This document shows positions 1 to 64,000 of a DNA stretch of 64,000 nt, one piece after another. Every line of letters starts with the position of its first letter. The stretch's first letter is position 1. Source of the DNA: Thermosipho africanus Ob7 (lineage in GTDB: Bacteria > Thermotogota > Thermotogae > Thermotogales > Fervidobacteriaceae); contig NZ_NKRG01000001.1 in NCBI RefSeq assembly GCF_003351105.1, forward strand, positions 310,001 through 374,000, in the 5' to 3' direction. Both the position numbers and the translations under genes were made by a program. The notes under the pieces are model-generated. The model saw only the letters and a program-made list of their open reading frames with translations. It ran no database searches and had not been told where the DNA came from.

Positions 1-319
1 CGAGCCGAGGTTTCCGGGTTCCTCGTAAAAAAAACTCGGGAAAAAGATAAGTGCCAACGAAGAATTAGCATTAGCAGCTTAATTTAAAAAGCTGCCGTCC
101 TACCAGGGTTTGACCGGGGCTCTGGCTAGGGCGTGACATAACCGGTCTAGCGGCTTTGGATTTGCCTTTCGTCCAAAGTCGCGAAATCTTAGAAAGGCTT
201 GGGTTTGGAAAGCCTGTCCGTGGGCGTTCCAAATCCGAAATTTAAAACACGGACTGCGCTCGGAGAAGCTTGGGGGATTTTGTCTTCGGACGCGGGTTCG
301 ATTCCCGCCGCCTCCACCA
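1..319 (+). ncRNA. ssrA: tmRNA (transfer-messenger RNA), 5' end outside the window
   Basis: The RNA rescues stalled ribosomes and tags the unfinished protein. The 3' end (about 280-319) forms the tRNA-like half, with a T-arm GGTTCGATTCC and an encoded CCA at 317-319. The tag frame lies at 53-82 and reads ANEELALAA followed by TAA, a typical hydrophobic degradation tag. GC-rich pseudoknot-like segments follow between 85 and 260. The acceptor 5' strand must lie before base 1, so the gene is partial. It converges on the sigma-factor gene, whose stop is only 3 bases away. Confidence 0.95.
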
Positions 320-321
320 GA

Positions 322-942
322 TTAATTATTAAAGACTTGTTCGATTATAAACCTATCAATCTTTGTTCTTCCAATCCTTTTTGCCTTCTGTATTGTATTA
401 TCTACCTTTTTAAAGTTTACATTTAATTCCTCCTGAATTTCAGCATATGAATAACCATCTAACCACATTTCAAAAATATCTATTTCCACGTCTTTTAAAT
501 GTTTGACAATTGTTTCCTTAATTATATCTATGAATATTTTTTTGGGTATATTTGTTGATTTGTCTTGGAGTGAGTAATCGGCTTGTTCTCCACTTTCTTC
601 TTCATCAAAAACATCTATACTTGATGAATCTGAAAGGATTTTATTTTTCTTTCTATTTAAATAAGTAATAAATGTTTGAACTTCCCCCTCTATACTTTTC
701 CAGGCAAATGAGTTAAAAGAACTTTTTTCATTATCAAAATAAAAAACTGCCTTAATTAATCCAATAAGGCCATTTTGGACGATGTCTTCAAATTCAGCCC
801 ATGGTGCATAATATTTTGATGAAATTCTAATGACCATTGGATAATACTTTTCAATTATGAGTTCTAATGCTTCTTTTAATCCACTTTGGGCTAGCTCAAC
901 TAGTTTTTCTATTCTTTTTCCCCTAAGGTTGTACTTTATCAT
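322..942 (-). CDS. sigH: RNA polymerase sigma-70 family factor, SigH-like
   Basis: A 206-residue alternative sigma factor. Region 2 (about residues 35-95) has the core-binding and -10-recognition pattern of the SigH/Spo0H type, including a DIVQNGLIGL helix. A region 4 helix-turn-helix with YSYAEIQEEL lies at about 165-195. An acidic linker (about 110-125) separates them. It is much shorter than a primary sigma factor and no anti-sigma gene is adjacent. It begins 10 bases after the stop of the HAD phosphatase gene, so it is probably the last gene of the leftward operon that starts at the cobalamin riboswitch. The symbol rests on resemblance to SigH of Thermotogales; its regulon cannot be read from the sequence. 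Confidence 0.8.
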   Translation of the reverse strand: MIKYNLRGKRIEKLVELAQSGLKEALELIIEKYYPMVIRISSKYYAPWAEFEDIVQNGLIGLIKAVFYFDNEKSSFNSFAWKSIEGEVQTFITYLNRKKNKILSDSSSIDVFDEEESGEQADYSLQDKSTNIPKKIFIDIIKETIVKHLKDVEIDIFEMWLDGYSYAEIQEELNVNFKKVDNTIQKAKRIGRTKIDRFIIEQVFNN

Positions 943-952
943 TATTTATCAC

Positions 953-1756
953 CTAAATGTATTTTGAAATCTCACCAATTTCTTGAGCAATTATATCAGG
1001 TTTTATATTTTTTATATCACTCTCTTTTGCTTCACCAGTTAATACTAAAATGGTCAGCACTCCAGCTCTTTTGCCAAGAAGAATATCCGTATAGAGTCTA
1101 TCTCCAATTACACATGTTTCTTCTTTTTTTACATTATTTTTTTGCATGATCATTTCAAGAATTAATGGATCGGGTTTTCCAAATATTATGTCTGGCTCTT
1201 TTCCAGTAGCCTTTGTGATTATACTTGCAATTGCTCCTGTATCAGGGATAGGTCCATCTTTTGATGGACAATTTAGGTCAGGGTTTGTTAGAACAAACAA
1301 TTTTCCTTTTGAAACATAATTACAAGCCTTAGCTAGTTTTTCATAGTTTAAAGTAGTATCAAATGTAACAACAACAATATCAGGTTCTTCACTATCTACA
1401 ACCTTATGTCCAATATTTTCAAATACTTGTTTAATTGCCTTGTTTCCTACAAGATATATTTTTTTGGGTCCAAATTTTTCAATCAAATATTCAGCAGTTT
1501 CAATGCCAGCAGTAAAAATTTGATCAGCATTTATTGAAAGACCAGCGTTTTTAAACTCTAATAAATAATCATCAATTGATTTGTTTGAATTGTTTGTCAA
1601 GAAAACAAATTTTTTGTTTGCTTTTAAAACAGTGTTTGCAAACTCAATTGAACCAGGGAAAAGCTTTCCACTTAAGGAAAAAGTACCATCGATGTCAAGA
1701 ACGAATAACTTAACATTCTCTAATTTTTTAAGAGAATCTTTTATAAGAATTTTCAT
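953..1756 (-). CDS. HAD-superfamily phosphatase, NagD/PGP-like (subfamily IIA)
   Basis: A 267-residue cytoplasmic phosphatase. Motif I is DIDGT near residue 21, with the nucleophile and acid/base aspartates. Motif II is TNN near 55. The motif III lysine and motif IV GKPDP...GDRLYTDI lie near 193-225. The cap domain between motifs II and III is of the C2 type, as in NagD and 4-nitrophenylphosphatases, which typically act on small sugar or glycolytic phosphates. It is 27 bases downstream of the permease gene and 10 bases upstream of the sigma gene, so co-transcription is likely. The substrate is not predictable. Confidence 0.85.
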   Translation of the reverse strand: MKILIKDSLKKLENVKLFVLDIDGTFSLSGKLFPGSIEFANTVLKANKKFVFLTNNSNKSIDDYLLEFKNAGLSINADQIFTAGIETAEYLIEKFGPKKIYLVGNKAIKQVFENIGHKVVDSEEPDIVVVTFDTTLNYEKLAKACNYVSKGKLFVLTNPDLNCPSKDGPIPDTGAIASIITKATGKEPDIIFGKPDPLILEMIMQKNNVKKEETCVIGDRLYTDILLGKRAGVLTILVLTGEAKESDIKNIKPDIIAQEIGEISKYI

Positions 1757-1783
1757 TTTTTCACCTCAAAAGATATTATACTA

Positions 1784-2761
1784 TTATTTTTGTTTTTTAA
1801 GAAGGATGAACATTAATGGTGCACCAATAAACGATGTAACAACACCTATTGGAACTTCAATGGGAGAAGCTATTGTTCTAGATATGGTGTCAGAAAAGGA
1901 GAGAAAAATTCCACCAAGTAAGATACTGCCAATAAGGCTGTATTTATGTTTTGAACCAGTAAGAATTCTTGCAGCATGAGGAATTATTAAACCAACAAAG
2001 CCGATTATTCCAGTTTTTGATACAATTACCGATATTACAAAAGACCCTGCTAAATAAAAGAACCACTTTATTTTTTCAACATCAACACCAAGAATTTTTG
2101 CTTCCTCTTCTCCTAAAGCAATTGCATCGAGTTCTCTGTTTTTTATTAATGCAATAAAAAACAGTACAATTACCGATATTGCTGGAATTGTTAAATCATT
2201 TATTGTTGTACCAGAAAGACTTCCAAAAAGCCAAACATATGCGCTTGTTAAAGTTTTACGTGAGAGATTTATTAATAAGATTGTAGCAGATGAAAATATA
2301 GTACTAATTAATACACCTGAAAGAATAAGGTGAGTTATAGGAATTATTCTCTTTCTTTTTGCAAGAATAATTGTTAATAGTGAAGCAAGTAATGAAAATG
2401 CAAAAGAAAATACATTGACACTGACGGTTCTGTTCAATGAAACAGCAACATAAAGTGCTAAAACTGCACCAAAACCGGCCCCTGAAGATGTACCAATTAG
2501 ATAAGGATCAACAAGTGGATTTTTCATAATTGTTTGGTAGATGTTTCCAACAAGTGCAAGGCCTGAACCAGCTATTAGGCTCATTAATATTCTTGGAAAT
2601 CTAACATTCCATATGAGGAATTTTATTTTCTCATTTTCAGGATTAAATATTTGAGAGATTGGAATTTTCACAGTTCCTATAGAAAGATTTATAAGAATTA
2701 CTAAGAAGAACAAGACTGGAAGGATGATCCTTCCAGTCTTATAAATGTTTATTTTAGTCAT
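1784..2761 (-). CDS. btuC: FecCD-family ABC transporter permease, probably for cobalamin
   Basis: A 325-residue polytopic inner-membrane protein of the BtuC/FecCD family. Repeated hydrophobic helices run through most of its length, and the family segment NPLVDPYLIGTSSGAGFG lies near residue 80. The family imports vitamin B12, heme or iron chelates. Its start overlaps the stop of the binding-protein gene by one base. A cobalamin riboswitch lies upstream, which makes B12 or a cobinamide the likely cargo. No BtuD-type ATPase gene is next to it, so the ATPase must come from elsewhere. Symbol by context rather than by residue-level proof. Confidence 0.82.
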   Translation of the reverse strand: MTKINIYKTGRIILPVLFFLVILINLSIGTVKIPISQIFNPENEKIKFLIWNVRFPRILMSLIAGSGLALVGNIYQTIMKNPLVDPYLIGTSSGAGFGAVLALYVAVSLNRTVSVNVFSFAFSLLASLLTIILAKRKRIIPITHLILSGVLISTIFSSATILLINLSRKTLTSAYVWLFGSLSGTTINDLTIPAISVIVLFFIALIKNRELDAIALGEEEAKILGVDVEKIKWFFYLAGSFVISVIVSKTGIIGFVGLIIPHAARILTGSKHKYSLIGSILLGGIFLSFSDTISRTIASPIEVPIGVVTSFIGAPLMFILLKKQK

Positions 2762-3639
2762 TATTTTCCTCCATAAAAGAAGTTATAAAAAATTTCAAGA
2801 TATTTTACTATATCTGGAGATATTGAGCTTATGTCGTTGCCATCAATAACAAATATTTTGTTGTTTTTAACGGCCTTAAGGTTTTTAAATATTTCATGCG
2901 ATTTTATTTGCTTTATAGTTTCATCTGCGCTAATGTATGATGCGACAATTATTATATCAGGATCATTGTATGTTAAAAATTCCCAATTTACAGAGAACCA
3001 TCCATTATTACCAGAATAAGGAGCACAAATATTTACTCCACCTGCGTATGTAATCAATTCATTTACATAAGAGCCAGTTCCTGCAGTCCAAAGGTCTTTT
3101 GTTTCATTATTTGGAACTGTTATTGTGAAAAAGACTTTTGGTCTTTTTTCAAGAGGCACTTTTGAGCTCTTTACACCATAGTCTGAAATTGTTTGTTTTA
3201 TTTTATTTGCAATTTCAGATGCTATTTGTTCTTTACCAAATACATTTCCAAGAAGCATTACATCTCTTGCAACGTCATTTAGTGTTGTAGGATTTAAAAC
3301 AAGTGCTTTAATACCGAATTTTTCTAGCTTTTGAACTTCTGGAAGTTGAAAACCACCGAAAGTGATTACAATGTCAGGATTTAATGAAATAATTTTTTCT
3401 ATGTTTAGTGGTACCATATTTCCAATTTTTTCAGCATTAAAAGAATCCCAATCTGTAACACCAACTATATTCTCTCCAAGACCAAGTTTTACAAGAAATT
3501 TTGTAGAGCTTGGAGCAGCAGAAACTATCCTTTCAGGTATTTTATCAAAGCTTACCAATCTTCCGGCATCATCAACAATAGAGAGTGCAAATATAAATGT
3601 AGTTAATAAGACACTTAAAAAAATAGCCAATCTTTTCAT
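2761..3639 (-). CDS. btuF: periplasmic substrate-binding protein, BtuF/TroA-like
   Basis: A 292-residue exported protein. A signal peptide (about residues 1-18) is followed by the helical-backbone binding-protein fold, with ERIVSAAPSSTKFLVKLG near 37, VGVTDWD near 61 and PDIVITFGGFQ near 90. There is no lipobox cysteine, so the protein is presumably free or periplasmic rather than lipid-anchored. An AGGAGGG ribosome site precedes the ATG. The gene follows the cobalamin riboswitch and its terminator directly, so expression should fall when B12 is plentiful. It overlaps the permease gene. Confidence 0.85.
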   Translation of the reverse strand: MKRLAIFLSVLLTTFIFALSIVDDAGRLVSFDKIPERIVSAAPSSTKFLVKLGLGENIVGVTDWDSFNAEKIGNMVPLNIEKIISLNPDIVITFGGFQLPEVQKLEKFGIKALVLNPTTLNDVARDVMLLGNVFGKEQIASEIANKIKQTISDYGVKSSKVPLEKRPKVFFTITVPNNETKDLWTAGTGSYVNELITYAGGVNICAPYSGNNGWFSVNWEFLTYNDPDIIIVASYISADETIKQIKSHEIFKNLKAVKNNKIFVIDGNDISSISPDIVKYLEIFYNFFYGGK

Positions 3640-3669
3640 CCTTTATCCCTCCTATATAATATTTTAAAG

Positions 3670-3702
3670 AAAAATGCCCACCCTTAGGGACCGCAAAGGT
3701 GG
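3670..3702 (-). terminator. expression-platform terminator of the cobalamin riboswitch
   Basis: On the minus strand CCACCTT (plus 3702-3696) pairs with AAGGGTGG (plus 3685-3678), and a run of five U follows. It lies between the aptamer and the btuF-like start. This is the usual off-state hairpin for a transcriptional B12 switch. Confidence 0.8.
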
Positions 3703-3710
3703 ATTGCTTT

Positions 3711-3857
3711 CCTTTCAAATAAGGTATCCCGACTTCCGGATCATCCTACTCTCCACGCCTTCCCAGGAAATATCCCAGTGGCATTTTGTGGATTTCGTCC
3801 CCGGTTACGGTGGCGTCCCCGTGCCGGACTTTCACCGGCTTCCCTTATTTGAAAGGG
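3711..3857 (-). promoter_or_regulatory. cobalamin (adenosylcobalamin-type) riboswitch aptamer
   Basis: Reading the minus strand, the landmarks of the cobalamin riboswitch appear in order: GGTGAAAGTCCGGCACGG, GCCACCGTAACC, the B12 box ATGCCACTGG, GGGAAGGCG, and GATGATCCGGAAGTCGGGA. The closing P1 helix is unusually clear: CCTTTCAAATAAGG at plus 3711-3724 is fully complementary to plus 3843-3856 (14 bp). It sits between dxr and the btuF-like gene and controls the leftward transport operon. Confidence 0.95.
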
Positions 3858-3890
3858 AAAATATTAAGTTGCTGCAAATAGATTATAACA

Positions 3891-4952
3891 CTAATATTGT
3901 TCTTTTGCAATTTGTCTTGCAATCTTGTCTATTTCAAAAATTTCTTTAAAATCATTTATATTTCCATTTATTTTTTCGCATGTGTTTATGACTATATCAG
4001 CTATTTTTGAAAATTTTATTTGACCATTTAGGAATTTTTCTACAGCAATTTCGTCAGCTGCATTGAAGGCTATTCTTTTTGCAAGTTCCTTAATTATACT
4101 TCTTCCATAGAAAAAAGCAGGATATTTTGAGGGATTTACATCTTCAAATATAAAATTTTTACTTTCAAAATTTGGCCAATTTTTATTTTCGTATAATCTA
4201 TTTGGATAACTTAGTGAGTAAGAAATTGGAATTTTCATATCTGGAAATCCAAAATGAATTTTTACAGTCCCATCTTTTAAAAATACAGCTCCATGAACTG
4301 TTCCAGTTGGATGTATTTTTACCTCAATATTTTCCAATTCAAAGAGTTCGAAAGCTTCAATTACTTCAAATGCTTTATTTACCATTGTTGAAGAATCTAC
4401 AGTTATTTTTTTACCCATACTCCAAACTGGATGGTTTAATATATCTTCGACTGATAAATCATCTATATTTTCTTTATCTCTTATTGCACCACCAGATGCA
4501 GTTATTAATATCTTTACCACACTTTCATCAAATATCTGAAAAATTGCAGAATGTTCACTATCAACTGGTATTAGCTCAACGTTATTTTCTTTACAAGCTT
4601 TTTTTACAAATGGACTTGCACAGACCAAAGCTTCCTTTGTAGCAAGTGCAAGCCTTTTTGTGTAAGGTATAGAATCAATTGTTGCAAGAACACCATCAAA
4701 ACCAGGTATTGCAGCAACTACAATATCAGGTTTGATTTTTTCCACCATATCTTTTATAGAACTTACATTATATTTTACAGGAGAGTAAAAGTATTCGACT
4801 TTAAAATCTTTTATAATTTTTTCAGCAAGAGTAGTATTCTTCCCGAAAGCTATACCTTTTACTCTAAAGTTATCAAGTTTTTTAATTACTTCAAGAGTTT
4901 GCATTCCAATTGATCCAGTTGCTCCTAATATTACAACGGTTTTTTCTTCCAT
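3891..4952 (-). CDS. dxr: 1-deoxy-D-xylulose 5-phosphate reductoisomerase
   Basis: Second step of the MEP isoprenoid pathway: NADPH-dependent conversion of DXP to MEP. The 353-residue protein has the NADPH loop GATGSIG near residue 10. The metal and substrate residues follow: PVDSEHSAIFQ (D and E ligands), TASGGA, HPVWSMGKKITVDS, TMVNKAFEVIEA and the PDM..PI loop. It is shorter than the E. coli enzyme (398 residues) but contains every motif. The start overlaps the end of the thiamine pyrophosphokinase gene by 22 bases. A second MEP gene, ispD, lies at 37.5 kb. Confidence 0.95.
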   Translation of the reverse strand: MEEKTVVILGATGSIGMQTLEVIKKLDNFRVKGIAFGKNTTLAEKIIKDFKVEYFYSPVKYNVSSIKDMVEKIKPDIVVAAIPGFDGVLATIDSIPYTKRLALATKEALVCASPFVKKACKENNVELIPVDSEHSAIFQIFDESVVKILITASGGAIRDKENIDDLSVEDILNHPVWSMGKKITVDSSTMVNKAFEVIEAFELFELENIEVKIHPTGTVHGAVFLKDGTVKIHFGFPDMKIPISYSLSYPNRLYENKNWPNFESKNFIFEDVNPSKYPAFFYGRSIIKELAKRIAFNAADEIAVEKFLNGQIKFSKIADIVINTCEKINGNINDFKEIFEIDKIARQIAKEQY

Positions 4953-5548
4953 CTAAAGTAAATCACCTCTCCTTTTTCTACATGTATTTTTATTTTTTCA
5001 GCCGTTGTTTCGTTACTTACACCTATTGGATTTTCTATACCCATGTTACCATTGAAGGGATATTTAAAACCTTCTATCATAAAAGTTGAATTACACAAAG
5101 GAATAAAAGACCATATTTCACCTATTTTAACTTCTTTTTCAAGTGTATTATTTTCTTTTAAAATTGCAGATTCTAACTTTTCGGAATTTAAGTAAATATT
5201 TGCATCAAATTTTTTTAAAAGTCCATAGAGTGCAAATATCATATCTATCCTTTCACCTTGGAAATTTATTATTTCTATTTCTTTAAAACCGTTTTCAAGA
5301 GCATATTTTATAGCAAGTTCGCAATCTGTTTCATCCTTTTCTTTGGGGTATTCGATAATTTTCACAGATTGTTTTTTTAAAAAATCTATCGTTTCATTGT
5401 CAATAGAGTCAAGATCACCTATTACGATGTTTGGCAATATATTTCTTTTTTTGAGTAACTTTGCTCCACCATCAACAGCTATTATGTGGTTTGTGTTTAA
5501 AACTAATGTTTCATCAATATTACCATTTAAAACAATTGTTGCCTTCAC
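4931..5548 (-). CDS. thiN: thiamine pyrophosphokinase (thiamine diphosphokinase)
   Basis: Transfers pyrophosphate from ATP to thiamine to make thiamine diphosphate, the cofactor of DXP synthase among others. The 205-residue protein has the TPK motifs AVDGGAK (about residue 25), GDLDS (about 44) and KDETDCELA (about 71), followed by the C-terminal beta-domain. It heads the leftward transcript with dxr. The link to isoprenoid synthesis through the cofactor is an inference. It is divergent from the ABC ATPase gene, with a 57-base gap between the starts. Confidence 0.9.
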   Translation of the reverse strand: MKATIVLNGNIDETLVLNTNHIIAVDGGAKLLKKRNILPNIVIGDLDSIDNETIDFLKKQSVKIIEYPKEKDETDCELAIKYALENGFKEIEIINFQGERIDMIFALYGLLKKFDANIYLNSEKLESAILKENNTLEKEVKIGEIWSFIPLCNSTFMIEGFKYPFNGNMGIENPIGVSNETTAEKIKIHVEKGEVIYFRWKKKPL

Positions 5549-5605
5549 TATATCCCTCCTAATGTTATAATATATACAAGAAAATTATATCATGGAGATG
5601 AAAGA

Positions 5606-6295
5606 ATGATAGTAAGGGCAAAAAATTTAACAAAAGTGTATGGTAAAAAGGAAAAATTTGAAGCTTTAAAGGGTGTTAACCTTGAAATAAATGAAGGTGA
5701 AATTCTTGCTATTTTGGGGCCATCTGGTTGTGGTAAAACTACTCTTTTAAATTGTCTTTCAGGACTTGATGAGCCAACATCAGGTGAAGTTGAAGTTCTT
5801 GGAAAAAGACTTGACAGAATGAATGAAGAGGAAAAAACAATTTTTAGATCCGAAAACATGGGGTTTATTTTCCAATTTTTTAATCTTATACCAGTTCTAA
5901 CTGCTGTTGAAAATGTTGAGATTCCTTTGCTGATTTCAAAGAACGGAACTCCAAGTGAGATTAGAAAAAAAGCTCTTGAGTGGCTTGAAAGGTTACATAT
6001 ACTTCATAGGAAGAATGCTTATCCGTCAGAAATGTCTGGTGGTGAACAGCAAAGAGTGGCTATTGCAAGGGCATTGATTAATAATCCAAAGATTGTTTGG
6101 GCAGATGAACCAACTGGGGCGCTTGATACAAAGAATAGTCAAGAGATAATCGATTTAATCATTAATATGAATAAAGAGCTAGGAACAACATTTGTTATTG
6201 TCACTCACGATATAAATGTTGCAAAAAAGGCACATAGAATTATTAAAATGGATAGTGGGCAAATAGTTTCTGAAGAGATTCTTGTGAGAGGATGA
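5606..6295 (+). CDS. ABC transporter ATPase, LolD/MacB type, without a permease neighbour
   Basis: A 229-residue nucleotide-binding subunit. Walker A is GPSGCGKTT (about residue 37), the Q-loop region is GFIFQFFNLIP, the signature is MSGGEQQRVAIARA, Walker B is IVWADEPTGALD and the switch histidine is in VTHD. The pattern matches the LolD/MacB/FtsE class, which works with FtsX-like permeases in lipoprotein or peptide export. No such permease is adjacent: the next gene, 4 bases on, is recG. The start has a GGAGATGAA ribosome site. The partner is unknown. Confidence 0.88.
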   Translation: MIVRAKNLTKVYGKKEKFEALKGVNLEINEGEILAILGPSGCGKTTLLNCLSGLDEPTSGEVEVLGKRLDRMNEEEKTIFRSENMGFIFQFFNLIPVLTAVENVEIPLLISKNGTPSEIRKKALEWLERLHILHRKNAYPSEMSGGEQQRVAIARALINNPKIVWADEPTGALDTKNSQEIIDLIINMNKELGTTFVIVTHDINVAKKAHRIIKMDSGQIVSEEILVRG

Positions 6296-6299
6296 AGGA

Positions 6300-8621
6300 A
6301 TGTATATTCCATTGTTAATTGAAGACTTTTTAGATGAAATATTGAATATAAAAGATCACAAAGCGTTAATTGAATATGTGGAGGATAATTTTGAAAAAAT
6401 AGATGATCCTTTAAAAGAAGATCCTGAAGTTTTCAAAAGACTTCAGGAATTTTATACATACATTGTTGAAATGAAAAATCTTCCAGAAAAAAGGATTCAA
6501 AAGAGATTGAGTTATATTCCAGGAATGGTTAAAAGATTTAAGTTGATGCATTTGGTTTATAAAGTTGAAAAATCTTCTGATTTAAAACCACTTGATACAC
6601 CTATAAAGTATGTTAAGGGAATAGGTCCAAAAAGAGCTCAAAAATTTTTAAAGCTAAATGTGAATAATGTTGAGCAACTTTTAAACTTTTTCCCAAGAGA
6701 CTATGAAGATAGAAGAAGAATTATTCCTATTCCTTTGCTTCGTGAAGATGATAAAGTTGTTACAACAGGAAAATTAACCGGGGTTGAAAAAATAAAAAAA
6801 GGTAATTTAACTATTGTTAGTGCTGTTTTATCCGATGGAATGTACCAAATTCTTTTAAAATGGTTTAATCAAGACTTTATGGAGGGAATATTAAAAGGCC
6901 TTTTGAGAAAGAAACTATATGTATTTGGTACGGTTAAAAAAGGATTTTATGGAAGTTTGGAGATTCACAATCCAGAAATTGAGCTTTTTAATGAGAGTAA
7001 AAGAGAGATTTTTCCAATTTATCCGTTAACTGAAGGATTAAATCAAAATACTGTAAGAAGAATTATAAGTGAAAATATTTATAATATTTACAATTTCAAG
7101 GAGCATTTACCTGATGATCTAATTTCAAAGAGAGACTTATTAGATGTTTACCAAGCTTATACTGGAATGCATTTTCCAAGGAGTAATTTTCATAAAAAAG
7201 CGGCAAGGTATAGACTTGCATATGAAGAAATTTTATATCTTCAAGTTGCATTTTTACTGTCTAAAAAAGAAAATGAAAAAATAGGTGGAATATCTAAAAA
7301 ATTTAATGGAAAATATTCAACAGAGCTTATAAATTCTCTTTCTTTTGAGTTGACAAATGCTCAAAAGAAAGCATACGAAGAAATTAAAAATGATTTAAAA
7401 TCGGATAAACCAATGAATAGATTACTCCAGGGAGATGTTGGTTCTGGAAAAACTATTGTTTCAGAACTAGCAATGCTTGATAACTATGAAGCAGGTTTTC
7501 AATCAGCGGTTATGGTACCAACTTCAATTCTTGCTATTCAAAACTTTAAAAAGATTTATGATCATTTTTCAAGATTTGGAATAAAGGTTGCGCTTTTAAT
7601 TGGAGCAACTTCAAATTCTGAAAAAGAACGTATAAAACAAAGATTAAAAGATGGTGATATTGACGTTGTAGTTGGAACACATGCCTTAATTCAAGAGGAT
7701 GTTCATTTTAAGAATTTAGGTTTGGTTGTAATAGATGAGCAACATAGATTTGGTGTTGAGCAAAGAAAGGAACTTATCAGTAAAGGAAAATTGGTAGATA
7801 CGTTGGTTATGACAGCGACACCTATTCCTAGAACACTTTCTCTTTCATTGTATGGTGACTTAGATGTGTCGATTATTGATGAAATGCCAAAAGGGAGAAA
7901 ACCAATAAAGACATTCGTTGTTCACCAATCAAAAATTGAAGAAGTGTATAAATTTGTAATAAGTGAAGTGGAGAATGGTGGACAAGCATATATTGTCTAT
8001 CCGTTGATAGATGAATCAGAAAAATTAGCAGTTAAATCTGCTACTTCAATGTATGAGGTTCTTACAAAAGAGTATTTTCCTGATATTCCTGTGGGACTTA
8101 TTCATGGTAAAATGAGTGACTCAGAAAAAGATGATATAATGTACAAATTTGCATCTGGAGAGATTAAAATACTTGTTTCTACAAGCGTTATTGAAGTTGG
8201 AATTGATGTTCCACAAGCTACAGTAATAGTAATTGAAAATGCAGAACGTTTTGGACTTGCTCAGCTTCATCAGCTAAGGGGAAGAGTAGGAAGGGGAAAC
8301 AAACAGTCGTATTGTTATTTAACAGTTGGAAATGTTTCAAGGGAAGCCTTTGAAAGGCTAAATTTCTTCGCATCAACGAATGATGGATTTAAAATTTCAG
8401 AATTTGATTTAAAACTAAGAGGTCCTGGCGAATTTTTGGGAGTAAGACAGCATGGACTTCCAGAATTTAAAGTTGCAGATATCATAAATGATATTGGCAT
8501 AATAATGGTGGCGCGGGAAGATGCAAAATACATTATTGAAAATGAAGAAAAATATAGAGATTTAATTAGTTATGTCAAAGATTTATATAAAGAACGATTG
8601 AAATTGTTAGATGTTGGTTAA
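6300..8621 (+). CDS. recG: ATP-dependent DNA helicase RecG
   Basis: Remodels stalled forks and Holliday junctions. The 773-residue protein has an extra N-terminal domain (about 1-90), as in the T. maritima enzyme. The wedge/OB domain follows, with YVKGIGPKRAQ near 100. The helicase motifs are GDVGSGKT (I), DEQHRFG (II), TATPIPRT (III) and QLRGRVGRG (VI). A 9-bp hairpin with a 9-base loop lies at 6422-6448 inside the early coding region. The stop lies before the likely TTG start of the radical-SAM gene, which may be translationally coupled. Confidence 0.96.
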   Translation: MYIPLLIEDFLDEILNIKDHKALIEYVEDNFEKIDDPLKEDPEVFKRLQEFYTYIVEMKNLPEKRIQKRLSYIPGMVKRFKLMHLVYKVEKSSDLKPLDTPIKYVKGIGPKRAQKFLKLNVNNVEQLLNFFPRDYEDRRRIIPIPLLREDDKVVTTGKLTGVEKIKKGNLTIVSAVLSDGMYQILLKWFNQDFMEGILKGLLRKKLYVFGTVKKGFYGSLEIHNPEIELFNESKREIFPIYPLTEGLNQNTVRRIISENIYNIYNFKEHLPDDLISKRDLLDVYQAYTGMHFPRSNFHKKAARYRLAYEEILYLQVAFLLSKKENEKIGGISKKFNGKYSTELINSLSFELTNAQKKAYEEIKNDLKSDKPMNRLLQGDVGSGKTIVSELAMLDNYEAGFQSAVMVPTSILAIQNFKKIYDHFSRFGIKVALLIGATSNSEKERIKQRLKDGDIDVVVGTHALIQEDVHFKNLGLVVIDEQHRFGVEQRKELISKGKLVDTLVMTATPIPRTLSLSLYGDLDVSIIDEMPKGRKPIKTFVVHQSKIEEVYKFVISEVENGGQAYIVYPLIDESEKLAVKSATSMYEVLTKEYFPDIPVGLIHGKMSDSEKDDIMYKFASGEIKILVSTSVIEVGIDVPQATVIVIENAERFGLAQLHQLRGRVGRGNKQSYCYLTVGNVSREAFERLNFFASTNDGFKISEFDLKLRGPGEFLGVRQHGLPEFKVADIINDIGIIMVAREDAKYIIENEEKYRDLISYVKDLYKERLKLLDVG

Positions 8622-8634
8622 ACGAGGTGATAAT

Positions 8635-9528
8635 TTGGTTTTAAGAGCTTCCTATGGAACTTTATCATTGCTTGGGCTTGTGAAAAATAGCAAAATTAAA
8701 ATGGATACAGCTTATTTTATGCTTGATGGTCGCTGTATGTTTAATTGTGCATTTTGTGCACACGCAAGAGATGCAAGAACGGAAAATAAATTTCTTTCAA
8801 GAATAGTCTGGAAAGAAATTAGTGTTGATATGATTGAAAAACTTGATGTAAAAAGAATATGCCTTCAGGTTGTAAGCTATAAAGGTTATAAGGAAGATCT
8901 TGAAAATTTACTTTTAAAGCTAAATGGAAAGAAAGTTTCAGTTTCAGTAAGAGCTCTTTCGATGAAAGAAATAGATAGGTATTTTGAACTTGGAGCAGAT
9001 GCAATAGGTTTGTCATTTGATGTTGTAAACAAAGAATTATTTGAAAAAATACGAGGTGGAAAGTTTGAAAATACACTTGAATTAATTAAAAATGCAGCAA
9101 AAAAATATCCAGGGCATATTACTACTCATGTTATAGTAGGACTAGGTGAGACTGATAAAGAACTTATAGAATTTTTTTACATGATGAAAGAACTAAACGT
9201 ATTAGTTGCCCTTTTTTCTTTTACTCCAATTAAAGGAACAGCTTTTGAAAATTTACCTTCACCAAGTATGGAAAGATACAGAAAAATTCAGTTGGCAAGG
9301 TATTTAATATTTGAAGAAGATGTTCCAAAAGATGTATTTGTTTTCAATAAAGAGCGGTTGGAAAAAATTAATTATCCTTTTAAGAAAGGAATTGGAAAGG
9401 CATTTTTAACCTCAGGTTGTAGTCATTGTACAAGGCCGTATTATAACGAAAAACCTTCAAAAGAGCCTTACAATTATTTTGAATATGCTAACAATCTTGA
9501 AGAAATAGCAAAGAAGGTGCTTGAATGA
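8635..9528 (+). CDS. radical SAM protein, BioB-like barrel, first gene of a four-gene cluster
   Basis: About 297 residues. The [4Fe-4S]/SAM motif CMFNCAFC puts cysteines at 34, 38 and 41. The TIM-barrel segments include a GLGETDKE SAM-contact stretch. A second pair in SGCSHCTRPYYNE (cysteines 262 and 265) could bind an auxiliary cluster or metal. The start is taken as TTG 8635 because GAGGTGA lies just upstream; an in-frame ATG at 8611 overlaps recG but has no ribosome site. It overlaps the isochorismatase-like gene by 4 bases. It resembles the biotin synthase and lipoyl-type radical SAM branch, but no biotin or lipoate gene is nearby. The substrate is unknown. Confidence 0.8.
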   Translation: MVLRASYGTLSLLGLVKNSKIKMDTAYFMLDGRCMFNCAFCAHARDARTENKFLSRIVWKEISVDMIEKLDVKRICLQVVSYKGYKEDLENLLLKLNGKKVSVSVRALSMKEIDRYFELGADAIGLSFDVVNKELFEKIRGGKFENTLELIKNAAKKYPGHITTHVIVGLGETDKELIEFFYMMKELNVLVALFSFTPIKGTAFENLPSPSMERYRKIQLARYLIFEEDVPKDVFVFNKERLEKINYPFKKGIGKAFLTSGCSHCTRPYYNEKPSKEPYNYFEYANNLEEIAKKVLE

Positions 9529-10091
9529 ATTTTTATAAAGAAAGAAAAAAGCATCCACTTGTTCTAAATGTGCCTGCATTGTTAATTGTTGATGTTCAAA
9601 GCTATTTTACTGATAGAGAAAGTTCTGCATATTTAGATGGGATTGAAAATATATATGAAAATATAAAAAAACTTTCAGAAAGATTTTTGCAAAAAGGATA
9701 CCCTGTGATATCAACAATACACAAAGGTGGAGCTTTACAAATGCAGAGATGGTGGGGTAATAAAGTGGATGAAAAGTGGGCAAAACCTTATTTTAAGTCG
9801 AACGAATATGTGTATATAATAAAAGATACTTATGATGCTTTTTATAATACGTATCTTGAAAAAGTACTAAGGCTAAAAAATGTAACTGATATTATAATTA
9901 CCGGAGTTATGACACACTTGTGTTGTGAGACAACTGCAAGAAGTGGTTTTGTAAGAAATTTTAATGTGGTAATGGTTGAAGATGCGCTTTGGGATAAAGA
10001 TGAATTTTATCATTTTTTGTCCTTAAAATCTTTGGCACACGGTTTTGCACATATTTGTAAAACGGAGGAAGTATTGTGCAAGTTGGAATAA
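9525..10091 (+). CDS. isochorismatase-like cysteine hydrolase
   Basis: A 188-residue member of the isochorismatase/nicotinamidase superfamily. The triad is visible: Asp in LLIVDVQ near 24, Lys in IIKDTYDAF near 100, and the nucleophile Cys in THLCCETTAR near 135. Members hydrolyse amides, carbamates or vinyl ethers, so pyrazinamidase, ureidoacrylate or N-carbamoyl substrates are all possible. It overlaps both neighbours by a few bases, which indicates a tight operon with two radical SAM genes and a flavoprotein. Confidence 0.85.
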   Translation: MNFYKERKKHPLVLNVPALLIVDVQSYFTDRESSAYLDGIENIYENIKKLSERFLQKGYPVISTIHKGGALQMQRWWGNKVDEKWAKPYFKSNEYVYIIKDTYDAFYNTYLEKVLRLKNVTDIIITGVMTHLCCETTARSGFVRNFNVVMVEDALWDKDEFYHFLSLKSLAHGFAHICKTEEVLCKLE

Positions 10092-10864
10092 TTGGAGCGG
10101 GTCCTGCTGGAATTTCAGCTGCTGTTTTTTTGAAAAGATATGGAATAGATGTAGCATTGTTTGAAAAGAAAAGAATTGGTGGACTTATAAATAACGCATG
10201 GAGAGTTGAAAATATTCCATTTTTTCAGCCGTTACCTGGTAAAAAAATTGTTGAGAATATGAAATCATATTTGGAGCTTTATAACGTTAATATAATATTT
10301 GAAGAAGTGAAAGAGGTATACGATAAAAGGATTATAACTGAAAAAGATACGTATTATTTTGATTATATAATTGTTGCATCAGGAACGGTTCCAAACAGAA
10401 TTGAGGAATTAGAAGGAAAAAGAGTATACTACGAATTTTTGGATTTACCGGATAATATTGAATCAGTTGCAATATATGGTGCGGGCGATGTAGCTTTTGA
10501 TGGAGCAATACAAGCAAAAATTTTAAGGAAAAATGTTCATATTTTTAATAGATCAAATAGGATAAAAGCTCTTTCACGACTTGTTAATATTGCAAGTAGT
10601 TTGGGTGTAATATATCATGAAAGTGAGCCAATAAAAATCGTAGAAAACAAAGAAAATTATGTAATAATACATACAAAAAAGTCTGTTTACAAATTTGATG
10701 CTTTACTACTTGCAACAGGCAGAAAAGTAGATTTATCATTTTTAAAAACTGATAAAGTATTTTTAATAGGTGATGTTGCTCATCCAAATTTTAGACAGGC
10801 TTCGATAGCCATGGGTGATGGTATAAAAATTGCAATGAAAATCATCGGGGAGGGAAAGGTGTGA
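10076..10864 (+). CDS. FAD/NAD(P)-binding oxidoreductase, thioredoxin-reductase-like
   Basis: 262 residues from a GTG start with a GGAGGAAG site. Two dinucleotide-binding motifs are present: GAGPAGISAA (about residue 7, FAD) and YGAGDVAFDGA (about 138, NAD(P)H). The FAD-closing GDVAHP stretch lies near the C-terminus. It has the shape of a thioredoxin or ferredoxin-NADP reductase but no CxxC redox pair, so it probably passes electrons to a protein partner or substrate. In this operon it could reduce a radical SAM cluster. The start overlaps the hydrolase by 16 bases and the end overlaps the next gene by 4. Confidence 0.85.
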   Translation: MQVGIIGAGPAGISAAVFLKRYGIDVALFEKKRIGGLINNAWRVENIPFFQPLPGKKIVENMKSYLELYNVNIIFEEVKEVYDKRIITEKDTYYFDYIIVASGTVPNRIEELEGKRVYYEFLDLPDNIESVAIYGAGDVAFDGAIQAKILRKNVHIFNRSNRIKALSRLVNIASSLGVIYHESEPIKIVENKENYVIIHTKKSVYKFDALLLATGRKVDLSFLKTDKVFLIGDVAHPNFRQASIAMGDGIKIAMKIIGEGKV

Positions 10865-11796
10865 AAATTTTAGAAAAATTTGGAAAAGAAGAAATAGCAT
10901 ATGTTTATTTAGGAGAAACTTCAAGAGGAAATTTGGTTGAATTTGTTGAATCTATTCAACCACCTATTCCGAGAGATGAAAAATGGGTTTTAATTGTCTC
11001 AACGTTGAATGGTTGCCCAGTGCAATGTATGATGTGCGATGCAGGAGGTTTTTATAAAGGAAAGCTTACAAAAGAAGAGATTTTAGAACAAATTCTATAC
11101 CTTGTAAATACAAGGTATAGTAAAAAAGTCCCAGTTAAAAAATTTAAAATACAATTTGCACGTATGGGAGAACCGGCTTTAAATAATGAAGTTTTAGAAG
11201 TTTTAAAAGAACTGCCTGAAATTTTGGACGCACCTGGCCTCTTACCATCAATTTCAACAGTTGCTCCAATTGGGACCGATGATTTTTTTGAAGAATTGTA
11301 TGAAATAAAAGAAAAATTTTATAGAAGTAGATTTCAATTACAATTTTCAATACATAGTACTGATGAAAAGCAAAGAGATAAAATAATTCCTATTAAAAAA
11401 TGGAATTTTGAAAAGATAGCATTGTATGGAGAAAAATTTGTTAGAGAAGGAGATAGAAAAGTAACACTTAATTTTGCACTTGCCAAAGAAAATATAGTTG
11501 ATTCTAAAGTTATAAAAAGCTACTTTTCACCGGAAAAATTTTTAATTAAGATTACACCTGTTAACCCGACGTATTCAGCTATTAAAAATGGATTACATTC
11601 TGATATTGATTTAAATAATTTTATGCCAGTTAATCACAAAAATTTTGTAGAGGAATTAAAAGAATATGGTTATGATGTATTAATCAGTATAGGAGAGTTG
11701 GAGGAAAATAATATAGGGAGTAATTGTGGGCAATATGTTCAAAAACATTTATTGGAAAAACAAAAGATTGAGAATGCATATAATTTTGTAAAATAA
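10861..11796 (+). CDS. radical SAM protein of the RlmN/Cfr-like family, lacking one catalytic cysteine
   Basis: 311 residues. The cluster motif CPVQCMMC (52, 56, 59), MGEPALN, SIHST, TPVNPT and a C-terminal NCGQY (Cys289) match RlmN/Cfr, which methylate A2503 of 23S rRNA through a methyl-cysteine. The CGQ cysteine corresponds to E. coli RlmN Cys355. The residue seven before the first cluster cysteine, Cys118 in RlmN, is Ile45 here. The N-terminal RlmN domain is also missing. A canonical rRNA methylation role is therefore unlikely. The GTG start overlaps the flavoprotein stop, and a GGGAGGGAAAGG site precedes it. It closes the four-gene cluster. Confidence 0.75.
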   Translation: MKILEKFGKEEIAYVYLGETSRGNLVEFVESIQPPIPRDEKWVLIVSTLNGCPVQCMMCDAGGFYKGKLTKEEILEQILYLVNTRYSKKVPVKKFKIQFARMGEPALNNEVLEVLKELPEILDAPGLLPSISTVAPIGTDDFFEELYEIKEKFYRSRFQLQFSIHSTDEKQRDKIIPIKKWNFEKIALYGEKFVREGDRKVTLNFALAKENIVDSKVIKSYFSPEKFLIKITPVNPTYSAIKNGLHSDIDLNNFMPVNHKNFVEELKEYGYDVLISIGELEENNIGSNCGQYVQKHLLEKQKIENAYNFVK

Positions 11797-11836
11797 AAAA
11801 ATATTTATGGTATAATATATCCAGGGAGGTGATTAT

Positions 11837-12523
11837 ATGGGAGAAAATAACATTTTAATGTGGGTAGGAGTAGGTGTATTAGCAGTTGCTTTAGTTGTTG
11901 GTGTAGTTTTCCTTATTATGCCTAAAGATCAGTATATTACAGCACAAGGAATTAAGATTTGGAAACTTCCAAAAGAAGCAGAAAATGTCCAGATTAATTA
12001 TTCTCAAGAGGCAAAAGTAGCTCAGCTTGCAAGAGAAGGAAGGCTTTTCTTATTTGAAGGAGTAAATGTCGGTGGCGGAGTAAACATGACAATTGCTGAA
12101 AATGCTGCAAGAACACAAGCATTAGGAAAAATTGCAGAGTTTTTAAATGCAAAGGTAGAAACCTTCAGAAAAGTTGTTGAAGGACAACTTCAGAGTGTTC
12201 AAACAAATTCCGGAAATGAAGAAAACAATCAACAATTGGTAGAAGCTGCTGTGTCAGCATATAAAGGAATTACCAAGGTTATGGCGGAGGCTATAGTAAG
12301 TGGTGCTTTAAAATATGCAAGTTGGGAAGTAAGAAAAGGAAACGTTGTAGAGCTTCATGTTCTTTATTTCTATGATCCTACAAACTTGCTTTCAATACTT
12401 GAATCACAAGCACTTGTAAGTGATTCTGTGAAAAAATTGGGCAAGCAGGGAGTTGACTTCTTTAAAGCATTAAATTCAGTATTAGATGAAGCATCAAAAG
12501 GAACTCCTCTTGCTGGTGAATAA
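11837..12523 (+). CDS. membrane-anchored protein of unknown function, LPP20-like domain
   Basis: 228 residues. One N-terminal transmembrane helix (about residues 6-28) is followed by an extracytoplasmic domain. Its pattern (an Ala-rich helix beginning MTIAENAARTQALGKIAEFL near 75, then a Gln/Asn linker, then a VELHVLYFY strand near 175) recalls LPP20/FlgT-N type domains; the resemblance is weak. The ribosome site GGGAGGTGAT and a TATAAT at 11811-11816 suggest its own promoter. An intrinsic terminator follows at 12543, so it is probably monocistronic. Confidence 0.7.
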   Translation: MGENNILMWVGVGVLAVALVVGVVFLIMPKDQYITAQGIKIWKLPKEAENVQINYSQEAKVAQLAREGRLFLFEGVNVGGGVNMTIAENAARTQALGKIAEFLNAKVETFRKVVEGQLQSVQTNSGNEENNQQLVEAAVSAYKGITKVMAEAIVSGALKYASWEVRKGNVVELHVLYFYDPTNLLSILESQALVSDSVKKLGKQGVDFFKALNSVLDEASKGTPLAGE

Positions 12524-12542
12524 TTAATGAAGATCTGATATT

Positions 12543-12573
12543 AAAGGGGCTGAATTTTTTCAGCCCCTTTTTT
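12543..12573 (+). terminator. intrinsic terminator after the membrane-anchored protein gene
   Basis: AAAGGGGCTGA pairs with TCAGCCCCTTT across a short T-rich loop, followed by a T run. It separates the anchored-protein gene from threonine aldolase. Confidence 0.9.
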
Positions 12574-12601
12574 GTTATAATTGTAGCTGGAGGTGAAATA
12601 T

Positions 12602-13633
12602 ATGGAGTTTATTGATTTGAGAAGTGATACTGTGACAAAGCCAACTGATGAAATGAGAAAAGCAATGGCTTATGCAGAAGTTGGTGATGATGTATATGGT
12701 GACGATCCTACAGTAAATAAACTTGAAAAACTTGCAGCTGAAATATTAGGAAAAGAAGCTGCATTGTTTGTTCCAAGTGGGACATTTGCAAATCAGCTAG
12801 CGCTTTTTACGCATTGTAATAGAGGCGATGAAGTAATAATTGGTGATGATTACCATATTGTTCAGCATGAAGCAGGTGCTGCTGGTATAATATCAGGAGT
12901 ACAGCTTAGAACAATAGAAACGGATAGAGGAGCATTAATTCCAGAAGTAGTTGAAAAAAAGATAAGAAAAGTAGATGATATTCATTATCCTAAAACAGGT
13001 CTTATTTGTCTTGAGAATGCGCACTCTAATGGAAGAGTAATTAGACTTGAAAATTATGAAAAAATAAGAAATATTGCAGAGAAATATAAAGTTCCAATCC
13101 ATCTTGATGGAGCGAGAATATTTAATGCTGCAACGTTTTTAAAAATTCAAGCAAGTGAAATTGCAAAATATGCTGATTCTGTAAGTTTTTGCCTTTCAAA
13201 AGGTTTGTGTGCACCGGTTGGATCACTACTTGTGGGAAATAAAGAATTTATTGAGAAAGCAAGAAAGAAAAGAAAAATAATGGGTGGAGGATTAAGACAA
13301 GCTGGAATTTTAGCAGCGGCAGGTATTATTGCTCTTGAAAAGATGATATTTAGACTAGAAGAAGACCATGAAAATGCAAAGTATCTTGCACAAAAGCTTT
13401 TAAATTTTGATTTTATTGAGATTGTAGAAGATGTAGAAATTAATATGGTATTTTTTAAGATAAATAAGCAATTTGAAGAGGAAGACTTTGTTAAGTACCT
13501 GTTTGAAAATGGTATAAAAATAAATCCGTCTGATGACGGAATATTTAGGTTTGTTACACATTATTGGATAAAAAAGAAGGATATTGACTATGTAATAGAA
13601 AAAATGGAGAAATATTTTACTGCTCAACAGTAA
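12602..13633 (+). CDS. ltaE: low-specificity L-threonine aldolase
   Basis: PLP enzyme cleaving L-threonine or L-allo-threonine to glycine and acetaldehyde. The 343-residue product begins [15 protein letters not shown], very close to the T. maritima enzyme. It has [21 protein letters not shown], the HLDGARI aspartate that contacts the PLP ring, and the PLP lysine in [15 protein letters not shown] 12602 is chosen because an upstream GTG (12593) lies inside the GGAGGTG ribosome site. The 3' end overlaps the convergent galM by 17 bases. Confidence 0.95.
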
Positions 13634-14645
13634 ATTTAAATGTTGTTTTGTGGTAATAAATATCACCTTTTTTTAGTATTACATTTGGAAAGTTTTTTTT
13701 GTTTGGTGAGTCAGGGAAATATTGTGTTTCAAGGCAAAGTCCGGAATGTTTTTTATATACATTTCCGGACTTTCCAATAATATTGTCAAGGAAATTTCCC
13801 GTGTATAATTGGATTCCTGGTTTTGTTGTTGATACTTCCAATTTTATTCCGGTTTCTAAAGAAGAAACTACTGCGGCAATTTTTGACTTGTTTAATACAA
13901 AATTTACGTCATAATCAATTTTTTCTAGCATTTTTCCTAGAGTTTTTGGTTGTTTAAAATCATAGGGGGTATTTTCTACAGGCACAATTTCGCCTGTAGG
14001 TATCAAATTTTCATCTACTGGAGTGTATGAATCTGCATTTATTTGAATTTTGTGGTCATAAATGCATCCTTTTCCTGATAAATTAAAATAACTATGCTGT
14101 GTTAAATTAACAACTGTAGGTTTGTCGGTTTGTGCAATGTATTCGATGATAAGTTCATTGTTATTTGTTAGTGTGTATATTACATTGACTAGCAAATTCC
14201 CCGGAAAGCCTTCTTCGCCATCATGGCTTAGATATTTTAGCTTTAATTTTGGACCATATGGAGTAATTTCAGTAGATGTTTTAAAGATTTTAGTATGAAA
14301 ACCCCCTATCCCCCCATGTAAAGAATTTTTACCATCGTTTAGTGCAAGCTGGTATATTGTATCATCAATTTTAAATTGTCCATTTTTTATTCTATTTGCA
14401 TATCTTCCGATAACTGCGCCAAAATAATATTTATGATTTAGTTTTTCGTATTCTTCTAAACTATCAAAACCTAAGACAACATCAACATATTTTCCAAACT
14501 TATCTTTAACCCATATGTTAGTAATTATTCCTCCAAAGTTTAAGGCTTTTACAATCATTCCATTTTGATTTTCCAATGTATATTGAAATACGGGAGTTCC
14601 TATTTGTGTTTTTCCAAATAATTCTTTAGTAATTTTTCCAAACAT
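13617..14645 (-). CDS. galM: aldose 1-epimerase (mutarotase)
   Basis: Interconverts alpha and beta anomers of galactose or glucose. The 342-residue protein has [21 protein letters not shown], the catalytic His in LTQHSYFNL (about residue 176) and the catalytic Glu in [13 protein letters not shown] near the C-terminus. It follows corA by 33 bases on the same strand and converges on threonine aldolase. No other sugar gene is adjacent. Confidence 0.93.
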
Positions 14646-14678
14646 AAATATTTCTCCTTTTAGTAGATTTATTTATAA

Positions 14679-15605
14679 TTATAACCATTTTTTTCTTTTA
14701 AACCAAGCAAGTGTCAAAAGTATAGTTCCAATAGACCAAAAAATTATATGTACATAAGCTAGTGGATTGTTTTGAAGAGGTAATTTTACGTTCATACCGT
14801 AAAAGCTTGTTATTATTGTTGGAACTTGCATTAGTATTGTAACTACAGTAAGAATTTTCATCACTATATTTAAGTTATTTGAAATAACCGAAGCATATGA
14901 ATCCATCATACCAGCAAGGATATCACTATATATATTTGAAACTTCTATTGCTTGCCTATTTTCGATTATTGCATCCTCTAATACATCTTTATCTTCTTCG
15001 TATATTTTTATTATGTTACCTCGCAAAAGCTTTTCCATCATTATTTCGTTTGAACGGAGTGAAGTTGTAAAATAAACAAGGCTTTTTTCAAGGTACATCA
15101 TTTCTTCAAGTTCTTTATTTTTCATAGATCTATGAAGTTCTTCTTCTATTATACTAATAGTTTTATTTACTTCCTTTAAATATGAAAGAAAAACTTTTGC
15201 ATTTAAAAGGAATATCTGGAATATCATTCTACTCTTTTTATTAATGTCAAATTTATTATTTTCAATCATATAATCAATAAAGTCCACAGGTTCTTTACTG
15301 GAAAATATAGTGTAATTTTTTCCAATAATTACCCCCATCGAAACTGTTCTGTATGGTATTTTTGAATTACCATTAAATTTTTTGGGAATTTTTAAAATTA
15401 TAAGTACAGTATCGTCGTCTAATTCTATACGGGCCCTTTCGTCGTCATCGAGGGAGTCATATATAAAATCAGGATCAAATTGGAGAAGACTTGAAAGCAT
15501 GTGAATTTCATCAGCGGAAGGGTCAATTACCTTAATAAGGGAATTTGGAACGAATTTTTCTACTTCCACAATTTTATTTTCTTGCATTGTGTAAAATTTT
15601 ACCAT
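14679..15605 (-). CDS. corA: CorA-family divalent cation transporter
   Basis: 308 residues. A large cytoplasmic alpha/beta and coiled-coil domain (about 1-245) is followed by two C-terminal transmembrane helices with the selectivity motif YGMN between them. The family imports Mg2+ or Co2+, or exports Zn2+. The MPEL sequence that usually follows GMN is absent (KLPLQ instead), so ion preference may differ from standard Mg2+ CorA. A small ORF with its own strong ribosome site lies in the 5' leader. Confidence 0.9.
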   Translation of the reverse strand: MVKFYTMQENKIVEVEKFVPNSLIKVIDPSADEIHMLSSLLQFDPDFIYDSLDDDERARIELDDDTVLIILKIPKKFNGNSKIPYRTVSMGVIIGKNYTIFSSKEPVDFIDYMIENNKFDINKKSRMIFQIFLLNAKVFLSYLKEVNKTISIIEEELHRSMKNKELEEMMYLEKSLVYFTTSLRSNEIMMEKLLRGNIIKIYEEDKDVLEDAIIENRQAIEVSNIYSDILAGMMDSYASVISNNLNIVMKILTVVTILMQVPTIITSFYGMNVKLPLQNNPLAYVHIIFWSIGTILLTLAWFKRKKWL

Positions 15606-15628
15606 TTTTTCTACCTCCTTATATTAAA

Positions 15629-15685
15629 CTACGGTGGTCTAGATAAAGGTTCATCTGAGTATCTACTAAAACTGTCACTACTCAT
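15629..15685 (-). CDS. possible 18-residue leader or small protein upstream of corA
   Basis: A minus-strand ORF encodes MSSDSFSRYSDEPLSRPP, then TAG. The ATG is preceded by AGGAGGTG with an 8-base spacer, as good as any ribosome site in the window, and ends 23 bases before the corA start. It is hydrophilic, rich in serine, and ends Arg-Pro-Pro, a context in which ribosomes can stall. It could be a regulatory uORF for corA or a genuine small protein. Evidence is limited to the ribosome site and position. Confidence 0.45.
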   Translation of the reverse strand: MSSDSFSRYSDEPLSRPP

Positions 15686-15738
15686 TTCTTTTTCACCTCC
15701 TAAATTTTACTTCCTTAATTATACCACTTTTATGTATT

Positions 15739-16386
15739 TTAAATAATAACATCTTTGAAAATTAATTTTCCATTTTCAAAAATTAAAAGTTCGCCTTTTT
15801 TAACCATTTTAAAATCTAAGCCTAATTTTTCAGATGAAATTATATTTTTAGAATACCACATAGTATAGTAATCAGGATCACTATTAAAATAACAAAATGC
15901 ATATAGCTTTTTTCTTTTGATCATCAAAAAGTTGATGCCAGTAAATTCATTTTCTTTAATAAATTTTTTCAATCTTTTAGAAAGATCATGTAGATCTTTG
16001 AAATCTTTTACTATTAAGAAATATTCATAGCTATCACTTTCAAAGATGTTATTTCTTTTTAATGAGTGTATCGTTCCGTTATGACAGAAAGCTGTGCCGT
16101 TTTCATCAACAAATGGGTGTATCTGAAGAAAACCAATTGGATAACTTGGAGAAGCTTTTCTTGCGTGAATTATACCAATCTTTAGTCTAGGAAAAGAGAT
16201 ATCTTTTTCATAAATTGGTTCTTCAAATTTGTGGTACAATACCTCATTACTTTCAGTAAGTGCGTAAATTCCAAAGCCATGTGAATGAGGGCTTTTTAAG
16301 CCATTTTTCGCCATGTTTTGTAATTCTTTAAATAAATTATTGATTTGTTTATCTTTTTCAAATGAAAATCCGAACATTCTACACAT
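15739..16386 (-). CDS. class II glutamine amidotransferase, YafJ-like
   Basis: 215 residues beginning MCRMFGF; Cys2 becomes the N-terminal nucleophile once Met is removed. SHGFGIYAL, HARKASP and FCHNGTIH match class II glutaminase sites. There is no fused synthase domain, so it is a stand-alone glutaminase-fold enzyme of the YafJ type, in which gamma-glutamyl bonds are hydrolysed. It follows the phosphodiesterase gene by 9 bases. The substrate is unknown. Confidence 0.85.
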   Translation of the reverse strand: MCRMFGFSFEKDKQINNLFKELQNMAKNGLKSPHSHGFGIYALTESNEVLYHKFEEPIYEKDISFPRLKIGIIHARKASPSYPIGFLQIHPFVDENGTAFCHNGTIHSLKRNNIFESDSYEYFLIVKDFKDLHDLSKRLKKFIKENEFTGINFLMIKRKKLYAFCYFNSDPDYYTMWYSKNIISSEKLGLDFKMVKKGELLIFENGKLIFKDVII

Positions 16387-16395
16387 ATAAATGCC

Positions 16396-16872
16396 TCAAA
16401 GATACAGAACTTCTAATTTTTTACTTTTTGGTTCTAAAAGTATTATACTTGATTTTCCAGTTAACCATCCTGAAGATTCACCGGGATTAATTATTAAAGT
16501 TTTTTCTGTTTGTTCAGTATATATTTCATGTGTGTGTCCGAAAAATATAAAATCATACAAGTTACTTGATTTTGCTGCTTCTAACGCAAAAGGTTCATGC
16601 ATCATTAAAATTCTATAATTATCTATTGTAAGATCGCGTGGTCCAACTTTTATTTTTCCGTTTGATCTCTGTGTTAAAAGAAGTCTTTCACCATCATTGT
16701 TACCAAATACTCCATAAAATTCTATTTCTTCTTTTACAAAATATGGTAAAATAAACGGAGCTACAAAATCACCACAATGAAATATCTTTTTTATGTTATT
16801 TTTAATTATCATTCTTTCTATTTCTTTAGCTTTGTGTAAGTTATCGTGAGAATCACTTAAAATTAGCCACAT
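16396..16872 (-). CDS. metallophosphoesterase, YfcE/MJ0936-type phosphodiesterase
   Basis: 158 residues. The di-metal motifs occur in order: SDSHDN (6-11), HCGDF, FGNNDGE, MHEP and GHTHE. These are the hallmarks of small calcineurin-fold phosphodiesterases that use Mn2+ or Ni2+. The natural substrate is undefined for most members. It is the first gene of the leftward set MPE-amidotransferase-corA-galM and is divergent from the PHP-domain gene. Confidence 0.9.
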   Translation of the reverse strand: MWLILSDSHDNLHKAKEIERMIIKNNIKKIFHCGDFVAPFILPYFVKEEIEFYGVFGNNDGERLLLTQRSNGKIKVGPRDLTIDNYRILMMHEPFALEAAKSSNLYDFIFFGHTHEIYTEQTEKTLIINPGESSGWLTGKSSIILLEPKSKKLEVLYL

Positions 16873-16972
16873 TTTATCACCTCCCTAACTAAATAATTTT
16901 AACATATATTCTTTTAAAAACATAGAAGTTAGGTTATAATAATTTATAGAGAAAATTTTGGAGGTGTTTTTT

Positions 16973-19213
16973 ATGAAAAAGTGGATTTCTATTTTAGCTA
17001 TTTTAGTGACATTTTTAACATTTGCAAATATTTATTATGGAAATTTACATTCACATACTTCTTATTCTGATGGAAAACTTTATCCGGAAGATGCGTATAG
17101 TTACGCAAAAAATTATGTAGATGTGCAAGCAGTAACAGATCATGCATATTATTTTGAGCAACTTATAAATGGAAAAACTAAAACTTACTTAACAAAGCTT
17201 GCTGCTGAAAAGGCAACTGTTGAAGGAGAATTTATAGCTCTTCAAGGTTTTGAATGGACTTCTGGAATAGGTCATATAAATGTGTATGAATCGTTGCAAT
17301 GGGTAGACAGAAACAACGTAAGTTCAATGGAAGGTTTCTATAAGTGGATTGTTGAGCATAAAAAGCTTGGACAATTTAACCATCCAATTTCTGTATTTGG
17401 CACCTTTAATGATTTTGAATATTATCCTCAAGCTGATTTATATATGAATTTAATTGAAGTTGGAAATGGTAATTGGAAGGCTGGTGATGTAATAAATGAT
17501 GAAATGCTTAAAAATTACAGGGTAGCACTTAACAAAGGTTGGCATCTTGGTGCAACAGTTGGTCAGGATAATCATAAGCCCAACTGGGGTAGTGCAAATG
17601 AAGGAAGAACAGGGATAATTGCTCAATATTTAAGCTATGATGATATAATGAGTGCATTATGGTCAAGGCATACATTTGGAACCGAGGATAAAGATGTTAA
17701 AGTTAGTTTTAGTTATGGAAATTATATAATGGGAGATATTGTTAAAGAACCTGTTAAAAAGGTAACTTTGCACTTTGAGTATAAAGACTACGACAATATA
17801 GATTATTTTGCGTTAATTTCTCAAAGTGGAACAGTAGTTGAAGCATATCCAAGAAGTGATTCTTATTCAACCAATATTACAGTTGAAATTCCTGATGGAT
17901 ATGAATGGTATTACTGTTACATTAAACAAAGTGATTCTGATGAAATAGTTACTTCTCCAATCTGGTTTCAAAAAGAAAGTTCTATTTATGTTAATAATGT
18001 AAAGTATAACAACAATGTTATTTTATTTGATATTTATAATGTTACTAGTGAAAATGTAGAAGCTGATCTGAAAATTGTTGATAATGATCGCGTAGTTACA
18101 ACTAAGCAGGTAAGTTTTAAACCATATGAGATAAAGTCTTTATCTGTAGATTTAGGAAAATTATCATCAGGAGATCACCTTATCAAATTTTTAGTGAATA
18201 ATGTATTTGTTCAATCACACAAAATATTTGTAAAGTCATACAAAAAGGCTGTAATGATTGACATACTTCATGAAAATGATTATATGGTTGAATTAAAGAA
18301 ATTTGGTCAATTTTTATCTGAAAATGGTTATAGGGTTTTGTACTCAAAGAGAATGCTAACCAATCTAAAAGATGTTGACGTATTGATTATTTCTACTCCA
18401 AAAGTTGATGGATTTGATTTTTCAAAGGATTTATTAGCTCCTGAAATTAAAGCTTTAAGCGAATTTGATGGAGAAATTATAATAATACCAGGTAGTGATG
18501 AAACATACCTTGATCTTTACAAACAAAAAATTAATGGTAAAGTTATTGAACTTGAAGCTTTATATGAAATGTTTGGATATGCTAAGAAGAAATCAGTAAA
18601 TAAAATAATAATTGATATAGGACATATGAACGATTATGGCACAGCAAAACTTACAAAGCTTGAAGATTTTGTAAAATCACTTGGACTAGAAATTAGTTAT
18701 GCTAATAAGCTGGAAGAAATAAATGGAGATGTATTAATTATTCAAAATGGTAAGGGATATACTGAAAGAGAATTAGAAAATATTGTAGACTTTGTAAAAA
18801 AAGGCGGAAAACTTATAATTACAAGCAAAAGTGATTATAGAAACGGTGGAAACACTCAAGAACTTAATTACATACTTGAAAAACTAGGACTGGGTACGAG
18901 ATTTAATGATGATCAAGTTGTTGATGAAGTAAACAATTATGGTGCAAGGTACAAGATTCTTGTAAATGGTGTAAGACTATATAGTCCATGCTCATTAATA
19001 GTTGGAGAAAGTGCAAAAGTATTGCTAGAATCTGAAACTGCAAAGAATGAAGATAGTGATGGAAATGGTGATGCTATACAGGTTGATAAAATAGTTTTGG
19101 GTGTTGAAGAGCAATCAGGATTGGGCAAAGTAATAATTTTAGGAAAGTCAATATTTTCAGATTACGATTTTGACTATAACAAGGAGTTTATTTCAAATAT
19201 AATATTAAATTAA
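16973..19213 (+). CDS. exported PHP-domain metallohydrolase, CehA-like, with an extra C-terminal region
   Basis: 746 residues from ATG 16973, with GGAGGTG upstream; a TTG 15 bases earlier lies before this site and is rejected. A signal peptide (about 1-18) precedes a PHP domain with GNLHSHTSYSDG, VTDHAYYF, QFNHPI and GQDNHKP metal-ligand motifs (about 25-205). A beta-sandwich-like middle follows, and then a C-terminal half with two alpha/beta segments of similar flavour near 425-520 and 540-650 (IDILHEND, IDIGHMND). CehA relatives cleave phosphoesters. The extracytoplasmic substrate is unknown. TATAAT at 16935 probably belongs to its promoter. Confidence 0.78.
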   Translation: MKKWISILAILVTFLTFANIYYGNLHSHTSYSDGKLYPEDAYSYAKNYVDVQAVTDHAYYFEQLINGKTKTYLTKLAAEKATVEGEFIALQGFEWTSGIGHINVYESLQWVDRNNVSSMEGFYKWIVEHKKLGQFNHPISVFGTFNDFEYYPQADLYMNLIEVGNGNWKAGDVINDEMLKNYRVALNKGWHLGATVGQDNHKPNWGSANEGRTGIIAQYLSYDDIMSALWSRHTFGTEDKDVKVSFSYGNYIMGDIVKEPVKKVTLHFEYKDYDNIDYFALISQSGTVVEAYPRSDSYSTNITVEIPDGYEWYYCYIKQSDSDEIVTSPIWFQKESSIYVNNVKYNNNVILFDIYNVTSENVEADLKIVDNDRVVTTKQVSFKPYEIKSLSVDLGKLSSGDHLIKFLVNNVFVQSHKIFVKSYKKAVMIDILHENDYMVELKKFGQFLSENGYRVLYSKRMLTNLKDVDVLIISTPKVDGFDFSKDLLAPEIKALSEFDGEIIIIPGSDETYLDLYKQKINGKVIELEALYEMFGYAKKKSVNKIIIDIGHMNDYGTAKLTKLEDFVKSLGLEISYANKLEEINGDVLIIQNGKGYTERELENIVDFVKKGGKLIITSKSDYRNGGNTQELNYILEKLGLGTRFNDDQVVDEVNNYGARYKILVNGVRLYSPCSLIVGESAKVLLESETAKNEDSDGNGDAIQVDKIVLGVEEQSGLGKVIILGKSIFSDYDFDYNKEFISNIILN

Positions 19214-19219
19214 TAAAAA

Positions 19220-19248
19220 TTGATATTTTAGTGTTTATAAGGTATAAT
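19220..19248 (+). promoter_or_regulatory. sigma-A promoter of clpC
   Basis: TTGATA (19220-19225) and a perfect TATAAT (19243-19248) are separated by 17 bases. Transcription would start about 40 bases before the clpC ATG. I see no CIRCE or CtsR-like operator. Confidence 0.8.
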
Positions 19249-19294
19249 AGAAACAGAAGTAATTTGTCGCGGACAGAAAGGGTGGTGAAAATAT

Positions 19295-21754
19295 ATGTTT
19301 GACAAGTTTTCTGAAGAGTCCGCAGAAGTTTTTGTAATGGCCCAAGAAGAGGCAAAAGAGCTAGGACATTCATATGTTGGTACTGAGCATCTACTTTTGG
19401 CTATTTTGAAAATTAATGATAATAAGATAAAGTCAATACTTGAAAATTATGGAATTACTTATACAAAAATTAGAAATGAGGTAATTTCTATTGTAGGTAT
19501 GGGAATGCGTGGATTTATAATGTCACCTCAGATGACACCCAGAGCCAAAAGGGTGACGGAGTTAGCATATGAAGAAGCAAAAAGTCTTGGTGAAAATAAA
19601 ATAAAGCCTATTCATTTATTTTTAGGAATTTTACGAGAAGGTGAAGGAATAGCAGTTCATATTTTAAGGAAAATGGGAATTGATGTTCAGATGTTAAGAA
19701 GGGAGTTGTCAGGAGATATGCCTGAAGAGGATTTAGCTGATTTTACAGATTTTGATGAGGAAATAGTGACGCGTGCAAGACAATTGGAAGGTTTTGGAAT
19801 TAATTTAACTGCACAAGCGATAAAAGGTGAACTTGACCCAGTTATTGGAAGAGAAAGTGAAATAGAACGTGTAATGCAAGTTTTAGTTAGGAGAAAGAAA
19901 AATAATCCAGTATTAATAGGTGATCCTGGTGTTGGTAAGTCTGCGATTGTTGAGGGGCTTGCTCAAAAAATTGTAAACGGTGAAGTTCCAGAGCCTTTAA
20001 AGGGAAAGACTATTTTTTCATTGGATGTGGCTTCTCTTGTTGCTGGAACAAAGTACCGTGGTGAGTTTGAAAAAAGGATGAAAAAACTGCTTCAAGTATT
20101 AAAAAATCAAAAAGATATTATACTTTTCATTGATGAGATACATATGATTGTTGGTGCAGGTTCAGCTGAAGGAGCGGTTGATGCTGCAAATATTTTAAAA
20201 CCAGCGCTTGCACGTGGAGAGATAAAATGTATAGGTGCTACAACACCTGATGAATATAGAAAGTTTATTGAAAAAGATGCAGCATTAGAAAGAAGATTTC
20301 AAAAGATATATGTTCAAGAACCGACACCTGAGATGACTATTAGAATTTTACAGGGGTTAAAACCAAAATATGAAAAACATCATAAAGTAAAATACACTGA
20401 TGAAGCTTTAGAAGCAGCTGTATATTTGTCACAAAGATATATAAGTGATCATTTCTTGCCGGATAAAGCGATAGATGTGATAGATGAGGCTGGTGCAAGA
20501 GCAAGACTGAAAGCATTCGTTATGCCAAAGGAATTATTGAATTTTAAAGAAAAGATTGAAGATATAAAGTTGAAAAAAGAAATTGCTGCAGCAAATCAAG
20601 AATATGAAAAAGCAGCTAAATTAAAAGAAGAAGAGAATGAGTTAAAAGAGGAATTTAATATTAGATACAATGAGTGGAAAAAGAATGTTGAAACTAGTGT
20701 TGTGGTTGTAGGTGTTGAGGAGATAGAGGAAGTAGTTTCAAATTGGACAGGTATTCCACTTAAGAAGCTTGAAGAAGGAGAAAGTGAAAAATTGTTGAAG
20801 CTTGAAGATGCGCTTCATAATAGGGTAGTTGGTCAGGAAGAAGCAGTGAGAGCTATTGCTAGATCCATTAGAAGAGCAAGGAGTGGTTTAAAAGATCCTA
20901 GAAGACCTGTAGGTGTGTTTTTATTCCTTGGTCCAACTGGAGTTGGAAAGACTGAGCTTGCAAAGACACTTGCTGAGTATCTTTTTGGTGATGAAAAAGC
21001 ACTTATTAGATTTGACATGAGCGAATATATGGAAAAATTCTCGGTTTCTAGATTGATTGGAGCGCCTCCAGGATATGTTGGATACGAAGAGGGTGGTGCT
21101 CTTACCGAAAGAGTAAGAAGAAGACCTTTCTCAGTAATTTTGTTTGATGAAATTGAAAAGGCACATCCAGATGTCTTTAATCTTCTATTACAAATTATGG
21201 ATGATGGAAGATTAACCGATTCTCAAGGTCATGTTGTTGACTTTAGGAATACAATTATAATAATGACGAGTAATATTGGTGGTACTCAAATTGTTTCTGG
21301 AAAAAGATCCTTAGGATTTGTGGATAGTAAAGATAATAATGTCGAATTTAAGGAAATGAAAGAAAAGGTTATTGAAGAGGTAAAGAAAACTTTTAGGCCG
21401 GAATTTTTGAACAGAATAGATGAAGTTGTTGTATTCCATAAACTTACAGAGGACCATATTAGGGAAATAATAGAAATACTTTTAAAGGATATCAGAAAAA
21501 GACTTTCTGAGAAAGGTATTTTGCTTGAGTTGAGTAAAAGTGCAAAAGACTTTTTAGTACAAGAAGGTTACGATCCAGCATATGGGGCAAGGCCTTTAAA
21601 GCGTGCAATTCAAAGATATATAGAAGATCCTTTATCGGAAGAATTGTTGAAAGGTAAGTTTAAAGAGAATGACACAATTGTCTGTAGCTATGAAAATGGA
21701 AAGATCGTATTTAAAAAGAAAAGACAGAGAAAAGTAAAGGTGAAAAATGACTAA
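19295..21754 (+). CDS. clpC: ATP-dependent Clp protease ATPase subunit ClpC
   Basis: An unfoldase that feeds ClpP. The 819-residue protein has two N-terminal Clp repeats (about 1-145), AAA-1 with GDPGVGKS, a UVR-like middle segment ([11 protein letters not shown] near 430), and AAA-2 with GPTGVGKTE and an SLGFV loop that would dock ClpP. No mcsA/mcsB or ctsR gene is adjacent. The ribosome site is GGGTGGTGA. The last 8 bases overlap radA, so the two are co-transcribed. Confidence 0.96.
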
Positions 21755-23087
21755 GAAAAAAACAGTTTATGTTTGTGATAATTGTGGTTATGAATCTTTA
21801 AAGTGGTTTGGAAAATGTCCTTCATGTGGTGCATGGGACAGTGCGAAAGAGATTAAGGTTAGTGAAGATGAAAAGAAAAATGCGGGTTTAAGTTCCCGCA
21901 TTTTTTTGCTTGATGATAGTTTAAAAATTGATGAAAATAAAAGGTTAAAGTCAAATGATCCAGAGATTGACAAGTTGTTTGGTGGAGGTATTGTCTCTGG
22001 TCAGGTTATACTACTTGGTGGTGAACCAGGAGTTGGAAAGAGTACACTTTCATTGCAATTATGTAAGATGCTTTCAAAACATGGGAAAGTACTTTATGTA
22101 AGTGGTGAAGAGAGTATCGAGCAAATTGGCTTAAGATCAAAAAGACTAAATATTAGTGATTCAAATCTTTATGTTACAACAGAAAATGAAATAGAGTCAA
22201 TCTTTGTTGCTATTAATCAGTTAAATCCTTCTTTTATAGTTTTTGATTCAATACAGACTATATTTTCAAATAGTGTAGATGGAGTACCTGGTGGGATTTT
22301 ACAAATTAAAACAGTAGTAGAAAAGATAAGAAAATTATCAAAAGAAAAAGGTATACCTTCACTTTTAGTTGCTCACGTGAATAAAGAGGGAAATATTGCC
22401 GGTCCAAAGTTAGTTGAGCACGTCGTTGATACAGTTATTTATTTTGAAGGAGAAAAAAATACAGACTTTAGAATTTTAAGGGTTTTAAAAAATAGATTTG
22501 GTCCAAGTGGAGAGTTAGCAATTTTTCAAATGTTAGAGGAAGGACTAATTCCTTTGAAGGATAGAGTGTTTATTGAGGAAAGTAATATGCCAGGAAATGT
22601 TATTTCGTGTGTGTTTGAGGGAACACGGCCTATTCTTGTTCAAATTCAAAGTCTTGTTTCAAGAGATAAAATTGCTACAGCAAGAAGAATAGCCCACGGT
22701 ATTGATGTTAGAAAATTGATTATTTTAGGTGCTGTAATTGCAAAACACCTTAATTTACCTATCGATTCTCATGATTTATATTTAAATGTATCTGGTGGAT
22801 TAAAAATCACAGATCCAGCAAGTGATCTAGCTATTGCATCATCTATTTTATCTTCATTGTATAACACTTTCTTAGGAAAGGTTGTGATAATAGGGGAAGT
22901 GGGATTAGATGGAAGTGTTAGAAGAGTAAGAAATATTAAAAAAAGAATTGAAAATGCAAAAAAGTCTGGTTATGATAGATTTATAATACCAAATGTTGAA
23001 GATATAAACGGGGAAAATATTGTAAAAGTTTCTTCATTAAAACAATTAAATAGAATAATTCTAGGCTCAAAGGAGGAGTTAATATGA
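21747..23087 (+). CDS. radA: DNA repair protein RadA (Sms)
   Basis: A RecA-like helicase that drives branch migration in recombination. The 446-residue protein has an N-terminal C4 zinc finger (CDNCGY...CPSCGAW), Walker A GGEPGVGKST near 92, the RadA-specific KNRFG near 250 and a C-terminal Lon-like domain. The linker between finger and ATPase (about codons 43-54) contains a terminator-like hairpin. It overlaps clpC upstream and degV downstream (ATGA). Confidence 0.96.
   Translation: MTKKKTVYVCDNCGYESLKWFGKCPSCGAWDSAKEIKVSEDEKKNAGLSSRIFLLDDSLKIDENKRLKSNDPEIDKLFGGGIVSGQVILLGGEPGVGKSTLSLQLCKMLSKHGKVLYVSGEESIEQIGLRSKRLNISDSNLYVTTENEIESIFVAINQLNPSFIVFDSIQTIFSNSVDGVPGGILQIKTVVEKIRKLSKEKGIPSLLVAHVNKEGNIAGPKLVEHVVDTVIYFEGEKNTDFRILRVLKNRFGPSGELAIFQMLEEGLIPLKDRVFIEESNMPGNVISCVFEGTRPILVQIQSLVSRDKIATARRIAHGIDVRKLIILGAVIAKHLNLPIDSHDLYLNVSGGLKITDPASDLAIASSILSSLYNTFLGKVVIIGEVGLDGSVRRVRNIKKRIENAKKSGYDRFIIPNVEDINGENIVKVSSLKQLNRIILGSKEELI
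21876..21907 (+). other. terminator-like hairpin inside the radA coding sequence
   Basis: AAAAATGCGGG (21876-21886) is perfectly complementary to CCCGCATTTTT (21895-21905) across an 8-base loop, and the T run continues to 21907. The shape is that of an intrinsic terminator, but it lies about 130 bases after the radA start. Translating ribosomes would normally prevent it from folding. Confidence 0.65.
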
Positions 23088-23950
23088 AAACAAAAATTAT
23101 TGTTGATAGTACATCAGATATTCCAGTATCGTGGATTGAAAAATACGATATTGATGTTGTCCCACTCTATGTAAATTGGCCGGATGGCAGTAGTGAACCT
23201 GATAATGTTAGAGATGAGGAAAGCTTAAAAGAATTTTATGGAAGACTTTCAAAAGCAGAAGAGTTACCAAAAACCTCACAACCTTCCATTTTGGATTTTC
23301 AGAATGCATATAAAAGAGCTATAGAAGATGGGTATGATAGCGTTTTGGTTTTAACAATCTCTACTAAAATGTCTGGAACTTTTAATTCTGCAAGACTTGC
23401 AGCAGAGTCTTTTGATATTCCAATTGAAATTGTTGATACAAAAATGGCTTCTTCAATAATTTCTAACATGGCAAAGTATGCCAGAGAATTGCTTAATTCT
23501 GGAATGAGCCTTGAAGAAGTTGCGAAAAAGGTAAGGGAAGAAAGAGAAAATAAAAGATTTCATGCTATATTTTTTGTTTCCGATTTTGATTTTCTGGCCA
23601 AAGGTGGAAGAGTAAGTAAATTTACAGGTTTTGTTGGTAATTTGTTGAAGATAAAAGTTGGAATTTATATAAATGAAGAAGGAGAAATGATTCCTTTTGA
23701 TAAAACAAGAGGATATAAAAAGGCATACAGTATGATTTTATCAAAAATGGAAGAGGAAGGAATAAAAATTGGTCAAAAAATAGGTTTGATAGGTATTCAT
23801 TGCAATGGAAAAGAGCATATTGATGAAATGATGAAATTGATTAAAGAAAGGTATGAAGTCGAATATTTTGACTATTCTAATACTGGTAAAGTGATATCTA
23901 CACATGTTGGAATCGGAATGGCAGGTTTTGGTATAGAAATTATTAGATAG
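23084..23950 (+). CDS. DegV family fatty-acid-binding protein
   Basis: 288 residues beginning with the family signature IVDSTSDIP, with TSQPS near 66, LTISTKMSGTFNSA near 90 and DFLAKGGRVS near 170. DegV/FakB proteins hold a fatty acid; in Firmicutes FakB presents it to the kinase FakA. No fakA gene is adjacent here. ATGA overlap with radA, AGGAGG ribosome site. Confidence 0.9.
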   Translation: MKTKIIVDSTSDIPVSWIEKYDIDVVPLYVNWPDGSSEPDNVRDEESLKEFYGRLSKAEELPKTSQPSILDFQNAYKRAIEDGYDSVLVLTISTKMSGTFNSARLAAESFDIPIEIVDTKMASSIISNMAKYARELLNSGMSLEEVAKKVREERENKRFHAIFFVSDFDFLAKGGRVSKFTGFVGNLLKIKVGIYINEEGEMIPFDKTRGYKKAYSMILSKMEEEGIKIGQKIGLIGIHCNGKEHIDEMMKLIKERYEVEYFDYSNTGKVISTHVGIGMAGFGIEIIR

Positions 23951-23973
23951 AAAATTAAAAGGAGGAATCTGCT

Positions 23974-24672
23974 GTGAGAAACGAGGTACTCTGGCTTTTG
24001 CTAATGCTTGTAAACTTTGGAGGGATTTTGCTATTTTACAGGCTAATGGGTAAAACTGGTTTGTATATTTGGACTGCTATTGCTACTATTATTGCAAATA
24101 TTCAAGTATTAAAGACGGTAGAGTTATTTGGATTCGTTGCAACATTAGGAAACATAGTTTATGGAACAACCTTTTTAGTAACTGATATTTTATCAGAAAA
24201 TTATGGAAAAAAAGATGCAAGAAAATCAGTATATGTTGGATTTTTGAGTCTTATAATTATGACTGTTATGATGCAATTAGCTCTTTATTTTAAACCAGAT
24301 CAATCAGATTTTGCACAGGGTGCTCTTGAAACTATTTTTTCAATAATGCCAAGGATTGTAATAGCATCATTAACTGCATATTGGTTATCACAGCTTCATG
24401 ATATTTGGGCATATCATCTATGGAAAAATAAGTTACCACAGCTTAAATTTTTGTGGGTAAGAAACAACTTATCAACCATGGTTTCACAATTTATAGATAG
24501 TTTTGTATTTTGTTTTATAGCATTCTGGGGTGTATATGAATTAAACGTTTTTTGGAGTATATTATGGACCACTTACTTTTTTAAATGGATTGTTGCAGCA
24601 GCTGATACGCCGTTTTTATATTTTGCAAAATATTTGCATGATAAAAACAAGATTAATGAATTAGTAAAGTAA
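23974..24672 (+). CDS. yhhQ: queuosine precursor transporter, YhhQ/VUT family
   Basis: A 232-residue membrane protein with about six hydrophobic helices. The family signature FLVTDILSENYGKKDARK lies near 67 and SQFIDSFVF near 170. YhhQ imports preQ0/preQ1 for tRNA queuosine synthesis. It starts with GTG behind GGAGGAA, 23 bases after degV. It is the nearest gene upstream of two tRNA-Asp genes; tRNA-Asp is one of the four queuosine-bearing tRNAs, but the adjacency may be chance. Confidence 0.9.
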   Translation: MRNEVLWLLLMLVNFGGILLFYRLMGKTGLYIWTAIATIIANIQVLKTVELFGFVATLGNIVYGTTFLVTDILSENYGKKDARKSVYVGFLSLIIMTVMMQLALYFKPDQSDFAQGALETIFSIMPRIVIASLTAYWLSQLHDIWAYHLWKNKLPQLKFLWVRNNLSTMVSQFIDSFVFCFIAFWGVYELNVFWSILWTTYFFKWIVAAADTPFLYFAKYLHDKNKINELVK

Positions 24673-24709
24673 TTGGTTTGTTTTTACAGAAATTTAACTC
24701 GTTTTAGTG

Positions 24710-24738
24710 TTGACAAATGCATGTGTTTATGGCAAAAT
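24710..24738 (+). promoter_or_regulatory. promoter of the first tRNA-Asp gene
   Basis: A perfect TTGACA at 24710-24715 is followed after 17 bases by CAAAAT at 24733-24738. The -35 box is strong and the -10 box weak. Confidence 0.6.
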
Positions 24739-24764
24739 AAATAACGGTCTTTGTCATTAAGAGT

Positions 24765-24842
24765 GGGGACGTGGTGAAGCCTGGTTATCACGCCGGTCTG
24801 TCACACCGGTGGCCGCGGGTTCAAATCCCGTCGTCCCCGCCA
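24765..24842 (+). tRNA. tRNA-Asp (GTC), copy 1
   Basis: A 78-base cloverleaf: acceptor GGGGACG pairing with CGTCCCC, anticodon loop CTGTCAC giving GTC, T-arm GGTTCAAATCC, and an encoded CCA end. Identical to the copy at 24920. Confidence 0.97.
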
Positions 24843-24870
24843 GTTAAATAAAATGTAGCCGATAAGGCGA

Positions 24871-24899
24871 TTGACAAGATTATATAAATATGGTAAAAT
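24871..24899 (+). promoter_or_regulatory. promoter of the second tRNA-Asp gene
   Basis: TTGACA at 24871-24876, a 17-base spacer, and TAAAAT at 24894-24899. The second tRNA thus has its own strong promoter rather than relying on the first. Confidence 0.75.
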
Positions 24900-24919
24900 A
24901 TTAATTGATGACTAGAGTT

Positions 24920-24997
24920 GGGGACGTGGTGAAGCCTGGTTATCACGCCGGTCTGTCACACCGGTGGCCGCGGGTTCAAATCCCGTCGTCCCCGCCA
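24920..24997 (+). tRNA. tRNA-Asp (GTC), copy 2
   Basis: A 78-base sequence identical to copy 1, including the encoded CCA. The flanks differ, so the duplication covers the tRNA body only. Confidence 0.97.
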
Positions 24998-25001
24998 AGG
25001 C

Positions 25002-25037
25002 AAGAGGATAGCAAAGAGCTATCCTCTTTGTTTTTTT
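25002..25037 (+). terminator. intrinsic terminator after the tRNA-Asp pair
   Basis: AAGAGGATAGC pairs with GCTATCCTCTT across a 5-base loop, and seven T follow. It may also serve the convergent leftward gene that ends at 25060. Confidence 0.92.
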
Positions 25038-25059
25038 ATATAAAACATAATAATTATAT

Positions 25060-26010
25060 CTAATGTTCTTTTTTTGAAAGTATTTCTATATTTAATTTCC
25101 AAATATATTCTGTTGGTGATTTACAAAAGTTTTTATATTTTAAAGCACCTGATTCAAATAATATATATAGTGAATTATCAATTTTTGATATTCCTTCTGA
25201 CATAGGTAAAATATTTATTGTTTTTTCGGGAACATCTAAAAACCAAACGGAAATATTATTTATTTTTTTCTGTGGTTTATTGTTTAACACATTAGGATAA
25301 AATTCCAATTTTGAATCATTATTTATTCCGTATGATCTACTTAAAATTATATAATCTTCAGTAAATTCTACATCTTGTACAATATTTGGTGAAGCTAAAA
25401 TATATTTAAGAGTAGAAATATTTTCATTTTTATCTAGTAGAAAACCTGTTATCCAGGAATTAAAAGTTTTGTTTTTTTCATTAGTTATTCTATGAGAGGG
25501 ATCAGTTAAATAACCAAAAATATGATAGAATTCTCCAACCCAAATATGATTGTTATAGTATTGGACAAAAGAGGCTCTAACAGGAATTTTGTAGGTCTCA
25601 ATAATATTAATCTTATTACCAGATTTGGTATTTATTAAGTCTTCTATTTTTATTTTGTATAAATGATAGTCTGAAGATAGCCATATAAATTTCTTACTTA
25701 CAGCTACACCGCCTGCATGACCAGTATAGGGTTTCCCGTTTGAAAAATAAATGTTTAGATATTTTATATACTTTCCAGTTTTTTTATCTAATAAGACTAG
25801 TATACTAGGTTTTTTACTAGCTGAATAATATGAAATAACTATCCAATTATTTAAATAACTTAGTCCCTGAGGAACATAATTTTCATCTAACTTTGGAATT
25901 AAAGCAAATTTGGATGAATTTTTATAAAAGTAGTTATATTCAGTTTTAAAGAAATTTAGAACTAAAGCTATTAAAAAGGTAATTATAAGAAGTTTACTTA
26001 TGTTATTCAT
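25060..26010 (-). CDS. exported or membrane-anchored protein of unknown function, possible beta-propeller
   Basis: 316 residues. An N-terminal hydrophobic helix (about 4-20) acts as signal or anchor. The rest has short repeated strand-like units with aromatic and glycine turns: NYVPQGLSYLNNWIVISYY, then GHAGGVAVSKKFIWLSS, then VRASFVQYYNNHIWVGEF. This layout suggests a beta-propeller, in which case it would bind or hydrolyse something outside the cytoplasm. It is rich in Lys and Asn and very AT-rich. It stands alone between the tRNA-Asp terminator and the BMP operon terminator. I do not recognise a specific family. Confidence 0.7.
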   Translation of the reverse strand: MNNISKLLIITFLIALVLNFFKTEYNYFYKNSSKFALIPKLDENYVPQGLSYLNNWIVISYYSASKKPSILVLLDKKTGKYIKYLNIYFSNGKPYTGHAGGVAVSKKFIWLSSDYHLYKIKIEDLINTKSGNKINIIETYKIPVRASFVQYYNNHIWVGEFYHIFGYLTDPSHRITNEKNKTFNSWITGFLLDKNENISTLKYILASPNIVQDVEFTEDYIILSRSYGINNDSKLEFYPNVLNNKPQKKINNISVWFLDVPEKTINILPMSEGISKIDNSLYILFESGALKYKNFCKSPTEYIWKLNIEILSKKEH

Positions 26011-26100
26011 TTTATTTTTTACTCCTTTTTGATAGGATTATTATAACAGATATCTAGCAAAGAATCGAAATATCTTTTTTGAAGATTTATAATGTAATAA

Positions 26101-26146
26101 TAAAAAATCCCTCTTCTTGATTTTAGTTATTTTTCAAGAAGAGGGA
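26101..26146 (-). terminator. intrinsic terminator of the BMP/ABC operon
   Basis: TCCCTCTTCTTGA (26108-26120) pairs with TCAAGAAGAGGGA (26134-26146). Read leftward, the stem is followed by six T. It ends the transcript of the nucleoside-type importer. Confidence 0.88.
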
Positions 26147-26176
26147 CTTTTGTATGAATTATTTTATATTTATTAA

Positions 26177-27136
26177 TTAGGAAACTTTTTCATATGGAAC
26201 ACCATCAGCTTTTGGAGCACGAGATTTACCAACAAATCCTGCGACAACTATAATGGTAAGGATGAATGGGATCATGTCAAATAATGGTTTAACAGTTGCT
26301 GAAACGTGAATTAGAGAGCTGCTTTGCATTTGGTTTGCAAATGCACTTGATGCGCCAAATAATAAACTCGCAAGCATTGCTCCTACAGGATTGTATTTAC
26401 CTAAAATCATTGCTGCAAGTGCTATAAATCCTCTACCGCCAGTCATTAATTCTCTAAAATGACCAACTTCACCAATACTTAAGTAAGCGCCTGCAAGACC
26501 AGCCCAAACTCCACTCATTAGTACACCGAAATATCTTATTCCAAAAACATTTATTCCCAAGGTATCAGCTGCTTCTGGGTTTTCACCTACTGCCCTCATT
26601 CTAAGTCCAAGTTTAGTCTTATAGATTAGCCACCAGGAAAATGCAACTGCCGCAAATGCCATATATACGAAAGGACTTAATTCACCAAATATTTTTCCAA
26701 AAAATGGTACATTAGATAATCCGGGAATTTTTAATTCTTCTACTTTTCCAACAAAGTCGGTTTGACCAGGTTTTCCAAAAATTGGTTCCATCAAAAAACC
26801 AGTAACACCTTGAGCTATTAATATTAAAGCAGTACCTAAAACAACTTGGTTACCTGCCCACTTAATACTACCCCATGCATGAATCCATGAAAATGCAAGA
26901 CCAGAGATTACAGCCATTAAAACCCCAATCCAAACATTCCCAGATAGATATGTAAACACGACGGAAGTAAATGCACTCATAAGCATAATACCTTCTAGGG
27001 CAATATTTACAACACCGGTAATTTCACTATATACTCCACCAAGTGAGGCAAAAATTAAAGGAGTAGCAGCTGTTAATGTAATTTTATAAAAAAGCGGGTT
27101 TATAAAAACAAGGAAAATTGCTTCTAAGACTCTCAT
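26177..27136 (-). CDS. ABC importer permease, purine-nucleoside (BMP) type, second permease
   Basis: A 319-residue membrane protein of the branched-chain/ribose permease superfamily, close to YufQ/NupQ. Hydrophobic helices fill most of the length. Conserved stretches are ANQMQ near 270, GGRGFIALAAMILGKYNP and LRMRAVGENPEAADTLGI. It overlaps the first permease by 4 bases and is the last gene of the operon. With BMP-type binding proteins the cargo is usually a purine nucleoside. Confidence 0.88.
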   Translation of the reverse strand: MRVLEAIFLVFINPLFYKITLTAATPLIFASLGGVYSEITGVVNIALEGIMLMSAFTSVVFTYLSGNVWIGVLMAVISGLAFSWIHAWGSIKWAGNQVVLGTALILIAQGVTGFLMEPIFGKPGQTDFVGKVEELKIPGLSNVPFFGKIFGELSPFVYMAFAAVAFSWWLIYKTKLGLRMRAVGENPEAADTLGINVFGIRYFGVLMSGVWAGLAGAYLSIGEVGHFRELMTGGRGFIALAAMILGKYNPVGAMLASLLFGASSAFANQMQSSSLIHVSATVKPLFDMIPFILTIIVVAGFVGKSRAPKADGVPYEKVS

Positions 27137-28167
27137 TTTGTCACCTTCTTTCTTATCATAATAGTACGAACAATTCTATCGGCTGCGACAAGAAAGATAA
27201 CAATACCTTGAATTATCATAACCATATGTTTTGGAACCCCAACAAATTGCATTTCGTTACTTCCTGTCCTAAGAGCTCCAATAAGTAAGGCAGCAAATAT
27301 AATTCCAATTGGATTATTTTGTCCAATTAATGCAATACTTATACCATCAAAACCTTTTCCTCCAGAAAGCTCTCCTAAGAATCTGTGATGAACTCCCATT
27401 AATTCAGTTGCTCCAGCAAGACCAGCAAGTGCACCACTAATTGCCATGGCAAGGATAATATTTTTAGATACTGAGATTCCACCGTATTCAGCAGCATAAG
27501 GATTAAAACCAACTGCCTTAATTTCATATCCAGTTGTTGATTTATTTAGTAAAATATACATAAAAATTGCTGCAACAACTGCAATTATAATACCTGCACT
27601 AACTTCAATGGCTCCTACCTTCATCAATATTGGAAGTTGTGCGGAATTAGCAATCTCAGGACTTTTTGGTGTACCTGATCCAACCTTTAGTGGACCTGTT
27701 ACCATGTAAGATGCAAAGTAAGTTGCAATCCAATTGAGCATTATTGTCGTAACAACTTCATGAGCACCGGTCTTTGCCTTTAAAAATCCAGCAATTGCAG
27801 CATAGCCAGCACCAACTGCCATGGCTATTAAAATAGTTAATGGAATAGCTATAATCGGTGGCAAAAATCCAAAGTTTCCAGCAAAAGCTGCAGCAATCAA
27901 TGCTCCCATTACCATTTGACCTTCTGCACCGATATTAAAGACCCCTGCTCGAAATCCAAATCCAACAGCAAGACCAGTTAATATTAATGGAGTTGTTTTT
28001 ATTATTGTATCAGCAATTGCTTGTTTTGAACCGAAAGATCCTCTAATCAATGCTGAATAAGCAGTGAGTGGATTTTTACCAATCAATAATATAATAATTG
28101 TTGAAATAGCAAGTGCTATTAGTACAGAAATAATAGGTATGAGTATTGCAGAGAATCTTTTATTCAT
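27133..28167 (-). CDS. ABC importer permease, purine-nucleoside (BMP) type, first permease
   Basis: A 344-residue polytopic membrane protein resembling YufP/NupP. It has GVFNIGAEGQMVMGAL near 75, MLNWIATYFASYMV near 145 and GGKGFDGISIALIGQNNPIG near 270, the coupling region toward the ATPase. The stop overlaps the second permease (ATGA-type) and the start is one base after the ATPase stop, so the importer subunits are translationally linked. Confidence 0.88.
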   Translation of the reverse strand: MNKRFSAILIPIISVLIALAISTIIILLIGKNPLTAYSALIRGSFGSKQAIADTIIKTTPLILTGLAVGFGFRAGVFNIGAEGQMVMGALIAAAFAGNFGFLPPIIAIPLTILIAMAVGAGYAAIAGFLKAKTGAHEVVTTIMLNWIATYFASYMVTGPLKVGSGTPKSPEIANSAQLPILMKVGAIEVSAGIIIAVVAAIFMYILLNKSTTGYEIKAVGFNPYAAEYGGISVSKNIILAMAISGALAGLAGATELMGVHHRFLGELSGGKGFDGISIALIGQNNPIGIIFAALLIGALRTGSNEMQFVGVPKHMVMIIQGIVIFLVAADRIVRTIMIRKKVTK

Positions 28168-28168
28168 C

Positions 28169-29692
28169 TTATCCCCTCCGTGCCTCTACAAGTCTTTGAC
28201 CAGTCATCATCAATCCTACTTCTTCAACTGTAGTTTCTTCAGGTTTTACTTCACCCATAATTTCTCCTTCATACATTACAATAATTCTGTCACTTAAAGA
28301 GAATATTTCTTCAAGTTCCATAGAAATTAAAAGAATTCCAACATCCATTTCTCTCATTTTTAATATTTGTTTATGAATAAATTCAATTGCCCCAACATCC
28401 AAACCACGAGTAGGTTGAGCAACTACTAGAAATTTTGGATTCATTCTAATTTCTCTTCCGACTACTAGTTTTTGTTGGTTACCACCTGAGAAATTTCCCC
28501 CAAGATGTTGAATTCTTCTTGGCCTTACATCAAATTCTTCCATTAGATTTTTTGTGTATTCAAATATTTCTTTATGATTTAAAAAAGTTCCATTGGAAAA
28601 TGGAGGTTTATAGTGTTGTCCAAGAATAACATTATAGTAAGCTTCAAATTCTTCAATAAGGCCATGTTTTAATCGATCTTCAGGAATATGAGCAAGTCCT
28701 AGTTCTCTAAGTTGCTTTGGTGTAAAGTGTGTTACATCTTTACCTTCAAAGTATATTTTCCCATCTTCAATTTTTCTTAATCCAGTTATTGCTTCTACAA
28801 GTTCAGTTTGACCATTGCCAGCAACACCTGCAATACCAACTATTTCACCTTTTCTTATATCAAAAGAAACTTTATTAACTGCTACTAGCCCTCTGTTATC
28901 TTTAACAACAAGATCTTTAATTTCAAAAACTTTTTCTTTAGGCTTATGTGGAGCTTTTTCAACTCTTAAAACAACATCTCTTCCAACCATATGTCTTGCA
29001 ATTTCCTTAGGATTAGTTTTTGAGGTTTCAAGCTCACCTGTAACTTTTCCAAGTCTCATAACAGTTATTCTGTCGCTTATTTCCATAACTTCATGCAATT
29101 TATGTGATATGAATAAAATAGTTTTTCCATCTGATTTAAGTTTTCTCATTATCACAAACAATTCTTCAACTTCTTGAGGAGTTAATACAGCAGTAGGTTC
29201 ATCCAAAATAATTATATTTGCACCTCTGTAGAGAGTTTTTAGAATTTCAACTCTTTGTTGCATACCAACTGGAATATCTTCTATTTTTGCATCAACATCT
29301 ACAAATAATCCATATTTTTCAGATAATTCTTTAACTTGTTTTCTGGCTTCTTTAATATCAAAATTTAAACCTTTTACAGGTTCACTACCAAGTACTATAT
29401 TTTCAGCAACAGTTAATGTATCAACTAACATAAAATGTTGGTGAACCATTCCTATTCCATTTTTTATAGCGTCTTTTGGTCCTTTAATTGTTACTTTTTT
29501 GCCATTGATCAAAATGTCACCCTCATCTGGATGGTACAGTCCATATAATTGATTCATCAAGGTTGATTTACCAGCACCGTTTTCTCCGACTATTGCGTGA
29601 ATTTCACCTTTTTTAATTCTTATAGTTACATGATCATTTGCCAAAACTCCAGGAAATTTTTTAACAATATTTACCATTTCTACGGCATACAC
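28169..29692 (-). CDS. ABC importer ATPase with two nucleotide-binding domains, nucleoside type
   Basis: A 507-residue tandem ATPase of the RbsA/YufO class. The first half has GENGAGKST, VGMQQRVEILK and IILDEPTAVLTP. The second half has GVAGNGQTE, a FSGGNQQKLVVGREI signature and VAQPTRGLD. As usual in this class, the second Walker A is degenerate (GNGQTE for GKST). A start after GGAGG is separated from the binding-protein gene by two hairpins. Confidence 0.93.
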   Translation of the reverse strand: MYAVEMVNIVKKFPGVLANDHVTIRIKKGEIHAIVGENGAGKSTLMNQLYGLYHPDEGDILINGKKVTIKGPKDAIKNGIGMVHQHFMLVDTLTVAENIVLGSEPVKGLNFDIKEARKQVKELSEKYGLFVDVDAKIEDIPVGMQQRVEILKTLYRGANIIILDEPTAVLTPQEVEELFVIMRKLKSDGKTILFISHKLHEVMEISDRITVMRLGKVTGELETSKTNPKEIARHMVGRDVVLRVEKAPHKPKEKVFEIKDLVVKDNRGLVAVNKVSFDIRKGEIVGIAGVAGNGQTELVEAITGLRKIEDGKIYFEGKDVTHFTPKQLRELGLAHIPEDRLKHGLIEEFEAYYNVILGQHYKPPFSNGTFLNHKEIFEYTKNLMEEFDVRPRRIQHLGGNFSGGNQQKLVVGREIRMNPKFLVVAQPTRGLDVGAIEFIHKQILKMREMDVGILLISMELEEIFSLSDRIIVMYEGEIMGEVKPEETTVEEVGLMMTGQRLVEARRG

Positions 29693-29713
29693 AATTTAAC
29701 TCCTCCTTTCAAC

Positions 29714-29780
29714 GCTTTGTCACTTAACTAAGGTTTTAAACCTTAGTAAAATGACAAAGCAATGGGGGCAGATGCCCCCA
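29714..29780 (-). other. two mRNA hairpins between the BMP gene and the ATPase gene
   Basis: Reading leftward, TGGGGGCA/TGCCCCCA (29763-29780) closes on a 2-base loop close to the BMP stop. A longer stem follows: GCTTTGTCA/TGACAAAGC (29752-29760 with 29714-29722), continued by ACTAAGGTTT/AAACCTTAGT (29727-29747). Neither is followed by a U run, so full termination is unlikely. Such structures commonly stabilise the 3' end of the abundant binding-protein mRNA. Confidence 0.75.
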
Positions 29781-29794
29781 AAATTTTTTATAAA

Positions 29795-30892
29795 TTAGAA
29801 TGGGAATACTATATTTGGTGTTCTAAAGGATTTTAAAGCTTCCTCGGTTTCTGGAACTGTAAGGATACCTTTTTTAATCAATGTAACAAGATATGCAAGT
29901 TCTGCAAGTGTTCTATTTTCAACAAGTCCTTTTGTATACTTCATTGGACTCATTCTTACACCGTTTTCAGCAAGACCAAGTTTGTGAATTCCAGGTGTCC
30001 AGTTTCCTTCATATGCCCATTTTACACCAAGATAAGATGCGGTGTCTACACCCTTCATTGCACTTGCAAGAACAACACCAGGAGCCATATAATCTTGATC
30101 AACATCTACACCCATTGCAAAGTATCCACCTTTTTCAAATGCGTATTCTAAAATAGATTTCAAATCGTCTTTTCCAACTAATGAAACCATTTTTTCCTTT
30201 GCTGCTTCAATAACACCATTTCCACAAGCACCACTTGCGTGGAATATTATATCTACACCTTCTGCAAATTGAGAAAGAGCAAGATCTTTACCTTTTTTTG
30301 GATCACTAAAATGATTTGTATATCCTTTAATTATTTGAACATTTGTACCATGAAGGTCGTTGAATACTTTAACTCCAACTTCAAAACCGTATCTGAATCT
30401 TTCAACTGGAGGAATTGGAATTCCACCAATAAATCCAACTTTATTAGCTCTTGTAGTTGCAGCTGCAATGTAACCTACAAGAAATGCAGATTCTTGTTCT
30501 TTAAATAGGAAACAAATTACGTTAGGTGGAACATCGCCAGAAGATGGAGCAATATCTATACCTGCAAAATAGACATCAGGAAATTGTTGTGCAACTTCAA
30601 ATAAAGCATCAGTCATCATAAATCCAACTGCGTATACGATTCCACCATCTGGTTCTTTTTGAATTTCTTGTGCGGCTTTTGTAAGGTTTGAAACATAGTC
30701 TGCTTGTTCATATGATTGAATTACTTGAGCATCAATTCCAAGTTCAGCAGCAGCTCTTTTAATACCAGCCCAAGTTCCATCGTTAAAAGATTTGTCACCA
30801 AGACCACCAGTATCAGTAACCATAATAGCTTTGAAAGAAAATGCACTTACTACAAATAATATCGACAAAATGAAAATAAGTAATTTTTTCAT
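29795..30892 (-). CDS. BMP-family substrate-binding protein, PnrA/TmpC-like
   Basis: 365 residues. A signal peptide (about 1-18, VVSAFSFKA) without a lipobox cysteine is followed by the BMP fold, with TDTGGLGDKSFNDGTW at the start. In the PnrA family this region contacts purine nucleosides. GKDLALSQFAEG and FHASGACGNGVIEAA lie near 210-235. The family feeds nucleosides to an RbsA/YufO-type importer, which is what follows. The missing lipid anchor differs from the spirochaete and Firmicute lipoproteins. Confidence 0.9.
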   Translation of the reverse strand: MKKLLIFILSILFVVSAFSFKAIMVTDTGGLGDKSFNDGTWAGIKRAAAELGIDAQVIQSYEQADYVSNLTKAAQEIQKEPDGGIVYAVGFMMTDALFEVAQQFPDVYFAGIDIAPSSGDVPPNVICFLFKEQESAFLVGYIAAATTRANKVGFIGGIPIPPVERFRYGFEVGVKVFNDLHGTNVQIIKGYTNHFSDPKKGKDLALSQFAEGVDIIFHASGACGNGVIEAAKEKMVSLVGKDDLKSILEYAFEKGGYFAMGVDVDQDYMAPGVVLASAMKGVDTASYLGVKWAYEGNWTPGIHKLGLAENGVRMSPMKYTKGLVENRTLAELAYLVTLIKKGILTVPETEEALKSFRTPNIVFPF

Positions 30893-30924
30893 AGAACTTC
30901 CCTCCCTTTTGAAAAGTGTATGTT

Positions 30925-32745
30925 TTAACCCTTTATGGGTTTAAAGCTTCTTATTAAAATTATTATAGATATGACAAGTAAAATTGGTATTACAATAATA
31001 TAATTAAATGTGATCAAAGGAACACCGGATTGAACAAAGAAAATTATAGGATTAATAAGCATTAATATAGATGATAATGTTGCAGCAATGTTCCATATAA
31101 TTGAGTTTTTACTTTTTAGTGATGTCAAGAAAAATCCAAGTGATAAAAATACGAATGTTAGAATCCCAAACTTAGTTCTGTAAAATTGAATTGGTATTTT
31201 TTCAAGATCTCTAGTATTTTTAATAGTTTCATTTACTTTTTTGACTGTTGGACTTATTTCTTCAAAATTTAAATCGTTTTGAATTTCTTTTAGGAATTCA
31301 TTTTCAAATGCATCAGAAGAAATTTTAGCAACTTTTTTCGTGAATTTCTCTAAATTATTTTCAGCTTTTTTGAATTGCTTTTCTCTTATTTTTTCTTCAA
31401 TTTGATAATTAGAAAACTCAGTAGTTAATGCTTTGAAATCATTGACTCTACCATCAAAATTTTTAACACTTTTATATTCAGGATCTTTTATTTTTTCTGT
31501 AAAATTATTTAAGTTTATTGAAAGTCTTTTAATTATGTCTTCAGTTTCTATAATACTTGAATTTGCAATTGTAGTTAATTCCCTTACTATATTTGAAAAT
31601 TTGGAATATTTATCTTTTAAAACATCGTTAATAAGTTCAGTAAAGTATGGAGAATTTTCAAATTCTTTAAGGTTTTTCATGTGAAAATCTTTGGTATAAT
31701 ATGTTGGAATTACAAATGATATTAATAATAGAGCAATCAATGAAATTTCAAGAAATTTTTTGTTTTTTATAAATATTATTAATGAAGCAAGTAAGGCAGA
31801 AAATGAAATTAATCCATATATTGTAGCATCAGAGTTAGATAAGATATCAAAGCCAATATATAGATACAAAATCTCAACAATTGAAATTATAAACATTACA
31901 AGATCCCACTTTTTTGACTTAATTGCAATCAGAATTAAAACAATATAGGCAACCCATCTTAGCCACCAGAAATTGTATGATTTTGGAAGAGTTTTTTCAA
32001 ACTCGTCTGAAAAGATATTTTTCAAGTTTGAGACACTTTTAATAACGTTTCTTTGTAATAGTCCACTATATCTGTTAATGTTAGGTACAATTCTTTCTGG
32101 ATTTTTAGAGATAATTTCTAAATAATTTACAAAATTCTTTTTTATTTCTTCATCTTTAAGGATAATTTTTATTTCATCAATAAACTCATGTTCTTTAAAT
32201 TTTGGAGTGTATTCAAATTCAAATGAATATTGAGGGGCATCTTCTATATCAGCATTACCATCTAAGTTAATTTTAGCGCCAAGATGTTTTGCTAAAAGAT
32301 CAGAAAGATAATTTCTTGCAGCAAAAATAACCTTTGATTGGTAGGAGTTAAAAAAACTGTTGAAATTAGGAGAGGATTTTATAAAACTTGCTTCGAATTT
32401 TTTTCTTTCAAGTGATGCTTCAAGGTATGAAAAAAATGCGGCTCGGGCAAGTTGTGTAGTATAATCATTCGATATGTTTTGTTTGTATATTACATTAAGA
32501 TAGTCACCAATTTTTTTTGAAACATCTGTTTTTTCAACACTTCCAACAAGTTCGATTTTGTAATATCTGTAAATTGGTAAAAAAGTGTTGATAGAATTTC
32601 TGGTATTTGATAAAAATTCATCATCATTAGATGTTTCAAAATTGTTGATATAGTATAAGAATAATTCCTTAGATTTTTCAAGATTGATTGGAAAAGTTAG
32701 TGATAAGATTAGTACTAAAAAAACAAAAATGTTTAACCGCTTCAT
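30925..32745 (-). CDS. large membrane protein of unknown function, first gene of the BMP operon
   Basis: 606 residues. A signal peptide (about 1-20) precedes a mostly helical extracytoplasmic domain (about 20-255). A cluster of about five transmembrane helices (about 262-350) follows, then a second soluble helical, coiled-coil-like region (about 360-515), then three more helices near the C-terminus (about 525-600). I recognise no domain. It ends 32 bases before the BMP gene with no obvious terminator between, so it is probably transcribed with the nucleoside importer. Confidence 0.7.
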   Translation of the reverse strand: MKRLNIFVFLVLILSLTFPINLEKSKELFLYYINNFETSNDDEFLSNTRNSINTFLPIYRYYKIELVGSVEKTDVSKKIGDYLNVIYKQNISNDYTTQLARAAFFSYLEASLERKKFEASFIKSSPNFNSFFNSYQSKVIFAARNYLSDLLAKHLGAKINLDGNADIEDAPQYSFEFEYTPKFKEHEFIDEIKIILKDEEIKKNFVNYLEIISKNPERIVPNINRYSGLLQRNVIKSVSNLKNIFSDEFEKTLPKSYNFWWLRWVAYIVLILIAIKSKKWDLVMFIISIVEILYLYIGFDILSNSDATIYGLISFSALLASLIIFIKNKKFLEISLIALLLISFVIPTYYTKDFHMKNLKEFENSPYFTELINDVLKDKYSKFSNIVRELTTIANSSIIETEDIIKRLSINLNNFTEKIKDPEYKSVKNFDGRVNDFKALTTEFSNYQIEEKIREKQFKKAENNLEKFTKKVAKISSDAFENEFLKEIQNDLNFEEISPTVKKVNETIKNTRDLEKIPIQFYRTKFGILTFVFLSLGFFLTSLKSKNSIIWNIAATLSSILMLINPIIFFVQSGVPLITFNYIIVIPILLVISIIILIRSFKPIKG

Positions 32746-32831
32746 TAAATCAGCACCTCCATTGGTTAATCTTTTAGCATTATCTACCAGGTATTTTATT
32801 CTAACATAAAAAAAAAATATCTACAATTTTA

Positions 32832-32862
32832 ATTATATCATGAAAAATGTAGAAAATTACAA
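32832..32862 (-). promoter_or_regulatory. candidate promoter for the 606-residue protein and BMP operon
   Basis: Read leftward, TTGTAA (32857-32862) and TATAAT (32832-32837) are 19 bases apart, and TGA before the -10 makes an extended -10. The leader to the ATG would be about 80 bases. The spacing is long, hence the moderate confidence. Confidence 0.45.
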
Positions 32863-32933
32863 TAAAATTAAAAATTTAGCGGTTATTTACTATAAATGAA
32901 AGGGAAGGAATTTATAGAGGACTAACTGCCGGA

Positions 32934-32965
32934 TAAAATCAAAGGCCGGGAAAATTCCGGCCTTT
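32934..32965 (-). terminator. intrinsic terminator after ferredoxin
   Basis: Read leftward, AAAGGCCGG pairs with CCGGCCTTT across a short loop (32941-32965), followed by GATTTT. It ends the dnaA-ferredoxin transcript. Confidence 0.85.
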
Positions 32966-32973
32966 AAAATCTA

Positions 32974-33171
<198 letters not shown>

Positions 33172-33197
33172 CTATTTGATAGGCTACCTTGATTATA

Positions 33198-34514
33198 TCA
33201 TATACTTTCGCCTTGTGCAAAGTTTTTTGTTGCTTTGTCTATCTGTTTTAGATAATTTTTTATTATTATATTTCCTTCTTTTATTAATTTTTCAACTTGG
33301 CTTATATTTTGTACAACTGACGAGTGTGACTTGTTAAAAACTTTTCCAACGTCTCGTGTTGAAAGGTTTAATTTTTTTGCTGCATAGTACATTCCAACTT
33401 TTCTAGCATATGAAATATTTTTGGTTCTTTTACTTGAAAGAATTTCTTCAGGTGAACATTCAAAGATATCACTTAAAATTTCAATAAGTTTTTCTTCTAA
33501 AGCTTTTGGCGGTTTGGATGGGTTTGTTAAAATACTTTGTGCTATAGATAAATTTAGAGAACCATATAGATTTTTGTAAGCAATTAATTTTAAAATTGCG
33601 CCATGAATTAATCTCGGATTATCATATATAGAGCTTATGTAATCTATAATTTCATCGTTTATTTCAACACCTTTAAGCTTACTAATTTTTTTTCCAATTT
33701 TAAATAAGTCTTCTTTAGTAGGATTTTCAATTTTAACTAACAATCCCATTTGAAATCTTGAGATCATTCTTGAATGAAAATCTTTTAATTCTTGAGGAGT
33801 TCTATCTGAACATATAATAATTTGTTTTCCGGCCTCATGTATTGCATTAAATGTATGAAAAAGTTCAACTTGTGCTGATTTTATACCGATCAAGAATTGA
33901 ATGTCGTCAATTATCAATATATCTGCTTTTTTTCTATATTTTTCTCTAAATTCTTCTGTAGTTCCATTTTTAATTGCGTAAAACATTTCATTCATAAAAT
34001 CTTCACTGGTTAGGTATGCAACTTTAAGATCAGGATCATTTTCCAAAAGATAATTTCCAAGAGCTTGAGCAAGATGTGTTTTTCCAAGTCCCACACCACT
34101 GTACAAAAATATAGGATTGTAATAACCTGGTTTTTTACTGGCTTCAAGAAAAACGTTATATGCAAATCTATTAAAGTTTCCCACTACAAAATTTTCGAAA
34201 GTATATTTCGGATTTAGTGGAGTTATAAGTAAAGGCCTTTTTCTAACTAAAGGACCTTTTTCTTCATTTTTTTGAGTAATATCAATTTCTTTATAAACTA
34301 TTTCAAAAGTAGCATCTTTTCCAAGAGATTCTTTAACTACTTTTGAAATAATTTTGCTGAATTTTTGCTCAAGTCGGTCTTTTATAAAAATATTACCGAC
34401 TTCAAAAACAACATGTTTATCTTCAATTTTTTTAACGTTAAAATCTAAGAACCAACTTTCCCAGTTTTGGCGGCTGATTTTTTCTTTTAGTGCTGAAAGT
34501 ATTTTATCTTTCAT
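33198..34514 (-). CDS. dnaA: chromosomal replication initiator DnaA
   Basis: 438 residues. Domain I is at about 1-80. The AAA+ core starts with YTFENFVVGNFNRFAYN near 105 and has Walker A GVGLGKTH and Walker B ILIIDDIQFL. The C-terminal helix-turn-helix domain has RDVGKVFNKSHSSV, the DnaA-box reader. ATG 34514 is chosen over an in-frame upstream GTG because the latter overlaps the GAGGTG ribosome site. A likely promoter lies at 34558-34587. Neither dnaN nor recF is adjacent. Confidence 0.97.
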   Translation of the reverse strand: MKDKILSALKEKISRQNWESWFLDFNVKKIEDKHVVFEVGNIFIKDRLEQKFSKIISKVVKESLGKDATFEIVYKEIDITQKNEEKGPLVRKRPLLITPLNPKYTFENFVVGNFNRFAYNVFLEASKKPGYYNPIFLYSGVGLGKTHLAQALGNYLLENDPDLKVAYLTSEDFMNEMFYAIKNGTTEEFREKYRKKADILIIDDIQFLIGIKSAQVELFHTFNAIHEAGKQIIICSDRTPQELKDFHSRMISRFQMGLLVKIENPTKEDLFKIGKKISKLKGVEINDEIIDYISSIYDNPRLIHGAILKLIAYKNLYGSLNLSIAQSILTNPSKPPKALEEKLIEILSDIFECSPEEILSSKRTKNISYARKVGMYYAAKKLNLSTRDVGKVFNKSHSSVVQNISQVEKLIKEGNIIIKNYLKQIDKATKNFAQGESI

Positions 34515-34788
34515 AGGAAACACCTCAGGAAAATATTTTTCTGGTGGGGCATCAAATATTATCTCACAGGTGTATGTAAAATTTCAAGGAATAAATGTGT
34601 CAATGTTCTAAATAATTTCCCAATAATTTGAAACAGGTATTCAAGTTTTCTATATTTTTAGATTAAATATGATGAGAATAAAGTATTTAAGGCAGTTTTT
34701 AAAATTCTTGATTTTGCAAAGAAATGCAAAGCTTAGGTTTTATAGGAACTTGAGTTAAAATATTTTTGTAACATAAAGGAGGGGGAGT
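34515..34788 (-). promoter_or_regulatory. dnaA upstream region with promoter; candidate replication origin
   Basis: 274 bases between divergent genes. Read leftward, TTGAAA (34582-34587) and GATAAT (34558-34563), 18 bases apart, fit a dnaA promoter. The region is AT-rich and marks the point where leftward genes (25-34.5 kb) give way to rightward genes (34.8-64 kb). No run of TTATCCACA-like or AAACCTACCACC-like boxes is visible; single partial matches such as AAACCTA (minus strand near 34740) are not persuasive. Origin status is an inference from position. Confidence 0.4.
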
Positions 34789-35604
34789 ATGAAAATATAT
34801 GTTTCTATTGATTTTGAGGGATTGGGTGGTGTTACTCAATGGTCCGATGTTGAATATGGCGTTAAATTCAAACAAAATTATTTGATGGAACAATTGAAGG
34901 CTTTTTTAAGGGCAACTGATGGGAATTATGTTTTATTAGTTGATTCGCATGCTATGGGAGATAATATATTGTGGGAAATTACAAAAGAATTTGAAAATGT
35001 GGAATTAATTTCTGGTGGACTAAGGAAAAATTATATGATGAGTGGTCTTGATGAATCATTTGATAGGGTAGTATTTTTTGGATATCATGCTGGTGTTGGA
35101 ACAAGATATGCGGTTATGGATCATTCTTATTCTTCCTCATCTATATATAATATATGGATAAATGGTCAAAAAATGAATGAGGCTCTCATCAATGCAGCTT
35201 ATGCTGGACTTTACAATGTTCCAGTTGCAATGATAGTTGGTGATGATAAACTAAAAGGGCAAGTTTTTGATGATGTTTTTTTTGTAGAAACTAAAGAATC
35301 TTTAGGAAGATTTTCAGCAAAGCATAAATCTATGAAGAAGGTTTTAAAAGAAATAGAAGAAACAACTAGGAGGATGTTACAAGTCCCAAGAGAAAAATTC
35401 AAGGTTTATAAATTTGACACACCAGTTGAGTTAGTTGTTGAATTTACTGACACTGCAAGAGCGGATTTGGTTGAGATGTTACCGCTTGTTGAGAGAGTTA
35501 ATGGAAGAAGTGTAAAGTTAGTTCATGAAGACTATCAAGTAATATTTGATGCAATTTTAAGTATGGCATTTATGTGTTCAGTTGTAAAATACATTGGGAG
35601 GTGA
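34789..35604 (+). CDS. dppA: M55-family zinc D-aminopeptidase, DppA-like
   Basis: 271 residues. The metal-site motifs are SIDFEGLGGVT (Asp and Glu ligands at about 8-10), VDSHAMGDN near 63, and GYHAGVGT near 105. This is the self-compartmentalising decameric DppA family, which releases N-terminal D-amino acids from peptides. AGGAGGGGGAG precedes the ATG. It lies 4 bases before the phosphotransacylase gene, so the pair is probably one transcript for peptide or amino-acid catabolism. Confidence 0.9.
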   Translation: MKIYVSIDFEGLGGVTQWSDVEYGVKFKQNYLMEQLKAFLRATDGNYVLLVDSHAMGDNILWEITKEFENVELISGGLRKNYMMSGLDESFDRVVFFGYHAGVGTRYAVMDHSYSSSSIYNIWINGQKMNEALINAAYAGLYNVPVAMIVGDDKLKGQVFDDVFFVETKESLGRFSAKHKSMKKVLKEIEETTRRMLQVPREKFKVYKFDTPVELVVEFTDTARADLVEMLPLVERVNGRSVKLVHEDYQVIFDAILSMAFMCSVVKYIGR

Positions 35605-35608
35605 GTGG

Positions 35609-36493
35609 ATGTTAAGAAGTTTTGATGAGGTAATAGAAAAAGCGAAGACAAAAGAGGCTGTTATTGCATTGGCAGGGGCTGAAGATGTTGAATCATTAAA
35701 GGCGATTAAAGATGTTTTGGATCTAGGCATAAAAGCTATATTGGTTGGAAAAGAGGAAATTATTAGAAAAAATCTTGAGGGATTAGAAATGGAACTTCCA
35801 ATTGTAAATGCTGAAAGTGAAGCAGAAGCTTCAGAAAAGGCTGTTAAGTTGGTATCTTCAGGTCAAGCAAATGTGTTGATGAAAGGATTAGTAAAAACTG
35901 CTACACTTTTGAAAGCTGCTTTGAATAAGGAATGGGGGCTTCGTGGTGAAGGATTACTTTCTCACGTTGCACTTTTAGAAACACCTGGAATGGATAGGAT
36001 AGTTTTTGTAACAGATGGTGGAATGGTTATTAAACCAACGTTGGAGCAAAAAGTTCAAATTATAAAAAATGCAGTTTCTCTAGCGCATAGTTTAGGATAT
36101 GAAGAACCAAAAGTAGGTTTAATAGCAGCAGTTGAAGTAGTAAATCCAGATATGCCTGAGACAATGGAAGCTGCAATATTAACAAAAATGGCTGATAGGG
36201 GACAGATAAAAGGATGTAAAATTGATGGACCACTTGGTTTAGATAACGCATTGAGTGAGTTTGCTGCGAAAGTAAAAAAGGTTTCAGGCCCGGTTGCTGG
36301 TAAAGCAGATATCTTAGTTGTTCCAGATATTCATAGTGGAAACTTCCTTGGAAAGTCAGCAGTTTACCTTGCAAACGGTAAGATTGCTGGAATAATTATG
36401 GGGGCAAAAGTTCCAATAATTATTGTTTCAAGGGCCGATACAAGCGAATCAAAAAGAAATTCAATAGCTATTGCTGCAGCAATTAGCAAGTAA
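35609..36493 (+). CDS. ptb: phosphate acetyl/butyryltransferase family enzyme
   Basis: 294 residues of the PTA/PTB family, which swaps CoA for phosphate on short acyl groups. It has AGAEDVESLKAI, VLMKGLVKTATLLKAAL near 90 and FVTDGGMVIKPTLEQK near 135. Length and motifs fit phosphate butyryltransferase better than the long Pta. ATG 35609 follows GGGAGGTGAG; an upstream TTG falls before this site. No butyrate or branched-chain acyl kinase gene is next to it. Confidence 0.85.
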   Translation: MLRSFDEVIEKAKTKEAVIALAGAEDVESLKAIKDVLDLGIKAILVGKEEIIRKNLEGLEMELPIVNAESEAEASEKAVKLVSSGQANVLMKGLVKTATLLKAALNKEWGLRGEGLLSHVALLETPGMDRIVFVTDGGMVIKPTLEQKVQIIKNAVSLAHSLGYEEPKVGLIAAVEVVNPDMPETMEAAILTKMADRGQIKGCKIDGPLGLDNALSEFAAKVKKVSGPVAGKADILVVPDIHSGNFLGKSAVYLANGKIAGIIMGAKVPIIIVSRADTSESKRNSIAIAAAISK

Positions 36494-36551
36494 TTTTATG
36501 GTATTTAATATTTTCGTTGAATATGTTAAAATACAATAGAAAGGTGGGGGA

Positions 36552-36648
36552 AACCTGAGGGTATAATAATAATTATACAATAAGGGGTGAGTCTTTGATT
36601 AAGATTCTAATCCCTCAGGTTCTTGTTGAGAGCCTGAGGGAGTTTTTA
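36552..36648 (+). promoter_or_regulatory. attenuator-like three-arm leader of the NtrC-like gene
   Basis: Arm 1 AACCTGAGGG (36552-36561) is exactly complementary to arm 2 CCCTCAGGTT (36612-36621). Arm 2, with its preceding T, is also complementary to arm 3 CCTGAGGGA (36633-36641). Arm 3 is followed by GTTTTT, so 2:3 looks like an intrinsic terminator and 1:2 like its anti-terminator. Arms 2 and 3 lie within the first 16 codons after the TTG start at 36595. Alternatively the repeats could be operator sites. Confidence 0.6.
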
Positions 36649-37461
36649 TATGAACATAGAGAAGTTGTTTTTGACATTTATAATTCAAATTTAGAAGAAA
36701 AAATTAGAGAAGATTATTGGGACATAGTTTATTTAACGGAAGAAAAGACTGTCCCGGGAAAAATTTTGGTATATTCCTTAAGGGAATTGGAGCTTGCCGT
36801 TAAGCTCTTTGAAGTTAAAGAAGAACATAGAAGGCTAAAAGAAGAGTATGATATGTTGTATTCTTTCCCAGAACTCCAAGGTCCTATAATAAGAGAGTTT
36901 TTGCAAAAAGTTATATTAGATTTTAAAGAAAAGAATGAATTAGTGTTATTATATGAAGATGGAATGTATGTAAATGAATACAGAACATTTTTTGAAAGTA
37001 GATTACCTCATACAAAAGTGAAATTTTCTAAGAAAAAAGGAGTTAAAATTCCACCCCTAAGGGATAGAAAAGAAGATATTCCATATATTTTTGATATTGT
37101 TCTTTCGTCTTTGTACCTAAAACATAAGAATTTGGATAAAAAGATACCTGATAACAATGAATATGAGCTGTTAAAGGAGTATAACTGGCCTGGTAATACA
37201 AAAGAATTGGTTAAGGTTGCTAGTAATTATGCGGCAACTGGAAGAATTGAAATACCTAGATTTAAAGCCAGTAATTTTGAAGGTATAGATCTTGTAAATT
37301 TTACTAGTAAACTTGTAAAACACGTTGAAAAGAGATATATAATGCTTGCTTTAAAAAAATCTAACTCGAGATTTGAAGCAGCAAAAATGCTCAAAATAAA
37401 TTATAAAACCCTTTCTCACAAAATAAAACTTTATGGTATTGAAAACTCTAAAAAAAGGTGA
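36595..37461 (+). CDS. NtrC/Fis-like transcription regulator lacking the AAA+ ATPase core
   Basis: 288 residues. PPLRDRKEDIP (153-163) and YNWPGNTKEL (196-205) are remnants of the C-terminal part of sigma-54 activator domains, and a Fis-type helix-turn-helix closes the protein (about 259-281). Walker A, Walker B and the GAFTGA loop are all absent; the N-terminal 150 residues are unlike a receiver. It therefore cannot drive sigma-54 in the usual way and is probably a repurposed DNA-binding regulator. The TTG start is set by AAGGGGTGAG. It is followed after 5 bases by ispD. Confidence 0.78.
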   Translation: MIKILIPQVLVESLREFLYEHREVVFDIYNSNLEEKIREDYWDIVYLTEEKTVPGKILVYSLRELELAVKLFEVKEEHRRLKEEYDMLYSFPELQGPIIREFLQKVILDFKEKNELVLLYEDGMYVNEYRTFFESRLPHTKVKFSKKKGVKIPPLRDRKEDIPYIFDIVLSSLYLKHKNLDKKIPDNNEYELLKEYNWPGNTKELVKVASNYAATGRIEIPRFKASNFEGIDLVNFTSKLVKHVEKRYIMLALKKSNSRFEAAKMLKINYKTLSHKIKLYGIENSKKR

Positions 37462-37466
37462 TAAAT

Positions 37467-38147
37467 GTGATAGTTGGTGTAATTCTATTTGGTGGAAAAG
37501 GAACAAGATTTTCTAAAGATTTTCCAAAACAGTTTTTGAAATTTAATGGTAAGACATTGATGGAGCATACAGTTGAAAAGTTTTTATTAGATTGCTTTGA
37601 ATTTTTAGTAGTAGTGTCAAATAAGGATTATATCAATAAAAGCATAGAAATTTTAAAAAAGTTTGAAAAAAAGATATACGTTATTGAAGGTGGAAAAACT
37701 AGAGAGCATTCCACCTTTAATGCTATAAAATTTTTAGAAAATAAAATTGATTTAGATGATATTGTTTTGATTCACGATGGGGCAAGGCCATTTGTTAATA
37801 AAGATATAATTGAAAAAAACATTGAAAATGCAAAACTGTTTGGAGCAACAGTTACAGCAATTTCTTCTGAAAATACTATAGCGGTAGTTGAAAATGACTT
37901 TATTTTGTCTGTTCCAAAAAGAGAGAATATATTTATAATCCAAACACCGCAAACATTTAAATATAAAGTTTTAAAAGATTCATTTTTAAAATTTTCAAAC
38001 AGATTGGATAACTTTACTGATGATGGTTCAGTTGTACTTGCTTCAGGTTATAAAGTTTCTATAACGGAAGGTAATAAAAAGAATATAAAAATAACTACAG
38101 TAGAAGATTTGCATCTAATGGGAGTTGATGAAATTGTCGGAGGCTAA
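37467..38147 (+). CDS. ispD: 2-C-methyl-D-erythritol 4-phosphate cytidylyltransferase
   Basis: Third step of the MEP pathway (MEP + CTP to CDP-ME). 226 residues with the CTP-binding loop LFGGKGTRF near 8, KQFLKFNGKTLMEHTV, IHDGARPFV near 102 and IQTPQTFK. GTG 37467 is preferred, as another GTG 9 bases upstream lies in the AAAGGTGAT ribosome site. The 3' end overlaps the next gene by about 20 bases. dxr at 3.9-5.0 kb supplies its substrate. Confidence 0.93.
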   Translation: MIVGVILFGGKGTRFSKDFPKQFLKFNGKTLMEHTVEKFLLDCFEFLVVVSNKDYINKSIEILKKFEKKIYVIEGGKTREHSTFNAIKFLENKIDLDDIVLIHDGARPFVNKDIIEKNIENAKLFGATVTAISSENTIAVVENDFILSVPKRENIFIIQTPQTFKYKVLKDSFLKFSNRLDNFTDDGSVVLASGYKVSITEGNKKNIKITTVEDLHLMGVDEIVGG

Positions 38148-39126
38148 TAGAAGCAAAAAATCAATTTTTAAAAAAGTTTTTATTTCATTGATAATTAGTT
38201 TTTCGATGATTATTCTGTTTCAATTTTTTTATTCAACGCAAGTTTCGTTTTTAAGAGATTTACTTACTATAGAATTCTTGATTAGCTTATTAATACTTGT
38301 AATAATTTATTTGATAGATACTATGAGACTCTCAATGTTATTAAAGTTTTTTAAATATAACCTTCCTTTCAAAGAGACCTTCAAAAATATATTTTTCGGT
38401 AAATTCATTTCTTATATCACTCCAATGTCTATAGGCGGCCAACCTTATCAGATATACCATCTTTCAAAGATAGGTGTAAAAACAGAAGATGCAACAAATA
38501 TTGTAATTTCAAGAACCTTAGAGATGTCTTTTGTAGTTTTGATTATTGATATTTTATCTATAAGACCTATTTTATCGGCTTATCCTAAAAGTTTTGGATT
38601 GTCATTAATTTTAACGGGTTTTATAGTTAGTTTTTCAATTTCTCTTCTTATTTTAATTGGATTTATAAACAAGAAATTTTTAGAAAAAATATTATCTTTT
38701 TTTGGAAAATTTTCTAGAGAAAAGCTAGAGAGAGAAAAAATAATAGAATGGATCGATTCATTACATGAAAGTATAAAAATTTTATGGATAAAAAATCCAT
38801 GGGTATTAATTTTGGATATAATATTGTACTTTGTTACAATTTTGCTTTATACCTATATTTTCTATATTTTTGTTGATAAATTTTCAGGTATAGAATACTT
38901 ATATTTATTAGGTATAATTTCACTTTTAAATTCTGTTGCTTATTACATTCCAACACCAGGTTCAAGTGGAGGAATTGAAGGGACTTATCAGATAGTATTT
39001 TCTCAAATTTTGGGGCCGGATGTTTCTATAAGAATAATTACGGTGTATCGGGTTGTTACATTTTATATACCACTTTTGTTGGGAAGTGTCTTTATAACGA
39101 AAATTTCAACTAGTGAAAGAATTTAA
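38125..39126 (+). CDS. YbhN/UPF0104 (lysylphosphatidylglycerol synthase TM-like) membrane protein
   Basis: 333 residues with about eight hydrophobic helices after a basic N-terminus. SYITPMSIGGQPYQIYHLSK near 95 and YYIPTPGSSGGIEGTYQ near 275 are the conserved family loops. Relatives include the flippase part of MprF, but the catalytic lysyl-transfer domain is absent here; lipid or polyprenyl-lipid handling is a guess. Start could be TTG 38125 or ATG 38128. Translationally coupled to ispD. Confidence 0.82.
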   Translation: MMKLSEANRSKKSIFKKVFISLIISFSMIILFQFFYSTQVSFLRDLLTIEFLISLLILVIIYLIDTMRLSMLLKFFKYNLPFKETFKNIFFGKFISYITPMSIGGQPYQIYHLSKIGVKTEDATNIVISRTLEMSFVVLIIDILSIRPILSAYPKSFGLSLILTGFIVSFSISLLILIGFINKKFLEKILSFFGKFSREKLEREKIIEWIDSLHESIKILWIKNPWVLILDIILYFVTILLYTYIFYIFVDKFSGIEYLYLLGIISLLNSVAYYIPTPGSSGGIEGTYQIVFSQILGPDVSIRIITVYRVVTFYIPLLLGSVFITKISTSERI

Positions 39127-39149
39127 TAAACTTTAAAAGGAGGGATAAG

Positions 39150-39821
39150 ATGAAGAGGTTTATTGATAGGTTATTTCCGGAAGTATCACCAACGAAATTA
39201 CTCAGTGAACACGCAGAGTATTGTATGAAAGCAGGTACTATCGTACCACAGATTTTAGACGACTATTTTAATGGAAAAGATATAATGCAATACTCTAAGG
39301 AAATTGATAAATTTGAGTCTAGTGCTGATGAGATTAAAACGAGGTTGAGAGAGATTTATACCAAACTTAGATGGAGCTACTTTGATAGAATAGATGCACT
39401 TGAGATTATACATAACCAAGATTCGATTATAGATGCCGTTGATGATTTTGTAAAGATACTTACTATGAATAAAGTTGATGAATGTCCAGAAGAAGTAATT
39501 GAAAAAATAAAACTTATGGGTGACTATGTTGCAGATGTTATAAAATTTATGAAAGTTTCCGTAGATGAACTTAGGACTGTTGTAGAATCTGACTTTTCTC
39601 CAAATGAGATTAATAAAGAAGATAATTTAACTTTTGATGTAGAAAAGGATGAATCGAAAACAGATTCATTGGGAATAGAAATTGGAAAAACACTATATTC
39701 ATACAAAAATAAGATGAATCCTGTTGATATTTTGTTTTTAAACAGTATTGTAGTTTTAATGATGAAAATAGCTGATAGAGCTGAAAATGTTGTTGAAAGA
39801 ATTAGAATGATTATTAGATAA
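39150..39821 (+). CDS. DUF47 (PhoU-like) protein partnered with a Pit transporter
   Basis: 223 residues, nearly all helix, with LFPEVSPTKLLSEHAEYC at the start and EIDKFESSADEIKTRLREIY near 55. The Asp/Glu-rich helices resemble the metal-binding faces of PhoU. DUF47 genes usually sit directly before Pit phosphate permeases and are thought to gate them. Here the Pit gene begins 12 bases later. AGGAGGGA ribosome site. Confidence 0.9.
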   Translation: MKRFIDRLFPEVSPTKLLSEHAEYCMKAGTIVPQILDDYFNGKDIMQYSKEIDKFESSADEIKTRLREIYTKLRWSYFDRIDALEIIHNQDSIIDAVDDFVKILTMNKVDECPEEVIEKIKLMGDYVADVIKFMKVSVDELRTVVESDFSPNEINKEDNLTFDVEKDESKTDSLGIEIGKTLYSYKNKMNPVDILFLNSIVVLMMKIADRAENVVERIRMIIR

Positions 39822-39833
39822 GGAGGCGATAAA

Positions 39834-41027
39834 GTGCTACTGATTGTAGGAGCATTTTTGGTAGGCTTTGGTATGGCATTTGCTATAGGAGCAAATGATG
39901 TTGCAAATAGTATGGCAACAGCTGTTGGTGCAAAAGCAATTACACCTAAACAAGCGGTTTTAATAGCTTCTATTTTAGAATTTTTAGGAGCGATTCTTTT
40001 TGGAGCACACGTTACCAAAACAATTGCAAAAGGCATAGTTGATTTAAATATGATATCTGATCCAAATAATATATTGATTGGTGCATTTTCAGCATTAATT
40101 GCATCAACCATATGGATATTATTAGCAACTTTTTGGGGAATGCCAGTTTCGACAACTCATTCGATAGTAGGAGGAATGATTGGTTTTGGACTTGCTGCTG
40201 GTGGACTTCAAATTGTAAATTGGATGACCTTATTAAAAATTGTTATTACCTGGATTACTTCACCACTCATTGGTGGAGCAATGGCTTTTGTAATCTTTAA
40301 ATTTATTTCCTTTTCAATTTTACATAGAAAACATCCAGCTAAAGCTGCAAAATATGTTGCTCCAATTTTATTAGGTATTGCATTTTATACAATTGCAGTA
40401 CTTTTTGTTGTAAAAACAATGAAGAAGGATATATTATTAGGAAATTACGCAGGAATTATTATTGGATTTATAGTTTTTCTTATTTCATTTTTGTATTTGA
40501 GAAAAGCAAAAGTTGGAGATAATGAATATGATATAGTTGAGAAAATTTTCAAGAAAGCACAGGTTGTAACTTCATGCTATGTCAGTTTTTCTCATGGAGC
40601 AAACGATGTAGCAAATGCGGTAGGTCCACTTGCTTTAATGTACATTATAATAACTACTGGTAGTGTAAAAGGGGCAATAGAAATACCGAAATATATTTTA
40701 GCTTTGGGTGGTATTGGTATATCTTTTGGTGTTGCAATTTTGGGTTACAGGGTTATGAAAACAGTTGGTCAAGATATTACTGAACTTAATAACACTAGAG
40801 GTTTTTCAATTGATTTTTCAACTGCAACCACGGTTCTTATAGCTTCTACTATGGGAATGCCTATTTCAACTACACATACAGTGGTAGGTGCAGTATCTGG
40901 TGTAGGTTTTGCAAGAGGAATAGAAGTTGTAAATGTTGGAATTTTAAAGAACATAATTATTTCCTGGTTTGTTACAGTACCATTTGCAGCTGGAGTTAGT
41001 GCTCTTTTGTATATAGTATTGACGTAA
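39834..41027 (+). CDS. pit: PiT-family inorganic phosphate transporter
   Basis: A 397-residue membrane protein. The two inverted signature repeats are visible: GANDVANSMATAVGA near 18 and GANDVANAVGPLA near 257, each followed by a GMPVSTTHS or GMPISTTHT motif. These mark a cation-coupled phosphate permease. A GTG start follows AAGGAGGCGAT. It forms an operon with the DUF47 gene. Confidence 0.94.
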   Translation: MLLIVGAFLVGFGMAFAIGANDVANSMATAVGAKAITPKQAVLIASILEFLGAILFGAHVTKTIAKGIVDLNMISDPNNILIGAFSALIASTIWILLATFWGMPVSTTHSIVGGMIGFGLAAGGLQIVNWMTLLKIVITWITSPLIGGAMAFVIFKFISFSILHRKHPAKAAKYVAPILLGIAFYTIAVLFVVKTMKKDILLGNYAGIIIGFIVFLISFLYLRKAKVGDNEYDIVEKIFKKAQVVTSCYVSFSHGANDVANAVGPLALMYIIITTGSVKGAIEIPKYILALGGIGISFGVAILGYRVMKTVGQDITELNNTRGFSIDFSTATTVLIASTMGMPISTTHTVVGAVSGVGFARGIEVVNVGILKNIIISWFVTVPFAAGVSALLYIVLT

Positions 41028-41059
41028 GTTATGATATAATTATTTTCGGAGGTGAGATA

Positions 41060-41704
41060 ATGAAAAAAGTAATGATAATAGCATTAATTGTAATTTCACT
41101 TGTTTCTTTTTCATTTACAAGGTATCAGGAAAGAACATTTGGAATTAGAATAAATAATCCTGTAGATTTAAAAAATGATATCTTGCCAAAACCTGAGTTT
41201 ATTGACAATCTGATTTTATATTATGGATACCAAAAAAATATTGATTCTCAGCATAATTCACCTGTCTCATATGGTTTTGGAATATATTCAAATTTGGATT
41301 TTGACAACGAATATATAGTCAGAGGAGCTTCGTTTGATTTTGCAGTAAAAGTTTTTGGAGTAACGTTATTTAATGAAGGTGAAAAACTTCAATTAGGATT
41401 TCAAGGTGAAGTTTTCTATAAGAAGGAAATTTTTCAAAAAGAAGCAGGTTCAAGCAGCAATTTATCTGATTTTGGAAGCGTAAGTTTTTCACATTATAAC
41501 AAAATAATTGTGAACTCGTTTACTCTAAAACCGGGATTACGAGCAGATTTTATTTTTAGTAAAGATGTTACATTTAGTGGAAGAGTTTATTATAACATTC
41601 AATTTTTCATGGGTGCAAAAACAGAAACTGGAAAAAAAGTTGTTAGTGATATAGAACCTATGAATTCTATTGATTTTGACGTTGCTTTAAATATAGCATT
41701 TTAA
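41060..41704 (+). CDS. putative outer-membrane beta-barrel protein
   Basis: 214 residues. A signal peptide (about 1-19) is followed by alternating hydrophobic and polar strands with aromatic ends (for example LILYYGYQKN, VSYGFGIYSN, GRVYYNIQFF). The last residue is phenylalanine after DVALNIAF, the usual outer-membrane insertion signal. I recognise no family. An extended -10 (TGATATAAT) ends at 41040, 20 bases before the start. A small porin-like protein of the toga is the most economical reading. Confidence 0.65.
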   Translation: MKKVMIIALIVISLVSFSFTRYQERTFGIRINNPVDLKNDILPKPEFIDNLILYYGYQKNIDSQHNSPVSYGFGIYSNLDFDNEYIVRGASFDFAVKVFGVTLFNEGEKLQLGFQGEVFYKKEIFQKEAGSSSNLSDFGSVSFSHYNKIIVNSFTLKPGLRADFIFSKDVTFSGRVYYNIQFFMGAKTETGKKVVSDIEPMNSIDFDVALNIAF

Positions 41705-41715
41705 AGGGGAGTGCA

Positions 41716-44013
41716 ATGAAACAATATATTGATTTTGACAGAGTTTTTCAGGATTTTTTGAAATATACTTTTTCTCCATACGGTCAAGAGTATTTAAAAA
41801 GATTGGTTGAAAATAAGCCCAAAGATGATGAGTATGAATACTTAAATGAAATATATGAAATACAGGTAACCCTTGGGTTACCTGTATTTCATAGGCTTGT
41901 TGATATAAGACAGATACTTGAAAAAACAAAAAGTTATTCAGTTTTACTACCGGAAGAGATATTTAAGATAAAAGATTTTTTAGTGTTTGTTGAGGATGCA
42001 AAAAAAGTAGTACCTAGTTCAAGGTATAAACTTTCGTATTATCTATCCAAATTGGGAAATTATTCTTCAATTATTGAGGAAATTGACAGAATTTTTGATT
42101 CTGATGGAAATGTAAAAGATAATGCTTCAAAAAATTTGTCTGTGATTAGAAAGGAAATAAAAAGGCATCAATTAGAAATAAAGCAAAGAATTGAAAAGTT
42201 TATTTCGAAAAATAGCAAGTATTTGCAAGAGCAATTGTATACAAAGAGAAATGGTAGATATGTATTTTTAATAAGATCCGGTGCTCGTGGGAATTTAGAA
42301 GGTATTGTACACGGAAGTTCTAATACAGGTGCAACTTTATTTTTTGAACCAAAGGAGTTTATTACTCTTAATGATAAATATGAAATTTTACTTAGTGAGG
42401 AAAAAATTGAAATAGATAAGATTTTAAGGGGAATAACAAGTAAAATTCATGATAGATATGGTAACTTAATGAATGATATTGAAATTGTTGGATTTTTTGA
42501 TTCGTTGTATGCAAGAGCAAAATATGCATATGAAAATAAAGCCATAGTTGTAAAACCTGATGGACAGTATTTAAAACTTGTTAATGCAAGACATCCTTTA
42601 ATTCCAAAGGATAAAGTTGTTCCCATTTCAATTGATTTACCAGTGGACAAAAAGGGGTTAATAATTACTGGACCAAATACTGGTGGAAAAACAGTTACAT
42701 TAAAAACCATAGCTCTTTTTATCTTTATGGCACAACATGCGATGCCTATTTTGGCAGATCACGGTACAAGAATTCCTGATTTTAAATTGTATTTGGATAT
42801 TGGTGATTCTCAAGACGTAGTTGAAAATTTAAGTACTTTTTCGTCTCATATGGTAAGGATTATTGATGCGATAAAAAATGCTGATGAAAATTCTTTGGTA
42901 ATTATAGATGAGCTTGGTTCTGGAACTGATCCGTTTGAAGGTAGTGCACTTGCTATTTCAATAATTGAATATTTGATTGAGAAAAATATAAGATTTGTTA
43001 TTACAACTCACCTTACCAACGTTAAACTTTTTGCTATGGAAAGAGATGATATTATTACAGCATCGATGGAATTTGATCTTGAGACATTAAGACCAACTTA
43101 TAGGCTATTATTAAACACTCCGGGAGCTTCACATGCATTTGAAATATCTGAAAGGTTGGGCCTTCCTAAAGAGATTATTGAGCAAGCAAAGAAGCATATT
43201 TCAAAAGATCATTTAAAGATTGAAAACTTGATCAAAGGGTTAAATTCAAAAGTAAGCGAACTTGAGAGCAAAAAATTCGAACTTGAAAAGACGTTAGATG
43301 AATATGAACGATTGAGGAAAGAATATGAGAGAAAATACAATGTTTTAAAGATGAAAAAAATAGAGGAATTAGATAAAGAACTTAGAGAAATGTATAAAGA
43401 ATTTAGAAATGCAAAAAAGGAACTTCAAAATGCACTGTTTTCCGCTAAAACTAAAAATGAAAGTTTAATAAAGAAGAGACTTAAAAATATAGAAGAGAAA
43501 GAAAATACTATACAAGAAATTGATAGCAAAATTGAAACGATGAAATATCCTGAAGTTGAAGGAGAAATTGATGTTGGAAAGTATGTAAGATTAAAAGACG
43601 GAACAACGGTTGGAAAAGTTATAGAAAAAAGAGGAGAAAATAAATTCTTGGTTGATTTTAATGGATTAAAGATAGAAGTTAAAAAGAATAAACTTGTACA
43701 GGTAGACGTTCAAGATAATAAACAAACTAATGAAGTTAGTGAATCAATTCATTTGGTATCATTTAGTCCTTTGAAAAGTAATGAAATTGATTTGCGTGGA
43801 ATGACAGTTGAAGAGGCGTTAGAAGTAATTGATAAATTTATAGACGATCTTGTTTTATCAGACTTTTCAAGTGGATATATTATCCATGGAAAAGGAACAG
43901 GAAGTCTTGCGTCAAATATCTGGAATTTTCTTAGAAATGATAAAAGGGTGAAAAGTTACCGCTTTGGTAGGCCAAGTGAAGGTGGAGTAGGTGTAACTGT
44001 TGTGGAGGTGTAG
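41716..44013 (+). CDS. mutS2: endonuclease MutS2
   Basis: 765 residues. The N-terminal MutS core lacks the mismatch-reading domain. The ATPase has GPNTGGKTVTLKT and VIIDELGSGTDPFEG, followed by a coiled-coil stretch (about 500-610) and a C-terminal Smr nuclease domain with IDLRGMTVEEAL and HGKGTGSL. MutS2 suppresses recombination and, in other bacteria, rescues collided ribosomes. A near-perfect 40-bp palindrome lies at codons 47-60. It is 12 bases after the barrel protein gene. Confidence 0.96.
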   Translation: MKQYIDFDRVFQDFLKYTFSPYGQEYLKRLVENKPKDDEYEYLNEIYEIQVTLGLPVFHRLVDIRQILEKTKSYSVLLPEEIFKIKDFLVFVEDAKKVVPSSRYKLSYYLSKLGNYSSIIEEIDRIFDSDGNVKDNASKNLSVIRKEIKRHQLEIKQRIEKFISKNSKYLQEQLYTKRNGRYVFLIRSGARGNLEGIVHGSSNTGATLFFEPKEFITLNDKYEILLSEEKIEIDKILRGITSKIHDRYGNLMNDIEIVGFFDSLYARAKYAYENKAIVVKPDGQYLKLVNARHPLIPKDKVVPISIDLPVDKKGLIITGPNTGGKTVTLKTIALFIFMAQHAMPILADHGTRIPDFKLYLDIGDSQDVVENLSTFSSHMVRIIDAIKNADENSLVIIDELGSGTDPFEGSALAISIIEYLIEKNIRFVITTHLTNVKLFAMERDDIITASMEFDLETLRPTYRLLLNTPGASHAFEISERLGLPKEIIEQAKKHISKDHLKIENLIKGLNSKVSELESKKFELEKTLDEYERLRKEYERKYNVLKMKKIEELDKELREMYKEFRNAKKELQNALFSAKTKNESLIKKRLKNIEEKENTIQEIDSKIETMKYPEVEGEIDVGKYVRLKDGTTVGKVIEKRGENKFLVDFNGLKIEVKKNKLVQVDVQDNKQTNEVSESIHLVSFSPLKSNEIDLRGMTVEEALEVIDKFIDDLVLSDFSSGYIIHGKGTGSLASNIWNFLRNDKRVKSYRFGRPSEGGVGVTVVEV
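41854..41893 (+). repeat. near-perfect 40-bp palindrome inside mutS2
   Basis: The arm TATGAAATACAGGTAACCC (41854-41872) is the exact reverse complement of 41875-41893, leaving only TT in the centre. It stays in frame and encodes a segment that aligns by eye with the equivalent part of other MutS2 proteins without added residues. Confidence 0.95.
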
Positions 44014-44018
44014 TAAGC

Positions 44019-46106
44019 TTGATTTTTGCTTTGGATGTAGGAACGAGAAAAATCGCTGGAATTTTAGCAACTTTGGAAGATGAAAAAATAGTAATTCATG
44101 ATGTGGTTATAAAAGAGCATGAACATAGAGCTATGCTCGATGGTCAAATTCATGATGTAGATAAAGTTGCAAGAGTTGTAAAAAAAGTAAAAGAAGAACT
44201 TGAGAAAAGAAATGATGTAAAATTGGAAAAAGTAGCAGTTGCGCTTGCAGGAAGATTTCTTCAAACTGCAATAGGAGAGTATGAAGAAGATATATCTCAA
44301 GTTAACGAAATAAATGATGAAGTTGTAACAAGGTTAGAATTATCTGCGGTGGATAATGCAGTTCAAAATATCCAGTCGGAAAATATGTACTGTGTAGGAT
44401 ATTCTGTTATAAGGTATGAATTGGATGGAAATTGGCTTAAGAACATAAGGGGGTTGCGTGGTAAAAAGGCAAGTTTACAGGTAGTAACAGCATTTTTACC
44501 GATTCAAGTTGTTGATGCAATGATTTCAGTTTTAAGAAAAGTAGATCTTGTAATGACTCACATGACATTGGAACCTATTGCTGCTATAAATGTTACAGTT
44601 CCTGAAGATTTAAGGATTTTAAACATTGCGCTTGTTGATGTTGGAGCAGGAACTAGTGATATTGCAATATCCAAAGAGGGGACAATTGTCGCATATGGTA
44701 TGGTTCCACTTGCAGGTGATGAAATTACAGAGGCAATTACTAAGACTTTGCTTGTTGATTTTTCAACAGCAGAAGAATTAAAGAGGTGGCTTTCAAGTAG
44801 TAGTAATGACGATAAGAAATTATATAGAAATATTTTAGATAAAGAAAAAGAAATAACAAGAGATGAACTGAAAAAATTAGTTTCTCCGGTAGTTCAAAAT
44901 ATTACTGATAAAGTTGCAGAAGAAATTTTAAGGTTAAATGGTCAAGCTCCTCAAGTTGTAATGGTAGTTGGAGGTGGCGCAAAGGTACCAGGTTTTGTAG
45001 AATCTTTGTCAGAAAAATTGGGAATAGAACTCGATAACATATCTTTAAAAAATGCAAAGAATTTAAATATTATTGATAACACAGGGATAATTGAGGGAAG
45101 TGAATTTGTTACACCTTTAGGTATTGCATATACCGCGCTTACAAGAAGTGGGACGATTTTTGAACAAGTTTTTGTTAATGATGAACCAATTCAACTTGTT
45201 GGATTTTCTGGTGGCCATACATTAAGTGACGTTTTGTTACAATGTGGATATTCTCTTTCAGAACTAATTGGTAAGCCATCGGAGTCAATTGTGCTTGAGG
45301 TAAATGGGAAAATGAAAATATTAAAAGGAGAGCTTCCAAAACCAGCACCGATATTTATAAATGGCAAAAAAGCAAGTTTAAGAGATAAAGTAAAACACGG
45401 TGATAGAATTTTTGTTGGTAAACCTTCTCAAAATTCTGGAAAAAAATATAGGTTGTATGACGTTGTACCACCAATTGAACTAGATTTTGGAAGTAAAATT
45501 GAGTATTATTATCCACCAGTAAATTTAAACGGCAATATAGTAAATGAAAATGTTGAATTGAATGATGGGGATATTATAAATTATGATCCAGTGTTTGTTG
45601 GAACCATAAGGGAAAATTTGGAGAAAAATCTTGCAAATGTAGAGTTTTTCTTTAATGATGTATATTTTGAAAGAAAGCAAGGAATTGTGAAAATATACAA
45701 GGGTGATTTGCAGCTTTCAGATAAAAATCAAGTTAATCCTGGTGAGAAATTGAGGGTTGTATTAGAAAAAAAACCTTTGAAAATTGCTGATATAACACAA
45801 GGAGAAATAAAAAGGGTAAAAATAAATTTGAATGGTAAAGAGGTTATCCTTGAAAAAGATTCGCTGCTTTATGAGGTAAATGGAGTAATTGTTAGTAAAG
45901 AGTATGAGATAAAAAATGGTGATAAGATATATTCAACAACCCCTGAAGATAGTTCAATAATAGTAGCTGATATATTTGCATATCTTGATGTTGATTTAAA
46001 GAAAATAAAGTCGTATCAACTTTTAAAAAATGGTCAAACTGCATTCTTTACAGAACCGTTGCAAGATGGAGATGAAGTAATTTTTACATATGAATTGAAG
46101 GGGTGA
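44019..46106 (+). CDS. FtsA-like actin-fold protein with C-terminal beta-grasp-like repeats
   Basis: 695 residues from a TTG start behind GGAGGTG. The first 390 residues are an FtsA/PilM-like ATPase: ALDVGTRKIAGIL at the start, the SHS2-type insert near 85-165, DVGAGTSDIAIS near 207 and VVGGGAKVPGF near 320. The remainder, unlike the short FtsA, has three units with NG, eleven residues, then GD (INGKK.. about 446, LNGN.. about 502, VNGV.. about 619). Long FtsA-like proteins of this kind occur in Clostridia. A role in membrane-linked assembly is likely; the partner is unknown. No ftsZ is adjacent. Confidence 0.8.
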   Translation: MIFALDVGTRKIAGILATLEDEKIVIHDVVIKEHEHRAMLDGQIHDVDKVARVVKKVKEELEKRNDVKLEKVAVALAGRFLQTAIGEYEEDISQVNEINDEVVTRLELSAVDNAVQNIQSENMYCVGYSVIRYELDGNWLKNIRGLRGKKASLQVVTAFLPIQVVDAMISVLRKVDLVMTHMTLEPIAAINVTVPEDLRILNIALVDVGAGTSDIAISKEGTIVAYGMVPLAGDEITEAITKTLLVDFSTAEELKRWLSSSSNDDKKLYRNILDKEKEITRDELKKLVSPVVQNITDKVAEEILRLNGQAPQVVMVVGGGAKVPGFVESLSEKLGIELDNISLKNAKNLNIIDNTGIIEGSEFVTPLGIAYTALTRSGTIFEQVFVNDEPIQLVGFSGGHTLSDVLLQCGYSLSELIGKPSESIVLEVNGKMKILKGELPKPAPIFINGKKASLRDKVKHGDRIFVGKPSQNSGKKYRLYDVVPPIELDFGSKIEYYYPPVNLNGNIVNENVELNDGDIINYDPVFVGTIRENLEKNLANVEFFFNDVYFERKQGIVKIYKGDLQLSDKNQVNPGEKLRVVLEKKPLKIADITQGEIKRVKINLNGKEVILEKDSLLYEVNGVIVSKEYEIKNGDKIYSTTPEDSSIIVADIFAYLDVDLKKIKSYQLLKNGQTAFFTEPLQDGDEVIFTYELKG

Positions 46107-46110
46107 AAGT

Positions 46111-46476
46111 ATGAATCTTGAAGAATTCAAAAAATTTAGAGAAAAAATGAATGAAAGAATTCTTGAAGAAGGGACTTTAAATACTAAGAGGTTTTTTAAC
46201 TTAGATGGAAATGTTTACAAAAAGGGTGCATTAGATGAGAAAACAAAGGAATTAATGGGACTTGTTGCTTCAATGGTTTTAAGGTGTGATGATTGTATTA
46301 CTTATCATATGATAAGGTGTGCACAACTTGGAGTTAGTGATGAAGAATTTTTTGAAACTTTTGATGTGGCATTGATAGTTGGAGGTTCAATAGTAATTCC
46401 TCATTTAAGACGTGCTGTTAAATTGCTTGAGGATATCAGGGAGATGCAAAAAAATGGGAAAGATGTTTCTATTTGA
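46111..46476 (+). CDS. carboxymuconolactone decarboxylase / AhpD-like protein
   Basis: 121 residues, all helical. The AhpD-type redox site is CDDCITYH (C-x2-C-x3-H) near residue 55. Such small proteins act as peroxide or disulfide reductases more often than as decarboxylases. The stop lies 22 bases inside polA. It also lies 4 bases after the FtsA-like gene, so it is part of the same transcript. Confidence 0.88.
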   Translation: MNLEEFKKFREKMNERILEEGTLNTKRFFNLDGNVYKKGALDEKTKELMGLVASMVLRCDDCITYHMIRCAQLGVSDEEFFETFDVALIVGGSIVIPHLRRAVKLLEDIREMQKNGKDVSI

Positions 46477-49132
46477 TGGAACTGGATTAGTATACAGAGC
46501 ATTTTATGCTATAGATCAATCTCTTCAAACTTCGTCTGGTTTACACACTAATGCTGTATACGGACTTACTAAAATGCTTATAAAATTTTTAAAAGAACAT
46601 ATCAGTATTGGAAAAGATGCTTGTGTTTTTGTTTTAGATTCAAAAGGTGGTAGCAAAAAAAGAAAGGATATTCTTGAAACATATAAAGCAAATAGGCCAT
46701 CAACGCCTGATTTACTTTTAGAGCAAATTCCATATGTAGAAGAACTTGTTGATGCTCTTGGAATAAAAGTTTTAAAAATAGAAGGCTTTGAAGCTGATGA
46801 CATTATTGCTACGCTTTCTAAAAAATTTGAAAGTGATTTTGAAAAGGTAAACATAATAACTGGAGATAAAGATCTTTTACAACTTGTTTCTGATAAGGTT
46901 TTTGTTTGGAGAGTAGAAAGAGGAATAACAGATTTGGTATTGTACGATAGAAATAAAGTGATTGAAAAATATGGAATCTACCCAGAACAATTCAAAGATT
47001 ATTTATCTCTTGTCGGTGATCAGATTGATAATATCCCAGGAGTTAAAGGAATAGGAAAGAAAACAGCTGTTTCGCTTTTGAAAAAATATAATAGCTTGGA
47101 AAATGTATTAAAAAATATTAACCTTTTGACGGAAAAATTAAGAAGGCTTTTGGAAGATTCAAAGGAAGATTTGCAAAAAAGTATAGAACTTGTGGAGTTG
47201 ATATATGATGTACCAATGGATGTGGAAAAAGATGAAATAATTTATAGAGGGTATAATCCAGATAAGCTTTTAAAGGTATTAAAAAAGTACGAATTTTCAT
47301 CTATAATTAAGGAGTTAAATTTACAAGAAAAATTAGAAAAGGAATATATACTGGTAGATAATGAAGATAAATTGAAAAAACTTGCAGAAGAGATAGAAAA
47401 ATACAAAACTTTTTCAATTGATACGGAAACAACTTCACTTGATCCATTTGAAGCTAAACTGGTTGGGATCTCTATTTCCACAATGGAAGGGAAGGCGTAT
47501 TATATTCCGGTGTCTCATTTTGGAGCTAAGAATATTTCCAAAAGTTTAATAGATAAATTTCTAAAACAAATTTTGCAAGAGAAGGATTATAATATCGTTG
47601 GTCAGAATTTAAAATTTGACTATGAGATTTTTAAAAGCATGGGTTTTTCTCCAAATGTTCCGCATTTTGATACGATGATTGCAGCCTATCTTTTAAATCC
47701 AGATGAAAAACGTTTTAATCTTGAAGAGCTATCCTTAAAATATTTAGGTTATAAAATGATCTCGTTTGATGAATTAGTAAATGAAAATGTACCATTGTTT
47801 GGAAATGACTTTTCGTATGTTCCACTAGAAAGAGCCGTTGAGTATTCCTGTGAAGATGCCGATGTGACATACAGAATATTTAGAAAGCTTGGTAGGAAGA
47901 TATATGAAAATGAGATGGAAAAGTTGTTTTACGAAATTGAGATGCCCTTAATTGATGTTCTTTCAGAAATGGAACTAAATGGAGTGTATTTTGATGAGGA
48001 ATATTTAAAAGAATTATCAAAAAAATATCAAGAAAAAATGGATGGAATTAAGGAAAAAGTTTTTGAGATAGCTGGTGAAACTTTCAATTTAAACTCTTCA
48101 ACTCAAGTAGCATATATACTATTTGAAAAATTAAATATTGCTCCTTACAAAAAAACAGCGACTGGTAAGTTTTCAACTAATGCGGAAGTTTTAGAAGAAC
48201 TTTCAAAAGAACATGAAATTGCAAAATTGTTGCTGGAGTATCGAAAGTATCAAAAATTAAAAAGTACATATATTGATTCAATACCGTTATCTATTAATCG
48301 AAAAACAAACAGGGTCCATACTACTTTTCATCAAACAGGAACTTCTACTGGAAGATTAAGTAGTTCAAATCCAAATTTGCAAAATCTTCCAACAAGAAGC
48401 GAAGAAGGAAAAGAAATAAGAAAAGCAGTAAGACCTCAAAGACAAGATTGGTGGATTTTAGGTGCTGACTATTCTCAGATAGAACTAAGGGTTTTAGCGC
48501 ATGTAAGTAAAGATGAAAATCTACTTAAAGCATTTAAAGAAGATTTAGATATTCATACAATTACTGCTGCCAAAATTTTTGGTGTTTCAGAGATGTTTGT
48601 TAGTGAACAAATGAGAAGAGTTGGAAAGATGGTAAATTTTGCAATTATTTATGGAGTTTCACCTTATGGTCTTTCAAAGAGAATTGGTCTTAGTGTTTCA
48701 GAGACTAAAAAAATAATAGATAACTATTTTAGATACTATAAAGGAGTTTTTGAATATTTAAAAAGGATGAAAGATGAAGCAAGGAAAAAAGGTTATGTTA
48801 CAACGCTTTTTGGAAGGCGCAGATATATTCCACAGTTAAGATCGAAAAATGGTAATAGAGTTCAAGAAGGAGAAAGAATAGCTGTAAACACTCCAATTCA
48901 AGGAACAGCAGCTGATATAATAAAGATAGCTATGATTAATATTCATAATAGATTGAAGAAGGAAAATCTACGTTCAAAAATGATATTGCAGGTTCATGAC
49001 GAGTTAGTTTTTGAAGTGCCCGATAATGAACTGGAGATTGTAAAAGATTTAGTAAGAGATGAGATGGAAAATGCAGTTAAGCTAGACGTTCCTTTAAAAG
49101 TAGATGTTTATTATGGAAAAGAGTGGGAATAA
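46454..49132 (+). CDS. polA: DNA polymerase I
   Basis: 892 residues. A 5' nuclease domain (LFDGTGLVYRAFYA, EGFEADDIIATL, GDQIDNIPGVKGIG) is followed by a 3'-5' exonuclease domain that keeps the metal residues (IDTETTSLDP, NLKFDYEIF, YSCEDADVTY) and then the polymerase (ADYSQIELR, RRVGKMVNFAIIYG, QVHDELVFE). The start MGKMFLFDGT matches the Thermotoga MARLFLFDGT, so upstream in-frame codons are excluded. The length and text fit the known Thermosipho africanus polymerase from memory. Retained exonuclease residues predict proofreading, unlike Taq. Confidence 0.98.
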   Translation: MGKMFLFDGTGLVYRAFYAIDQSLQTSSGLHTNAVYGLTKMLIKFLKEHISIGKDACVFVLDSKGGSKKRKDILETYKANRPSTPDLLLEQIPYVEELVDALGIKVLKIEGFEADDIIATLSKKFESDFEKVNIITGDKDLLQLVSDKVFVWRVERGITDLVLYDRNKVIEKYGIYPEQFKDYLSLVGDQIDNIPGVKGIGKKTAVSLLKKYNSLENVLKNINLLTEKLRRLLEDSKEDLQKSIELVELIYDVPMDVEKDEIIYRGYNPDKLLKVLKKYEFSSIIKELNLQEKLEKEYILVDNEDKLKKLAEEIEKYKTFSIDTETTSLDPFEAKLVGISISTMEGKAYYIPVSHFGAKNISKSLIDKFLKQILQEKDYNIVGQNLKFDYEIFKSMGFSPNVPHFDTMIAAYLLNPDEKRFNLEELSLKYLGYKMISFDELVNENVPLFGNDFSYVPLERAVEYSCEDADVTYRIFRKLGRKIYENEMEKLFYEIEMPLIDVLSEMELNGVYFDEEYLKELSKKYQEKMDGIKEKVFEIAGETFNLNSSTQVAYILFEKLNIAPYKKTATGKFSTNAEVLEELSKEHEIAKLLLEYRKYQKLKSTYIDSIPLSINRKTNRVHTTFHQTGTSTGRLSSSNPNLQNLPTRSEEGKEIRKAVRPQRQDWWILGADYSQIELRVLAHVSKDENLLKAFKEDLDIHTITAAKIFGVSEMFVSEQMRRVGKMVNFAIIYGVSPYGLSKRIGLSVSETKKIIDNYFRYYKGVFEYLKRMKDEARKKGYVTTLFGRRRYIPQLRSKNGNRVQEGERIAVNTPIQGTAADIIKIAMINIHNRLKKENLRSKMILQVHDELVFEVPDNELEIVKDLVRDEMENAVKLDVPLKVDVYYGKEWE

Positions 49133-50577
49133 TGGCTGGGGTAAAGGAATTTAAAGATCTAATAGAATTAAATGAATATGTTACAAAAAAAATAGAATTG
49201 ACGGGTCTTACAAGTGAGACCTTTAGGTTTTATGCAGATGTTGTTAGAGCCAATAACCATTCTACAGGTTTGTATATTGATGTTTCACAACCTTATACTG
49301 CAAAGAATGGAACAAGAAATATTGAAATTACTGTGTATGTACCTAGATATCTTGCACCAAAAATTTTGGAAGTTATAAAAGTTTCTAATGTTAAGGAACT
49401 TGTTGGGAAAAAATGGATTTTTCAAGGGAGACTTTCTTTTTTCAGAGATAGAATGAGTTTTACCTTCTATGCAGATACAATAGCTCCGATGGGAGAATCT
49501 GAGATTGAAAAAAGAAGAAAAGAAATATTGAAAGAGCTTGAGGTTAGAAATTTATTAATGAAAGAAAAGCATGATCTTTCTGAATTGCCACCAATAAAAA
49601 AGATTGCTATTATAACATCTAAAAGTGCAGCGGGTTACGAAGATTTTTTAAAAAACTTGACAGTTCATTATTTGTACCGCCCTATTGTTCACCTTTATGA
49701 ATCACCTATGCAAGGGGCACAGACTGCATCTGGTATTATTTTAGCGCTTAATCGTATAAGAAAATCGAATATAGACTATGATGTTGTTGTTATTGCTCGT
49801 GGCGGTGGTGCAAGAAGCGATCTGATGTATTTTGATGATTTGTCACTTGGAATAGAAATTGCAAAGTTTAATGAGTATTGTCCAATTTTATCGGGCATAG
49901 GTCATGAAAGAGATTTTACAATTCCAGATTATGTTGCCTGGAAGAGATTTGCTACTCCGACAGAAGTTGCAAGAGCTATATCAAAGCAAATAGAAGATAA
50001 TGTGAAAAAATTGGATGATAGTTATAATGACTTAAGGATTTTACTTTCTAATGTTTTTAAAATCTATGAGAGAACGGTAGAATTGGGTCTGATAGATTAT
50101 ATGAAGAAAGTTATAGGAAGCGATTTTATAAAGATAGTAAAAGATCTGGATGAAACTTATGAAAAGATTGAAAATTTTGTTAGTTACAAAATAAATGATT
50201 CATCTCAGAGACTATCTGAAGATTTTTTAAGGTTTATGTCTAATTCTCTTGAAAATAAGTTGAAATCCAAAAAGGACAGTGTTGAAAATTTTGAAAAAAT
50301 ACTTGAAAAAGATATATCAATTTTACTTTCAAATAAAGAGACAATGCTTAATGAAACATTTCAGGAGCTTTTAAAACGAGAAGAATTTGCACCACTTTTA
50401 TTTGGTGGGGCATTGGTTATGAAAAGTGGACATTTTGTAAAAAGCATTAGACAGATGAAAATAGGTGATAAGTTGGATTTATATTTGAAGGACGGAAAAG
50501 TAAAAACTAAGGTTGTAGCAGAGAAAAAAGTAAAAAAGGAGGAGCTTTATGGAGGACATACTCTCTTTAGAAGTTGA
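49132..50577 (+). CDS. xseA: exodeoxyribonuclease VII large subunit
   Basis: 481 residues. An N-terminal OB fold (about 15-110) precedes the catalytic domain, with IAIITSKSAAGYEDFL, VIARGGGARSDLMYFDD and LSGIGHERDFTIPDYVAWKRFATPTE, then a long helical coil. It degrades single-stranded DNA from both ends. The ATG shares its A with the polA stop (TAATG). The 3' end overlaps xseB by 29 bases. Confidence 0.95.
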   Translation: MAGVKEFKDLIELNEYVTKKIELTGLTSETFRFYADVVRANNHSTGLYIDVSQPYTAKNGTRNIEITVYVPRYLAPKILEVIKVSNVKELVGKKWIFQGRLSFFRDRMSFTFYADTIAPMGESEIEKRRKEILKELEVRNLLMKEKHDLSELPPIKKIAIITSKSAAGYEDFLKNLTVHYLYRPIVHLYESPMQGAQTASGIILALNRIRKSNIDYDVVVIARGGGARSDLMYFDDLSLGIEIAKFNEYCPILSGIGHERDFTIPDYVAWKRFATPTEVARAISKQIEDNVKKLDDSYNDLRILLSNVFKIYERTVELGLIDYMKKVIGSDFIKIVKDLDETYEKIENFVSYKINDSSQRLSEDFLRFMSNSLENKLKSKKDSVENFEKILEKDISILLSNKETMLNETFQELLKREEFAPLLFGGALVMKSGHFVKSIRQMKIGDKLDLYLKDGKVKTKVVAEKKVKKEELYGGHTLFRS

Positions 50578-50818
50578 AGATATGGAAAAATTGGATTTTA
50601 ATGAATTAGTTGAAAAAATAGAGATTGTAAAGAATTATTTTCATAAAAATGATGTTGATATTGAAGTTGCAATAAAGTTGTATGGAAAAGCAGTTGATTT
50701 ACTTGCAGTTGCAAGAAAAAAGCTTATAAATTTTAAAAAGGAGAAAGAGGAAATAGATAAAAAATATATGGAGTTTTTAGAGAGGTTAGAACAAGAAAAT
50801 GAAGAAGAATTGTTTTAA
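50549..50818 (+). CDS. xseB: exodeoxyribonuclease VII small subunit
   Basis: 89 residues. The XseB helical hairpin appears as FNELVEKIEIVKNYFHKNDVDIEVAIKLYGKAVDL-type spacing around residues 14-50, with a charged tail. It follows AAAGGAGGAG and overlaps xseA, which matches the fixed stoichiometric partnership. Confidence 0.92.
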   Translation: MEDILSLEVEDMEKLDFNELVEKIEIVKNYFHKNDVDIEVAIKLYGKAVDLLAVARKKLINFKKEKEEIDKKYMEFLERLEQENEEELF

Positions 50819-51347
50819 AAAAAGTTTTGAATTGTTTGGAAAATTCTTTATAACCTCCCTTTTTACTTTGGGAGGTGGTTATGCTATGGTTCCAGTTTTA
50901 AAAAGAAAATTTTCCAAGTATATCGATGAGGAAAAATTTGCAGAAATTTTATCTTTTGCACAATCAATGCCAGGGCCAATAGCTATAAATTTAGCTATAT
51001 TAATAGGCGAGCAAGTAATTGGATTTAGTGGGATATTGCTTTCTGTTTTAGGTGTGTTGATCCCTCCTGTGTCAATAATTATATTAGCAGGAAGTATAAT
51101 TGGAAAATATTCAGCCCAATTACATGGTTTTTTTGAGGGAGTTTATGCTTCTATAATAGGTCTGGTTCTTGGTGTTTTATATTCTATAATGAAAATTCAA
51201 AAGTGGAATCTTTTAAAAGTTATTATATTGTTATCCTCAGTCCTTTTTGCGGTATTTTTTAGAAAATTTTCAATATATATATTTATTTTTTTAGTGGGGA
51301 GTTTTTATTATGTTAAAAGAATTAATAAGGATAATAAAAAATGGTAA
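50799..51347 (+). CDS. chromate transporter family protein, single half-size domain
   Basis: 182 residues with about five to six hydrophobic helices. FFITSLFTLGGGYAMVPVLKRKF near 16 and FAQSMPGPIAINLAILIG near 52 are the CHR domain signatures. Full ChrA has two such domains, and short forms usually occur as adjacent pairs; here only one is present. A chromate role is not implied. It overlaps xseB by 20 bases and cobB by 38. Confidence 0.85.
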   Translation: MKKNCFKKSFELFGKFFITSLFTLGGGYAMVPVLKRKFSKYIDEEKFAEILSFAQSMPGPIAINLAILIGEQVIGFSGILLSVLGVLIPPVSIIILAGSIIGKYSAQLHGFFEGVYASIIGLVLGVLYSIMKIQKWNLLKVIILLSSVLFAVFFRKFSIYIFIFLVGSFYYVKRINKDNKKW

Positions 51348-52017
51348 TATTGTAGTTTTGACAGGAGCTGGTATAAGCACAAAGAGTGGAATACCAGATT
51401 TTAGAAGTAAAGATGGACTGTATCAAAAATATGGAGAGAAAATTTTTGATCTTCAATTTTTCTTTGAAAATCCTTCTGCTTTTTACGATTTTGTATGCAA
51501 AGAATTTCCAAAAATGTATGATGCAAAGCCAAATTTTGCTCATATGTTTCTTGCAAATCTTGAAAAAAATGGTTATATAAATGGTGTTATAACTCAAAAT
51601 ATTGATAATCTTCATTACAAAGCAGGCTCAAAAAATGTATTGGAACTACATGGAAATGCTACAAGATTTTACTGTACAAGGTGTGGAAAACAATCAAAAA
51701 ATATTTTTGATGGTTATATTTGTGAGTGTGGTGGATTAATAAGGCCAGATATTGTATTTTTTTCAGAAAGTGTAAGATATTTAGAAGAATCTTACGCTTT
51801 GATAGATAATTCAAGCACTTTAATTGTAGTTGGAAGCTCACTTCAAGTTTATCCTGCTGCGTATTTGCCAATTTATGCTAAAAAACAAAATAAGACTTTA
51901 GTGATAATAAATAAAGGTAAGACACCGTTAGATGATTATGCAGACATTATCATATATGATGATATAGTTGAAACATTTGAAAAAATTGCTAAATATTTTG
52001 AGGAGGTTGTTGATTGA
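51310..52017 (+). CDS. cobB: NAD-dependent protein deacylase, sirtuin
   Basis: 235 residues. NAD site GAGISTKSGIPDFRS near 18, TQNIDNLH with the catalytic His region LHGN near 115, and a zinc site of CTRC and CECG near 122-145. It removes acetyl or longer acyl groups from lysines. AGTGGGGAG precedes the ATG within the chromate-transporter-like gene. Confidence 0.95.
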   Translation: MLKELIRIIKNGNIVVLTGAGISTKSGIPDFRSKDGLYQKYGEKIFDLQFFFENPSAFYDFVCKEFPKMYDAKPNFAHMFLANLEKNGYINGVITQNIDNLHYKAGSKNVLELHGNATRFYCTRCGKQSKNIFDGYICECGGLIRPDIVFFSESVRYLEESYALIDNSSTLIVVGSSLQVYPAAYLPIYAKKQNKTLVIINKGKTPLDDYADIIIYDDIVETFEKIAKYFEEVVD

Positions 52018-53009
52018 AAAGATTATTATTAGTCTTATTTTTACTAGAGCTTTCAACGGTGCTCTTATCTATTCCGTTATATAGTTATAAATTAAGCGGT
52101 GTTGTGGTTTTTAGAAGTTTAGGCATAAAAATTAAACCGTTTTTTGAATATGATGAGGTGGAAGTTAAAGATTATTTTCCATTTGAACCTGAATTGATTA
52201 CCGTTAGAGAAGGTAGAAAAAAGCTGATTTTGATACATGGGATAGCTCCCAAAGAGGTAGATGAGAAGTTGGGGTTTTATAAAAAAAACATGATTGATAC
52301 TTTTAAAGAAATAATGCCAGATGATGTTGGTATATATTTTTTTCTTTATCCATCACTTTCGGTAGATTTACAATATTGTGCTAAAAAGCTGATTGAATTG
52401 ACAGATTCTTTTAAAGAAATTTATGTTTATGCACACAGCATGGGTGGGATTTTACTAAGATATGCTCTTCAAAATAAAGAGTTTTCAAGGAAGGTAAAAA
52501 TGGCAATTTTTGCAGGTACACCGCATATTGGAAGTCCACTAGCACAATTAATATTTTTAAAGACTAGTATTTTGAATTTTTTCACAACACCAAAAGTAGA
52601 GCTTATAAAGAGAGCGCTTTTACTTGCAAATTTTTTTAATGGTTATATTTTAGCACCAAATTATAAATATTTAATTTTTGGTAAAAAATTTCCTCCTATT
52701 CCTGATTATGTAAAAAGAGTAAATTTTGTTGGGAAATTAGAAGTTAGTGTTGAGAGTATTGATGATATTTTAAAATCAAATCCAATATATTTTACAGGAC
52801 TATATTTTTTAAAGTATATTGTGGATAATATTTATCCTGAGGATTCAATTTTTTTAGAAAATGACGGAATGGTTCCAGTTTTTAGTGCAACTCAAGATAG
52901 TGATATTAATTTTATATTTTATGGTGCAAATCATGCAGACCTTGCAATGAGGCGTGATATAATAGAAAAGGCAGCTGAGTTCTTTGGTTTTATTGGGGAG
53001 GGAGTTTAA
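52014..53009 (+). CDS. secreted alpha/beta-hydrolase, lipase-like
   Basis: 331 residues. The TTG start lies over the cobB stop behind GAGGAGG. A signal peptide (about 1-18) precedes an alpha/beta-hydrolase core with LILIHGIAP (oxyanion region near 70), the nucleophile elbow AHSMGG near 143, an acid in ENDGMVPV near 283 and a histidine in NHADL near 304. This order fits a triacylglycerol lipase or esterase acting outside the cytoplasm. Confidence 0.85.
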   Translation: MKRLLLVLFLLELSTVLLSIPLYSYKLSGVVVFRSLGIKIKPFFEYDEVEVKDYFPFEPELITVREGRKKLILIHGIAPKEVDEKLGFYKKNMIDTFKEIMPDDVGIYFFLYPSLSVDLQYCAKKLIELTDSFKEIYVYAHSMGGILLRYALQNKEFSRKVKMAIFAGTPHIGSPLAQLIFLKTSILNFFTTPKVELIKRALLLANFFNGYILAPNYKYLIFGKKFPPIPDYVKRVNFVGKLEVSVESIDDILKSNPIYFTGLYFLKYIVDNIYPEDSIFLENDGMVPVFSATQDSDINFIFYGANHADLAMRRDIIEKAAEFFGFIGEGV

Positions 53010-53485
53010 TGGGAAAACTTTTAGTAGCAGTAGTTTTGGTGTTATTAATAGCATTTAGCTGTACTTTAATGATTAAAACACCTTCTTTGCCTGGTAGTTT
53101 TTCATTAAAAAGTGCAATTAGTTTATTAGATAGCTTTGAATATCATTTGGTTGAGACAGGAGAGATAAATTCTTTGTATGGTGTGCAGCTAAATAGAGGA
53201 ATGTATGGAGTATTTAAAAATTTTGATGGAATGTTTTACGTATTTAAATATGAAGATGAAAAACTTACTAAAAATGATTGGAATAGATTGATAAAGACAT
53301 TTGGAAGTGTTTTGAAAATCAATTATTTTAAATTTAGTTTATTTGATAGAGGGTATTTGCAAACAAAGTTTGAAGACCTTAATGTTATTACATGGTGGAA
53401 AGGAAATTGGTTGTTTGTAATAACAGGGAATAATTCTAAAGAATTCTTTGAATATATAAATAAAGTGTATGGGATGATTCAATGA
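53009..53485 (+). CDS. putative lipoprotein of unknown function
   Basis: 158 residues. A signal sequence ends LIAFSC, which fits a lipobox with Cys18 as the lipid-modified residue. The mature part ([21 protein letters not shown]) is a small mixed domain that I do not recognise. The ATG lies at the stop of the lipase gene and the end overlaps rnhB by 4 bases. Co-transcription with the exported hydrolase suggests, but does not prove, a shared cell-envelope role. Confidence 0.7.
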
Positions 53486-54147
53486 TGATAGTTGCAGGTG
53501 TCGATGAGGCAGGAAGAGGTCCATTATTTGGCCCTGTTGTAGCAGCTGCAGTAATTTTAAATGAAGAAATTGATGGACTAGATGATTCTAAAAAACTTAC
53601 TAGTAGAAAACGTGAAAAGTTGTTTTTGGAAATAATTAAAAAAAGCTATTTTGCAATTTCTATTGCAACTGCTGATGAGATTGATAAGTTTAATATTTTG
53701 CATGCTACAGAAATTGCAATGGACAGAGCTTTAGAAAGATTAAAGAAAAAAATTGATTTTGATATAGCATTTGTTGATGGAAAAAATTTAAATTTGAAAT
53801 TTCCTTTCAAATGTATTGTGAAAGGCGATTCATTAGTAAAGGAAATTTCTGCTGCATCAATATTAGCTAAAGTTGTTAGAGATAGGATAATTGTTTCATA
53901 TGCAAAAAAGTTTTCAAGTTATATGTTAGAGAAGCATAAAGGTTATCCAACGCAACTTCATTTAAAATTAATTAAAGAACATGGGTTGACTCCATTGCAT
54001 AGATTAACTTATAAACCTGTTATGGAATTATTAAGTATAACTCAACTTGAAGAATGGTATAAAAGTGGTATGATAGATGAAGAAAGGTATAAAAAAATAA
54101 TTAGCAAAATGGAGGTGCCTCTTTTTGGAATACAAGATACTAGATAA
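53482..54147 (+). CDS. rnhB: ribonuclease HII
   Basis: 221 residues. It has [20 protein letters not shown] (Asp and Glu metal ligands), the third acidic residue in FVDGKN, and the fourth in VVRDR, with [12 protein letters not shown] before it. It removes RNA from RNA:DNA hybrids and single ribonucleotides. It starts with consecutive ATGs. The 3' end overlaps thyX by 23 bases. Confidence 0.96.
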
Positions 54148-54811
54148 GGGATTTTTAAGGCTTGTGGATATGATGGGAGATGATTATGCAGCTGTTAAAG
54201 CTGCGCGTGTTTCTTATGGAAAAGGTATAAAGACACCTGAAAAAGATAGAAATCTTATATTTTATCTTATGGAACATGGGCATGAAACACCATTTGAGCA
54301 TATAGTTTTTACATTTCATGTAAAAGCGCCTATTTTTGTAGCAAGGCAATGGTTTAGGCATAGGATTGGATCTTTTAATGAAGCAAGCTTAAGGTATACA
54401 GAACTTAAGGATGAATTTTATATCCCGGACCATGTAAGAAAAAACGTAGTTGAGGATAAACAAAAAGCTATAAGAGTTGATGACGAGCAGTTAAAACAAA
54501 AGGCTTTAGATTTAATAGAATCTTCAATAGAAAATTCATATAAAGTGTATAAAGAGCTTTTAGAAATGGGTGTAGCAAGAGAAATGGCAAGAATTGTTCT
54601 TCCAATGTCTTCGTATACACAATTTTATTGGACTGTTAATGCAAGAAGCTTGATGAACTTTTTAAATCTAAGAGCAGATTCTCATGCTCAGTGGGAAATA
54701 CAGCAATATGCGTTGAATATTGCAAATATTTTTAAAGAAAAATGTCCTTGGACTTTTGAAGCATTTTTAAAGTTTGCGTATAAAGGTGATTTGCTAAAAG
54801 GGGGGGAATAA
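54125..54811 (+). CDS. thyX: flavin-dependent thymidylate synthase
   Basis: 228 residues. The ThyX motif [14 protein letters not shown] lies near 79, with [10 protein letters not shown] and [16 protein letters not shown]. It makes dTMP from dUMP with methylene-tetrahydrofolate and FADH2, returning tetrahydrofolate. The TTG start is set by GGAGGTG seven bases upstream, and the N-terminus matches the T. maritima protein. It is one base from the DRTGG gene; folD, which makes methylene-tetrahydrofolate, is two genes on. Confidence 0.97.
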
Positions 54812-55161
54812 TGAAATTAAAAGAGATTATAAATCTTTTAAATGCTAAAGTAATTGTTGATAATGGAATAGAAAATATTGAAGTTGAAAAAGTTGCTGCA
54901 TCGGATTTAATGAGTGATGTGTTAGCATTTGGTGAGGAAGGTTCACTACTTGTAACAGGGCTCGCAAGTCCTCAATGTGTAAGAACTGCAAGTGTTGTAG
55001 GAATACCAGCGGTAATTATTGTCAGAAATAGAGAGATAATGCCTGAAACTATAAAAATAGCAGAATTAAACGGTATAAGTTTGATCCTTACAAAATATGG
55101 TATGTTTGAAACCTGTGGTATTTTGTATAAGCATGGTCTTAAACCAATAAATAAATTTTAA
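54811..55161 (+). CDS. stand-alone DRTGG-domain protein
   Basis: 116 residues. KLKEIINLLNAKVI, then VAASDLMSDVLAF, LLVTGL and IVRNREI fit the DRTGG fold that is usually fused to CBS domains, Pta or HPr kinase, where it senses ligands. Here it is alone, between thyX and folD, sharing a base with thyX. Regulation of one-carbon or nucleotide metabolism is a guess from context. Confidence 0.75.
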   Translation: MKLKEIINLLNAKVIVDNGIENIEVEKVAASDLMSDVLAFGEEGSLLVTGLASPQCVRTASVVGIPAVIIVRNREIMPETIKIAELNGISLILTKYGMFETCGILYKHGLKPINKF

Positions 55162-55187
55162 AACAGTACTCAAGGGGGATGAGCAAA

Positions 55188-56003
55188 TTGTTAATTGATG
55201 TTAAGCCATTATATTCTGAAATTAAAAATTTAATCATGGACCGCATGTCTAAATTAAAAAAAGTACCAAAATTGGTTGCGGTAACTTATAAGCCAGATCC
55301 TTCAACAATAAGTTATTTGAAAAGTCAGGAGAAAGCGGCAAAAAGGTTTGGGCTAGATTACGAAATTTTTGAGGCTTCTAATTCAATTGAAGTGTTAGAA
55401 AAATTGAGGAAATTATCTGAAGATAAAAGTGTTAATGGGATTTTTGTAACTCATCCTTTACCTGAATTAGATGAAATGTTGGTTTTTGAAAATCTGTCTC
55501 CTGAAAAAGATATTGAGGGAAGGCATCCGTATAATCTTGGAATGTTAATGTATGGAAATGAGTTTTTTGCTCCATGTACTGCTGAAGCGGTAGTAAAGAT
55601 TTTAGAAAATGTTACAGAAATTACGGGTAAAAATGTTGTAATTATTGGAAGAAGTACAACTGTTGGAAAACCTTTAGCAACAATGCTTTTAAGAAGAGAT
55701 AGAAGCGCAACAGTGACTGTATGTCATACAAAGACAAGAAATCTTCCAGAAATTACGAGAAACGCTGATATTATTGTTGCAGCTGCTGGAAAAGCAAGAC
55801 TTGTAACAAAGGAAATGGTAAAATCTGATTCAATTGTTATCGATGTTGGAATAAATGTGGTTGATGGGAAAATAGTAGGAGATGTGAAGGAAGATGTATC
55901 TGAAATTGCAAAAGTTACACCTGTTCCAGGAGGTGTTGGTAGGATAACTACTGCATTATTAATGGAACATGTTGTAAAATCAGCAGAAAAAATGAATTTT
56001 TAA
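55188..56003 (+). CDS. folD: methylenetetrahydrofolate dehydrogenase/cyclohydrolase
   Basis: About 271 residues. The catalytic Tyr and Lys lie in SYLKSQEKAA. FVTHPLPE, PCTAEA, VVIIGRSTTVGKPLA (NADP site) and TPVPGGVGRITTALL follow. Start TTG 55188 is preferred over ATG 55179: AAGGGGG lies 9 bases before the TTG but directly against the ATG, and MLIDVK matches the T. maritima start. It provides methylene- and formyl-folates, with thyX as a consumer two genes upstream. Confidence 0.94.
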   Translation: MLIDVKPLYSEIKNLIMDRMSKLKKVPKLVAVTYKPDPSTISYLKSQEKAAKRFGLDYEIFEASNSIEVLEKLRKLSEDKSVNGIFVTHPLPELDEMLVFENLSPEKDIEGRHPYNLGMLMYGNEFFAPCTAEAVVKILENVTEITGKNVVIIGRSTTVGKPLATMLLRRDRSATVTVCHTKTRNLPEITRNADIIVAAAGKARLVTKEMVKSDSIVIDVGINVVDGKIVGDVKEDVSEIAKVTPVPGGVGRITTALLMEHVVKSAEKMNF

Positions 56004-56021
56004 AATACAGGAGGTGTTTCT

Positions 56022-56414
56022 ATGGCAAATATTGTTTATTCAGGTGTACCTGATCCATCAGCAAGTACAGGTGGTGCAACAGCCGCTGCCCCAAGCGCTG
56101 CAGGTGGATTATTTCAAATGTTGTTTCTTTTATTGATCTTTTTTGTAATGATGTATTTTTTGGTAATTTTACCACAAAGAAAGCGTGAAAAAGAATTTAA
56201 AAAGATGATTTCTGAAATTAAGAGAGGAGATACAATTATAACCTCGGGTGGTATTGTTGGAAAAGTTATCGATGTAAAAAAAGATACTTTGAAAATAAAG
56301 ACAAGTAATACTACAGAACTTGAAGTAGCAAAAGTATATATTTCAAAAGTTTTGAAAAATAAAGATAAAACAGAAGAAAATTCTAAATCTAGTAAAGAAG
56401 ACAATAAAGAATAA
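56022..56414 (+). CDS. yajC: preprotein translocase accessory subunit YajC
   Basis: 130 residues. An Ala/Gly-rich N-terminus is followed by one transmembrane helix (about 30-50, ending YFLVILPQRKREKE), the family core GDTIITSGGIVGKV, and a Lys/Glu tail. It associates with SecDF at the Sec channel; secD follows after 18 bases. CAGGAGGTG ribosome site. Confidence 0.95.
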   Translation: MANIVYSGVPDPSASTGGATAAAPSAAGGLFQMLFLLLIFFVMMYFLVILPQRKREKEFKKMISEIKRGDTIITSGGIVGKVIDVKKDTLKIKTSNTTELEVAKVYISKVLKNKDKTEENSKSSKEDNKE

Positions 56415-56432
56415 GCCAGGGGAGGTAATGAG

Positions 56433-57866
56433 ATGAAAGATAACAAAGTTAGGGGAATTATTACACTAATCGTTATCGCACTTGCTTTTCTTTCGCTGCT
56501 CTGGCCAACAAGTGAAGGATACAAGGGACTTGCAAGTCTTTTTAGTAGAATAAAACTCGGACTTGACATAAGTGGTGGAGCCAGAATCGAGTATAAAGTA
56601 GATATTGATAAATCGGTTGAGAATCCTTCACAAGTGGCAGAAGATGTTTGGACCGTTTTAAGAAACAGACTTGATATGGCAAACTATACAGAAGCGATTG
56701 TAAAACAAACATTTCGTGAGGAAAATACATTTATAATTGTAGAAATTCCTGGAGCCACTGATACGGCACGTGCAGAACAGTTGATAGGTTCTACAGGACT
56801 TCTTTGGTTTGGTCAAGTTATTGACTCTACAACATCAGATCCAAAAATTGATCCAAATCTTGTAAATGAAGCAAAAAGGGAAAAAGCAGAATGGCTACTT
56901 GATAGAGAGGGTAAAACTTGGTACTTGGTAAAAAAGGAAATAGCAAATATTTCCAATTTGAAACTTGTTTCTCCAAAAATAGTAGAAGCAATTCCACAAG
57001 TTGATAGAAACAATGTTGCAGGTTATGTTGTAACATTCAAATTGGATAAGCAGTATGCAGACGTTTTTAAAAGAATTACGGAAAAATTATATGTTCCAGA
57101 AGACTTAATTAACCAAGGTGGTGTAGCATACCAGCAAGCTTTGAAAAAAAGACTTGCGATAGTTTTGGATGATAGAGTGCAATTTGCTGGGTTTGTTACT
57201 GCAAAAATTACAGATGGAAGTGCTTTAATTAAAGGTAATTTTACACTTGATGAAGCAAAACAACTTGCTGCAATATTAAAAAGTGGTGCACTACCAGCAA
57301 GACTTGAAAAGGTTTCATCTGGATGGGTTGCACCTCTTTTAGGAGCAGATATTGTTTCAGCTTCTCTCAAGGCAGGTATAATTGGAATTATATTAGTTTT
57401 AATCTACATGATAATATTCTATGGAGTAATGGGGATTGTAGCTGATATTGCACTTTTATATAATACTTTCTTATTACTTGGAATTTTAGCTGCAACTGGT
57501 TCAATACTTACATTACCTGGAATTGCAGGTATTATTTTGACAATTGGTACTACTGTTGATGGAAATATAATTATTTATGAAAGAATTAAGGAAGAAATCA
57601 GAAGAGGAAGTTCTGTAAAAGCAGCAATTTCAACTGCATTTTCAAAATCATTTATAACTTTGTTTGATGCTAATTTAACTACAATTATAGCTGGTTTGTT
57701 CTTATATTATTTTGGTACAGGGACAGTAAAAGGCTTTGCTATAACTTTAATTATTGGTGTTCTTGGTAGTTTGTTTGTTAACCTTGTTGTTTCAAGATTT
57801 TTCCTTGAATTATTCTCTGGAGCAATTAAAGTTAAAGGTGCTAGCAAGGGAGGTGCCAGGGCATGA
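56433..57866 (+). CDS. secD: protein translocase subunit SecD
   Basis: 477 residues with six membrane segments. IKLGLDISGGARIEY lies after the first helix. The periplasmic P1 domain spans about 60-290. GTTVDGNIIIYERIKEE lies in the helical bundle near 370 and carries the Asp used in proton- or ion-driven pulling of exported chains. It overlaps secF by 4 bases. Confidence 0.96.
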   Translation: MKDNKVRGIITLIVIALAFLSLLWPTSEGYKGLASLFSRIKLGLDISGGARIEYKVDIDKSVENPSQVAEDVWTVLRNRLDMANYTEAIVKQTFREENTFIIVEIPGATDTARAEQLIGSTGLLWFGQVIDSTTSDPKIDPNLVNEAKREKAEWLLDREGKTWYLVKKEIANISNLKLVSPKIVEAIPQVDRNNVAGYVVTFKLDKQYADVFKRITEKLYVPEDLINQGGVAYQQALKKRLAIVLDDRVQFAGFVTAKITDGSALIKGNFTLDEAKQLAAILKSGALPARLEKVSSGWVAPLLGADIVSASLKAGIIGIILVLIYMIIFYGVMGIVADIALLYNTFLLLGILAATGSILTLPGIAGIILTIGTTVDGNIIIYERIKEEIRRGSSVKAAISTAFSKSFITLFDANLTTIIAGLFLYYFGTGTVKGFAITLIIGVLGSLFVNLVVSRFFLELFSGAIKVKGASKGGARA

Positions 57867-58771
57867 TTGATTTCGTTGGAAAAAGAAAAATATTTATAGT
57901 AATTTCGCTAATTTTAGTAGTGGCATCTCTGATAAGTATTTTTACTAAAGGTTTTAACTATGGTGTTGAATTTTTAGGTGGTTCGGAAATAATTTTAAAA
58001 GTAAATGCAGAAGTTAGTGAATCAGATGTTAGACAATTAATAAAGGACCTGGCACCTGAATTTGAAAATGCCAGAATTACCCAAATAAAAAGTGTTGATG
58101 ATCCAAAAGGAATTTCTAAGTTTTCAATTGTAGTTTCACCAAAGGATGAAAATGGAGAATTAAAAGTTTACTCTGGAGAAGAAAAATCTGTACTTAGCCA
58201 AAAAATAGTTGAAGCATTCAAGAATAATAATTATACAGCAGAGGTAATTGGATTTAACGAAACAAGTGGTTATGCAGCGCAAGAGATTAAGAATCTTACT
58301 TGGAAAGCAATTGTATTTACATTACTTGCGCTTTTAATTTACATAACTTTAAGGTTCCAGTTTGTTTTTGGTGTAGGTGCTGTAGTTGCATTGATACATG
58401 ATGTTGTAATAACTTTAGGATTTTATTCATTCTTTAACTATGAATTAAATGTTGCGGCAGTGGCAGCTATTTTAACCTTAATAGGTTATTCTTTGAACGA
58501 TACTATAGTTGTTTACGATAGAATCAGGGAGAATTTAAGAAGGTCACGTGGAAGTACTATTGAAACATTGGTAAATAATAGTATTAATCAAGTTATTAAG
58601 AGAACTATAAATACATCCTTGACAACTTTCATAGTAATATTTATACTATTGTTGTTCTCTGGAAATAGTATAAAACCATTTGCGTTCGGTATGACAATCG
58701 GTACTATAGTTGGAACGTATTCATCCCTATATATAGCAAGTCCAATTGTGATAAGATGGATAAAAAAGTGA
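57863..58771 (+). CDS. secF: protein translocase subunit SecF
   Basis: 302 residues. It has FNYGVEFLGGSEI near 30, a short periplasmic domain, then GYSLNDTIVVYDRIRENLR near 212 with the conserved Asp/Arg, in a six-helix layout. It works with SecD as a separate chain, unlike the fused SecDF of many Firmicutes. A terminator-like hairpin follows. Confidence 0.96.
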   Translation: MIDFVGKRKIFIVISLILVVASLISIFTKGFNYGVEFLGGSEIILKVNAEVSESDVRQLIKDLAPEFENARITQIKSVDDPKGISKFSIVVSPKDENGELKVYSGEEKSVLSQKIVEAFKNNNYTAEVIGFNETSGYAAQEIKNLTWKAIVFTLLALLIYITLRFQFVFGVGAVVALIHDVVITLGFYSFFNYELNVAAVAAILTLIGYSLNDTIVVYDRIRENLRRSRGSTIETLVNNSINQVIKRTINTSLTTFIVIFILLLFSGNSIKPFAFGMTIGTIVGTYSSLYIASPIVIRWIKK

Positions 58772-58788
58772 ATAAAAAATAAGTTAAA

Positions 58789-58820
58789 TTGAGGGCTTTT
58801 TTGAGGCCCTCAACTTTATC
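58789..58820 (+). terminator. terminator after the yajC-secDF genes
   Basis: TTGAGGGC pairs with GCCCTCAA (58789-58813). Only a weak T tract (CTTTAT) follows, so termination may be partial. Confidence 0.65.
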
Positions 58821-58835
58821 TAAAGGGGTGAGATT

Positions 58836-60782
58836 TTGGTTTATTTTTTAATAACTGGAGCAATTTCAGTTGTTTTTATTTTGATTCTTGCTTTTAAAAT
58901 CTTGGAAAAATCCTCAGGGAATGAGAGGACAACTCAGCTATCAGAGATTATTCAAAAAGGTGCAAAGTCCTTCCTACTGCAAGAATACAAAGTATTTTTT
59001 CCAGTTATTTTTGCTCTAGCTATATTTTTCTATTTTATAGTCGGTATTAAGGCAAGCATTGCATTACTTATAGGTTCAGCCTTTTCCGTTTTGGCAGGTT
59101 ATTTTGGTATGGCTATTGCTACAAGAGCAAATGCAAGAACTGCTTGGGCTGCAACAAAAAGCTTAGGTGAAGCTTTAAGTGTTTCATTTTCTGGCGGAGC
59201 CGTTATGGGATTAACCGTATCCACACTTGGAATTTTAGGGCTTGCTTTGACATATTATGTTACAAAAGACATTGAATTAATTAGTTATTATTCTTTAGGT
59301 GCATCATTTGTTGCACTGTTTGCAAGAGTTGGTGGAGGAATTTATACTAAAGCAGCTGATGTAGGAGCAGATATTGTTGGAAAAACCGAAGCGAATCTTC
59401 CAGAAGATGATCCTAGAAATCCAGCAGTTATTGCTGATAATGTTGGAGATAACGTTGGTGATGTTGCTGGAATGGGTGCTGATTTGTATGAGTCATATGT
59501 AGGATCTATTTTTTCTGCAATTGTTCTTGGAAGTTTATTTTTTGGAGAGAAAGGCTTTATTTCAGTTGTTTTTGTTGTAATTTTTGGATTATTATCTTCA
59601 CTTGTTGGAATAGTTACAACTTTATTGAGTGCAAAAAAATCTGCTGATCCTGCAAAAACTTTGAGATTTGGAACGATTTTTGCTGGCGTTTTAACACTTA
59701 CAGCAACATTTGTATATAGTTATTTAGTAAATTGGTTAAATATCTTTTACGTAGTCTTTTTTGGAGTTTTTGTTGGGTTATTAATAGGTTTAATTACAGA
59801 GTGGTATACTTCAGGAAAAAAGGTTGAAAATCTTGCAAAAACATCAACTATGGGCCCTGCAAATGTAATAATTAGTGGAACTGCACTCGGGATGGAGTCA
59901 ACGTTTATTATAACTTTGTTAATAGCACTTGCAGTTGTACTATCATATAAAATTTTAGGGCTTTTTGGTGTTGCACTTTCGGGTGTTGGTATGCTTTCTA
60001 CTTTAGGTATAAGCTTATCTGTGGATGCTTACGGGCCAATTGCGGATAATGCTGGCGGAATAGCACAAATGGCAGGATTGGATCCTAAAGTCAGGGAGAT
60101 TACAGATTCTCTTGATGCTGTTGGTAATACGACTGCAGCTATGGGTAAAGGTTTTGCAATTGGTTCAGCAGCACTTACTGCACTTGCATTATTTGCTAAC
60201 TTTAGCGCAATATCAAACGTTAGCTCAGTAGATTTGAGTAATCCATATCTATTTTTAGGTGCTTTAATTGGCGGAATGTTGCCATTCTTCTTTTCGGCAT
60301 TAACTATGCATGCTGTTGGTGATGCTGCTGATGATATGGTTGAGGAAATTAGACGTCAAATAAAAGAAATTCCTGGAATATTAAGTGGTGAATCTACACC
60401 AGATTATCAAAAATGTATACAAATTGCAACTAAAGGTGCATTAAAGAAAATGGTGCTACCTGCAGTATTAGCTATTCTTTCACCAACATTACTATATTTT
60501 CTTTTTGGTCCAATAGGTGTTGGTGGATTATTAATTGGAGCTACAGTTTCTGGAGTTATGTTAGCAATATTCATGGCTAATTCTGGAGGAGCATGGGATA
60601 ATGCAAAGAAATTTGTTGAAGAGGGACATTTTGGAGGTAAAGGTTCCTTTGCGCATAAAGCGACAGTGGTTGGAGATACAGTAGGAGATCCATATAAAGA
60701 TACTTCTGGACCTTCGATTAATATATTGATAAAATTGATGGCTATTACATCAATAGTATTAATGACAATTGTAAGGGGGTAG
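58836..60782 (+). CDS. hppA: membrane-bound ion-pumping pyrophosphatase
   Basis: 648 residues and about 16 helices. The PPi site DVGADIVGKTE and DDPRNPAVIADNVGDNVGD is near 185-210. The second acidic cluster is in the C-terminal part (SGGAWDNAKKFVEE, GDTVGDPYKDTSGP). GNTTAAMGKG has Ala where K+-independent enzymes have Lys, which predicts a K+-dependent pump, as in the Na+-pumping T. maritima enzyme. TTG start behind GGGGTGAG. It is followed within 7 bases by a phosphofructokinase-like gene. Confidence 0.95.
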   Translation: MVYFLITGAISVVFILILAFKILEKSSGNERTTQLSEIIQKGAKSFLLQEYKVFFPVIFALAIFFYFIVGIKASIALLIGSAFSVLAGYFGMAIATRANARTAWAATKSLGEALSVSFSGGAVMGLTVSTLGILGLALTYYVTKDIELISYYSLGASFVALFARVGGGIYTKAADVGADIVGKTEANLPEDDPRNPAVIADNVGDNVGDVAGMGADLYESYVGSIFSAIVLGSLFFGEKGFISVVFVVIFGLLSSLVGIVTTLLSAKKSADPAKTLRFGTIFAGVLTLTATFVYSYLVNWLNIFYVVFFGVFVGLLIGLITEWYTSGKKVENLAKTSTMGPANVIISGTALGMESTFIITLLIALAVVLSYKILGLFGVALSGVGMLSTLGISLSVDAYGPIADNAGGIAQMAGLDPKVREITDSLDAVGNTTAAMGKGFAIGSAALTALALFANFSAISNVSSVDLSNPYLFLGALIGGMLPFFFSALTMHAVGDAADDMVEEIRRQIKEIPGILSGESTPDYQKCIQIATKGALKKMVLPAVLAILSPTLLYFLFGPIGVGGLLIGATVSGVMLAIFMANSGGAWDNAKKFVEEGHFGGKGSFAHKATVVGDTVGDPYKDTSGPSINILIKLMAITSIVLMTIVRG

Positions 60783-60788
60783 TAATAT

Positions 60789-61796
60789 ATGAGACGTGTA
60801 GGTGTATTATGTGTAGGAAATGATTCCCCAGGTATAAATGCAGCAATACGTTCAGCTGTAGTTAAAGGATTAGATCTAAATATTGAAGTTATGGGAATAA
60901 AAGATGGGTTTGAAGGGTTATTGAGAGATGATTTAGAAGTTTTATTAAGGCCTAACGTATCGAACATATTACATCAAGGCGGAACTATGCTTGGAACATC
61001 ACTATATGTTCCTGAGGAGGATGTGGAAAAAGTTAAGGAAAAAGTTGAACAGTATGGGATTTCATCATTGCTAATTTTAGGTGGAAGACTTGGAGCAAAA
61101 GCAGCAATAAATTTGATGAAAATAGGAGTTCCTTCAGTTTTGGTACCCGCAACGATTGACAATGATCTGGCATTTACTGATTTTTCTATAGGATTTTTTA
61201 CTGCGGTTGAGCATGTTAAAAATGCATTGGATGTTCTTCATTCTACAGCTGAATCACATCATAGGGTTATGATAGTAGAGACAATGGGAAAGCCTGGTGG
61301 TTGGATTGCTACAATTGGAGGACTTTCAGGTGGAGCTGACTATATAATTACCTCTACCGAAAAACCAAACTTTGAAGAACTTATTGAAATTATAAAGAGA
61401 AGATATGAAGGTAAAAAAAGATTTTCATTAATAGTAGTGGAATCCGGAGTTGAATTACCTGAAGAGATAAAAAAAGAGTGCGATGGATTTGAGAAGTTAA
61501 GCTCATCAGAAATTATTGGAAAGTATATTGAAAAAAAATTAAAAGAAAAGTTTGGAATTGAATGGAGATATACTAATCTTGGTTATTTACAAAGGGGTGG
61601 ATCTCCAGCCGCAATGGATAGGATTATTGCAACTCAGATGGCTGCACATGCAATAGAAATGATAAAAATGGGAAAAGTTTATCAAGCAGTTGGTGTAAAA
61701 GGATTTTCTATTACTGAAATTCCTTATTCAGAAACAATGTTAAATTATAGACCTGTAGATTATTATTTAAAGGAGTTAACCAAGTTATTTTATTAA
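60789..61796 (+). CDS. phosphofructokinase-like protein with an altered phosphoryl-donor site
   Basis: 335 residues of the PfkA fold. By-eye alignment to E. coli PfkA keeps the sugar-phosphate and catalytic residues: TIDND (Asp127, Asp129), Arg162, Glu222, Arg243 and Arg252. The donor site differs. SGGD is VGND (residues 9-12), Arg72 is lost, GGDGS is GGRLG (98-102), and His249 is Tyr. PPi-type markers (GGDD, PKTIDND) are also absent. The enzyme may use an unusual donor, act in reverse, or be regulatory. It sits between the PPi-driven ion pump and SAM hydrolase genes. Confidence 0.8.
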   Translation: MRRVGVLCVGNDSPGINAAIRSAVVKGLDLNIEVMGIKDGFEGLLRDDLEVLLRPNVSNILHQGGTMLGTSLYVPEEDVEKVKEKVEQYGISSLLILGGRLGAKAAINLMKIGVPSVLVPATIDNDLAFTDFSIGFFTAVEHVKNALDVLHSTAESHHRVMIVETMGKPGGWIATIGGLSGGADYIITSTEKPNFEELIEIIKRRYEGKKRFSLIVVESGVELPEEIKKECDGFEKLSSSEIIGKYIEKKLKEKFGIEWRYTNLGYLQRGGSPAAMDRIIATQMAAHAIEMIKMGKVYQAVGVKGFSITEIPYSETMLNYRPVDYYLKELTKLFY

Positions 61797-61805
61797 GGTG
61801 ATAAT

Positions 61806-62564
61806 ATGATTGTGTTTATGACTGATTGGGGTTCATCTCATTATGTTGGAATTTGTAAAGGGGTTATGCGAAAAATTGCCAATGTAGAAGTAGTAGATCT
61901 AACTCACGATATTTCATCATTTAATGTGCGAGAGGCAATGTACATCCTCTCGCGCTCTTTTATTCATTTTCCAAAGGGAAGTATTTTCCTATGTGTGGTT
62001 GATTATGGTGTAGGAAGTTCTAGAAAGGCCATAGCAGCTAAAACTGAGAACTATTACTTTGTAGGACCAGATAATGGTATATTCACACTTGCCTTTGAAA
62101 TTGAAAAACCAATAGAGATAAGAGAGCTTAATAATAAAGAATTTTATTATGGAGACTCTCAAACCTTTCATGGAAGAGATATTTTTTCTCCAGCGGCTGC
62201 ATACATTCACCTAGGAAAATTTGAACAACTTGGAGATCAATTGTATAACTATGGAACTCTTCCATATATTAAACCAAAAAGATCTGGAAATAATATTCGA
62301 GGAGAAATTGCTTATATTGATAAATTTGGAAATATTGAAACAAATATTCCTTATGATTGGATAAAAGATTTTGAAAAAGTTACAATAGTTAAAAACAGAA
62401 AGAGAATAGAAATTCCTATAGCAAATTATTATTCTGAAGTTGAAAAAGGACAATTACTTTTACATAATGATAGTACTGGATATGTTGAAATTGCCGCAAA
62501 TCAATATAGAGCAAATGATATATTAAAGTTCAATACGGGAGATTTATTGGAGTTGATATTATAG
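61806..62564 (+). CDS. SAM hydroxide adenosyltransferase / SAM hydrolase (DUF62)
   Basis: 252 residues. It begins MTDWGSSHYVGICKGVM, with the family Asp near residue 6. HDISSF, VVDYGVGSSRKA, GPDNGIFT and FHGRDIFSPAAAY are the DUF62 SAM and catalytic segments. The family splits SAM with water, giving adenosine and methionine. It starts 9 bases after the PFK-like gene behind AAGGTGAT. A hairpin GCGAGAGG/CCTCTCGC lies at 61928-61953. Confidence 0.9.
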   Translation: MIVFMTDWGSSHYVGICKGVMRKIANVEVVDLTHDISSFNVREAMYILSRSFIHFPKGSIFLCVVDYGVGSSRKAIAAKTENYYFVGPDNGIFTLAFEIEKPIEIRELNNKEFYYGDSQTFHGRDIFSPAAAYIHLGKFEQLGDQLYNYGTLPYIKPKRSGNNIRGEIAYIDKFGNIETNIPYDWIKDFEKVTIVKNRKRIEIPIANYYSEVEKGQLLLHNDSTGYVEIAANQYRANDILKFNTGDLLELIL

Positions 62565-62581
62565 AATTAATAGTTAATAAT

Positions 62582-63250
62582 TTGGAAGTATTTTATACAA
62601 ATAAGAAAATAATTGGTCCCATAAATATAAAATTCAAAAACAATGAATTAGTTTTATTATTAGGTCATAACGGCAGTGGGAAAACGACTTTTTTAAAAGC
62701 CCTTGCGGGTGTAGTAAATTTTAAAGGTGAAATAATATCTAGCGATGGTAAGCCATTTTATATGGCAACTGGTTATGTTTTTCAAAATCCTGAAACGCAA
62801 ATTGTTGGCAGTACAGTGTGGGAAGATGTAATTTTTGGACTTGAAAATATAGGGCTTGAAAGAGAAGAAATTGAAAAAAGAGCTTTAGAAACGTTGAAGA
62901 CTACCGGATTATTAAATTATAAAGATTTTGATCCATATAGTTTATCCGGAGGTCAGAAACAAAAGCTTGCAATTTCTTCTATTTTAGCTATGAGGCCAAA
63001 ATTTTTGCTACTTGATGAGCCAACTGCAATGTTGGATAAGTACGATAGAATGATTATTAAAAGATTAATTGAGCAATTAAAAAAAACTGGTATTGGTATA
63101 ATACTTGCAACACATCATGTAGAAATTTTTTATGATATAGCGGATCGAATAATTTTAATGAAAGATGGTCTTGTAAAATATGATGGAGCAGCGTTAGAAA
63201 AAGTTTTAAGAGAGTACTATGAAGAAGGTGGAGCAATATGGAGAAAATAA
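62582..63250 (+). CDS. ECF-type ABC transporter ATPase
   Basis: 222 residues from TTG 62582. Walker A GHNGSGKTT, FQNPETQIVGS (typical of energy-coupling-factor ATPases), signature SLSGGQKQKLAIS, Walker B LLLDEPTAMLD and the H-switch ATHHVE. The TTG has no ribosome site and cuts into the first beta-strand. In-frame codons upstream restore it, with a possible ATT start at 62558 behind GGAG. No EcfT or S-component gene is seen in the window. It overlaps the next gene by 13 bases. Confidence 0.88.
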   Translation: MEVFYTNKKIIGPINIKFKNNELVLLLGHNGSGKTTFLKALAGVVNFKGEIISSDGKPFYMATGYVFQNPETQIVGSTVWEDVIFGLENIGLEREEIEKRALETLKTTGLLNYKDFDPYSLSGGQKQKLAISSILAMRPKFLLLDEPTAMLDKYDRMIIKRLIEQLKKTGIGIILATHHVEIFYDIADRIILMKDGLVKYDGAALEKVLREYYEEGGAIWRK

Positions 63251-64000
63251 GAAAATTAATTGAGAATAATTCTGGAAATTCTATAGCCATTGTTGGTGAA
63301 AATAAAAGATATGTTAATGATAAAGTAATGCAAGCAGTTTTAGATGTTACTAATTATGATATACAAAGATATTTAATGATTGATGAAAATAATATTAAGA
63401 TAGATCATGTCAGAAATATTCAAGAGTTTTTATCATTTTCATCCGATAAGGGAAAAAAGATTGTAGTTATTTTTAATGCAGAAAAAATGCTGCCAGAAGC
63501 CGAAAATGCTTTGTTAAAAACGTTAGAAGAACCACCATCGTATTCAATCATAGTTCTTACAACTACTAATTGGAAAGCATTATATCCAACTATTAGAAGT
63601 AGATTGCAGAAGTATTATGTAAGTGTTCCAAAAGATATTTTATTAGGATTACAGGATTTTATATTAAAAAAACTAGCAATTGAGTTTCCAGATAAAGTAG
63701 ATGAAATAAAGGCAAATAATTTAAAAATAGTTGAAATTGAAAATTTTGAAGAAAGTCCTAGTTATTACTATTCACTTTACTTAAAAATAAAAGAAAACTT
63801 GGAAGATGCTAAGAAGATTAATAACTTTGTTGCTAGTTTATCAAGTATAAAAGATTTTAATTTTTTAAAAGTATTATCTAAAATAGCACTATGGATATGC
63901 GAAGAATTTAGTTGTGATTATAAATTTGCAAAGGTATTATCTTCAATATTATCTTCAAAAGTTGCAAATTATAATTATGAACTTACGTATTACTTTATAT
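63238..64000 (+). CDS. holB: DNA polymerase III delta'-like clamp-loader subunit, truncated by the window end
   Basis: An open frame from ATG 63238 (GGTGGAG upstream) that runs off the right edge; at least 254 residues are seen. FNAEKMLPEAENALLKTLEEPPSYS and IRSRLQKYYV are signatures of delta'/gamma clamp-loader proteins. The N-terminus lacks a Walker A lysine motif, which points to delta' rather than gamma/tau. It overlaps the ECF ATPase gene by 13 bases. Confidence 0.8.
   Translation, partial: MEKIRKLIENNSGNSIAIVGENKRYVNDKVMQAVLDVTNYDIQRYLMIDENNIKIDHVRNIQEFLSFSSDKGKKIVVIFNAEKMLPEAENALLKTLEEPPSYSIIVLTTTNWKALYPTIRSRLQKYYVSVPKDILLGLQDFILKKLAIEFPDKVDEIKANNLKIVEIENFEESPSYYYSLYLKIKENLEDAKKINNFVASLSSIKDFNFLKVLSKIALWICEEFSCDYKFAKVLSSILSSKVANYNYELTYYFI

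Follow-up and report, generated by a model that had tools for sequence, protein, structure and literature searches.

Gene content and layout of the locus

The window, that is, the whole stretch of 64,000 nucleotides analysed here, lies on contig C1 of a genome of 1.93 Mb and contains four consecutive genes on the forward strand. Gene A (lipS2, 8635..9528) matches the NCBIfam model for LipS2 (NF053743); gene B (9525..10091) encodes an isochorismatase-superfamily cysteine hydrolase of 188 amino acids with the triad D23-K100-C133; gene C (10076..10864) encodes a 262-amino-acid flavoprotein with the FAD- and NAD(P)H-binding fold of thioredoxin reductase (TrxR) and without the redox CxxC; and gene D (10861..11796) encodes an RlmN-like radical SAM enzyme of 311 amino acids without the RNA-binding domain. 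The first-pass annotation had made the same domain calls (radical SAM, isochorismatase with an intact D-K-C triad, TrxR-like without CxxC, and RlmN/Cfr-like), and all of them were borne out. The open reading frame of gene A opens with an ATG at 8611, but the start codon of relatives corresponds to the codon at 8635, which agrees with the start chosen previously and leaves 13 nucleotides between the upstream recG gene and the start codon. Downstream of gene D, a gene at 11837-12523 encodes a protein of 228 amino acids, for which the Pfam search returned no match. It is followed by a hairpin on the forward strand (12543..12570) with a perfect 12-bp stem and a T-rich tail, a likely intrinsic terminator by consensus match only, which is probably the end of the transcript carrying lipS2-B-C-D.

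The A/B, B/C, and C/D overlaps are 4, 16, and 4 nucleotides, in line with the 4 to 16 bases given earlier. However, overlapping neighbours are common in this window (of 52 pairs of adjacent co-directional ORFs, 24 overlap), and overlaps were therefore rejected as evidence in themselves. It is the conservation of B-C-D in different phyla and the joint presence or absence of these genes, rather than their overlaps, that exceed what chance would give.

Gene A and the lipoate system of the genome

The curated LipS2 model, which has a cut-off of 270 bits, gave gene A a score of 349.9. The radical SAM cysteines of gene A, C42/C46/C49 (CX3CX2C) and three further cysteines, C84, C270, and C273, are invariant across 12 relatives. 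The latter three correspond to C85, C276, and C279 of Thermococcus kodakarensis LipS2, which belong to the auxiliary cluster and whose loss cripples the enzyme (PMC9585515). The "second CxxC pair" that had been described for gene A is indeed present (C270/C273), but it had not been recognised as the auxiliary-cluster motif of LipS2. Judged from its sequence, gene A encodes a further LipS2 of the usual kind, a subunit of the radical SAM lipoyl synthase.

A lipoyl system of the LipS1/LipS2 type had been considered in the first-pass annotation and dismissed because of missing neighbours. It is true that no lipoate ligase, GcvH, or lipS1 gene adjoins lipS2 at the locus, but the dismissal was wrong, because the other components are encoded elsewhere in the genome: LipS1 on another contig (C3:138375-139019; 198 bits, under the cut-off of 230), which has the C-terminal CC and other cysteine motifs, two GcvH genes above the cut-off, and one LplA/LipM-like protein (PF03099, 238 amino acids) resembling lipoate ligases and octanoyltransferases. 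T. kodakarensis LipS1/LipS2 is comparable in its radical SAM and auxiliary cysteines and in that LipS1 is likewise encoded elsewhere, its lipS1 and lipS2 genes being more than 130 genes apart (PMC9585515, PMC10332631). Unlike the known LipS1/LipS2 lipoyl synthase, lipS2 here lies between recG and an unrelated module. Together with the distant lipS1, it is predicted to introduce the first of the C-S bonds in the lipoyl cofactor; the reaction characteristic of LipS2 is insertion of sulfur at C8 of octanoyl-lysine. Among 103 Thermotogota genomes, 81 contain both LipS1 and LipS2, with one exception each way and 20 genomes with neither (81/1/1/20), and both exceptions are genomes of ~80% completeness. 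The identity of gene A also adds a lipoate system of the LipS1/LipS2 type that spans the phylum, LipS2 being found in 82 of the 103 genomes. That Thermotogota possess LipS1/LipS2, some members without a ligase, has already been noted (PMC10332631).

B-C-D as a unit and its relation to lipS2

When a match of at least 169 bits was taken as B-type (next best 120) and one of at least 244 bits as C-type (next best 184), genes B, C, and D were all found in the same 44 of the 103 Thermotogota genomes, with two single-gene exceptions. In one of these (G096), D is fragmented with stop codons and C is a remnant; the other (G007) is a fragmented genome with B alone. Fisher's exact test for the joint presence or absence of B, C, and D gave p ~1e-27, a value that ignores shared ancestry. 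Several Thermotogota genera are mixed, however, and within each of them the three genes are jointly present or jointly absent. Furthermore, B is retained in Fervidobacterium-type genomes even though it lies far from C-D. Unlike the Fisher value, these two observations do not ignore shared ancestry.

Outside this phylum, a scan with a D alignment, using one genome per species, yielded 193 relatives from archaea and numerous bacterial phyla, and 80 of these were retained. Among loci that extend far enough to reveal the gene order, the majority have B-C-D, across many bacterial and archaeal phyla, and the identity of D between bacterial and archaeal phyla is ~55-60%. Some Melainabacteria-type loci contain D without B and C alongside, as seen at the level of the locus only. 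Presence among archaea is patchy, since D was found in only 2 of 197 Halobacteriota. In the tree of D several phyla are split and many forks are weak; horizontal transfer of D is likely on this basis. Taken as a whole, B-C-D is almost certainly a real three-gene unit. Its conservation across domains points to a definite biochemical function in anaerobes, and the keeping or loss of B-C-D as a set by many anaerobic bacteria and archaea makes a conserved pathway now testable. B-C-D consists of known superfamilies, but neither their combination nor the active site of D corresponds to any named family. The first-pass annotation knew of no named pathway with the set of four genes, and no description of the trio, including the presumed Thermotoga maritima loci, was found in the open-access literature, a coverage that makes this weak evidence of absence.

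The relation of lipS2 to this unit bears on two alternative readings of the locus. The first-pass annotation had proposed a single pathway or complex comprising all four genes, for which their overlap in Thermosipho could be cited, and a second, independent neighbourhood exists on an archaeal contig of Thermoplasmatota (L158), in which LipS2-LplA-LplB lies upstream of B and D; we regard the latter as a curiosity. However, LipS2 and D are statistically independent in the 103 Thermotogota genomes (38 with both, 7 with D only, 44 with LipS2 only, and 14 with neither; p 0.33), Mesotoga-like genomes have D and neither LipS1 nor LipS2, and LipS2 was detected in just 4 of 50 sampled B-C-D genomes outside the phylum. 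Within Thermotogota, LipS2 adjoins B-C-D only in Thermosipho-like genera, and even in one Thermosipho-like genome (G082) the two are ~114 kb apart. A single pathway of four genes was accordingly rejected as very unlikely. Gene A is a neighbour and not a member of B-C-D, and their adjacency is an arrangement of the Thermosipho lineage; what survives of the earlier proposal is that B, C, and D form one system, as yet unnamed. A search for the four genes together had also been proposed, and in it gene A, a member of a characterised family, adjoined the others only in close relatives, whereas the order of B-C-D persisted. It might instead be supposed that gene C is the LipT of Thermotogota and donates electrons to LipS1/LipS2, B and D being passengers. 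In bacteria, the FAD/NAD(P)H oxidoreductase LipT is almost confined to those with LipS1/S2 (PMC10332631), and C is a TrxR-like flavoprotein adjoining lipS2. By co-occurrence, the only comparison made with LipT, C nevertheless tracks B and D and not LipS2: it occurs in the 44 genomes of D rather than the 82 of LipS2, is absent from most Thermotogota genomes with LipS1/S2, and is found in 7 genomes without detected LipS2. We consider this role of C highly unlikely. On balance, the stretch probably holds two systems, namely the lipS2 half of lipoyl synthase and a separate B-C-D module.

Active sites and possible chemistry of B-C-D

Gene B matched Pfam PF00857 above the cut-off (E 1e-35), and the D-K-C triad that had been described as intact is invariant in 55 homologues (D23, K100, C133). 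Its AlphaFold2 model (pLDDT 93.3) has as nearest folds maleamate amidase, N-carbamoylsarcosine amidohydrolase, isochorismatases, and RutB, which all fall within VIA Z 25-28 of this predicted model and therefore are not separable. B has the fold and triad in common with the hydrolases of the isochorismatase superfamily (EntB/PhzD, NicF, RutB, BiuH, and N-carbamoylsarcosine amidohydrolase), but it lies far under the cut-offs of every named family. For instance, it scored 17.8 bits against nicotinamidase NF008623, for which the cut-off is 174, and the D-x-H metal site of nicotinamidase is absent from B, which has T64-x-H66 at the site as assigned by eye. Gene C matches Pfam Pyr_redox_2 and has the FAD- and NAD(P)H-binding fold in common with thioredoxin reductase. 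It scored only 94 bits against the thioredoxin reductase model (cut-off 343), and the CAACDG of the genome's own TrxR is replaced in it by YYEFLD; in the alignment, the redox CxxC is absent from the NADPH domain throughout the C family. The possibility that C is a plain thioredoxin reductase was rejected because of the missing CxxC and the presence of a separate TrxR in the genome.

The AlphaFold2 model of D (pLDDT 95.3) is closest to RlmN and Cfr, with VIA Z 25.3 against Escherichia coli RlmN (2.9 A over 264 residues) and 18.3 against Cfr, the next fold other than these having Z 14.3. Against the RlmN family model, D scored 64 bits (44-48 bits for D in other phyla), whereas the cut-off is 290. 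Positions in D were assigned by alignment to E. coli RlmN, whose numbering was confirmed, and conservation was assessed over 99 D sequences. D has in common with the class A methylases RlmN/Cfr the fold, the cluster cysteines of the CX3CX2C motif (C52/C56/C59), C289 at the position of the methyl carrier Cys355, and E27 at that of Glu105, the last two being present in all 99 sequences, as well as H165 (His235) and N235 (Asn312). In contrast, the second conserved cysteine (Cys118 in RlmN, Cys105 in Cfr) is absent: I45 takes the position of Cys118, and there are only four invariant cysteine columns among the 99 sequences. Residue 1 of D aligns with residue 80 of RlmN, so that the N-terminal helical RNA-binding domain (RlmN 1-79) is missing. 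D has in addition invariant polar residues in the barrel (K96, Q98, R101, Q161, N204, and K230), at positions mostly occupied by small or non-polar residues in RlmN; by strand parity K96, Q98, Q161, N204, and K230 point into the barrel, and R101 was also counted. In the RlmN reaction, Cys355, which Glu105 is positioned to deprotonate, receives the methyl group of SAM; a second SAM gives rise to a methylene radical that attacks adenine, and Cys118 acts as the base or resolving residue, the C118A variant stalling as a covalent adduct (PMC9692996). As aligned, D retains the first half of this machinery (C289, E27) and lacks the second (Cys118). In the absence of this residue, D cannot complete the class A cycle in its described form, and it may not methylate at all.

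What we infer from these features is a methyl transfer to a small molecule. A methyl group from SAM would be placed on C289, whose thiolate would be made by E27 as by Glu105 in RlmN, and a second SAM would generate a methylene radical from methyl-C289. The acceptor of the methylene would then be an sp2 carbon in a polar and probably anionic small metabolite and not in RNA; the type of substrate is suggested by the barrel residues of D, which are more polar than those of RlmN, and action on a small molecule is our best reading of the missing domain and the alignment. Since Cys118 is missing, we propose that either a different base or a reduction step would free the adduct from D. By analogy, C would donate electrons to D, passing them from NAD(P)H to its cluster or to the adduct or thiyl radical, and B, acting as a hydrolase before or after D, would cleave a bond of the amide, carbamoyl, or enol-ether type in either the substrate or the product. 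A small-molecule pathway of this kind, in which D attaches a one-carbon unit, C supplies electrons from NAD(P)H, and B hydrolyses a C-N or enol-ether bond, is a serious possibility, although short of probable. Somewhat more tentatively, B-C-D could represent a new subfamily of RlmN-type methyl/methylene transferases acting on free metabolites, in which the flavoprotein replaces the step of the resolving cysteine. A literature search for RlmN-like enzymes acting on small molecules returned nothing relevant among open-access papers, which is weak evidence of absence.

Other functions of B-C-D have to be weighed against this small-molecule pathway. Methylation of a new RNA target by D, to which B and C would be accessory or unrelated, would agree with the RlmN fold and catalytic residues of D, including E27 at the position of E105. 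This is nevertheless quite improbable, given the absence of the RlmN 1-79 domain, the loss of Cys118, the strict co-inheritance of D with a small-molecule hydrolase and a flavoprotein, and the presence of an ordinary RlmN in the genome, for which reason D was also rejected as the RlmN of this organism. Alternatively, B-C-D could be catabolic for a nitrogenous compound, with D non-methylating and C289 serving as a radical relay. Its patchy distribution would fit such a role, as would some of its neighbours: genes for an MttB-like methyltransferase, a corrinoid protein, a homocysteine methyltransferase, and an activation-domain-like protein lie directly upstream in a few candidate-phylum loci of Krumholzibacteria/Latescibacteria type, while in Kosmotogaceae genes for an M20 peptidase, an OTCase-like protein, and an amidohydrolase lie downstream. 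These contexts are lineage-specific, however, and neither occurs in most loci; moreover, E27 and C289 are present in 99 of 99 sequences, as expected for methyl-cysteine chemistry, and we consider a catabolic role unlikely. Since the neighbours of B-C-D differ between lineages, gene context names no substrate, and it was rejected as a substrate guide. RlmN chemistry yields 2-methyladenine in RNA, and synthesis of 2-methyladenine as a cobamide lower ligand could be envisaged for B-C-D, but none of the tests favoured it. CobS shows no association with B-C-D in the 103 Thermotogota genomes (18/26/24/35, p 1.0) and is missing from 26 of the B-C-D genomes, which disfavours such a role; it was rejected as extremely improbable.

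With half of the RlmN catalytic pair, D offers a test of methyl-cysteine radical chemistry without the second cysteine, and the B-C-D homologues of Thermotoga exist in a cultivated organism.

Disruption of the module in individual genomes

In genome G090 (1,860,725 bp), in which the three-gene module adjoins the trp operon, a TnpB-like ORF lies on the opposite strand between gene C, encoding the TrxR-like flavoprotein, and gene D, encoding the RlmN-like radical SAM protein (L215:5519-6763), and its place is held in relatives by a gene for a metallo-beta-lactamase-fold protein (L217). In genome G059, gene D is found in two pieces, covering residues 1-170 and 168-310 and separated by approximately 76 kb (L260:3520-4059 and L261); B, the isochorismatase-like hydrolase gene, and C are intact. 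Each piece adjoins a transposase-like ORF of 429 amino acids, and the N-termini of the two ORFs, as listed, are identical. The gene looks as if it had been broken when two copies of a mobile element recombined with each other. The module of genome G096 (L259) is in decay, with stop codons in the fragments of D and a remnant of C; TnpB-like fragments are also present at this locus, and its metallo-beta-lactamase-fold gene is still open.

Relocated or apparently duplicated B and an archaeal locus

In Fervidobacterium-type genomes (L251-L258), two genes precede the relocated B, one for a membrane protein of the DUF1576 type and the other for a small protein, about 113 amino acids long, that has no Pfam match; this trio is retained in several of these genomes. 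Genome G068 contains two apparently duplicated stretches, near 12 kb and 2,235 kb of its 2,266-kb record, each with one copy of B, and both copies score identically (L252, L253). On the contig of a Thermoplasmatota archaeon (L158:1631-7413), B and D are preceded upstream by LipS2, LplA and LplB, and a protein of 137-143 amino acids with no known function occurs in two copies; no open frame in this region was recognised as C.

LipS1 scores and tRNA genes

Among the LipS1 matches in Thermotogota, 45 of 82, including that of this genome (G000:C3:138375-139019), fall below the curated cut-off of the NCBIfam LipS1 model, and therefore automatic annotation will miss them. Many of the Thermotogota matches end at about position 250 of the 268 positions of this model. 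Two tRNA-Asp(gtc) genes are located in tandem in the window, at 24765-24842 and 24920-24997.
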